Source: a virus. Taken from it: a stretch of DNA of 34,550 bases. The notes below the pieces were generated by a model. The model was not told where the DNA came from. It did not search any database and was given only the letters and a program-made list of their open reading frames with translations. The stretch spans positions 1 through 34,550 of the IMG/VR virus record IMGVR_UViG_3300025085_000089, one strand, 5' to 3'. Shown here one piece after another: positions 1-34,550 of this stretch (positions within the stretch are counted from its first letter, which is position 1; each line of letters opens with the position of its first letter). A program made the translations under genes and the position numbers.

Positions 1-95
1 GTACCTGCTGCATACTCAGCTTTAAATTCTTCTGCCGATAAATCTGTTAATCCTTCTTCCTTTAAGTAATTATATAACTCTGTAAACTTATCCAT
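1..95 (-). CDS. Unknown phage protein, N-terminal fragment (cut by window edge)
   Basis: An ATG at 95-93 opens a frame that runs off the left end, giving 31 codons. It starts MDKFTELYNYLKEEGL and continues as an acidic, probably helical segment. Its start shares one base with the TAA of the 767-aa upstream gene (TAATG junction), the same junction used elsewhere in the window, which supports a real translationally coupled gene. Being last in a run of internal-virion candidates, it may be a further large internal or ejected protein. That is inferred from position only; the visible part has no diagnostic motif. Confidence 0.6.
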   Translation of the reverse strand, partial: MDKFTELYNYLKEEGLTDLSAEEFKAEYAAG

Positions 96-2398
96 TAATT
101 AAACTTTTTTCGTTTTTTACCAGTACCTCTTTGATTTCTTGTTGTAAGTCTTGCATTTTCTTCGTCTAAAACTTTTTGTGCTGCTATATGCATGATTTCG
201 TTTAACTCAGACGGTGTTGCTCCCCCAGCCAACATAGTTCCTACCTCTGGATATATTGGAGGGAGTGATTGTTGTTTTCCAGCTCTATCAAAATAAGAAA
301 CTTCAATAATGTACTTATCCGTTACAGTATCTTTTTTAAACGCAACTTTAGCACCACCTTTTATTCCGTTCGGAAGGTAGTCATTCATAACCTGACTTAA
401 AACATCATTAACTTCAACACTATCGTCCCCACCAACCCAATCAATAGCATCCAGTGTTCGTCCTACTTTTTTCTCAATAAGCTCTGTACCAGTTGCTGGT
501 GATGGCGTACCGTTTTCCGTAAGAACTCCAATTTTAGCAGTATTTTGTTTTAGAGGTGGAAGAGGAGCTAAGGCTCTGTATTTCTCTCCAGTTATATTTT
601 TTAATATTCTTTTCTTTACAGCTGCTTTTTCAGTATCTGTAATATTAGGTGTGTTATCAAGAATTGCTTGTTTAAGAGCTGGCTCGTATGCTGGATTTTC
701 AATCATTTTACCAGTTAACTGACCTTGTGCATTAGTTTCCTCTATTTGTGGCTTAATTCCTTGAGTTCTTAACTGTTCCACACTTTTCTTTTCAGATGCT
801 GCTGCAATTAATTCCTCATCAGTCATATCTCTATCTGCACCTCTAAAACCACCACCTGGTTCTTGTCTGTATAATATTGCAGCGTCTTTATATGAGTTTT
901 GATAGTCAGCTGTTTGAGGTGTTATTAATCTATAAACTTCTCTAACAACGTCTTCAACGTTTCTTGGAACACCGTTTTCAAGTCTTGGTATTGTTTCTAC
1001 TGTTCCGTCAGCTAAGGTGAATTTAATAGATGTATCATCACGAGTTATGCTATCAATCAATTTATTTGGATCACCATTACGCATTGTCATTTCTTTATTT
1101 AAGGCTACTATACGATCTTGTGCTGTAGCATCAAATGTTGATTCGTCATCAGACGTAAGAGCATTTGCATCATCCATATACCCAACCATTGCTCTGTCCA
1201 GTTTGCCTTGTGCAATGCTTGAAGGACTTGGTTGCACTGGTGCTTGTGCTGATTTAGCTGTTTCTGCAACTTTCTCTATATGACTTACTTGTGATTCAAT
1301 TGCAATATCAGCAAGTTTTCTTGCTTCTTTTTGTTGTGGATCAGTCATTATTGGAACAGGTGTTCCTGAACTCATATCAACTTTTATCATATATTTTTTA
1401 TCTACTCCTGGATGGTTTTCTTTAAATTGACTTTCTGTTTCTGCAAAAAAGTATCTTCCAGAATTAGTTAAAACTTGAGAGGCATTGTCGTTTTTTAAAT
1501 CACCTTTAGCTCCAACCATAGCGTCTATCTGTGTAGATTTCCACATGTCATATGTTATAGCATTACCATTTTCATCTGTCCCAAAGTCCCCTAAATTTCT
1601 AAAGTCTTCTTTGCTTATCTGTCTTCCACCACCTGTTAGTCTTTGATATGCTTTACCACTCATGGTAATTTTTACAATATCTGCTATTTGAGCAGTTTGA
1701 GCTGTTGCCATATCATCAACATCAATCCTATCTTGCTCAAACTTCATAAAGTTCATTATCTGATTAGGATTCTGATAGTCTTGTTTTCTTTTTTCGTAAT
1801 CAGGCATTACATCATACAAGCCAGTTTTTGAATTCTTACCCATTGTTACTAACTGCATTTTACCATTAGTAGGGTTAGACCATAGTTTTTTATTTTTTAA
1901 ATTACCTAAAGCTTCGACAGATAAATTTGAAAATATTTCCAGCTCCGAAGCTGTTGCACCTCCATCTTTTGCAGCTTGTAATCTTTCTTTTGCTTTAACA
2001 GCCCAGTCATCCCATCCTTTTACAGCTGTACTTAAACTTGAATAGCCATTTTTTTGTTGCTGCATATACAGCTTATAATCTGAAGGACTAATTAAACCAC
2101 GCTTTAATAAATTGTTTTGTTCTTGTATACCTTTTACAGACATACTTGAACCATTTATCAGTAAAGATGCAGCGTCTTGAGTTCCAGTCTCTGGAACCTT
2201 ACTTAACTGCTCTATAGCGTTCTGAGTAGATTCTTCAATCGCAGCTTTACGAACAGCTCTTTCAGCCTGTATGGTTTGCAGTCCAGTCACTAATTCTTTG
2301 GACGCTGCGTTCCAGTCCATTTGAGTGCTATCTACACTTCTTTGAGCATATATAGAATATTTATTTGCCCCTGAAGGTCTTGATGTATCTTCCGCCAT
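95..2398 (-). CDS. Large internal virion / ejection protein candidate (767 aa)
   Basis: The 767-aa protein is rich in Q, A, K, E and T, looks mostly alpha-helical, and lacks a signal peptide or obvious membrane segment. No catalytic motif (for example a lysozyme EAA or transglycosylase pattern) was recognised. It ends in a basic tail, RGTGKKRKKFN. It sits five bases after the 284-aa gene and just before another gene, at the distal end of the structural cluster, where podoviruses encode proteins packed inside the head and ejected with DNA (analogous to T7 gp15/gp16 or crAss cargo proteins). The role is inferred from position, size and composition. The start is ATG at 2398, just after the upstream stop. 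A non-ejected structural protein is the alternative. Confidence 0.5.
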   Translation of the reverse strand: MAEDTSRPSGANKYSIYAQRSVDSTQMDWNAASKELVTGLQTIQAERAVRKAAIEESTQNAIEQLSKVPETGTQDAASLLINGSSMSVKGIQEQNNLLKRGLISPSDYKLYMQQQKNGYSSLSTAVKGWDDWAVKAKERLQAAKDGGATASELEIFSNLSVEALGNLKNKKLWSNPTNGKMQLVTMGKNSKTGLYDVMPDYEKRKQDYQNPNQIMNFMKFEQDRIDVDDMATAQTAQIADIVKITMSGKAYQRLTGGGRQISKEDFRNLGDFGTDENGNAITYDMWKSTQIDAMVGAKGDLKNDNASQVLTNSGRYFFAETESQFKENHPGVDKKYMIKVDMSSGTPVPIMTDPQQKEARKLADIAIESQVSHIEKVAETAKSAQAPVQPSPSSIAQGKLDRAMVGYMDDANALTSDDESTFDATAQDRIVALNKEMTMRNGDPNKLIDSITRDDTSIKFTLADGTVETIPRLENGVPRNVEDVVREVYRLITPQTADYQNSYKDAAILYRQEPGGGFRGADRDMTDEELIAAASEKKSVEQLRTQGIKPQIEETNAQGQLTGKMIENPAYEPALKQAILDNTPNITDTEKAAVKKRILKNITGEKYRALAPLPPLKQNTAKIGVLTENGTPSPATGTELIEKKVGRTLDAIDWVGGDDSVEVNDVLSQVMNDYLPNGIKGGAKVAFKKDTVTDKYIIEVSYFDRAGKQQSLPPIYPEVGTMLAGGATPSELNEIMHIAAQKVLDEENARLTTRNQRGTGKKRKKFN

Positions 2399-2403
2399 AT
2401 CTT

Positions 2404-3258
2404 TTAATTATCAATTCTGTTCAAAATGTCATAAAAATTTTGATCATATATACCAGTTTTTTTGTATCCCTTTAATTGGTCTTTAGTAAATCTTGACCCT
2501 AATCTTTCTATAACTTGATTTCTTCCTAAAGGTGTAGTATTTATGTCTTGGTAAAGTGCAGCTTTATTCATATCATAATTATCTCCTTTTGTAGAATATT
2601 TTGCATACAATGCAGCGTCTGCATTTGGATTTACTACTGATGTTGATAATTTAGATTGATCTAAACTATCAGCAATGTTATTAATTCTTCTGTCAGCTGC
2701 GCCTTGAGGAAATAAAGGTATTGCTGCTGCAGCACCTTGCACTGCTTGCCCAACTGACGCAACGCCTTGCTGCATTGCTGCTGCTGACGCTTCTTCAGAA
2801 TCTCTTGATATTTGTTGTTGATCTGCTGCTGCCCCAACCTTCATATCTTTTAAGTCTTGATTAATATCAGACTGTTCTTGAACTTGCATTTTTTGTAAAT
2901 CAAATAATTCTTTACCAAGCGCAATACGTGAGTTTTCAGCTGACTCAGTAGCACCTGCTCCAACAATACCAACTCCTGCTGCTAAGTTACGAGAATCACC
3001 TTCCTGGAGTGCTTGTATGTTTTGTTGTTGACTTTGTATAATTTGACGCTCTTCTCTTCCATAAGCATCTAAAGGTACATTTAACTTTTGCATGAATTCA
3101 ACTTCAGCCTTACGCTCTGCCTCCTTCATTAATTCTTTACTTGCTTTCTGTGCTTTTTCACCTTGCTTTCTTGCTTTTGCTGCTTGAGAAAAACTCATAC
3201 CAGCAGAAGTGGCACTTATTGCTACTCCTGTTGCTGCTATTGCTGTTGCTGCTGCCAT
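2404..3258 (-). CDS. Ala/Gln-rich internal virion protein candidate (284 aa)
   Basis: Residues 1-22 are a hydrophobic small-residue helix (MAAATAIAATGVAISATSAG), which could insert into membrane. They are followed by a long charged helical or coiled-coil stretch (about 28-160) with many Q, E and K. A second Ala-rich hydrophobic stretch lies near 160-185 (VGQAVQGAAAAIPLFP). This architecture matches the small internal virion or ejection proteins of podoviruses (T7 gp14-like in organisation, not shown to be homologous). The gene lies one base after the GNAT gene and upstream of the 767-aa protein, suggesting the two are co-produced and packed together. The function is inferred; no enzyme motif is seen. 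Confidence 0.5.
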   Translation of the reverse strand: MAAATAIAATGVAISATSAGMSFSQAAKARKQGEKAQKASKELMKEAERKAEVEFMQKLNVPLDAYGREERQIIQSQQQNIQALQEGDSRNLAAGVGIVGAGATESAENSRIALGKELFDLQKMQVQEQSDINQDLKDMKVGAAADQQQISRDSEEASAAAMQQGVASVGQAVQGAAAAIPLFPQGAADRRINNIADSLDQSKLSTSVVNPNADAALYAKYSTKGDNYDMNKAALYQDINTTPLGRNQVIERLGSRFTKDQLKGYKKTGIYDQNFYDILNRIDN

Positions 3259-3259
3259 A

Positions 3260-3667
3260 CTATATTTTTTTTATTATTTCATGAGACACTTTTGTATCTA
3301 CGTTATACCCTAATTTTTTGTGAGTATCTATTAAATGTTTATTTCTACCAATACTGAATATATATTTTTTGCCATTAGCCTTTATGTATTCTTCACATGT
3401 TAAAATTAAAAACTCAATAGCATCCTGCCTGTCGTCATCTCTATAAGAAGGATTAGAAACAATCCACTCTAATAAAACTCCCTTAGAGTTTGTAAAATAC
3501 ATAAATCCCGCAACAATAGGAGTGCCATCTTTTTCTACCATCAAACCGCCTGTGCCATTGTCTGGTAAAAAATCTTTTGGAGGATTTTGCCAATCTGGCC
3601 ATTCATCCCACCAAGACACTAATGTGTCCCAATCCTTTTCTTCAAGCTTTCGTATATTAAATTCCAT
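3260..3667 (-). CDS. GNAT-family N-acetyltransferase-like protein (135 aa)
   Basis: A short single-domain GNAT-like protein. It has an N-terminal helix pair with two Trp-Trp-like motifs (WDTLVSWWDEWPDW, about residues 13-26). A beta-strand pair then contains GGLMVEKDGTPIVAGFMYF, followed by the central strand LLEWIVSNPSYRDDDR. This strand and the next helix occupy the acetyl-CoA pyrophosphate-binding position, though the canonical Q/RxxGxG/A loop is degenerate (YRDDDRQDA). The C-terminal part (HKKLGYNV) is the usual GNAT ending, in which the family often has 'xxLGF/Y'. It would acetylate an amine using acetyl-CoA; the target is unknown. It interrupts a block of virion genes and has its own promoter-like element. 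Its degenerate P-loop leaves activity uncertain. Confidence 0.7.
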   Translation of the reverse strand: MEFNIRKLEEKDWDTLVSWWDEWPDWQNPPKDFLPDNGTGGLMVEKDGTPIVAGFMYFTNSKGVLLEWIVSNPSYRDDDRQDAIEFLILTCEEYIKANGKKYIFSIGRNKHLIDTHKKLGYNVDTKVSHEIIKKI

Positions 3668-3684
3668 TAAATATAATTTAATAA

Positions 3685-3697
3685 CAAAGATAGCAAA
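3685..3697 (-). promoter_or_regulatory. Bacteroidota-type -7 promoter element before the GNAT gene
   Basis: In the 33-base gap before the GNAT start, the minus strand reads TTTGCTATCTTTG, containing TAnnTTTG (TATCTTTG, 3692-3685), about 18 bases before the ATG. The identical 13-mer occurs in the gap at 12517-12529. A matching -33 TTTG at the usual spacing is not evident. TAnnTTTG is the known -7 consensus of Bacteroidota housekeeping sigma factors; use here is inferred. Confidence 0.55.
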
Positions 3698-3700
3698 TTT

Positions 3701-4516
3701 CTATGGATAACTTTTCATGACGCTACTACCTACAGAAAACAGTTCTACAGGGTTTGTTGAGTCATTCTCAAGCTCAAACTCTAAATAATATCCTCTTGCT
3801 CCATGAGACTCTGCTACAGCATTTTTTATAAACATTATAAACTGTCCAATCGTTGGTATTGTAGCAGATGCTGACGAACTATCTATTGTTATGGTTGTAG
3901 AAGTTTTACCAGTAACTACTCCTGCTAAAATAGGCTGTGTTGTTGCAACTCCAGCTGTCAGAGTAGCAGCATAAACATTATCTCCAATATTTAAAATTGT
4001 TCCAATAGGAGTTGAAAATGTAACTATAACAGCGGTGCTTGGTCCGCTTACATTAGTACATACACCAACACCATTAGCTGATCTTTGCTTCCAGTTTACT
4101 GTTCCAGAATTTGTTCTAAGATAACTAAACCACTCCCCTTCTTTCTCTTCAAAATAAGTATCTAACATAGATCCTGGGTTGCCATCTGTCAAATCAGTAA
4201 ACAACGATGTACATTCCCATCTTGCTTGATTAGTATCATCCACAGTTGTAGTGGCTTCATATGACAATGTTTTAAATAATTTTATACTTAGTGTTGGCTC
4301 AGGATTAAAAACACTTCTTATAGAGGCATTTCTAAATTGACCATAATAAGTATTACGATTAACTCCAGTGTTATGTCTCCATATGTTACCACCTTTAAAA
4401 CTATAAAAGTAACTATTCATCCCTATCATAAAGTCAGGGTTAAATGAATAAAACGACGGCCATCCTTTAGATGTTTCGCTGTATGATAATGTGTATGACT
4501 CGCAATTTAAACTCAT
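3701..4516 (-). CDS. Tail-associated structural protein, crAss-like (271 aa)
   Basis: The N-terminus, SLNCESYTLSYSETSKGW, is followed by SFYSFNPDFMIGMNSYFYSFK and a 'GGNIWRHN' motif. It looks like a beta-propeller or beta-rich blade and is, from memory, recurrent in structural proteins of crAss-like phages. The C-terminal part, AVAESHGARGYYLEFELEN followed by NPVELFSVGSSV, is another beta segment. I chose the ATG at 4516, 16 nt after the preceding stop, over an in-frame ATG at 4582. The upstream 22 codons would overlap the neighbouring gene by 50 nt and encode a low-quality leader. It lies between the 420-aa protein and the GNAT promoter and probably belongs to the tail or tail-hub assembly. 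Confidence 0.65.
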   Translation of the reverse strand: MSLNCESYTLSYSETSKGWPSFYSFNPDFMIGMNSYFYSFKGGNIWRHNTGVNRNTYYGQFRNASIRSVFNPEPTLSIKLFKTLSYEATTTVDDTNQARWECTSLFTDLTDGNPGSMLDTYFEEKEGEWFSYLRTNSGTVNWKQRSANGVGVCTNVSGPSTAVIVTFSTPIGTILNIGDNVYAATLTAGVATTQPILAGVVTGKTSTTITIDSSSASATIPTIGQFIMFIKNAVAESHGARGYYLEFELENDSTNPVELFSVGSSVMKSYP

Positions 4517-4532
4517 ATAATATATATTTTTA

Positions 4533-5795
4533 TTATTGGAAACAATGTATTGTATCGTTACATCCTGGTCTTGCCTGTCCATTTAAAACAGTTGAGGTTG
4601 CAGGTCCTGGTTGATTTACTGAAATCACAGTACCACAATACACCGCTCCTGCTCCTGGAGTACCAGTTTGAATTTCTATAACGTCTCCAAGAACGTTGTT
4701 GTATGTGTTTACTGCATTTTCTATATTTCCTGTTTCACAACCTTCAATAACTATATTAGACCCAGTAGAACCTCCTGAACAAGGCGCTGATGACACAACA
4801 ACTCCATTTCGTACACCTATTGCAGTCGTTCCACCTACTATGTAATAAAGTAAAAGAGACGTGTCATTTAAATATGTAGATCCGTCTGAATCTGTAAAAA
4901 CCCAGTTACCCACGTTTGGAATTATATTTGTGTCTACCGTAAACACATTAGATGTTCCTACGGCGTTTCTTGCAAAATAGTATGTTGTTGTCGATGTTGC
5001 ACAAGCTGTTGTGCTTTGAGACGCTGACCCATAAAAACTTGGTAAAGCCACTGGACAATCTACCTCCCATTTAAAAAATGTACCACACATAGGCGCAGCA
5101 ATTAAAAGGTTTATTGAAGTTACTGCCGCTGAAGTTTTAGGAACAACCATTGTAAAAACTTTACTTGCTGTTCCTGGATTAACTCCAATTTCGTTTGAAG
5201 CTACAGTTACTGTTTCAAAAGTACCTTGTGCAACATACGCGGATCCAGTATATGTATAATTCTGAGGGGTATCACCTGATGTACAAGAGCCAGATGGTAT
5301 ATTATTATAAGGTGAATCACTTAATAGTGATGGATTACTATTTCCAACATAAGTAATTCTTCCAGTGCCTTGATTAAATACACCTGCATAATCAACTTGA
5401 TTATTAGCTCCATCAACGATAGTATCAGTATTGTGGTTTCCGTGACAAGTAAGTCTGTTGTATGTATTAGAGTTATATGTAGCTAAAACACCATCAGGTA
5501 TAGAAGAACCCATATAAAAATATAAAACTACTGCTCCAGTATCACTTGCTAAGTCAACATCTGCACTAAAGAATCCATTGCTACTAAAAGAAGCATTGAT
5601 ACCTGATCCACAAGGAACTAAGCATTCTCCACAAGGTTGTGCATTTAACAGCACACCATTTAATTGTTGTCTTATAATATTTCCCTGAGAATACCATCCG
5701 TCAGGAGATAGGGTTGTTAATGTTGAATCTGTATACAAAGCCGTAGCTTGCGAAAAATTTAATCCATCAAAACAATATGTTCCTAATGCTGCCAT
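4533..5795 (-). CDS. Cys-rich beta-structured virion protein (420 aa)
   Basis: Rich in S, T, G, N and Y, with paired cysteines (CGECLVPCG near residue 55-63 and later single Cys). At least two segments resemble the Cys-terminated module found in three other proteins here. One is residues about 18-60 (ALYTDSTLTTLSPDGWY then a Cys pair). The other is about 265-340 (TTYYFARNAVGTSNVF ... VGNWVFTDSDGSTY ... RNGVVVSSAPC). No signal peptide or catalytic motif is seen. The gene follows the 1596-aa tail-hub gene by 12 nt, so a surface-exposed tail or adhesin accessory role is likely. Its exact function is unknown. Confidence 0.55.
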   Translation of the reverse strand: MAALGTYCFDGLNFSQATALYTDSTLTTLSPDGWYSQGNIIRQQLNGVLLNAQPCGECLVPCGSGINASFSSNGFFSADVDLASDTGAVVLYFYMGSSIPDGVLATYNSNTYNRLTCHGNHNTDTIVDGANNQVDYAGVFNQGTGRITYVGNSNPSLLSDSPYNNIPSGSCTSGDTPQNYTYTGSAYVAQGTFETVTVASNEIGVNPGTASKVFTMVVPKTSAAVTSINLLIAAPMCGTFFKWEVDCPVALPSFYGSASQSTTACATSTTTYYFARNAVGTSNVFTVDTNIIPNVGNWVFTDSDGSTYLNDTSLLLYYIVGGTTAIGVRNGVVVSSAPCSGGSTGSNIVIEGCETGNIENAVNTYNNVLGDVIEIQTGTPGAGAVYCGTVISVNQPGPATSTVLNGQARPGCNDTIHCFQ

Positions 5796-5807
5796 TTATT
5801 ATTTTAT

Positions 5808-8800
5808 TTATGGGCATGTAGTTACCGCAGTAACTAAGCCAAATTGATTTACTGTTATATAATCTGTTGCGCTGACCTTATAGAGTCCTACTCCTAAATT
5901 ACTACCAACTGCACCATCTGATGCATAATATACAAAATCTCCATATGCTGGCAAAGTTCCACTTCCTGAATGATAGTATGTATTATTTAATGGTTGGTTA
6001 CAAACATTTGCTTCAACGGTAAACACAGTACTACTTGGATAAGCGGTGTATGTAAATGCACATTCACAGCATGCTGCTGCAGCTGAACTTGCGTCATAAC
6101 AAAACTCTTGACAGCTAACTAATCTGTAATCATATATTAAATACAAATATTGATTTGCAGTAGGCAATGATAAACTACTAATAGTTGTTTGATACAGGCC
6201 TGCAGATGGATTAGTTACCGAACTGTCTGGCACTGTAGTTGCAGCTGCTAACAACGACGCTATATCAGCCTGATTATTAGAGTATAAGGTATTGCTTGAT
6301 AAATATTTAAAATTATCGTTAGGATAATTCCAGTCATATGTATCAAAATTAATCTTATTAGATCTGATTGTTAAATCAACACCATCGTATGGAAAAACTC
6401 CTAATGATCTTACTCCAACTTGTGCGTCATAGTAAGATGCTGTTAAATTATTATTACCAAACTCTGCTAAATCTGAATCTACTGGACTAATATTTACACT
6501 ATCCTCCCAAAAGTATTCAGCATGAATAAATTCTCCACTTTCATTTGGAGAGTTCATAACTACTTTTACAACCGTTATAGACTCTGATTCAACACAGTTA
6601 GCTGTTACAACAAACGATGCTGTTGATACAGCTGTAATTGTTACTTCTGCAATAGCAGGGCTGTTTAAAGTTTTATCAAATGTAAATGTTCCATTACCTG
6701 TTAGCGTTGAGCTTGTTGTTGTTGTTCCATTCCATAGTACAGAAATAATTATTGAACCAGAAGTAACGTTATAACTAAATCCTGCTGTACCAATTAATGA
6801 ACCATAATTTATATCGCTAACAATTGCATTAGACGACCCAACAGCTAAATTATTTCTTTGTAGTTTATATCCACATTGATAGATTTCTGGTGGTAAAGGA
6901 ACTTCTTTACAATTCATTCCTAAAACATATTCATCCATATAAGGATCATATCCTCCTAATTTTTGAGTTTGTATTGAGTTATGAAATTCATCTCTAAACC
7001 ACGACCTCATTCCCATATCAGAAATTACTTCTAAAGAATCATTGTTCCTGCTTGTACCTCTTAATTTTAACACAGCACTTCTTTTTACATCAGTAAAAAA
7101 CATATCATAACCATGAGAGACAAAACTTTCTGGATTATAACTAATACCAAATTCTTCAATACGTGCAATTTGAGTTCCTAATATCTGAGGAATAGATGCA
7201 ATAACACCTCCACCTGTACTGTCGCTTATTAAGTTTTTACTTGATAAAACATAAGTAATTCTATCTTCTTGTAAAACTAATATGTCAGTTTCTCTTGGAT
7301 GCATTTTTTGTATAGGACCGAAAGATGTTTCACAATCTTTAAAGTTTACTAAACCTAAATTAAATTCATTTAAGTTATTAACACCACTATTGCTACTATA
7401 GACTCCACTGTATGTTATACCTTCAAATCTATCAGCTTCTTTAAAATCTTGATTAGATACAGCTAATGTTCTTTGACCTAATTGAAAAGGTCTTCCAGCT
7501 AACTGATCTTTTATTTTAAAACTTTCAACACCATTTCCAAAAGTATAACAATCTATAAAATTTAAATTTATTACAGCATCTTGTGAAGCAGTTTGATTTT
7601 GGTCTCCTAAATCTGAATTAACTCCAGACATATGAAATCCATCAGGCTGAGATATAGGAAAAGATTGAGATGCATCATAATATAATTCAGCATTCGCATC
7701 GTTTGGTTCTGTTTCAAAAACCATTAATGTGTTTGCTCTAAAAACTATAAGCTCAACTTCTAAATCAGAAGTTCTGTCGCTTTGAGGCCAAGGTCTATTA
7801 CATCCTTTAACTCCAGATGAAACGCCTAAATATAAAGGGTCATTAACACCTTGACTACTATCTTGTATCCATTGAAATGTTACAGCCCAAACTGTACACG
7901 CCATATTATTTGCAACATCATTACCAGTTCCATTAGGCGTTGCTAAAGTAGTATCATTTATTATATCTGTTTCTTGCGAGATATTTCCAGGTAGACCAAG
8001 AGATGGGTTTACATTATCTCCAATCCACCATCTTCTCATATCAACATAATCTCTACTTGCAACATATTCTTGCTCCCATTTCCACTCTCTTTCTTCACAG
8101 CTATTTCCATTAAATGTATCATTACGAAACATTCTTACTTCTATTCTAATAACTGAACCTCCTGGAACCTCGTAGTTTGTAGTAACACCTGTGTCAGAAT
8201 CTGTAGTAAAACATTTATACCCAATTTTTCTGGCGTCTGTACATCCTCTTGAAGCACTTCTTTTTTTAATCATTCCATACTCAATAATAGAATCCTCTGG
8301 AATAACAATATCAAAATTTTGATTTTTGATTAACATGTAAAGACCTTTAAGTTGAAAAGAGTCTTCACCATATTCATTTACGTCATTTAAAAAATTAGAT
8401 GGCTCTGCACTTATTTCTAAAATCTCACATTTTTCTACTCTTGTAAGAGGTCCACTAACGTCAGCTTTAACCACAAGAGTTTGTCCTTTTTGAACTTTGT
8501 TTGCGTTGTCACCTTCAAGCCTAAAAAACACCATGTTATCACTTGGCCTAACATAATAAAAGTTAGAAAAAATAGTTTCATAACCTCCCTTACTTGGCTT
8601 TACAACAAACTTATATCTTTCTGCCCAATAAGGCGCCCTTGAAGATATAGCAACTTGTATACTATTTGCTGTAACACTATTACCAGGCTCTACATAAACA
8701 GTGTTGTATTCAGAAACTAAAACTGTAGATGATCTTCCATACTCGTCACTATAAACAATACCTGTTTCAAAGTCACGATCACTATGTAAACTACCTGTAT

Positions 8801-10598
8801 CTAAATCTGTGTTAAATGATCCTTGAACGCTAACAAACCTAAAGTATTCATATAGTGTGGTTACTACTGGAGAAGAGGGATTAGTTAAATCCGTACTCTG
8901 AAAAGCCATAGCAATTACTTGAATGTCACACGTATTTGATCCTGGAGCAAAATTAGAAAGTGTAAAACCTTGCTGATTAGTCGCGTCTGTAATACTACTA
9001 TTATGTTTAACAAAAGGATATGTTCCTATAGCTGGAGAAGAAAGTTCATTATTAAAAAAATCTGTTAATGAGTTTCCTTGATCTGCTGTAGCAAGAGGTT
9101 GAAAGTTTGTATTAAGAATAGTTCCAATACGTTCTGCAAACAAAGGACTGTTAAACAAATCATATGGAGTTGCATAGTCTTGATCTAAAGTTATATTTAC
9201 ATTAAGAGTAAATGGTTGGTTTTCAAAATCAACATTTTCTGTAGCCGCAGTAGTGTTAGACGGAAAGAAAACTCTTTTGTCACTATGAAAATCAAATGTC
9301 AATCCTATCAAAGCATTAGCATTTAATTTATCAGCTATTGCTGTTAAGTCTATTGTAACCTTAGAGTTCTCTATGTTTTCGCTCTGTCCTGGATTAGGAT
9401 CTATTGTATATGTTTCACCATTATTTAGTAAACCAAAAGGTAATTCAGAAAAACCTAAAAGTGTATTAACTAAACTTGTATTATAATCAATAGCAATGTT
9501 ATTTCCATCCGCATCTGGTCTTGTTATATTGTATCCATCTACATAATTACCATACATCAATCTGTTTCCTTGTATGGTTTGAGCTTTTGCTAACCTTGGA
9601 ACATTGTCATATTGTCTTAGTAATTCATCATTACCTAATACTGTATATATTTTGTTGTTAGTAAATGTATAGGTTTTATTTGTGTTATTTGCCCAGCCAT
9701 AATCTTCTTTTTTAAATCTTTCAATTACATTTAAAGTAGTAGAGTTTGTATCTTTAAATAATAAATCTACTTCTTTTACTCTTGAACTTCCTGTAGAAAA
9801 TTTAATCTCTACACCATTGTAAAGATTTAGCATTCCATCATTACAATAGTTTTTTGTACTAAAAGCAAAAGGTTTAGGTACAAATGCTGGGTTTGTAAAT
9901 AAAGATGTTGCACTGTATTGACCATCGTCATATCTATATCTGTAAGCAAAACATAAAAATCTGTTTTCAATATAGTTTTGGTTTCCTGCAATATTTAAAA
10001 AATTTATTGTTGGTGCTGGTAGTGGAACATGTGTCCCTACAGCGCTTTCAAAACCAGGTGGTTTTACAATTACAGATATATCTTCTTCTACAATTTGATC
10101 TACGTTTGAAATAGGCTCTGCATAACTTCTGTTTATATTTATTGTTCTTGGAGGATTTTTATCATCTGTCCAAAACAAAAGATCTTCGATTAAATCAACA
10201 CCTGTAATTAAAAACTTAGGATCAAAATTTAATAAATCTACTGTTACAACGTGGTAATTAACTATCTCATTTGTAGTGTTATAAGAAACTACTAAATCAA
10301 CTACCCCTTTAGGGCTTTGAGTGTTTGAACCATCATGAATAAACCAATAAATATTTTCTCTAACACCATCTTCATATGCTCCTATACAGACAGCAGAAGA
10401 GCTTAGAGGAACTCCATTGTATTGTATTGTAGTTAGTTGCTCGTTTCCTTTTGAGTTCTCTACAGCTCCTATTTCAGTAGATTCAGTAGATCCTAAACGA
10501 ACATTCATAGCGTCAATGTATTCACCTGGTGGAAGAAGTCTTTCATCCACAGATTTATTCATTCTACCTGCAATAAAATTTGTTGTAACTATTGGCAT
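5808..10598 (-). CDS. Tail hub / 'muzzle' or stabilisation-like protein, crAss-like (1596 aa)
   Basis: The N-terminus contains FIAGRMNKSVDERLLPPGEY then DAMNVRLGSTES. This is the recognisable start of the large 'stabilisation' proteins that, in crAss-like podoviruses, form the tail hub or muzzle ring under the neck proteins (family knowledge from memory). The body is beta-rich with many N, T, S and D residues. It includes segments such as 'LGGYDPYMDEYVLGMN', typical of the propeller-like part of this family. The last 87 residues (1510-1596; 5811-6071) are a distinct Cys-bounded module (YHSGSGTLPAYGDFVYYAS ... FGLVTAVTTCP) also found on small virion proteins at 23945-24749. It starts two bases after the ring-protein gene and sits in the neck/tail operon. 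Confidence 0.75.
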   Translation of the reverse strand: MPIVTTNFIAGRMNKSVDERLLPPGEYIDAMNVRLGSTESTEIGAVENSKGNEQLTTIQYNGVPLSSSAVCIGAYEDGVRENIYWFIHDGSNTQSPKGVVDLVVSYNTTNEIVNYHVVTVDLLNFDPKFLITGVDLIEDLLFWTDDKNPPRTININRSYAEPISNVDQIVEEDISVIVKPPGFESAVGTHVPLPAPTINFLNIAGNQNYIENRFLCFAYRYRYDDGQYSATSLFTNPAFVPKPFAFSTKNYCNDGMLNLYNGVEIKFSTGSSRVKEVDLLFKDTNSTTLNVIERFKKEDYGWANNTNKTYTFTNNKIYTVLGNDELLRQYDNVPRLAKAQTIQGNRLMYGNYVDGYNITRPDADGNNIAIDYNTSLVNTLLGFSELPFGLLNNGETYTIDPNPGQSENIENSKVTIDLTAIADKLNANALIGLTFDFHSDKRVFFPSNTTAATENVDFENQPFTLNVNITLDQDYATPYDLFNSPLFAERIGTILNTNFQPLATADQGNSLTDFFNNELSSPAIGTYPFVKHNSSITDATNQQGFTLSNFAPGSNTCDIQVIAMAFQSTDLTNPSSPVVTTLYEYFRFVSVQGSFNTDLDTGSLHSDRDFETGIVYSDEYGRSSTVLVSEYNTVYVEPGNSVTANSIQVAISSRAPYWAERYKFVVKPSKGGYETIFSNFYYVRPSDNMVFFRLEGDNANKVQKGQTLVVKADVSGPLTRVEKCEILEISAEPSNFLNDVNEYGEDSFQLKGLYMLIKNQNFDIVIPEDSIIEYGMIKKRSASRGCTDARKIGYKCFTTDSDTGVTTNYEVPGGSVIRIEVRMFRNDTFNGNSCEEREWKWEQEYVASRDYVDMRRWWIGDNVNPSLGLPGNISQETDIINDTTLATPNGTGNDVANNMACTVWAVTFQWIQDSSQGVNDPLYLGVSSGVKGCNRPWPQSDRTSDLEVELIVFRANTLMVFETEPNDANAELYYDASQSFPISQPDGFHMSGVNSDLGDQNQTASQDAVINLNFIDCYTFGNGVESFKIKDQLAGRPFQLGQRTLAVSNQDFKEADRFEGITYSGVYSSNSGVNNLNEFNLGLVNFKDCETSFGPIQKMHPRETDILVLQEDRITYVLSSKNLISDSTGGGVIASIPQILGTQIARIEEFGISYNPESFVSHGYDMFFTDVKRSAVLKLRGTSRNNDSLEVISDMGMRSWFRDEFHNSIQTQKLGGYDPYMDEYVLGMNCKEVPLPPEIYQCGYKLQRNNLAVGSSNAIVSDINYGSLIGTAGFSYNVTSGSIIISVLWNGTTTTSSTLTGNGTFTFDKTLNSPAIAEVTITAVSTASFVVTANCVESESITVVKVVMNSPNESGEFIHAEYFWEDSVNISPVDSDLAEFGNNNLTASYYDAQVGVRSLGVFPYDGVDLTIRSNKINFDTYDWNYPNDNFKYLSSNTLYSNNQADIASLLAAATTVPDSSVTNPSAGLYQTTISSLSLPTANQYLYLIYDYRLVSCQEFCYDASSAAAACCECAFTYTAYPSSTVFTVEANVCNQPLNNTYYHSGSGTLPAYGDFVYYASDGAVGSNLGVGLYKVSATDYITVNQFGLVTAVTTCP

Positions 10599-10599
10599 A

Positions 10600-11523
10600 T
10601 TATTTTATAATTTTATTTTGACCTCTTAAATTCATTAAAAGCCTTCCAGGATGTATATTACTTAAACGTATTTTTGCATTTCTTAGTAAAGAAGATTTAT
10701 CTTTTCTTGCTCTATTTACGACATACTCCTGAACCCCTAATCTACCATTTAAAATAGAATATCTAATGTAAGCATATATATACTCTTCAAATAACTTATT
10801 TAATTGTACTTCACTGTCTACACCATTCTTCATTCCATCCGACACATACTCTAAAACAACTGATGCAGCTCCTGATATATTACTAAAATTAATTACACCA
10901 GATTGTTTATCAATAGTGAATGTGGGATTTGCATTTGCAGTCTCAGTATTTAAACCAAAACGTGATCCTATAGGGTAGTCAAAATACCAGTCGCCTTCAT
11001 AGTTATATCCTTCAGCTCCATTGTATTGACTGTTTTGATTTAAATAAATACTTTTATTTCCTCTTAAAATAGTTGACAAATCAAGCTGTGAGTCTTGCGG
11101 TCTTAAAACGTTTCCATTTTCATCAAACAAAACATTAGACTGATTATCTTGTAAGTAAGAAGAAGACCAGTTTGTTTGTATGTTTTCTGACAAAGGATAT
11201 AAACCACCGTTTTTGAATTGAGAAATTCTAACCCAATTTACATAATCCTGTGGTAATACAAATCTTAATTGTTGTGTGATGTCTAATTGAAGAATTTTAA
11301 TCTCCTTCATTGCATCATAATTTAACTCTTGTATTCCTCTTTTAGCGTGAAATAATATCTGATATCTTTCAATGTTATTTATTAGCTCATGATTTCCTTG
11401 ATACATTAACATAAAGTTGTTAACTATATCTGCTAATGAAACATACTGATATGATCCCCAGTTTGAATTAGTTGGAGTTGCTCCTGAGTTTGCGTAATAC
11501 GCGTAGTCGTTTATATATGCCAT
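10600..11523 (-). CDS. Neck ring / tail adaptor protein, crAss-like (307 aa)
   Basis: Key segment: YVSLADIVNNFMLMYQGN, then RYQILFHAKRGIQELNYD and FVLPQDYVNWVRIS. This block is, from memory, strongly conserved in the ring or tail-tubular proteins of crAss-like phages, which stack between portal and tail hub. An alpha-helical N-terminal half is followed by a beta-rich middle (about 130-240) and a helical end (EEYIYAYIRYSILNGRLG, then a basic RARKDKSSLLRNAKIRLS). It begins at the ATG overlapping the TAG/TAA region of the preceding 325-aa gene with no spacer. The adjacent ring-like and tail-hub genes support an adaptor role. Confidence 0.75.
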   Translation of the reverse strand: MAYINDYAYYANSGATPTNSNWGSYQYVSLADIVNNFMLMYQGNHELINNIERYQILFHAKRGIQELNYDAMKEIKILQLDITQQLRFVLPQDYVNWVRISQFKNGGLYPLSENIQTNWSSSYLQDNQSNVLFDENGNVLRPQDSQLDLSTILRGNKSIYLNQNSQYNGAEGYNYEGDWYFDYPIGSRFGLNTETANANPTFTIDKQSGVINFSNISGAASVVLEYVSDGMKNGVDSEVQLNKLFEEYIYAYIRYSILNGRLGVQEYVVNRARKDKSSLLRNAKIRLSNIHPGRLLMNLRGQNKIIK

Positions 11524-12501
11524 CTATCCTTGTGTTATTTGTTCTTGTTGTAATTCTTGAGTACCAAAATTATAAACGTCAGCCTCTCTTATTTCTATAC
11601 CTACATACTGACATATTTTTGCAATCAATGCAGGTTCATCTGATAAAGGTAGTTCAAAATCCTGATAATCTGCTGCAGTTGGATCAAACAAAGGTTCGCC
11701 AGCCAGCAAAGTAGCATAAGTCCAATTTGGTGTAAATGGATACCTAACATACTGTGATGTAAGTTGTCCTATTTTATTTATTGTAATAGGAAAAGCTTGA
11801 GCGACTAAAGCGTCTTGAGTATACGCAGGATATCCTAAAGTTGGTTTCGTTAATATAGAATTATTTAGCATAGTTATCTTAGCTTGTGAAACACGTTCAG
11901 CATCCATAATATGATTAGCTGAATATATATTATATGTTTTCCCCACAGCATTCCACACCATTGCACCAGCTGTTGGAAAAACCAAAAGATTTGTTGCGCT
12001 AACAACTTGAGAAATTACTGTATTATAAACCACTCCCCCTGTAATAGTAGAAACTATATCTCCAGGCTCTACTCCTGCTGCAATAAAATCTGCTGTAGTG
12101 TCGTTTACAGCCACACTGCCGCCATTGGTTGAGGTTGTAGTACCTGCAGCTAACTCTTTTGTATATACCATCATCTTATTAATTAAATAATAATCAGCTG
12201 GCAGTGTATATAAATTTGTTTGTATATCCCCTGATTGCGTTGTTGCTGAGTTTAATAAAGGTGTGTCCACATAAAAAGTATCAATAACTTCTGATAAACC
12301 TTTTGTTATATCTGCGTATCCAGTACCTGAAGTTCTTTGGTTTTCTTTTACTAACTGATTATTATATTGATAAAAGTAATCTTCAAACATATCCATTTGC
12401 GCCTGAGAAGCATAAAGATTAAAATCTTGTGGAGATATGTATCCGTAATTATTTTTATTAGCTATTGCTAACACAGTATTTCTTACTTCATTTATTGGCA
12501 T
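11524..12501 (-). CDS. Neck ring / adaptor protein, crAss-like (325 aa)
   Basis: The N-terminus, MPINEVRNTVLAIANKNNYG, followed by YISPQDFNLYASQAQMDMF, is the hallmark (from memory) of a crAss-like ring-protein family (ANKxxxGyISPxxFN). A putative inserted beta domain occupies about residues 118-195 (GSVAVNDTTADFIAAGVEPG ... ATNLLVFPTA). The flanking helical core resumes at DAERVSQAKITMLNNSIL. The C-terminus is helical (ALIAKICQYVGIEIREADV). It opens a transcription unit: a promoter element lies 16-28 bases before its ATG and a terminator for the previous gene precedes that. It probably forms a dodecameric ring under the portal, which is inference from family and position. Confidence 0.7.
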   Translation of the reverse strand: MPINEVRNTVLAIANKNNYGYISPQDFNLYASQAQMDMFEDYFYQYNNQLVKENQRTSGTGYADITKGLSEVIDTFYVDTPLLNSATTQSGDIQTNLYTLPADYYLINKMMVYTKELAAGTTTSTNGGSVAVNDTTADFIAAGVEPGDIVSTITGGVVYNTVISQVVSATNLLVFPTAGAMVWNAVGKTYNIYSANHIMDAERVSQAKITMLNNSILTKPTLGYPAYTQDALVAQAFPITINKIGQLTSQYVRYPFTPNWTYATLLAGEPLFDPTAADYQDFELPLSDEPALIAKICQYVGIEIREADVYNFGTQELQQEQITQG

Positions 12502-12516
12502 AATTAATTCTTTTCA

Positions 12517-12529
12517 CAAAGATAGCAAA
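12517..12529 (-). promoter_or_regulatory. Bacteroidota-type -7 promoter element of the neck/tail operon
   Basis: The minus strand reads TTTGCTATCTTTG with TAnnTTTG at 12524-12517, 16 bases before the ATG of the 325-aa ring gene and 42 bases downstream of a terminator. It is an exact copy of the 13-mer before the GNAT gene. The run of T just upstream replaces a clear -33 box. Confidence 0.6.
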
Positions 12530-12570
12530 AAAAAAGAGGCCTTATTTTTTTTAAAATCTTACTATAATAT

Positions 12571-12599
12571 AAAAAAAAAGCTACCCTTTTGAGGTAGCT
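12571..12599 (-). terminator. Rho-independent terminator after the 251-aa gene
   Basis: On the minus strand a 7-bp perfect stem AGCTACC / GGTAGCT with loop TCAAAAG is followed by eight or more T residues (12571-12578). It begins 24 bases after the stop codon of the 251-aa gene and precedes the neck/tail promoter, so it separates two transcription units. Confidence 0.85.
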
Positions 12600-12623
12600 A
12601 ATTTTCAGTTAGTTGTATTTATA

Positions 12624-13379
12624 TTACTTTATCTTGTTTTTCAAAAGCTTATACACTTCTAAACCATCATCACTTTTCATAAATGATGCTACAATAAAAT
12701 TGGGGTCTTCACCAAAAGGAATAGTAAGCATTTTCTTTTTGTTGTTTGGAAGATTATAGTAAACATCTTTTCCATTGTTTCTTGTGGATAAAAGTGATAA
12801 GTTAAAAAACTGATACACATCATCCATAAGCTCTAACATTGGATCATTTACAGTGTCTAAGAAATCATCTGGATTGTTTTTAGCGTAAACTAATATATCT
12901 CTTTTTAGTTCTGCTGTTGTCATATTTTCTACAGCATTACCCATCAATACTCGACATACTTGCGTCAACTTAGAAAGATCTGTAGTTACTTTTTTAGCTT
13001 CTAATTGAGCTTCTAATTCAAACTCTACTTGTTCTAATTCTGTGACAGCATCACGCTCTTTGTTTATCTCTTCAAATACATATCCATTACTTGGATGTAT
13101 TTCTAAAAACTTCTGTAATACTTGATTTTCTTTTGAAACTGATAGCATACCATCTTCAAACACAATAGGTTCTAAAATAGCATTTCCATCTTGTTCGTTT
13201 TCAAAAGGTGACTTTTGATTACGTGCGTAACGTAATGGTTCATTGACACCTGTTTTTTCGTCAAAATATAATAAGGGTGATCTTTGTGAATGTCGTGAAG
13301 ATAACATGTATGATAGAGGCGCTTTGTCTCCTTTTAGTCTATACGACTTTGCTTTGTACTGTTCTTTTTTTGCTTTCAT
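12624..13379 (-). CDS. Conserved-looking phage protein of unknown function downstream of capsid (251 aa)
   Basis: The N-terminus is basic (MKAKKEQYKAKSYRLKGDKA). A segment RSPLLYFDEKTG ... RYARNQKSPFENEQDGNA ... LEPIVFEDG follows. The centre is an acidic coiled coil (about 105-135, NKERDAVTELEQVEFELEAQ). The C-terminal half is helical (TTAELKRDILVYAKNNPDDF) and ends KSDDGLEVYKLLKN. From memory, similar proteins are common beside the capsid gene of marine phages, but I know no demonstrated function. It is flanked by a terminator on both sides, so it is effectively a single-gene unit. No promoter element was seen in the 23 bases between the capsid terminator and its ATG, so transcription may depend on read-through. 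Candidate roles: head completion, decoration or late regulation. Confidence 0.7.
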   Translation of the reverse strand: MKAKKEQYKAKSYRLKGDKAPLSYMLSSRHSQRSPLLYFDEKTGVNEPLRYARNQKSPFENEQDGNAILEPIVFEDGMLSVSKENQVLQKFLEIHPSNGYVFEEINKERDAVTELEQVEFELEAQLEAKKVTTDLSKLTQVCRVLMGNAVENMTTAELKRDILVYAKNNPDDFLDTVNDPMLELMDDVYQFFNLSLLSTRNNGKDVYYNLPNNKKKMLTIPFGEDPNFIVASFMKSDDGLEVYKLLKNKIK

Positions 13380-13402
13380 TATAATATAATTTAATTTGAT
13401 TT

Positions 13403-13440
13403 AAAAAAAATAATTACCCCCGTCTTTATAACGAGGGTAA
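13403..13440 (-). terminator. Rho-independent terminator after the major capsid gene
   Basis: The minus strand reads TTACCCTCGT-TATAAAG-ACGGGGGTAA, a 10-bp stem (one G-T pair) with a 7-base loop at 13440-13414. It is followed by TTATTTTTTTT. It starts 17 bases after the capsid stop codon. This is the strongest terminator in the window, as expected after a highly expressed capsid gene. Confidence 0.9.
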
Positions 13441-13456
13441 ATATTACTACTGTCTA

Positions 13457-14917
13457 CTATGCATCTTGGAATAAGAAGAAGTTGTTTGCACCTAAAGTAC
13501 ATACAGCTCTCTCACTCAAGAAGTTTACTTCCATAGCATCTAAGTCACTTGTTCTTGCTCCACCAGCTGAACCAGTGATCCAAGACTTGTAACGTCTGTC
13601 TTCAGTTTCTGAAGCTCTATATCTAACGTGTAAGAATGGTCTCTTAGCGTTTTTACCTAATACTTGATCGTACACAGTTGTAGATCCTGCTGGTACTAAA
13701 AGTCCATTGATTTTACCTGCATTGATACCACCTCTCATTGTAGGATCGTTTAAGTATTTCCAGTCAGACTTATAGAAGTCATAACCTCTTCTAAATCCTG
13801 TAAACCCTAAATTCAATGCCATATCTTTGTCATTGTCAAATAATCCGTAAGACGTACCATTTGCTCCATAAGAGTTCTGTTCTGCTAACATGTCATCAAT
13901 GTCAAATGAGAACTGACGATCTACAAAAATAACATTCTCTTCAATAGATCCTTGCTTGTCAAGTCTTTGAATTATAGAATCAAATTGAGCTAAAGTCGTT
14001 GGGTTTCCTCCACCGAATACGTTACCTCTGTTTCCTACTACATAGAAAATCCCTTCAGATCCAGACTCATTAGCTACAGAAGCTCCTACCGCTGTACCTT
14101 GTAAGTAATCTCCTGCACCAGAACCTGCTGCTGCTGGTACTGCTTCAATCATTGCTGTTTCTAAGTAATCTTCAAAACGCAATCTTGTGTCGTGTTCAGA
14201 TTTTAAATACCATAAGTATCCGTTTGCTCCGCCTTCACTTGTTACTTCTACCCATCCAATTTGAGCCATGTCAGAACCAGAAACAGAATACTTGTCTTTG
14301 ATAATGATTGGTTTGTTTTGGAAGAAGAAATCATCAGATTCTAAAGAACCTTGCATTCCGCTTACTCCTTTTGCAAATTCAGAACCATATACAAATATAT
14401 CACATGAAGTTCCAAGAGCCATTGTTTGTCCACCATTTTCGTAGTAAGCAATTGTTACTTGGTTTGGATTAGCAGCTGTTGGAGCTACAGATATGATACC
14501 TTTGTTTTGTAAAGTTGAACCTGCTGTGTTGTCAGAGATCATTACAGTTTGACCAGCTCTTAAAGCTGCTTGACTTGCTGTTCCACCTAAAGCTGGATTG
14601 AAGTTAGTAAGGTTATTTGGAATAGTCCAAACACCATCATCAGATCCAGCAGCCGCAGCTGATGTACAAGCTTGATATTTAGTGTGTAATCTTCCTTGTT
14701 CTGCCCATTTGATAAGGTCAGAATTAGAAGGCATTTCAGCGCCTACCATTCTTAAGAATGATGCTACTGATCTATTTCCATAACGCTCAAATTCCTTTTC
14801 ATGAACATCTGGAAGATATTGGTTCAAGAAATCAAAGTTAGTTATGTAGTTTGTTGATAAAGGAGTTTGTTGCGCACTTGGCTGCAAGTCAAATCCTGGA
14901 GTTACATTTACTGCCAT
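13457..14917 (-). CDS. Major capsid protein, HK97-fold type (486 aa)
   Basis: The size (486 aa) and position (scaffold-like gene before it, strong terminator after it) fit a major capsid protein. The N-terminal arm ends in FDFLNQYLPDVHEKEFERYG, then a helix NRSVASFLRMVGAEMPSNSD. A region around 100-190 is beta-rich and Ala/Thr/Gly-rich (TVMISDNTAG ... IFVYGSEF) and may be an insertion domain. A spine-helix-like stretch follows with RLRFEDYLETAMIEAV. The C-terminal core has GFRRGYDFYKSDWKYLNDP and a final beta segment ending CTLGANNFFLFQDA. It resembles capsid proteins of crAss-like or marine Bacteroidota phages (from memory). The assembled shell would use many copies with scaffold and portal encoded upstream. 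The start, MAVNVTPGF, follows an A-rich leader (AAAAAAAACAAAATT). Confidence 0.85.
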   Translation of the reverse strand: MAVNVTPGFDLQPSAQQTPLSTNYITNFDFLNQYLPDVHEKEFERYGNRSVASFLRMVGAEMPSNSDLIKWAEQGRLHTKYQACTSAAAAGSDDGVWTIPNNLTNFNPALGGTASQAALRAGQTVMISDNTAGSTLQNKGIISVAPTAANPNQVTIAYYENGGQTMALGTSCDIFVYGSEFAKGVSGMQGSLESDDFFFQNKPIIIKDKYSVSGSDMAQIGWVEVTSEGGANGYLWYLKSEHDTRLRFEDYLETAMIEAVPAAAGSGAGDYLQGTAVGASVANESGSEGIFYVVGNRGNVFGGGNPTTLAQFDSIIQRLDKQGSIEENVIFVDRQFSFDIDDMLAEQNSYGANGTSYGLFDNDKDMALNLGFTGFRRGYDFYKSDWKYLNDPTMRGGINAGKINGLLVPAGSTTVYDQVLGKNAKRPFLHVRYRASETEDRRYKSWITGSAGGARTSDLDAMEVNFLSERAVCTLGANNFFLFQDA

Positions 14918-14935
14918 AATTTTGTTTTTTTTTAA

Positions 14936-16084
14936 TTATTTTTTTCTACTTTTAATTTTGAGTCCTCTTCCACTATCGTTGCTTACACTCATAGGTCTAA
15001 TCGTAATTCCATTTTTGGAAACCGATTGAGATTGTTGTCTGACATCCATATTAATGTTTTTTGATTTTCTTGAAACATTATCAACAGTTGCCGCAACTCC
15101 CTGTTCGTAAAAGTGCTTTGCAAATTTATCAGGATTCATAGCTACCGAAAAGGCCTTATGATATCCAACAGGATCCGCAATTAAACCATCTTTGTCCATA
15201 AATTTGTTAATGAAATTATTAACATCGGATTGGACATTTTTTAGTTCTTGTGCATCTCCTGGTTTAAAAGAAATATTTTTTTCACCAACTGAAAACTCAA
15301 AACCTTTGAACTCGTTGTTAAAAACCGACTCGGTTTTATCTAAGAAATAACTATACCTCTTTTTGTTTAAATCTTCAATACTTTTAGATTCCTCCATATA
15401 CTTTTTATAAGCATTGATTTTTTCTTGTTGATCATTTGACAACCCACCCCCGCTTGACTCAAGAGGAATTTTATATTTGTCTTTCTGTTCATTAAGAAAC
15501 TTCTTTGCCTTAGAAAGTTCTCTTTTTTTCGCTAATTTTATTTTTCTAATATCTTTCTCATCATCTAAGTCTTCATCATATGAAAACTTATCACTAATGA
15601 TGTCTTGAATATCATCAGAATCTAACCCTTCTTCAGTTGATTCATAATAATTAGCAAGTACAGCATTGTCATCCATAGCATCAATGTCTTTTTGTAATTT
15701 ATAAAAGTCATTAATTCCACGACCAGTTTCCTGCTTGTACTTCAAATACGCAGACACATCTTCTGGTAACTCATCGTTTGAATTTTTTTCCTCAAACAAA
15801 TCATCAATAGAATTTATATCCTTATTGTATCTTTTCTTTATATACGAAAGAACATCATCATCGCCTAACTCTGGTAACGATGCTTCTTCGTTTTTAGTTT
15901 CATCAACCGATATTTCTTCGGTAGTTGAATTTTCATTTTCACTTAAATCTACTTTTTCTGCTTGCTGAGAATTATCTTGTTGGTTTTCAAATTGTTCTGC
16001 ATGTTCTTTTAATAATGCTTCTTCAACTTGCGCCCTTGATTTTTCTTCAACGTTTGCGTCTACTGCTTTTACTTTAAATTCCAT
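14936..16084 (-). CDS. Capsid assembly / scaffolding-like protein (382 aa)
   Basis: A highly charged, largely helical and probably partly disordered protein. The first ~200 residues are very acidic (for example ELGDDDVLSYIKKRY and DDEKDIRKIKLAKK). The middle is Lys/Glu-rich coiled coil, and the C-terminal ~60 residues are basic (GRGLKIKSRKK). Acidic N-terminus, helical middle and basic C-terminal tail, encoded directly before the capsid gene (18 nt gap), is the usual signature of a scaffolding protein. The basic end would contact capsid subunits. It has a promoter element 17-24 bases before its ATG. No protease motif (Ser-His-Asp) was recognised, so I see no sign of a protease-scaffold fusion. 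The assignment rests on composition and position. Confidence 0.65.
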   Translation of the reverse strand: MEFKVKAVDANVEEKSRAQVEEALLKEHAEQFENQQDNSQQAEKVDLSENENSTTEEISVDETKNEEASLPELGDDDVLSYIKKRYNKDINSIDDLFEEKNSNDELPEDVSAYLKYKQETGRGINDFYKLQKDIDAMDDNAVLANYYESTEEGLDSDDIQDIISDKFSYDEDLDDEKDIRKIKLAKKRELSKAKKFLNEQKDKYKIPLESSGGGLSNDQQEKINAYKKYMEESKSIEDLNKKRYSYFLDKTESVFNNEFKGFEFSVGEKNISFKPGDAQELKNVQSDVNNFINKFMDKDGLIADPVGYHKAFSVAMNPDKFAKHFYEQGVAATVDNVSRKSKNINMDVRQQSQSVSKNGITIRPMSVSNDSGRGLKIKSRKK

Positions 16085-16100
16085 TTGATTATATTTTTAA

Positions 16101-16108
16101 CAAAGTTA
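16101..16108 (-). promoter_or_regulatory. Putative promoter -7 element before scaffold and capsid genes
   Basis: The minus strand reads TAACTTTG (TAnnTTTG) at 16108-16101, 17 bases before the ATG of the scaffold-like gene, in a 54-base AT-rich gap. No -33 TTTG is evident. It would start a scaffold plus capsid transcript ending at the terminator at 13403-13440. Confidence 0.45.
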
Positions 16109-16138
16109 ATATTTATTTTAATTAATTTTTAGGGTATT

Positions 16139-16273
16139 TTAAATGTTTGAAAAACGCCTCCTTGCTTCCCATTGTACTTTCTTGGTTCTACCAAGCATAC
16201 TTTTTTTACCCACTCTTTTATTAAAATCATCTCTTGTTTGATTTAATTGTGGACCTGCTGCCTTTTCTATCAT
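16139..16273 (-). CDS. Small basic protein after portal (44 aa)
   Basis: An ATG at 16273 starts nine bases after the portal stop codon and runs to a TAA at 16139, giving 44 residues. Motifs are MIEKAAGPQLNQTRDDFNKR and a basic, Trp-containing end (KKVQWEARRRFSNI). It has 13 Lys/Arg and few acids, suggesting nucleic-acid or acidic-partner binding. It fills most of an otherwise empty 198-base gap, is tightly spaced to the portal gene, and is followed by the scaffold promoter, so it is plausibly the last gene of the packaging unit. I know no family for it. Confidence 0.55.
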   Translation of the reverse strand: MIEKAAGPQLNQTRDDFNKRVGKKSMLGRTKKVQWEARRRFSNI

Positions 16274-16282
16274 TACTTATAT

Positions 16283-18718
16283 TTATCTTGGGTTAAATTC
16301 TGCTAAGTCAAAACCATCTAAACTATCTTCGTTAGACTCAAAGTTTATTGCTGGAAGGTCTCTCTTTTTTTGCTCTATCATTTTTGACGTCTGAGTAGAC
16401 TGTTGACTTATTCTGTTGTCTTTTGCTTTTTCTCTTTCAGTTTCTCTGGACTGTAAATTAGAAGCTTCCAGGCCTTTTATTTGCATCTGCATTTGGAATT
16501 CCACTTGCATTAACTGCTGTTTTAGTTCTGCTTCTTTTTGTAATTTTTGTATATCAAAATTAACCTCTGCTTCTTTTAAAGCCATCTTAGATTGTGTTTC
16601 AGCTTGCTGTGTCTGCATTGCTAACTGAGCTTGAGCTTGTTGCGCTTGCATTTGCATTTGTGCCTGCATTTGCTGTTGTTGCATTTGCTGCTGCTGTTCC
16701 CTATCTTGTTTAGCTTTTCTTTTTACTTTAAGTAATTGATTAGCCATTTTTATATTAGAAATCTCTCTAATATCTATAGCATCTTCTAAACTTATATTTT
16801 CTTTAGATAAAGCCATTTGTATATTTTGTTCTAACATAGCCTTCTGTTCTTCATCAGGCATCAGCTCTATAAATATTCCAAAGTCATGTAAATACAAATT
16901 TTTAATATCCTCTAATATTGATAAATTATATTTACCAATTTGCATAGCAAACTCATCTTTAAAATCAGCATACTCTAAAACATCTGCTGTTCTTATAGAT
17001 AAACACTCAGCTAAAGTTTTTGTTATATATAAACTTGCATTTAAAATATGTCTTGTTGCTACATTTGAATTTAATGCAGCTAATTTTTGAACACCAACTA
17101 AAGAGTTAGGATCTGGACTTGATCCGTCACGAGCTTCATTTAAACCTGTTACAGACCTAATCATATCTAAGTAATGATTATAGTTACCAATAAGCATTTG
17201 CATCTTACTCGCACCACTATTAGCTGTCAATTGAGTAATTGGAACTCGCGCGTTATTATATTCTCCATCCTGAGTATAACTTCTACCAATAACACTACCT
17301 GTTTGGAAGTAAAGTCTTAACGCATCTTCTGGATTGTATGCGTTTCCTGTTCCTAAATCAACTTCATTTAAACCATCAGCATCTATAAAAACACCATCTG
17401 GAACTACTCTTGAAACTACTTGTTGTATTTTTAAATGACTAATCTGAATTAAATCAGCAAAAGGTATCATTCTTTTAACTAAAGACTCTAACTGACCCTT
17501 GTACATTTTTGGTGCGCATGCAACATAATTAGGCATTGCATACTGACTTGATGATTTTGGTCTTACCATATTTTCTCCAAGTTTCCACTGGAGCATTATA
17601 TTAGTTCCCATAACCATAACACCATCATACCATACGTCAATAGTTTTAGTTACTTTTTCAAAATTTCCTTCATCCATCATTTCTTGTGGAGGATTGAATT
17701 GATCATCCTTCTCAACAGTTTTGAATGTACCATCAGCCATACTTTTCTTTTTGTAAACAAAAGTGTGTGTGGTCTTGTAGTTAAAGTATAATAAGGTAGC
17801 TGTGTCTCTATGAAACATACTGTTTTCATAAAACTGCTGTGAATTATAATAGTCATACCAAGACTGACTGTACTTGGAAATTTCTTTTAAATCCTCGTTA
17901 GTCAAAGAAGGATCTATTTTTATTAATTCAGTTATTGGAACTGTTTTTATTTCTCCCCAATAAAATGTGTCTTTAAAATAAGGATCTTCAGTATAGCTGT
18001 AAACAACATTAGCAGGATCAACATATTCAACTCTAACACCTTCACCTGGCATAAAAAGATGCTTTGCCATACCAATACCTAAAGTAGTAATATCCATATC
18101 AACTCTCTTTCGAGTGTCACTATAATGGCTCTCTTGGAATAAAGTATCTATAGCTTCTTCTGTTGCAATCTCAATAGCAGGCTTGTAATTCATTTGCATG
18201 AAAAGTTCTAACTCTGCATCATTTTCTGGTAAATCTTCTTCTTTTGTTTGAAAGGCATCAATACCAAAATCAGATTCTATTTGTTGTAGTAATGGTTTAG
18301 CGAGCATATCTCCTTCAACCATTTCTTGATATTGATTTCTTTTTTCTGCTGACAATGCATCTTGAGCAACAGCTTTTACTTTAAAAAGCCTGTCGTTCAT
18401 TCCATTAACTACAATGTCTACAAATTTTGGTATTATAGGTACTGGTGTCCAATCTAAATTTAAATAACTTAAATCACCATCTACTGCTAATTCATTTTTA
18501 TATTTAGAAACTGATTGTTCTCCACGAGCATAAAGTCTTAGTTTGTTGAAATCACTCCATTGTGAATAAAACCTACAAGAACCACTATCTCTCCTAAACC
18601 ATTCGTATTGTATTGCTTGCCCAACCTGTAGTCCAAACTCCATTGTGTCTTTAACAGAATCTGAAACAAATTGGTCTGGAAAGGCAGAGGCATTTACTTG
18701 TATCTTTACGTCTTTCAT
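16283..18718 (-). CDS. Portal protein, crAss-like (811 aa)
   Basis: It follows the terminase with a 4-nt ATGA overlap and has a portal-like N-terminus: RFYSQWSDFNKLRLYARGEQ, then NLDWTPVPIIPKFVDIVVNG. The core has alternating beta and helical segments (ARGEQSVSKY ... YVDPANVVYSYTEDPYF; later TGLNEARDGSSPDPNSLVGV). The portal forms the dodecameric DNA gate at one capsid vertex and is the terminase docking site. Length and motif order match, from memory, crAss-like portals (about 800 aa). The C-terminal third is unusual: residues about 671-710 are almost pure Q/M/A (QQQQMQQQQMQAQ...) and continue as a charged coiled coil to about 785. The last 30 residues are acidic and Phe-bearing (GFDLAEFNPR). 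Confidence 0.85.
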   Translation of the reverse strand: MKDVKIQVNASAFPDQFVSDSVKDTMEFGLQVGQAIQYEWFRRDSGSCRFYSQWSDFNKLRLYARGEQSVSKYKNELAVDGDLSYLNLDWTPVPIIPKFVDIVVNGMNDRLFKVKAVAQDALSAEKRNQYQEMVEGDMLAKPLLQQIESDFGIDAFQTKEEDLPENDAELELFMQMNYKPAIEIATEEAIDTLFQESHYSDTRKRVDMDITTLGIGMAKHLFMPGEGVRVEYVDPANVVYSYTEDPYFKDTFYWGEIKTVPITELIKIDPSLTNEDLKEISKYSQSWYDYYNSQQFYENSMFHRDTATLLYFNYKTTHTFVYKKKSMADGTFKTVEKDDQFNPPQEMMDEGNFEKVTKTIDVWYDGVMVMGTNIMLQWKLGENMVRPKSSSQYAMPNYVACAPKMYKGQLESLVKRMIPFADLIQISHLKIQQVVSRVVPDGVFIDADGLNEVDLGTGNAYNPEDALRLYFQTGSVIGRSYTQDGEYNNARVPITQLTANSGASKMQMLIGNYNHYLDMIRSVTGLNEARDGSSPDPNSLVGVQKLAALNSNVATRHILNASLYITKTLAECLSIRTADVLEYADFKDEFAMQIGKYNLSILEDIKNLYLHDFGIFIELMPDEEQKAMLEQNIQMALSKENISLEDAIDIREISNIKMANQLLKVKRKAKQDREQQQQMQQQQMQAQMQMQAQQAQAQLAMQTQQAETQSKMALKEAEVNFDIQKLQKEAELKQQLMQVEFQMQMQIKGLEASNLQSRETEREKAKDNRISQQSTQTSKMIEQKKRDLPAINFESNEDSLDGFDLAEFNPR

Positions 18719-20964
18719 TTATTAAGTAATTGACTAACTGAATTCTTATTATTATATCTTGCAAAGTTAATGCTTATTTTCGATTTTTCTTTAGCTGGGG
18801 TATACAAGTGTTTTTGATTAGCCATGATTGCTAACCCTGAACTTATAGAAGCATCAAACTTAGTTCTGTTGTTAATATCAAACTTTGCCCAATCCTCTAA
18901 TGTTCTTTGAAAATACATTACACCCATCTCATCACTATCTCTATAATTTTGAACTAAATCTAAACCTACATGCTTTTCTATGTAAGACTCTATTGCAGAA
19001 GCGTGAGACTGTTTTACATCCTCACTTGAATTTGGTATCCCTCCTAATTCCTTTTCTGTTTTGGATAATTTATTAAATGTTTTGTCAGGCCTATTTGTAC
19101 TAAACCCTCTATAGCCTCTATTTTTAAAATGATAGAGTAATCGAGGTTTATTGTTTTCACACAATATTGGCATCCCATAAAACACACAAGCCATTAATAC
19201 TTCTTCAAAAAATATTTCAGCAGTCTGAGGACGTGCTATATATTCTAAAAAAAACTCATTACTTGGAGCATTATCCATATTAAACTTTGTCATACCATGT
19301 AAAGAACCATTAGATCCCTTACCTACTACAACTCCAGAAATATCATAAGAGTCACAACCGAACGATCCAATATGCTCGTTCCCTGGATATTTTCTCCCAT
19401 TTTTTATTGTTACTTTATTTTGTAACGACATTTCTGGTAACCAAGATACAAAAAATCTTCCTCTTTTATCTGGAGTCCAAATTACCTTGGTATCTTTGAT
19501 TCCGTTATGCCAAGAAAACGATCCTTGAGTTATATTTTGACCCATAATTAATGAGTCATTATAATCAATCTGTTGATATATTTTAGTTAAATTAAATAAG
19601 GATTGTTTACTCTCATCTCTAAATGCGTGAGACTCAGTTCTTGGAAACTGTCTATAGAATTCATTTAAAGCATCAGGATCATTAGATAATGAATCAACTT
19701 CATTCTGCCAATAATCTATAGCACCTTGATGTATCATCTCACCGTCAATCCCTAATACTGGACTTGATGGATTATTAAATACAGGCATTCCATACCTATC
19801 TATAAAACCTTCCATATTCCATTCCATTGGGATGAAAAGTGAATATAAACCACTTTTAGTTTGACCATTAGAGTTTCGTGATCCTACATTAGAATCGTTA
19901 TATAATTTTTTAAAATTACCACCACCTTTTTCTAATGCATTAGATGTAGAACCCATCATACACTTACCAACTATTTTACTACCTAAACGTAAACAAGTTT
20001 TTGTAACCCTCCAGTTATTTAAAATATTATCAGGTCGCTCCCATTTACCACTTTCATCATGTATAAGTAATCGAAGCTTCTCACCATCATAACTGTTGTC
20101 TCCAGTATTTTTCCAGTCAATAGTAGTATCTAATCCTTCAAGCTCTTGCTCTTCGTTTGAATACATATTTTTTTTAGTAATCTTTGCAGCAGGAACTCTA
20201 TAAGCTAATTCTGTTTTTGGTTTATCCATACCATCTTGTATGGGTTTAAAAAAGAATGGATAATTATTAGATATAGGAACAATTTTATCTGTAAACATTT
20301 TTTTTGCATCAGAACCTGTTTTAGAGAGTATACCTATACGAGCATCTTTAGTTATTGTACCCATATTAACTCCCTCGCATGAGGCCATAAATGAAAATCC
20401 AGAACGTCTTATTTTTAAATAGTCCATTCCGAAACTTCTTTTATCTGCCTTACAGGCTTCCCAAAAAATGTAAAATATTCTGTTAGCTTCTCTAAAGTCT
20501 GGAAATCCAACATCAATCTTAGTCCACTGTAAATACATGTAATGCGTTCCAGTGATATAAGTAGGAACTCCTTTATTTACAAACCAAAAACCTTCTTCTC
20601 TATAATTAAATTCATTTTCAATATAATCTACCCACTCGTTTTTAAAACTCGAAGGAGTATCATGCCATTGAAATATAGATTTAATTCTTGTTAATTGTTT
20701 TGGTAGTATTTTAGGCTCCCAGTATTGTTCTTCTTTTTTTTTAGATCTTTTGTAAATGTCTTTAGGAGCTTTGGGAAGCGCAACATTTAATCCACTAATA
20801 TTTATTATCTGATCAATTTGACCTGTTTTAGATACTACAACAAAATTGTATTTTTCATTATAACCGTAGGTCCAGGTTCTTGCTTTGTTTTTTGTAGTCA
20901 AAACATTTTTAGGAACTATATTTTTTAGTTCTACATATAATTTATTTTGATCTTGATTCTGCAA
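18715..20964 (-). CDS. terL: Terminase large subunit (packaging ATPase and nuclease), crAss-like (749 aa)
   Basis: The packaging motor. Residues 120-150 (REEGFWFVNKGVPTYITGTH ... YLQW) are a signature I recall from crAss-like TerL. Residues 183-193 (LKIRRSGFSFM) occupy the P-loop position but lack the classical GxxxxGKT. Walker B is LRLLIHDE (297-304). A coupling-type motif, GKCMMGSTS, follows at 334-342. The RuvC-like nuclease half starts at GSFGCDSYD (533-541, acidic D538/D541) with a second acidic residue at ILCENN (E603). The start at 20964 overlaps the 91-aa gene by 23 nt. The stop overlaps the portal start. It would dock on the portal, translocate DNA with ATP, and cut genome ends. Confidence 0.9.
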   Translation of the reverse strand: MQNQDQNKLYVELKNIVPKNVLTTKNKARTWTYGYNEKYNFVVVSKTGQIDQIINISGLNVALPKAPKDIYKRSKKKEEQYWEPKILPKQLTRIKSIFQWHDTPSSFKNEWVDYIENEFNYREEGFWFVNKGVPTYITGTHYMYLQWTKIDVGFPDFREANRIFYIFWEACKADKRSFGMDYLKIRRSGFSFMASCEGVNMGTITKDARIGILSKTGSDAKKMFTDKIVPISNNYPFFFKPIQDGMDKPKTELAYRVPAAKITKKNMYSNEEQELEGLDTTIDWKNTGDNSYDGEKLRLLIHDESGKWERPDNILNNWRVTKTCLRLGSKIVGKCMMGSTSNALEKGGGNFKKLYNDSNVGSRNSNGQTKSGLYSLFIPMEWNMEGFIDRYGMPVFNNPSSPVLGIDGEMIHQGAIDYWQNEVDSLSNDPDALNEFYRQFPRTESHAFRDESKQSLFNLTKIYQQIDYNDSLIMGQNITQGSFSWHNGIKDTKVIWTPDKRGRFFVSWLPEMSLQNKVTIKNGRKYPGNEHIGSFGCDSYDISGVVVGKGSNGSLHGMTKFNMDNAPSNEFFLEYIARPQTAEIFFEEVLMACVFYGMPILCENNKPRLLYHFKNRGYRGFSTNRPDKTFNKLSKTEKELGGIPNSSEDVKQSHASAIESYIEKHVGLDLVQNYRDSDEMGVMYFQRTLEDWAKFDINNRTKFDASISSGLAIMANQKHLYTPAKEKSKISINFARYNNKNSVSQLLNK
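18762..18769 (-). promoter_or_regulatory. Possible promoter -7 element inside the terminase 3' end
   Basis: The minus strand has TAACTTTG at 18769-18762, 44 bases before the portal ATG and inside codons for the C-terminus of TerL. It matches TAnnTTTG exactly but is within coding sequence, so chance is a real possibility. If used, it would boost portal expression. Confidence 0.25.
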
Positions 20965-21217
20965 ATCCTTTTGGTGTGTTATTTACTTTAGTGTCAACTC
21001 CTTCTAATAAATCTTTTTCTTCTTGTATTTTTTTTAAAATTTCAAAAGCATCCATGATACATAGCTTTTTTGTAGCAGCTGCATTCTTTAATCTATCTGC
21101 AGCTAACTCATCATCTGTGCCATATTTAATAATGTCTTCCTTCGCTACTTTGATCAGTTGCCTGACCGCCTCGTGACCCGCTTCTATTATTTTTAATTTT
21201 GTTTCTTTTGTATTCAT
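20942..21217 (-). CDS. Small helical protein upstream of terminase (91 aa), candidate small terminase
   Basis: A 91-residue, predicted all-helical protein. It contains a well-formed amphipathic block, DDELAADRLKNAAATKKLCI, followed by DAFEILKKIQEE. It overlaps TerL by 23 nt at its 3' end. The position directly before the large terminase and the small, charged, helical character suggest a small terminase subunit or a packaging accessory. I see no clear helix-turn-helix, and crAss-like phages do not have a well-established TerS, so the function is open. Its 5' half overlaps a second 55-aa frame (21126-21293). Confidence 0.6.
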   Translation of the reverse strand: MNTKETKLKIIEAGHEAVRQLIKVAKEDIIKYGTDDELAADRLKNAAATKKLCIMDAFEILKKIQEEKDLLEGVDTKVNNTPKGFAESRSK

Positions 21218-21293
21218 TTTTAATACGCTTTACTTTTTTTATTGGATAAATTTCTTCACTTAAATCATCCATCCAATCCCATTCTCTACTCAT
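21126..21293 (-). CDS. Small basic overlapping ORF (55 aa)
   Basis: An ATG at 21293 lies inside the 3' end of the SET gene (8-nt overlap, ATGAGTAG junction), the same overlap style used by confirmed neighbours. The frame runs 55 codons to a TAA at 21126, and its second half overlaps the start of the 91-aa gene in another frame. The product starts MSREWDWMDDLSEEIYP and then becomes very basic (KKVKRIKNEYKRNKIKNNR). It fills a 68-base gap that would otherwise be empty. The coupled start and Trp-rich N-terminus argue for a real gene; the overlap argues for caution. Confidence 0.4.
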   Translation of the reverse strand: MSREWDWMDDLSEEIYPIKKVKRIKNEYKRNKIKNNRSGSRGGQATDQSSEGRHY

Positions 21294-21678
21294 AATATTC
21301 TTTATTATAGGTGTGATGTCTGTAATTAACTAATATTTCATCTTCAGAAATAATATCTTTTTCAGCTATTAAAACTAAATTACTGTTTTTTTTAATATAA
21401 TAAAATTTAGCATTGTTTAAATTAGAGTGATTTGTATATCTCCCTGCTAAAGTTCGTGTATTATTTAACTTACCATAGCCTATAAAATCTCCTTTATTAA
21501 AATCTTTACAAGCAAATATTCCTTTTCCTTCTATTTTTGAAGGTAACACTTTATAATTTTTATTGTTATCATCAACAACAGGTCCAGCTTCTTTTTTAAA
21601 TTTATCTGACTCTATATAAATATTTAACTCTTCAAGGTTAATATTTAATTCATTTAGCATTTCCTTAAAATCATTCAT
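21286..21678 (-). CDS. SET-domain protein, putative lysine methyltransferase (130 aa)
   Basis: A compact SET domain preceded by about 45 helical residues. Visible hallmarks: the first strand, SKIEGKGIFACKDFNKGD (47-64); RTLAGRYTNHS (75-85), with the N-H-S (83-85) that binds S-adenosylmethionine; and the C-terminal SEDEILVNYR (111-120), with Y119 at the position of the catalytic tyrosine. It would transfer a methyl group from S-adenosylmethionine, most likely to a protein lysine; the substrate is unknown. No pre-SET or post-SET Cys cluster is present, as is usual for short viral SET proteins. It overlaps the dioxygenase gene by 8 nt. Confidence 0.8.
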   Translation of the reverse strand: MNDFKEMLNELNINLEELNIYIESDKFKKEAGPVVDDNNKNYKVLPSKIEGKGIFACKDFNKGDFIGYGKLNNTRTLAGRYTNHSNLNNAKFYYIKKNSNLVLIAEKDIISEDEILVNYRHHTYNKEYYE

Positions 21679-22144
21679 TTTTTTTATTTAAAAACGCTAC
21701 TTGAACCAATCTTGATTCGTTTTTTTTACCAAAGTTATCTAATGTATTTCTCGAATGCTTAACACTTGAAGGAAATATAAAAACAGAATTATATTTCGCT
21801 TTGGATACTAATATCTTATTATCATCATCATCATATAATGTTGTTCCATATCCATCAGGATGTTTTTTATTTAAATACAAAACAGCAGTTAAATCACCCA
21901 TCATATCATCTGTATGAATGTAGTTAGGTTCTTTTTGACCTAATGGTGATTGACGAACAAAATTTAAAACAACTTTATAATTAGGTACGTTATTTAAAAG
22001 AAATTCATAAAATTCATCTTCATGTTTTTGACAAACATTTTTAAATAAATTTTCTCCATCTGGTAAATCATAAAAACCTTTTTTTAATATTTCTTCTACA
22101 TAAAAATCAGGTTTAGAAATTACGTTTTGATAAAATTTTATCAT
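21671..22144 (-). CDS. 2-oxoglutarate/Fe(II)-dependent dioxygenase-like protein (157 aa)
   Basis: A double-stranded beta-helix fold is suggested by the conserved iron triad and oxoglutarate residue. H77-x-D79 lies in PNYIHTDDMMGDL, the distal H130 in FIFPSSVKHSRN, and R145 in ESRLVQVAFLN. A strand between them, LTAVLYLN, followed by GTTLYDDDDN, matches prolyl-hydroxylase-like phage proteins. It would hydroxylate a substrate (probably a protein side chain) using O2, Fe(II) and 2-oxoglutarate. It overlaps the SET gene by 8 nt and the GroES-like gene by 4 nt (ATGA). The three are therefore co-translated, and may act on the same target, which is inference. Confidence 0.8.
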   Translation of the reverse strand: MIKFYQNVISKPDFYVEEILKKGFYDLPDGENLFKNVCQKHEDEFYEFLLNNVPNYKVVLNFVRQSPLGQKEPNYIHTDDMMGDLTAVLYLNKKHPDGYGTTLYDDDDNKILVSKAKYNSVFIFPSSVKHSRNTLDNFGKKNESRLVQVAFLNKKNE

Positions 22145-22710
22145 AACACCACTGTTATATTTCTTGTAAACATCCTATATAATTTTTCATCATCTACTAC
22201 AAACTCGTATTCAGAGTCAGGTTCATATAAAACCTCATCACCTACTTTAACTCCCTTTTCAATTAACTCATTGTTAATGTATTTTACAATACCTCTTAAT
22301 GGTTCATTTTTAGAATTTTTATCAAGATAAGATTTTTTTGCTTTCAATGGTTTTATAAAACAATATTTGCTATAGCCCATCCAATTAGATTCTTCTTTAC
22401 TTTTATAAAGATAAAACTGATCTGGGTCTACAAAAAACAAATTGTCTTTGAAAAAACTTTTACCACTTTTTCTGCGACCATACATGTCATTATAAAATTT
22501 AAACACGTTATGATGCACTAAAAGTATATCGCCCTCTTTTATAGGACCTTTATAATTTATAGGAGTAGAGACTACAGTAGCAAAGCGATTAGAGGCTTTG
22601 TGATCTTCTTCCGAAGTACTTGTGATAAACTCTACATCACCGTAGTTTTTGATGTTGTCATACCTTCTATTGTTATAAGGTTTAACAATAAATGAGTAAG
22701 GTGATTTCAT
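22141..22710 (-). CDS. GroES-like co-chaperonin candidate (189 aa)
   Basis: The C-terminal block, PLRGIVKYIN (137-146) then GVKVGDEVLYEPDSEYEFVV (153-172) ending RNITVVL, matches the GroES pattern GxVxxxxxxxxxVKxGDxVxFxxxxGxEVxxxxxxYxxxxxxDIxAxx. A similar half-pattern appears at 43-66 (FATVVSTP ... PIKEGDILLVHHNVF). Two related halves separated by a hydrophobic or aromatic linker (DQFYLYKSKEESNWMGYSKYC) make it about twice the length of GroES. From memory, similar proteins occur in marine phages near terminase genes. A role in folding capsid or tail proteins with the host GroEL is inferred. It ends on the ATG of the dioxygenase gene. Confidence 0.55.
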   Translation of the reverse strand: MKSPYSFIVKPYNNRRYDNIKNYGDVEFITSTSEEDHKASNRFATVVSTPINYKGPIKEGDILLVHHNVFKFYNDMYGRRKSGKSFFKDNLFFVDPDQFYLYKSKEESNWMGYSKYCFIKPLKAKKSYLDKNSKNEPLRGIVKYINNELIEKGVKVGDEVLYEPDSEYEFVVDDEKLYRMFTRNITVVL

Positions 22711-22934
22711 TAAAAGTTTATATTATATTCTAAAGATATAGGTAGAGTGCATTTGAATTCCTTCCAAAGTAAAACTTCATCTTTTTTCATAATCCATATC
22801 TTATATGAATCTGCTGAAACATCATGCTGTATAAGATGTATTCCATAACTGCCGCCTAAAACATCCTGGCCTACTATGTAATGCATAGCACCAGACTTAT
22901 AGTCTGCTCCAATTGAAATTTTTCTTATGTCCAT
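22710..22934 (-). CDS. Small protein of unknown function (74 aa)
   Basis: A short beta-rich protein, MDIRKISIGADYKSGAMHYIV followed by GQDVLGGSYGIHLIQHD and KIWIMKKDEVLLWKEF. It starts 11 nt after the 76-aa gene and shares one base (TAATG) with the GroES-like gene, so it belongs to the same coupled run. From memory, similar short ORFs recur in marine phage genomes without a known function. No enzyme motif. Confidence 0.6.
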   Translation of the reverse strand: MDIRKISIGADYKSGAMHYIVGQDVLGGSYGIHLIQHDVSADSYKIWIMKKDEVLLWKEFKCTLPISLEYNINF

Positions 22935-22945
22935 TTTTAATTTGG

Positions 22946-23176
22946 CTAAACAGCCTCAGTTGAAAGAACTCCTGTATTACTAACTAAAAGTCTCCAAACA
23001 CTATTATCTGGCGCAATTAATTTTACAACACCACCATCTATTATAAAATTAGAAAGCGTTGAAATTTTACAAGACTTAGTCATTAGATTATTTTCTGCAT
23101 CAGTAAGAATTAAATAATCGTCTGAGTCAATAACTGTAATATTTGGGTACGCTGATGTGTTGCTAATTTTTGCCAT
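22946..23176 (-). CDS. Small virion-associated candidate (76 aa)
   Basis: The sequence MAKISNTSAYPNITVIDSDDY, then LILTDAENNLMTKSCKIST, suggests a short beta hairpin. It ends in WRLLVSNTGVLSTEAV, which resembles the stem or tip segments of phage fibre proteins. It lies between the 85-aa coiled-coil protein and the 74-aa protein with 5-11 nt gaps. A small structural or fibre-accessory role is possible; evidence is limited to composition and position. Confidence 0.55.
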   Translation of the reverse strand: MAKISNTSAYPNITVIDSDDYLILTDAENNLMTKSCKISTLSNFIIDGGVVKLIAPDNSVWRLLVSNTGVLSTEAV

Positions 23177-23182
23177 GTTTTT

Positions 23183-23440
23183 TTATTCTATAACCTCTGC
23201 TGTTTCAGCTGGTTGATTTTCTTTTACTTCTCCAGTTGCTAAATCAATAACAGAATTAGCTCCGTACTTTTCTGACAACTCTTTTTCAACAGCTGAAAAC
23301 TTTTCTCTTATTGTATCCAAGTCTTTTGTATATAAAACTTGTTGATAAACTGAATCAGCTAATTTTAGTTTTACTTGAGTAAATTCTTGATTAAGAGCTT
23401 GTAAATTCTGTAACTCTTCTGGTGTTAAATTTTTTGACAT
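23183..23440 (-). CDS. Small coiled-coil protein (85 aa)
   Basis: Almost entirely helical with heptad-like repeats (LTPEELQNLQALNQEF ... VKLKLADSVYQQVLYTKDL ... FSAVEKELSEKYG), followed by a short end, SVIDLATGEVKE, and an acidic tail. It has a promoter element 30-37 bases before its ATG, so it may be the first gene of the accessory and packaging unit. From memory, such proteins are frequent in marine phages; function unknown (possibly a scaffold, chaperone or virion accessory). Confidence 0.6.
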   Translation of the reverse strand: MSKNLTPEELQNLQALNQEFTQVKLKLADSVYQQVLYTKDLDTIREKFSAVEKELSEKYGANSVIDLATGEVKENQPAETAEVIE

Positions 23441-23469
23441 TTTAGATTATTTTAGATTAAATTTATATA

Positions 23470-23477
23470 CAAATATA
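23470..23477 (-). promoter_or_regulatory. Putative promoter -7 element before the 85-aa gene
   Basis: The minus strand has TATATTTG (TAnnTTTG) at 23477-23470 in a 48-base AT-rich gap. A TTG lies 22 bases upstream of it, close to the allowed -33 spacing. It could drive the run from the 85-aa gene through accessory genes to terminase and portal. Confidence 0.45.
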
Positions 23478-23488
23478 ATAAATATTAT

Positions 23489-23890
23489 TTACTCATCATC
23501 AACAACTTCCTCTTCTTCTTCCGTTTCTGGCTCTGGTGGAGTAGGTGGTTGTGGATTCATCCAAGTAAAATACAAGTCCTCATTTACAGGTGTAATTTGA
23601 GACTGTATGTTTGCAGCTATACTTGCCTGCATCGAAGGTACATCTAATGATCCCTCTAACCATCCAATAACTACATTTTCAAAAGCTTCAGTATCTTCAT
23701 AAGGTACAAAAGGTTCTCCTGCTACATACGTGTAACTTTGAGTTCCTATATTAGTTGATGAATACGTTTTACCTTCAGACTCTTCAGAGCCTGTGTATCT
23801 GTAATGTACTGTATAAATTACATTATCTTGTCCGTCTGACTGAATATGAGCGTTCATTGCTGGGATATCCCACTTGTAAATAATTGCCAT
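23489..23890 (-). CDS. Small virion-associated candidate with acidic tail (133 aa)
   Basis: The N-terminal ~100 residues look beta-sandwich-like. They contain MAIIYKWDIPAMNAHIQ, a strand NVIYTVHYRYTGSEES, then SYTYVAGEPFVPYEDTEAF and a helical GWLEGSLDVPSMQASIAANI. The end is a Pro/Glu tail (PQPPTPPEPETEEEEE). From memory, such proteins are common in the adhesin region of marine phages, where they probably bind other virion parts; function is unknown. A promoter element lies 31-38 bases before its start. Confidence 0.6.
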   Translation of the reverse strand: MAIIYKWDIPAMNAHIQSDGQDNVIYTVHYRYTGSEESEGKTYSSTNIGTQSYTYVAGEPFVPYEDTEAFENVVIGWLEGSLDVPSMQASIAANIQSQITPVNEDLYFTWMNPQPPTPPEPETEEEEEVVDDE

Positions 23891-23920
23891 TGATTTTTTT
23901 TTAAATTAATTCACTTGTAC

Positions 23921-23928
23921 AAATATAC
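23921..23928 (-). promoter_or_regulatory. Putative promoter -7 element before the 133-aa gene, with overlapping palindrome
   Basis: The minus strand reads TTTGTATATTTGTACAAG, containing TATATTTG at 23928-23921. It is overlapped by the 8-bp palindrome TTGTACAA (23917-23924), which could be an operator, though this is speculative. The element lies 31 bases before the ATG of the 133-aa gene. No -33 TTTG at the usual spacing. Confidence 0.4.
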
Positions 23929-23944
23929 AAATTTTAATTATACA

Positions 23945-24271
23945 TTATGGAAAGCATAATCCCAATGAGGCTACTACTCCACTTCCACCTGTTATTCTAT
24001 AATAACCAATTGTTGCAGGAGGTGATGCTCCGTTTTGGATTGTGTAAAAACCGTTTGCAGTTGTTGTTGTTCCTGCGGCATTCTCATAAACAGTATCTCC
24101 TGTGGTTGGGTTGTTCCCACTACCATCGTGATACTTTGTTGTATTCACAGATTGAGTACATATAAATTTAGTATCTGCCTGTCCTGAGCCAGAACTAAAC
24201 GATGTATTCGTTGTGCAGTCTTCATCGTAACCGTACCAATCTGAAAATCTATATGGATAAGCTATAGGCAT
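23945..24271 (-). CDS. Small virion protein with Cys-terminated module (108 aa)
   Basis: After a short aromatic start (MPIAYPYRFSDWYGYDEDC) almost the whole protein is one module: FICTQSVNTTKYHDGSGNNP, then TTGDTVYENAAG ... GFYTIQNG, ending SGVVASLGLCFP. The pattern T-x-YH-x-GSG-xx-P-xx-GD-x-VY and the closing C(x)P match the last 87 residues of the 1596-aa tail-hub protein. That suggests a shared receptor-binding or attachment domain, here free-standing. It lies ten bases after the related 155-aa gene. Confidence 0.6.
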   Translation of the reverse strand: MPIAYPYRFSDWYGYDEDCTTNTSFSSGSGQADTKFICTQSVNTTKYHDGSGNNPTTGDTVYENAAGTTTTANGFYTIQNGASPPATIGYYRITGGSGVVASLGLCFP

Positions 24272-24281
24272 AATTTAATTT

Positions 24282-24749
24282 TTAAGGGCATTGACACCCA
24301 TTAGCAGTTACTACTCCAGACGAATTAACAGAAATATTTGGACAATCACTTGATGTACAGCCAAAAAATGTTCCCTGACCAAATATCCAATATGAATTAG
24401 TTTGTGAAGCACCTGTCCAAGCGGTGTATGATCCATTTACATAATCATATAAAATATCATTTGTCGTTAAACCTGTAATAGGGTTTATTTTTGTGTAAAC
24501 AGTAACAGGCGGAGGAGCAGGATAATCAGCTTCCTGTAAAGTAATTTGATAATAACTTCTATCAACTGGATTAGGTGTACAGTCATCATTTACTGTAGGG
24601 TATGAATTACCAGAACCGTGAGAATTTCCGCCATTTATCATATCATACATAGATATTGGTCCAGTTATAGTTCCTGAACCCCAAGTTCCGTATAAAGCTT
24701 CTTGTGCTATATCTAACATTGACAACGCTCCTGATGTTGGTACAGCCAT
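24282..24749 (-). CDS. Virion protein with phage attachment-like start and Cys-terminated module (155 aa)
   Basis: The N-terminus, MAVPTSGALSMLDIAQEAL followed by GSGTITGPISMYDMINGG, resembles short N-terminal segments of phage structural proteins (P-x-SG-x-xSM-x-DI-x-xE). The C-terminal part (about 60-155) is a form of the shared module: TVYTKINPITGLTTNDILYD ... SSDCPNISVNSSGVVTANGC QCP. Here the spacing before the final Cys is longer, with an extra Cys pair. It starts at the stop codon of the 1274-aa fibre (TAATG overlap) and is probably co-assembled with it. Confidence 0.6.
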   Translation of the reverse strand: MAVPTSGALSMLDIAQEALYGTWGSGTITGPISMYDMINGGNSHGSGNSYPTVNDDCTPNPVDRSYYQITLQEADYPAPPPVTVYTKINPITGLTTNDILYDYVNGSYTAWTGASQTNSYWIFGQGTFFGCTSSDCPNISVNSSGVVTANGCQCP

Positions 24750-27700
24750 TATATATTACAGTTACAGTTATTACAATTACACGGTTTTGATTTTAATAAA
24801 TCTATTTCCGCTTTTAATTCTTTTATTGCTTCTAAAAGCACAGGTGTTATACCTTGATACCTTAAAGATAAGTTTCCTTTACCATTATCTCTAACAAGTT
24901 CTGGTAAAACTTTTTCAACATCTTGAGCTATAAAACCTATATCTTCTTTTATATCTAATATGCTTTCGCTATCTTTCCAATCAAACGTAACCCCTTGAAG
25001 CTGCATTGCTTTATCTAAAGCACTTTCAATTGGCTTAATATTTTCTTTATACTTTTTATCAGAAGGCGCACCATAAGCTATTATATCTCCTTTCACTGTC
25101 AAGTCTCCACCTCCTGTGGTACTTGTATCTAAGTCCATATAGATAGTTTCCCCCGTGCCAGCAGCATCATTAGTCCATTTAAAATTATAACCATTTCCAG
25201 CTGTTACCTTAAATTGCCCAGATTTACTGCCTGTTTGATTTGGTTTAAAATGTAAAACACTATTACCAGCTGTACTTGATTCAATTATAACGTGAGGATT
25301 AATAGCAGTAAACCTTGCAATTGCACCACTCGAAGTTCCGTCTCTAACATCTAATAAATATGATGGATTAGTCGTATGAATACCGACGTAACCTGTTGAT
25401 GTTATGTTAAATGCTGGGTCTGTAGATGCCAGATAACCTGTACCTATACCAAATGTACCTATATTATTACCAACGTACCACGTTTGTTGACCATCATAAG
25501 AGTATCTTGTTTGAGGTCTACCTGTTGAGACTAAGTGTGAAATTGAAGTTGCACTATTAACCCTATAGAATCGAGCCATATTTTCATTAGCTGAATTATT
25601 TACATCTAATTTATAACTTGGATTAGTTACCCCAATTCCTACGTCGCCATCAAAATACGAAGTACCATCAGAATTAACATTCATTATAGGTACACCAGAT
25701 ATATCAGCAACTGAAAAAATATCACCAGATAAATCATCTGTAACTGAGAATAACTGACCTTGTGTTCCTTGTACGTCTAATTTAGCGTTAGGTGTTGATG
25801 TTCCGATACCAACGTTTCCAATATCCGTGATTCTCATTCTTTCAACATCTACTCCTCCACCCGAAGCATCTGTTCCTCTTGATGTGTGAAAAACTAAATT
25901 ACCACAACCTTCAGATTGAACACCGCTATCACCGCTTGAGTCTCGAATCAACATTCCAATCCTTGCTTGAGGAGTGAAATTAGCATCTATGTCTGTACTT
26001 TTGAAATCTATAAAAGAACCCATAGAATCATCTGCAACAATATCAACAGCAGTTTGATGCAAAGTTAATAAAGTGGGAGCGCCTCCTGATACCTCAGAAA
26101 GCTCTAACTTGCTACCAGGATAAGTAGTCCCGATCCCGACGTTTTGTGAGTTGTCTATAATCATAGCAAAAGTTCCGCCTTGACCAGCGTGTGCTTCGCC
26201 TGTAGCGGTACCGTTAGTATAAAACTTAATAGGATGAGTTGAATTAATTCTTAGGTTAGAATCTCCTGACATTATAGAAGAAACTGTTCCGTCTGATTCA
26301 CCTAAACGTATTGTGGGAACGTCATTTGCTTCTATTACTAATGTATCGTATCTAATTAATCCTACAGGTGAAGCACCTTTGCTTATTCTAACAGCGGGTC
26401 CAGCCGTTATTGCGGTTACCCCAGCGTTTATGTCAAGCCTTGAATCTGGATCTATAAGCCCAATTCCGACGTTACCACCAGATTTAACTGTTATTCTATT
26501 AGAGTTAGATGTTCTAATATTGAAATCGTGAGATGTAGTTGTGCCAATTTCACCCCAATTAGCATCTGTATCATATCTTGCCCGAGTTCTTACTGCTACC
26601 GCACCCGCACCTGCTAAATTTAATAAATCCGCTCTATTGGAAAAACCAGTGTTGTTACCTTGTCCGTTCCAGGCATTTCTAATTCTAATAGTTGGATCGT
26701 CATTTATAGTTGTAGCAGTTCGCTCCACATCTAAATCATAATCAGGACTTGTCGTTCCTATACCTATTTTTTGTGTAAAAATATTTTTATCGTGCTGAAA
26801 TTCCACAGTTGTAGAGCCGTCTATTAAGAAATTCTGCGCTCTATATTGATGTGTTGGCGTTTTTAAATCTGTATTAGAGAATCTAAAAGAAGAATTAGGC
26901 TCTATAGAATTAGTTTCATCATCTACACCAGTTGGAGCAGAATTAGATACGTTTCCAGAAGCTATAGTGAATATGTAATTTTCTGTAAAACCACTGTTGT
27001 ATAAAGTTCTGTACGAAACAAAAGAACTCCACTCAATAGTAGGCACTCTTAACCAAACATCATAAGTAGTTCCATCTTTTGTAACTATACATTGAAAATT
27101 GTGTCCACCTGCATATCCTCCATCAGTTTGACAACTAACAGATACGCCTGTACTATAAAAAGAAACCACAACAGTACCTTTCATCCAGTAAGGATAATTG
27201 TTATCTCCTTTAGCTAAAATTTCTGTAAAAATTCTTGCACCAGTATCTGGACTTGTAAACTTACCTATTCTGTTCCAATTATTGTATACTACACCCGATG
27301 TGTATGAATACGCTGATCCAATTCTATAGTTCAACTGTATAAGACCAGAGGTTCTTGACTGAATAGCTCCTACATCAAGTATACGTAACTTTTCACTTTG
27401 GTTTCCTTCGTTTGTTGTATAAAATTGAATCTCCCCGTCTTCTTCTCCGTCTGTAACATCTGTAGCAACAGTATCAATTCTTGCAAAAGTTCTTAACCCA
27501 GGAGTGGTAGCGTCATTGTTTCCTTGAAAAACTATTCTGCCTAAGACATCGTTATCAGCAGGTGATGCAGACAATTTTTTCAATACTAAACCAGAAGGGT
27601 TAGCATCGGCATTAGTATTAATAAATTCTACCGCAGAAGCAGAAGCTGCACTTTCAACAACAAAAACATTTCCTGGCGTAGTAGTACCTACTCCAACCCT

Positions 27701-28573
27701 ACCTGTTTGTAAAATAGATAGTGGTGTCTTTTCATCTGTATCTGCATAAAACTTAAACTCTATTCTTTTAGGAACACTTCCGCTCCCATTTATTGCGTTT
27801 ATTTCAGAGTATCTTGGGTTTGAACTTCCAGGTCCCCAAAGTGTATATCCTCTAAATTGTATACTTGATCCTGAATTATTTGCGTATGTGTATTGAGAGT
27901 TTGTTAATTGTAATATAGGACCTATTGCGCTACTAACTGTTTTATATAATTCTAATGTATTGTTTGGATTTGATGTCCCTATACCTACGTTACCTGGATT
28001 TGAAAAGTAAGCGTGTGTGGTACCGCCATCTAATGTTAAATAATCAGAAACTCCTCCAGAACCATCATCACATTGTAATATTATATCTCCATCATCCTTA
28101 AATTGTGTAAGATATAAACCGCCAGAAGTTGTAGATAAATTTAAATCTCCTGCGCCATTTGTAACAAAACTATGTGTTCCATTGTGGAATATTTGAAGGT
28201 CTTGTGCAGCACCAAATTTAGCATAAACTTGGTCACCATAATTAGTATGATCATTAAACTGGGTTACACCAGTCATTGTACCACCAGCAAGTGGTAAATA
28301 AGGACCTCCAGCACCCCCGCCACTTGATACGGATATGTTACCATTAGCATCAGTTACTAATGTGCCAGCTCCTAAATCACTGAATTGTATTGTTCCACTT
28401 GAGTTAACATCAAGTATTGGTACACCTGATATATCTGATACAGCGAATATAGATCCGCTTAAATTGTCGGTTACTGAGAAAAGTTGACCTTGTGATCCTT
28501 GAACGTCTACTACAGTACCACCTGAAGCGCCTTCTACAATTAGTCCTTTTCTTATTTTAAATTCGTTTGCCAT
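24749..28573 (-). CDS. Tail fibre with C-terminal peptidase-S74-type chaperone (1274 aa)
   Basis: A long fibre built of repeated short beta elements of the type NVGIGTxxPxxKLDV. A non-repeat beta domain lies at about 410-555 (IGKFTSPDTGARIFTEIL ... GGYAGGHNFQC). Residues 22-64 and a second copy (about 25647-25795) are a 'QGQLFSVTDDLSG' block shared with the 1054-aa fibre. The C-terminal 104 residues are an intramolecular chaperone domain. S1171 starts SDKKYKENIKP (codon 25063-25061), the Ser-Asp plus Lys pattern of the autocleavage site. Then GFIAQDVEKVLPELV and a trimeric helix ALLEAIKELKAEIDLL. It would help trimerise the fibre and then cleave itself off. The very end is unusual: CNCNNCNCNI. 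Confidence 0.85.
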   Translation of the reverse strand: MANEFKIRKGLIVEGASGGTVVDVQGSQGQLFSVTDNLSGSIFAVSDISGVPILDVNSSGTIQFSDLGAGTLVTDANGNISVSSGGGAGGPYLPLAGGTMTGVTQFNDHTNYGDQVYAKFGAAQDLQIFHNGTHSFVTNGAGDLNLSTTSGGLYLTQFKDDGDIILQCDDGSGGVSDYLTLDGGTTHAYFSNPGNVGIGTSNPNNTLELYKTVSSAIGPILQLTNSQYTYANNSGSSIQFRGYTLWGPGSSNPRYSEINAINGSGSVPKRIEFKFYADTDEKTPLSILQTGRVGVGTTTPGNVFVVESAASASAVEFINTNADANPSGLVLKKLSASPADNDVLGRIVFQGNNDATTPGLRTFARIDTVATDVTDGEEDGEIQFYTTNEGNQSEKLRILDVGAIQSRTSGLIQLNYRIGSAYSYTSGVVYNNWNRIGKFTSPDTGARIFTEILAKGDNNYPYWMKGTVVVSFYSTGVSVSCQTDGGYAGGHNFQCIVTKDGTTYDVWLRVPTIEWSSFVSYRTLYNSGFTENYIFTIASGNVSNSAPTGVDDETNSIEPNSSFRFSNTDLKTPTHQYRAQNFLIDGSTTVEFQHDKNIFTQKIGIGTTSPDYDLDVERTATTINDDPTIRIRNAWNGQGNNTGFSNRADLLNLAGAGAVAVRTRARYDTDANWGEIGTTTSHDFNIRTSNSNRITVKSGGNVGIGLIDPDSRLDINAGVTAITAGPAVRISKGASPVGLIRYDTLVIEANDVPTIRLGESDGTVSSIMSGDSNLRINSTHPIKFYTNGTATGEAHAGQGGTFAMIIDNSQNVGIGTTYPGSKLELSEVSGGAPTLLTLHQTAVDIVADDSMGSFIDFKSTDIDANFTPQARIGMLIRDSSGDSGVQSEGCGNLVFHTSRGTDASGGGVDVERMRITDIGNVGIGTSTPNAKLDVQGTQGQLFSVTDDLSGDIFSVADISGVPIMNVNSDGTSYFDGDVGIGVTNPSYKLDVNNSANENMARFYRVNSATSISHLVSTGRPQTRYSYDGQQTWYVGNNIGTFGIGTGYLASTDPAFNITSTGYVGIHTTNPSYLLDVRDGTSSGAIARFTAINPHVIIESSTAGNSVLHFKPNQTGSKSGQFKVTAGNGYNFKWTNDAAGTGETIYMDLDTSTTGGGDLTVKGDIIAYGAPSDKKYKENIKPIESALDKAMQLQGVTFDWKDSESILDIKEDIGFIAQDVEKVLPELVRDNGKGNLSLRYQGITPVLLEAIKELKAEIDLLKSKPCNCNNCNCNI
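25647..25795 (-). repeat. Fibre module copy, FSVTDDLSG-type (second copy in the 1274-aa fibre)
   Basis: Encodes AKLDVQGTQGQLFSVTDDLS ... ISGVPIMNVNSDGTSYFDGD. It is nearly identical in protein to the block at 33931-34075 and related to the one at 28382-28510. Confidence 0.7.
27975..28303 (-). repeat. Fibre module copy (YLPLAGGTMTG to FSNPGNVGIG) in the 1274-aa fibre
   Basis: Encodes YLPLAGGTMTG, then a LQIFHNGTHSF region, YLTLDGGTTHAYFSNPGNVG. The last part matches 31810-32108 at nucleotide level (GAAAAGTAAGCGTGTGTGGT shared on the plus strand). Confidence 0.7.
28382..28510 (-). repeat. Fibre module copy near N-terminus of the 1274-aa fibre
   Basis: Encodes DVQGSQGQLFSVTDNLSGSI and SDISGVPILDVNSSGTIQF. 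The third copy of the module present at 25647 and 33931. Confidence 0.65.
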
Positions 28574-28608
28574 ATTATCTTTTTTTCACTGTCCAAAAAG
28601 TTATTATT

Positions 28609-29307
28609 CTATAAATTATATCTGCTTTTTAAAGCGTCATAGTTTTGCTGTATTTCAGCTGCAGTTAAACCTCTGTTGTACATTGTAGCGTAAGAAATAC
28701 GCCCAGGCCAATTGTGATTTGAATCCCCAAGGTCACCATAAGTACCCACGTTGTAATAAACAGTACTTGGCACTGTTATAACGCCAGTTTGAGATACTGT
28801 ACCTATAAGTTCGCCGTTTAAATATGTTTTTGTAGTAGAACCATTATAAGACATTGCTAACATACTCCATTGGTTAGTGTATATAGTTCCTGTTTCAATT
28901 GTTGGCCTACCTGAAGCTGTTTGTACACCCGCGTGAATAGCTGAAGAACCTGAGCTTGAATTTGGCCACAATCCTAAATACATTGCACCAGGTCCTCCCC
29001 AAGCTGAACCTCTTGATCTACCGCCGCTTGTGTTAGCGTCTTCATCTGGATATACCCAAGCTAATATTGTTATTCCAGAAGTAGCTGGCTGTGCTGTATA
29101 TAAAATGGTTATTCTATCATCAACACCGTCAAAATCAAAATATCCTAAATCATTAGAGGAATATCCTACGCCATTTATAAGTGAAGTACTTGCTGAATCT
29201 CCAGTTAAATCATTAGCTGTAGTGCCACTGCCTGAATATGATTTTGAATTAGCAGCATCAAGAGCATATACTAATCCGTCTGTTACTATGTGAGGTCCTG
29301 TATACAT
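28609..29307 (-). CDS. LamG/concanavalin-like jelly-roll protein, paralogue 1 (232 aa)
   Basis: A free-standing jelly-roll domain of the LamG/concanavalin-A-like glucanase fold used by many phage adhesins for sugar binding. Motifs: MYTGPHIVTDGLVYALDAAN, then YFDFDGVDDRI (the typical 'xFDGxDDxI' strand), ITILAWVYPDE, MSYNGSTTKTYLNGELIGTV, ending NRGLTAAEIQQNYDALKSRY. It shares start, middle and end motifs with the neighbours at 29307-30008 and 30461-31159, so the three are a tandem family. It shares one base with the preceding paralogue's TAA (TAATG). Confidence 0.8.
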   Translation of the reverse strand: MYTGPHIVTDGLVYALDAANSKSYSGSGTTANDLTGDSASTSLINGVGYSSNDLGYFDFDGVDDRITILYTAQPATSGITILAWVYPDEDANTSGGRSRGSAWGGPGAMYLGLWPNSSSGSSAIHAGVQTASGRPTIETGTIYTNQWSMLAMSYNGSTTKTYLNGELIGTVSQTGVITVPSTVYYNVGTYGDLGDSNHNWPGRISYATMYNRGLTAAEIQQNYDALKSRYNL

Positions 29308-30008
29308 TATATAAATCTGTTTTTTAGTGTGTTAAAATTTTGTAATATTTCTGCTGCAGTTAATGCTCTGTTATAGACTTGATGATTTGAAATTTCACCA
29401 TTCCACGCGTAAAGTCCCCCACTCGATCTATTTGCTATTCTGCCAATACTTGGTTTTGTAGTGCATCTATTGAAACCTGAAGGAGATGTTGATGAATTTT
29501 GTAATACTGCGTTTTTATATAGTTTTATAGTTGTTGTATCCCAGGTGATTGTTGTTAGTTGCCACGTGTCGGCTACAAGTCCGACTCCTGAAAACTCACC
29601 ATAAGTGTAATTGGTTCCTTGATGCCTCCATAAAAGCTTATTATTATGTCCGATATGATGCCATATACCAAAATCACCATCGCCATTATTATATGTATTA
29701 TACAACGGAATAGCATTATCTCCCCACGAAGACCCATCAGGCTTTAACCAAGCAGATAAAGTATAAGATCCATTGTCACTTAGTTGATCAGAATTTGAAG
29801 CAAAATCTATAAAATCATCAGTACCGTCAAACTCCCAAGACCCGCCATTATTGCTGTTAAAAGCTACACCGTTATTTAAAGTACCTGTATTTGAGCCTAC
29901 TAAACTTGTAGTTGTTGTTCCGCTACCAGGATAAGACCTTTCGCTTCCTGGATCTACCGCAAATACTAATCCGTCTGTTATTATATCTGGTCCACCGTAT
30001 GCTCCCAT
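29307..30008 (-). CDS. LamG/concanavalin-like jelly-roll protein, paralogue 2 (233 aa)
   Basis: The same architecture as paralogue 1. It starts MGAYGGPDIITDGLVFAVDPGS, has SWEFDGTDDFIDFASNSDQL, SYTLSAWLKPDGSSW, TTIKLYKNAVLQNSS, and ends NRALTAAEILQNFNTLKNRF. The glycan-binding jelly roll could be a fibre-bound or soluble adhesin. Sequence between conserved strands is clearly diverged from the other two, as expected for receptor-binding faces. One base separates its start from the stop of the 80-aa gene. Confidence 0.8.
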   Translation of the reverse strand: MGAYGGPDIITDGLVFAVDPGSERSYPGSGTTTTSLVGSNTGTLNNGVAFNSNNGGSWEFDGTDDFIDFASNSDQLSDNGSYTLSAWLKPDGSSWGDNAIPLYNTYNNGDGDFGIWHHIGHNNKLLWRHQGTNYTYGEFSGVGLVADTWQLTTITWDTTTIKLYKNAVLQNSSTSPSGFNRCTTKPSIGRIANRSSGGLYAWNGEISNHQVYNRALTAAEILQNFNTLKNRFI

Positions 30009-30009
30009 A

Positions 30010-30252
30010 TTATTCTTCTTCTATTGGTTCACTCCATTCTGGAGTAGCCATTATTGCTAAAATTTCTTCGTGAGTGTAAGGCCCTTCGTATGTACTTAAT
30101 GTTGATACAAAGTCAGGTTCATCACCCTCCCATTTTAATACTGTTTGTAAACCATCAACTGATAGTCTAACTGTATCTATTGACGTTTCCATAACTTCGT
30201 TGAAATCAACTAAAGATAATTCGTCTGTGTTTATTGTAATGTATGTTATCAT
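30010..30252 (-). CDS. Small acidic protein between LamG paralogues (80 aa)
   Basis: An acidic protein, MITYITINTDELSLVDFNEV, with VRLSVDGLQTVLKWEGDEPD and an acidic Pro-containing end (TPEWSEPIEEE). The start overlaps the previous stop by 4 nt (ATGA within the 17-nt junction repeat). No recognised family. It may be a fibre-assembly chaperone or a connector, because such small proteins sit beside phage adhesins; this is speculation from position. Confidence 0.5.
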   Translation of the reverse strand: MITYITINTDELSLVDFNEVMETSIDTVRLSVDGLQTVLKWEGDEPDFVSTLSTYEGPYTHEEILAIMATPEWSEPIEEE

Positions 30253-30265
30253 AATCCAAATCTTA
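30249..30265 (-). repeat. 17-nt junction repeat, copy 1 (stop/start of small genes)
   Basis: The plus strand reads TCATAATCCAAATCTTA, identical to 30461-30477. On the minus strand it encodes the ending R-F-G-L-stop, with the ATG of the next gene embedded. It marks an end that was duplicated. Confidence 0.75.
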
Positions 30266-30464
30266 TTAATAAATTATCGTAATTTTCTAATATTTTATAA
30301 TCAGGAGTTTCCGTATAATTTCTTGATGTAGATACAAGAAGTATTACGTTATTATCTAACATAAAGTCTTCAAACTCTTGGTCATTATTAAACTCACTTG
30401 TTTTAACTTCACCTATATAAATATACGTTATAGATAATTCAGAATTTTCAATATAATTTTTCAT
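30249..30464 (-). CDS. Small protein with LamG-like C-terminal end (71 aa)
   Basis: A 71-aa protein, MKNYIENSELSITYIYIGEV ... NNDQEFEDFMLDNNVILL, whose last residues, NLLIRFGL, match the LamG paralogue ending KLRFGL. The match covers the same 17-nt sequence, so the ends are probably homologous by duplication. The body is not LamG-like. It could be a small accessory protein that acquired this end by recombination, or the residue of a former LamG gene with a replaced 5' part. Starts 4 nt inside the previous gene's stop (ATGA). Confidence 0.5.
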   Translation of the reverse strand: MKNYIENSELSITYIYIGEVKTSEFNNDQEFEDFMLDNNVILLVSTSRNYTETPDYKILENYDNLLIRFGL

Positions 30465-30477
30465 AATCCAAATCTTA
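30461..30477 (-). repeat. 17-nt junction repeat, copy 2
   Basis: Identical to 30249-30265. It covers the stop of LamG paralogue 3 and the start of the 71-aa gene. Confidence 0.75.
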
Positions 30478-31159
30478 ATTTTCCTGCGTTATAATTTTGT
30501 AATACTTCTGCAGCGGTTAATGCTTTACTATATACTTTAGAGGCAGCTATCCTGCCGTCCATTGTGTAATTAGTGTTAATAGATCCCCCAAAATAAAGAG
30601 CATTAGGATAGTTTCCAATATTACCAGTATAAGCATCTGCGTCTTCTAAAACTCCATTTTTATAAAGTTTTACTCCTACGCCAACTTCATAAGTACCTGT
30701 CCAATGTTGCCACTCCCCTGTTGTAGTGCTTCCAACAGAAGTGTAATATATGTTTCCAGTAGCACAAGGACCGTTTGGACCAGATACCTGCATTCTCATA
30801 GCAGAACCTGCTTGTATTAATCCAGTATTACATCCTACTTTTCCAACAATTGTTTTGTCAAACCCAGATAGCGCATCAAAATATACCCAAACATCGTAAC
30901 TAAAACTTTGACCTGTTTTATGAGTTACTGTATCAGTTAGTTGTATATAGTCAAAAGTAGTAGGTCCGTTAAAATTAAATCCGCCTTGAGAGCCTGATGT
31001 ATATGTAATAGATCCATTTAATGTTGCGTTATTATTATTTGCAGAAGGAACCATAGGATAAACTGTTGTGCCTGATCCTGGATATGATCTTTCTGATGCT
31101 GAATCTATAACGTAAATTAATCCGTCTGTTACTATATTTGGTCCTCTATAAAATCCCAT
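30461..31159 (-). CDS. LamG/concanavalin-like jelly-roll protein, paralogue 3 (232 aa)
   Basis: It starts MGFYRGPNIVTDGLIYVIDS, has GGFNFNGPTTFDYIQL (in the slot of FDGxDDxI, with a changed acidic pair), SYDVWVYFDALSG, WQHWTGTYEVGVGVKLYKNG, and ends KALTAAEVLQNYNAGKLRFG. It is the same fold and length as the two other copies. Loss of the DD pair in the first motif may alter metal or sugar binding (inference). It begins one base after the 1054-aa fibre, suggesting co-expression with it. Confidence 0.8.
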   Translation of the reverse strand: MGFYRGPNIVTDGLIYVIDSASERSYPGSGTTVYPMVPSANNNNATLNGSITYTSGSQGGFNFNGPTTFDYIQLTDTVTHKTGQSFSYDVWVYFDALSGFDKTIVGKVGCNTGLIQAGSAMRMQVSGPNGPCATGNIYYTSVGSTTTGEWQHWTGTYEVGVGVKLYKNGVLEDADAYTGNIGNYPNALYFGGSINTNYTMDGRIAASKVYSKALTAAEVLQNYNAGKLRFGL

Positions 31160-31160
31160 A

Positions 31161-34100
31161 TTATATTGCTCTTATTAATGATTTAACACTCCAGTCATCT
31201 GAAGCTACTGTTGCTAATAATCTCATATTAGCTCCTGATATATCTACGCTTAAAACGACGTCTGATGTATCACCTAAGTCTTGTGTCGATGTTTCTGTAA
31301 ACTCTACCAAAGGAGTTGTATCTCCATCGTGACAAGCGTATACTGTGCCTGATCTTACGTTTGTACCTTTCTTAACCACAAAGTCAAAGAAAGCTGCGGT
31401 ATAGGTAGCGTGTGCTACTTGAGCAACTACTTCAGCGCCTGTATCTATGTCTGTATTTTCTTGGTTAGATAATAAAGCTGACTGAATCTTTATATTACCA
31501 TTAACATCAAGCTTTTCCCCAGGAGTTGTAGTCCCAATACCTACTTTTTTATTAGCAAGTATAGTCATAGCTAAATCACTATTACTAACCATAAAATAAA
31601 GAGGGTCTTCAGTTATATTTCTAATATAAGCACCTGCGCCCCCATCTCCAATAGAGCCTCCATTTAAATAGCCCATTAATAAACCGTAACTACCGTCTTT
31701 ATTTACACCAAACCATTTTTGTGAAGTACCGCCTGATGTGCTTATTTGAACAGGTACATTTGTATCTGCTAAAGAACCTGACCCAACACTTAGCAATGCT
31801 AAAGGATTAGTCTCCCCGATTCCTACGTTGCCTGGGTTTGAAAAGTAAGCGTGTGTGGTAGAGCCATCTAATGTTAAGTAAGATACTGAAGCCCCCGAGC
31901 CATTATCGCATTCAAATATTATGTCTTTATCGTCGGCGTGATTACTGATATATAAATTACCAAAAGCGTTAGAAATAACAGAGTTTGTTGCGTTGTGAAA
32001 TATTTCAAGGTCTGGCGCTATAGCACCTCCAAATTTTAACTTAAAATTGTCTGGCATTAAAACTCCAGCAGTTCCAGTCATTGTTCCGCCAGCCAGTGGT
32101 AAATAAGCTCCAACAGGTGTTGGTCCAAACGCACCAGTACCTAATTCTCTTGTTTGTATTTGATTAGTACCAGCTGTAACTTGTTTTACTGATATGTTGT
32201 CTACACTCCCAATAGCGTCTGCATTAGCTTGTACGTATATATTGGTATTTGACGAAGCATGGGTTGGGGTTACTTTCACCTCGTATGTACCATTGGCTAC
32301 TTGAGCAGGGGTGCTTGAAGTATAACCGCCAACGTTTATCCTAAACTCACCAGCTGAATAATTAGAAACAGTATATGTGATTATATACTCTATATTTTCT
32401 GGGGGGTTTGGTAATATTCCACCTTGATATAAATAAGTTGTGGCTGTTTGTGTTCCATCTACATTTGCTTTACCTCCCGATATAGTCCAACCTGTTTGTT
32501 TTACCCAATCACTATCAGTAGCAAAATCTCCGTTTACAACTGTAAGTGAAGTTGTAGTTTGATTTTGTACTAATACAGAAGTAGAACTTCCATTACCTGG
32601 TAAATCAGAAACACCAAATGTTCCGTCTACCTCTAATTTAAAATTAGGTAAAGTCGTACCTACTCCTAAACCGTTAGAGTTTAAAGTAGTTGCGGCGCTA
32701 CCGTTTATATAATTATATTGAGTACCACCTGTCCAAGCAGAACACATAGAACCATTTGAGAATAACCTTATATACCCTGATTGCATCCCTATGTCACCAT
32801 ATCCTGAAGTGCTACCTCCTTGTATTCTTATTTTTGCTAATACATTTGCAGAACTATCATTTAAAACGTGTAATGGGGCGTCAGGACTATCTGTTCCAAC
32901 CCCTACAAAACCACCGTTTGACTGTATTGCTAAATTGTATGTTGTAGCTGTGCCGTCTGTTCTTTGAGAGCTTATATAGCCAACACCTGAAGAGTTAGCT
33001 CCTATTGCAACTCCATAGTTATCAGAAGAACTACTGTTACCAAAAACAGCAGAAGCTGTAGAATCACCAGCAGCTGGTATTGTTGTGCTACCTGAAGCTA
33101 CCTGAAGCCCTGCTGCAGGACTTGTCGTTCCTATACCTACGTTGACTCCAGAACTTGTTCCGTAAACAGTTAAACCTGTTAAAAGATTTCCACTTGTAGA
33201 TTTAACTTTTAAATCTAAAGAACCTCTTACTGAACTTAAATTATTTGAATAAGCTTGAATAGCAGCGTAATCCGTATATGATGAGTTGTATTCAGCTGGA
33301 AATGTAATACTACCTACACCTGTCGAAGCAGCTATATTACTACCTGACCTTGATATTATTACAGAGCTGTTAGCATTAGCTTTATCTATATGCAACTTAG
33401 CAACAGGATTAGTAGTCCCTATACCTACGTTGCCTGAGCTGTTCATTAATAATCTTGTAGTTCCACCTGTTGCAAACGAAATTTCACTCTGACCTATTGC
33501 AGCAAGCCTATTACCCGCTGTAATATCCATTATAGCTAAAACATCGGAATTTACTCCGTTAGTTTTTAATCCATAAATATTTCCAGTTCCTTTTGTAGAG
33601 TTTAATTTTATAAAACTATTAACATCTCCATCTGTCTTAATTTCAAGCTTTGCGTCAGGATTTGTAGTCCCTATACCTACGTTACCTCCTGGTTTTACCA
33701 TTATTCTGGACGTACCTGCTGATATAGGATCACCTCCAACAGAATTAGACTCATATAGTCCAAAATCACCAGCAGTTAAATTAGTTGATGCAAATCCCCA
33801 GTTTGAAACGCCTCCGCTTCCTTTAAATTTTAATGTAGCTACATCTGCACTTTTAATTAAAATACCATCTCCACTTGCTACATTAACTTCTAACTTAGCT
33901 AAAGGAGTAGATGTTCCAATACCTAAATCTCCATCAAAATACGAGGTGCCGCTTGAGTTTACAGCCATAATAGGTACTCCTGAAATGTCAGCTACAGCAA
34001 ATATTTCTCCTGACAAGTCATCAGTTACAGAAAATAATTGCCCTTGTGTTCCTTGGACATCAAGCTTTGCATTTGGAGTGGTAGTACCAATTCCTACGTT

Positions 34101-34325
34101 ACCAGAGGAGTTGATAATCATTCTATCAGCACTGTTTGTTCTAAATTGTAGTTTGTTACTTACAGTACTCCCTTCTATTGAAGTAGCACCTACTGTACCC
34201 CAAGAAATAAATTCTCCACTTTTAATTAAAACATCCCCATCAACATCTAATTTAGCCCCTGGAGTCTCCGTTCCAATACCTACCCTGCCTGCGAAATACC
34301 CGCTATTAAGAAATCTTAATGCCAT
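31161..34325 (-). CDS. Tail fibre with GIGT repeats and a carbohydrate-binding-type domain (1054 aa)
   Basis: Repeated beta elements of the kind NVGIGTTNPxAKLEI run through most of the protein. Residues about 594-716 (32175-32545) form a different domain: VNGDFATDSDWVKQTGWTIS, a strand YIITYTVSNYSAGEFRI, NGTYEVKVTPTHA, ending GSVDNISVKQV. This is the pattern of a galactose-binding-like or CBM4/9-type jelly roll. The shared modules YLPLAGGTMTG to FSNPGNVGIG and FSVTDDLSG occur as in the 1274-aa fibre. The end (about 960-1054; 'TDIDTGAEVVAQVAH ... VKSLIRAI') is a separate beta-rich domain. No S74 chaperone is seen, so it may fold without autocleavage or use another helper. Confidence 0.75.
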   Translation of the reverse strand: MALRFLNSGYFAGRVGIGTETPGAKLDVDGDVLIKSGEFISWGTVGATSIEGSTVSNKLQFRTNSADRMIINSSGNVGIGTTTPNAKLDVQGTQGQLFSVTDDLSGEIFAVADISGVPIMAVNSSGTSYFDGDLGIGTSTPLAKLEVNVASGDGILIKSADVATLKFKGSGGVSNWGFASTNLTAGDFGLYESNSVGGDPISAGTSRIMVKPGGNVGIGTTNPDAKLEIKTDGDVNSFIKLNSTKGTGNIYGLKTNGVNSDVLAIMDITAGNRLAAIGQSEISFATGGTTRLLMNSSGNVGIGTTNPVAKLHIDKANANSSVIISRSGSNIAASTGVGSITFPAEYNSSYTDYAAIQAYSNNLSSVRGSLDLKVKSTSGNLLTGLTVYGTSSGVNVGIGTTSPAAGLQVASGSTTIPAAGDSTASAVFGNSSSSDNYGVAIGANSSGVGYISSQRTDGTATTYNLAIQSNGGFVGVGTDSPDAPLHVLNDSSANVLAKIRIQGGSTSGYGDIGMQSGYIRLFSNGSMCSAWTGGTQYNYINGSAATTLNSNGLGVGTTLPNFKLEVDGTFGVSDLPGNGSSTSVLVQNQTTTSLTVVNGDFATDSDWVKQTGWTISGGKANVDGTQTATTYLYQGGILPNPPENIEYIITYTVSNYSAGEFRINVGGYTSSTPAQVANGTYEVKVTPTHASSNTNIYVQANADAIGSVDNISVKQVTAGTNQIQTRELGTGAFGPTPVGAYLPLAGGTMTGTAGVLMPDNFKLKFGGAIAPDLEIFHNATNSVISNAFGNLYISNHADDKDIIFECDNGSGASVSYLTLDGSTTHAYFSNPGNVGIGETNPLALLSVGSGSLADTNVPVQISTSGGTSQKWFGVNKDGSYGLLMGYLNGGSIGDGGAGAYIRNITEDPLYFMVSNSDLAMTILANKKVGIGTTTPGEKLDVNGNIKIQSALLSNQENTDIDTGAEVVAQVAHATYTAAFFDFVVKKGTNVRSGTVYACHDGDTTPLVEFTETSTQDLGDTSDVVLSVDISGANMRLLATVASDDWSVKSLIRAI
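31810..32108 (-). repeat. Fibre module copy (YLPLAGGTMTG to FSNPGNVGIG) in the 1054-aa fibre
   Basis: Counterpart of 27975-28303. It encodes YLPLAGGTMTGT, a LEIFHNATNSV region and YLTLDGSTTHAYFSNPGNVG. The final stretch is nearly identical in DNA to the other fibre. Confidence 0.7.
33931..34075 (-). repeat. Fibre module copy, FSVTDDLSG-type, in the 1054-aa fibre
   Basis: Encodes DVQGTQGQLFSVTDDLSGEI and VADISGVPIMAVNSSGTSYF. About 40 of the ~45 residues match the block at 25647-25795. Confidence 0.7.
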
Positions 34326-34347
34326 TTATTATATTGGATTAATTGGT

Positions 34348-34550
34348 TTATACATATACAAGTAGAGCAGCGTAAACATCACTTGCTACACTTCCTGTGA
34401 AAGCAAAAGATATTGTTCCTGATCCACTTCTTGCTACATCAGCATACACTGTTTCATAAGGTGCGGCTATTTGAGTTATTTCAGCTTTTACGTTTGAGGC
34501 TAATGCACTTGTTCCAAAAAGACTTGCGTCTGTTAAATCAATTGTAAATG
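34348..34550 (-). CDS. Structural protein, C-terminal fragment (cut by right window edge)
   Basis: An open minus-strand frame from the right edge ends at a TAA (34350-34348). The 66 visible residues include FTIDLTDASLFGTSALASNV, AEITQIAAPYETVYADVARS and a hydrophobic end, ASDVYAALLVYV. The beta-rich, Ala/Ser/Thr-rich end is typical of virion proteins, and it lies 22 bases before the 1054-aa fibre gene. It does not resemble the C-termini of the other fibres here, so I cannot assign a family. Confidence 0.6.
   Translation of the reverse strand, partial: FTIDLTDASLFGTSALASNVKAEITQIAAPYETVYADVARSGSGTISFAFTGSVASDVYAALLVYV

Follow-up and report, generated by a model that had tools for sequence, protein, structure and literature searches.

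The two fibre genes of this uncultured phage contain look-alike blocks because both draw on one pool of interchangeable pieces that meet at a recurring seam, and not because of recent copying between the two genes. The window, meaning the whole 34,550-nucleotide stretch analysed here, is a partial genome of the phage. We favour, with a probability of about 0.75, the reading that it contains a host-recognition locus with two modular fibres, that recombination in or close to the linkers lets related phages exchange linker-bounded cassettes and end islands, and that the copies of the FSVTDDLSG block are old and bound to their positions. The initial annotation had proposed that near-identical modules, conserved in DNA beyond the needs of the protein, recorded recent gene conversion or recombination between the fibres.

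Both fibre genes, like every feature located below, lie on the minus strand. Fibre A (P0001, 1274 aa, 24749..28573) is an S74-type fibre, as it has both a C-terminal Peptidase S74 or endosialidase chaperone domain (residues 1171-1228, 24890..25063; Pfam PF13884, E=1.5e-19) and the SDxxxK motif, present as SDKKYK at residue 1171. Fibre B (P0002, 1054 aa, 31161..34325) is a fibre without S74, and a Pfam search of it at E 0.01 returned zero families. Three LamG-like (Laminin_G_3) genes (28609..29307, 29307..30008 and 30461..31159) and an 80-aa ORF are found between the two. Together, the chaperone-bearing fibre, its partner and the lectin-like genes would form a host-recognition module. A blastn search with fibre A against named phages gave zero matches, and an NCBIfam search returned nothing but TafC matches, all under the cut-off.

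Domains in both fibres are separated by a repeated linker, GNVGIGTTxPxxKL, so that each fibre can be described as a putative string of domains with linkers as separators. The window holds 18 copies, eight in fibre A (A1 to A8: 27965..27994, 27674..27703, 26744..26773, 26447..26476, 26117..26146, 25790..25819, 25619..25648 and 25364..25393) and ten in fibre B (B1 to B10: 34260..34289, 34074..34103, 33903..33932, 33657..33686, 33405..33434, 33117..33146, 32883..32912, 32646..32675, 31803..31832 and 31521..31550). All 18 have xxx[LF] after the proline, the search pattern itself having already required VGx[GH]xxxP. The stretch of linker and DDLSG matches the Bdellovibrio protein Bd2133 (8ond; phmmer E=6.4e-13), a query that also matches four entries named cell wall surface anchor protein, and the residue spacing within the window's linkers equals that of the Bd2133 repeats. 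The linker is probably a capping loop of trimeric beta-helix domains, as in the Bdellovibrio MAT fibres, where such loops sit at the beta-helix edges of an intertwined trimer and are printed as V-G-G/N-pi-X-X-P-X-X-X-L (PMC10769870). As printed, the MAT consensus has one residue fewer from VG to P than the window linker. The last fibre B linker matches MyRF weakly (E=0.052), and the motif search described in the accessible part of the MAT paper likewise returned MyRF (PMC10769870). A text search of the literature for the letters of the linker motif gave no match.

Three copies of the FSVTDDLSG block had been claimed and three were found, with core codons starting at 25750, 28480 and 34034. We refer to them by position type as A-C (25664..25750), A-N (28394..28480) and B (33948..34034). 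Their 87-nt cores share 69% of their DNA with their sister copies in the window and 89.7-98.9% with same-position copies in other phages, namely 98.9% for A-C with L111 and L006, 89.7% for A-N with L114 and L008, and 93.1% for B with L110 and L005. Within the window, codon-aligned DNA identity is 0.67-0.70 and synonymous sites are saturated or close to it in every pair (pS 0.67-0.80), including the two pairs that span fibres A and B (0.787 for A-C/B, and 0.804). In a tree of 27 copies the position labels need three changes, the minimum possible (shuffled mean 13.5, 0/200 as low), and forcing the window copies into one clade is rejected (p-AU 8.5e-5). The A-N group has support of 63/40, and no single branch sets the A-C rows apart (p-AU 0.069). 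We read the three FSVTDDLSG blocks as old versions of one module common to phages, each bound to its position, and not as copies that recently converted one another. An internal FSVT copy of L120 clusters with the A-N type. We also considered whether identical protein blocks are deliberately kept apart in DNA, an idea weakly supported by a deficit of shared codons in the A-C/B pair (20/63 identical residues against 29.6 expected, z -2.5), with z at -0.8 and -0.2 in the other two pairs.

The second block, YLPLAGG to FSNPGNVGIG, occurs once per fibre (27959..28300 in A and 31797..32105 in B), as had been claimed, and the 20-mer reported from both fibres has exactly two occurrences (28002-28021 and 31840-31859; 0 expected). 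It is part of a 24-nt word common to both (27999..28022 and 31837..31860). An exact match of this length is no special mark of the block, since further words of 24 and 21 nt join linker repeats of the two fibres that do not correspond by position. "Near-identical" overstates the likeness, as the codon-aligned DNA identity of this block is 0.65 (pS 0.555) and its best repeat pair is 85% identical over 78 nt. From YLPLAGG to FSNPGN the fibres share a modest excess of codons (37/60 against 28.9 expected, z 2.2). Over the last 159-196 nt of the block, fibre-A-type genes in two other phages are 80.6% and 84.9% identical to fibre B of the window, and the window's own copies are 70.5% identical across the last 132 nt. 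The tree of this block is weak, and the window pair as sisters is not rejected (p-AU 0.076). The codon identity of THAYFSNPGNVGIG was rejected as special to the window pair, for its level (10/14 codons equal) is matched by 13/78 pairs.

The regions that flank the shared modules cannot be aligned between A and B, and the comparison of module with flank was therefore replaced by saturation and by outside relatives. Recent conversion would leave divergence far below saturation, with the copies in one genome closest to each other; the shared tracts have pS 0.52-0.80, and the FSVT copies cluster by position with other phages. Because synonymous sites are saturated, recent conversion of the FSVT block between A and B is contradicted. 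For the blocks as a whole, an origin of their likeness in recent gene conversion or recombination between the window's two fibres appears very improbable to us, even with the modest excess of the 24-nt word over synonymous shuffles (P=0.0115), the three words of at least 20 nt where 0.30 were expected (P=0.0015), and a within-phage agreement of linker codons of 0.109 against 0.090 permuted (P=0.016) in 11 two-fibre phages, which include the mutually related L098 and L109, both used. The 20-mer is also present in two other phages, L092 and L099, and the divergence of the YLPLAGG block adds to that of the FSVT pairs. Codon sharing between fibre A and fibre B linkers in the window is 0.412 against 0.395 expected, and stronger sharing between the window's own fibres was rejected on an excess of 0.013. 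What survives of the proposed exchange is its general idea, namely that cassettes do change fibre position from one phage to another.

The same fibres are mosaic across relatives. The terminase of L111 has 99.7% aa identity to that of the window (pS 0.03), yet its fibre A cassettes are largely different, and its fibre A DNA can be aligned only at the two termini, at the DDLSG island and, in a shifted location, over 84 nt. At linker A8, which holds the base-level breakpoint with L111 and L003, identity to L111 drops from 0.98 to 0.38 at 25367. Conserved islands cover the 5' end of fibre A with the end of the upstream gene (28395..28680), the linker-DDLSG-linker stretch of fibre A (25600..25823), its S74-bearing 3' end with an edge within a linker (24749..25370), and the 3' end of fibre B with an edge in the last linker (31117..31541). 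In relatives whose terminase is saturated (pS 0.67-0.80), well-matched fibre islands mostly have pS 0.17-0.48; L120 is an exception, as its islands match well in protein but have pS 0.59-0.61. DUF7936, immediately beyond fibre A, likewise has a pS below that of the terminase (0.42-0.59). Selection on the islands could depress pS without transfer.

Breaks in homology fall inside the linker in 127/262 cases against 12% expected, where breakpoints at most 15 nt apart in one query gene were merged and one event may count in both partner genes; with the motif positions slid as a control the share is only 0.01-0.11. Alignment ends are pulled toward conserved motifs, and the clearest cases of replacement are L111 and L003, which are close to the window by terminase. 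Cassettes at one fibre position also recur at the other position in another phage, at 81-85% identity, as with a fibre B cassette (32140..32669) that fibre A of L005 carries with 83.2% identity across 530 nt. We observed directly the mosaic, the breakpoint clustering, the binding to position with one exception and the cross-fibre cassettes. The hand-picked set of 41 fibre genes consists of 36 of 54 listed ORFs, L005_B2, L111_B, L116_B and the two window genes. Nine ORFs were dropped as same-contig or near-duplicate (two each from L009, L115 and L117, and one each from L092, L099 and L104) and nine others were omitted (L010, L014, L017 twice, L018, L020, L103, L108 and L125). The terminase set (n=20) includes the near-duplicate pairs L003/L004, L008/L009 and L110/L117. 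Among named phages whose host is known, those of Flavobacterium and Cellulophaga have the nearest terminases.

These observations could be approached without any recombination, if selection had driven fast divergence of the fibres and left only structurally constrained islands and linkers alignable. The islands and linkers do coincide with the protein-conserved parts, but we consider this account highly unlikely, given replaced cassettes at a terminase pS of 0.03, a sharp break at the level of single bases, low island pS where the terminase is saturated, and the same cassette carried by fibre A in one phage and by fibre B in another. Diversity-generating retroelements and DNA invertases are known means of varying phage adhesins. 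As the source of variation here they are barely credible, for the unit of replacement is an entire cassette and neither reverse transcriptase (RVT_1) nor serine recombinase (Resolvase) was matched in any of 10 searched records of relatives, a set that does not contain the window and of which most may be fragments. In the same 10 records RecT and AAA_24 were each matched in none and an ERF recombinase in three. Under the exchange of cassettes that we favour, phages of the group would swap linker-to-linker cassettes and end islands mostly like for like, at matching positions of the same fibre, and sometimes from a position in one fibre to a position in the other. We infer homologous or relaxed recombination as the likely agent, with the linkers as seeds and a change in receptor specificity as the result.

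The claim of DNA conservation beyond what the protein needs stood, although its seat is the repeated linker and the islands common to phages. In phages, individual positions of the linker unexpectedly have codon biases of their own, toward AAC, ACG and AGT, a count from which L003_A was left out (it was kept for breakpoints, codon sharing in the window and the viral/bacterial comparison). Linker copies within one gene are not independent, and the viral/bacterial comparisons of codons and folding were averaged by contig. Linker DNA is more conserved than the protein requires and may ease the swapping of receptor-binding parts between phages. Translational or RNA-level selection without recombination is a tenable if tentative source of the codon signature, somewhat short of an even chance. 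AAC and ATC are possibly accuracy-preferred codons in AT-rich hosts. Bacterial linkers have an excess of ATC at GC 0.36-0.42 and of ACG, AGT, GTC and ATC above 0.42, the excess of ACG and AGT being comparable to that in the other viral contigs, a set unsorted by terminase that includes at least one member of the window's group (L160, the contig of L114). Compared with synonymously resampled sequences, linkers also have a slightly lower folding energy (mean z -0.39 and -0.23). Against such selection, ACG, GGG and GTC are scarce elsewhere in the fibre genes, adjacent linker threonines favour different codons (ACG first, then ACT), and bacterial linkers show the same folding shift (z -0.27) yet lack the AAC, ACG and AGT bias below GC 0.42. 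That equal shift led us to reject an RNA hairpin as the source of the linker codons.

A bolder proposal makes the linker a DNA-level recombination joint: a synonymously constrained common word, approximately GGY AAC GTN GGN ATH GGN ACG ACT AGT CCT, would permit in-frame domain exchange across a gene pool shared by phages of unrelated hosts, and the position-specific DNA of the FSVTDDLSG islands would fix the register of exchange. We regard this as rather unlikely. If the linker is a conserved crossover joint, it would explain how receptor-binding domains are gained and lost without breaking the fibre; cassette borders could also be located simply in metagenomic data, and recoding the linker would give a direct test of what DNA-level selection contributes to phage modularity.

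Tetart (1998) reportedly described recombination at conserved motifs of tail fibre genes. For tail fibre and tailspike genes, conserved DNA around the receptor-binding part has been put forward as a hotspot of recombination that spans phage genera (PMC10408124); in the accessible account that system has three motifs around one domain, unlike the up to 16 copies of one linker per gene, the exchanged shaft cassettes and the cassettes common to two fibre positions found here. Recent domain mosaicism across phage groups is likewise described for receptor-binding proteins, in a survey whose accessible part works at the protein level without linker codon analysis (PMC10684548). Metaviromic islands of marine phages similarly place variable host-recognition genes among otherwise similar phages; that study is based on read recruitment, and the word "recombination" is absent from its accessible text (PMC3909814). 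Rad52-like phage recombinases, Erf among them, carry out relaxed recombination between diverged sequences, as demonstrated in E. coli phages (PMC3945230), and would be a plausible agent here. The MAT fibres share sequence-matched repeats (Bd2133), S74 and non-S74 forms and mosaic architecture with the window (PMC10769870). They are bacterial surface proteins with a signal peptide followed by a conserved N-terminal domain of ~130 aa, in contrast to a phage locus of paired fibres and lectin genes, and the accessible part of that work reports no linker analysis at the DNA level (PMC10769870). Between the window's fibres, the 80-aa ORF (30010..30252) has low synonymous divergence across relatives (pS 0.07-0.44, 8 loci).

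In the window, an IMG/VR virus record of 34,550 bases, the terminase, portal and one structural protein were recognised with PHROGs. Its terminase matches 87 records of named phages, mainly those of Flavobacterium (68) and Cellulophaga (15), and 86 of them show less than 60% identity, the top match (73.5%) being a Manatee Spring podovirus; that the host belongs to Bacteroidota is thus a guess. On the minus strand fibre B (31161-34325) is followed by one LamG-like gene, then an 80-aa ORF, a pair of further LamG-like genes and fibre A (24749-28573), and window matches in nine compared phage loci (L005, L008, L110-L114, L116 and L118) likewise run from fibre B through the LamG genes to fibre A. 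The three LamG-like genes (28609-31159) have ends with similar DNA across copies and phages and unlike middles, as in the fibres. The 80-aa ORF (30010-30252), for which neither Pfam nor NCBIfam gave a match at E 0.01, has a low synonymous divergence (pS) of 0.07-0.44 to distant relatives in eight loci, with the minimum in L114.

The fibres share an FSVTDDLSG (FSVT) block, with copies A-N and A-C in fibre A and copy B in fibre B, and a YLPLAGG-FSNPGN block with one copy each. The initial annotation called these modules near-identical, which is overstated, as codon-aligned DNA identity is just 0.65-0.70 (A-C/B 0.67, A-N/B 0.68, A-N/A-C 0.70; YLPLAGG block between fibres 0.65). The 20-mer that it found in both fibres is exact, sits within a 24-nt word and exceeds chance. 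In 2,000 synonymous shuffles retaining the codons of each gene, a word of at least 24 nt in the YLPLAGG block had P=0.0115 (at least 20 nt, P=0.0645), the sharing of at least three words of 20 nt or longer by the fibre genes had P=0.0015, and the longest word anywhere between them, 24 nt, had P=0.067. Two of the three shared words fall at non-corresponding positions in linker repeats, the GNVGIGTTxPxxKL motif between fibre domains, and the 20-mer is also present in L092 and L099.

Recent exchange between the two fibres, which had been proposed from this likeness, is not borne out. The FSVT copies of the window are near synonymous saturation (pS A-C/B 0.787, A-N/B 0.804, A-N/A-C 0.674) and are closest to same-position copies elsewhere, with best partners at 98.9% (L111, L006), 93.1% (L110, L005) and 89.7% (L114, L008) identity. 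The pS of the YLPLAGG block is 0.555. The nine within-locus pairs among 18 distinct FSVT cores are 65.5-73.6% identical.

A tree of 27 FSVT copies has many weak branches (support 63/40 for the A-N group, 94/99 for B). Placing the three window copies in a single clade was rejected (p-AU 8.5e-5), as was grouping A-C with B (p-AU 1.1e-71). No single branch separates the A-C rows from the rest, since an internal copy from L120 groups with the A-N type; a constraint holding the A-C copies together has a p-AU of 0.069. In the weak, nine-row YLPLAGG-FSNPGN tree the window pair is not rejected (p-AU 0.076), and the final 159-196 nt of this block in the fibre-A-type genes of L120 and L121 are 80.6% and 84.9% identical to window fibre B.

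Among 20 relatives, terminase pS to the window is 0.03 for L111, 0.14 for L003 and L004, and 0.67-0.80 for the remaining 17. In saturated-terminase relatives with a good protein match, the island at S74, the C-terminal chaperone domain of fibre A, has a pS of 0.17 (L005) and 0.36 (L008). Equally well-matched islands of saturated relatives give 0.27-0.40 for the A-C island (L005, L006, L008, L110, L112, L114 and L121), 0.23-0.46 for A-N (seven loci), 0.37-0.48 for B (L005, L110, L113 and L116) and 0.29-0.48 for the C-end of fibre B (seven loci). L120 is an exception, with 0.61 in S74 and 0.59 in the A-C island (protein identity 0.64 and 0.79). Island matches below 0.5 protein identity, probably paralogous or replaced, have a pS of 0.61-0.72, and short LamG ends 0.25-0.99. 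DUF7936, directly outside fibre A, is intermediate at 0.42-0.59, which may mean that this genome region moves as one unit; its value in L003, a near relative by terminase, is 0.61. L111, almost clonal with the window in terminase, has fibre islands at 0.13-0.28; beyond them its fibre A DNA aligns to the window over 84 nt only, in a shifted place and at 78.6%, the protein between the N-end and DDLSG island gives only shifted or 28% matches, and its partial fibre B has the C-end and two short pieces in common with the window.

Within linker A8, identity between the window and L111 falls at 25367 from 0.98 to 0.38 (60 bases each side). For L003 the drop comes at 25370 (0.82 to 0.33), for L005 at 25357 (0.88 to 0.43); a small shift near 25367 prevents the same reading in L008. 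When 41 fibre genes or gene pieces were compared and matches with 80% identity or more over 150 nt or more were kept, 127 of 262 distinct internal ends fell in the linker stretch, where random places predict a fraction of 0.12, and sliding the motif by seven offsets (-120 to +150 nt) lowers the fraction to 0.01-0.11. Looser match limits place 300 of 924 ends in the linker (expected 0.13). Alignment ends can be pulled to a conserved motif, so pairs close by terminase weigh most.

Outside the FSVT block, cassettes (linker-to-linker pieces) are common to fibre-A-type and fibre-B-type genes of different phages. L005 (A-type) matches window fibre B over 530 nt (83.2%, pS 0.44; terminase 0.80), and L008 (A-type) matches L116 (B-type) at 85.1% (pS 0.39; terminase 0.61). 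The A-type genes of L120 and L121 share cassettes with window fibre B at pS 0.56 and 0.50, L120 matches L116 at 82.0% (0.51), and five weaker cases have a pS of 0.36-0.70. No comparable sharing was found for the FSVT block in the 41 genes or pieces, where A-B pairs of 120 nt or longer reach 77.4% identity at most. Cassettes thus crossed between fibres over a longer time scale, with the FSVT islands staying in place.

A 76-residue stretch of fibre B matches 8ond (Bd2133; phmmer E 6.4e-13), one of the Bdellovibrio mosaic adhesive trimer (MAT) fibres, and also 8ojn, 8oml, 8ol4 and 8on4, entries that carry the name cell wall surface anchor protein and are taken to be the other MAT structures. The 370-residue Bd2133 chain covers residues 662-1031, and T681-SGNLG, as given in the MAT paper (PMC10769870), lies at chain position 20, as predicted. 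By our mapping, one match (667-703, 20.5 bits) spans the start of the first domain, another (787-814, 8.3 bits, weak alone) ends where two domains meet, and the third (857-888, 26.1 bits) lies inside the second domain, 19 residues short of its end. A cassette would thus probably correspond to a single trimeric domain, though not with certainty. The MAT capping loop, the probable counterpart of the linker, has a printed consensus with one residue fewer from VG to P than both this phage linker and the repeats of Bd2133. No paper with the linker's motif letters was found in the literature searched, which does not prove the motif undescribed.

Linker codons are distinctive in the wider group of the window, represented by 40 fibre genes or pieces (terminase match in 23 of 24 records checked, five contigs outside the check). 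Inside versus outside the linker, Asn is AAC in 146/204 versus 1032/3118, Thr is ACG in 112/405 versus 240/3946, GTC accounts for 75/221 versus 94/2407 and ATC for 79/231 versus 141/2540. Adjacent linker Thr codons are unlike (first ACG 100/203, second ACT 144/178). Window linkers have AAC in 9/9 (outside 56/158) and ACG in 5/15 (outside 8/202). With neighbours matched, the bias persists for ACG in GT[TSA] (104/213 versus 14/194) and AGT in TSP (113/139 versus 9/24), is weaker for ATC in GIG (p=0.013) and AAC in [GN]N[VLI]G (p=0.043), and is unclear for GTC in NVG (p=0.056); the outside set may partly be decayed linkers. The AAC, ACG and AGT bias persists in weaker form in 136 ORFs of other viral contigs, collected with a codon-neutral pattern, and 8 ORFs of isolated cyanophages and a pelagiphage gave p<0.05 in 5 of 11 codon tests.

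Among the matches listed (L277-L356), the linker also occurs in many bacterial and archaeal genomes (among them Patescibacteria, Bacteroidota and Omnitrophota), mostly MAGs; some of the bacterial hits may be prophages. Inside/outside fractions were averaged by contig and binned by GC. At GC 0.36-0.42, AAC, ACG and AGT are 0.85/0.33, 0.49/0.06 and 0.73/0.24 in the window set, 0.53/0.29, 0.27/0.07 and 0.51/0.26 in other viral contigs and isolates, and 0.25/0.27, 0.15/0.11 and 0.26/0.23 in bacterial and archaeal contigs, where ATC (0.29/0.15) and GTC (0.22/0.12) are raised too. At GC 0.42-0.48 viral and bacterial values are similar (ACG 0.32/0.15 versus 0.26/0.13; AGT 0.42/0.20 versus 0.33/0.19), and above 0.48 both sets have the ACG and AGT bias, with AAC elevated in viral (0.79/0.59) but not in bacterial contigs (0.51/0.50). 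The codon bias is thus phage-only at GC below 0.42, the range of the window phage.

The mosaic would most likely stem from coinfecting phages undergoing relaxed homologous recombination, with linkers and islands serving as the homology. Erf-type recombinases occur in 3 of 10 records; none of the ten, of which nine are contigs and maybe incomplete, yielded RecT, AAA_24, a reverse transcriptase or a serine recombinase. Linker codons may be conserved as crossover seeds, made uniform by crossovers or retained for the sake of translation. Tetart 1998 reportedly described conserved motifs at exchange points of fibre genes. In literature searched mostly by listings, no description was found of a many-copy linker as an exchange border in phage fibres or of its synonymous signature. 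Earlier work already reports recombination of diverged DNA by Rad52-like enzymes, including Erf, in E. coli phages (PMC3945230), mosaicism of phage fibres (PMC10684548), exchange points at conserved motifs (PMC10408124) and variation of host-recognition genes among marine phages (PMC3909814).

Elsewhere in the window, a SET-domain gene (PF00856, E=2.2e-8) adjoins a possible 2OG-Fe(II) oxygenase gene, whose match stays under the Pfam cut-off, at 21286-22144. A weak Cpn10-like match, slightly under Pfam's cut-off, follows at 22141-22710, and the annotation of the related record MW202828 includes groEL and chaperonin 10. At 3701-4582 the C-terminal domain of the crAss-phage muzzle protein (PF25729) is matched at E=2.9e-10; the terminase of this phage is like those of Flavobacterium and Cellulophaga phages.
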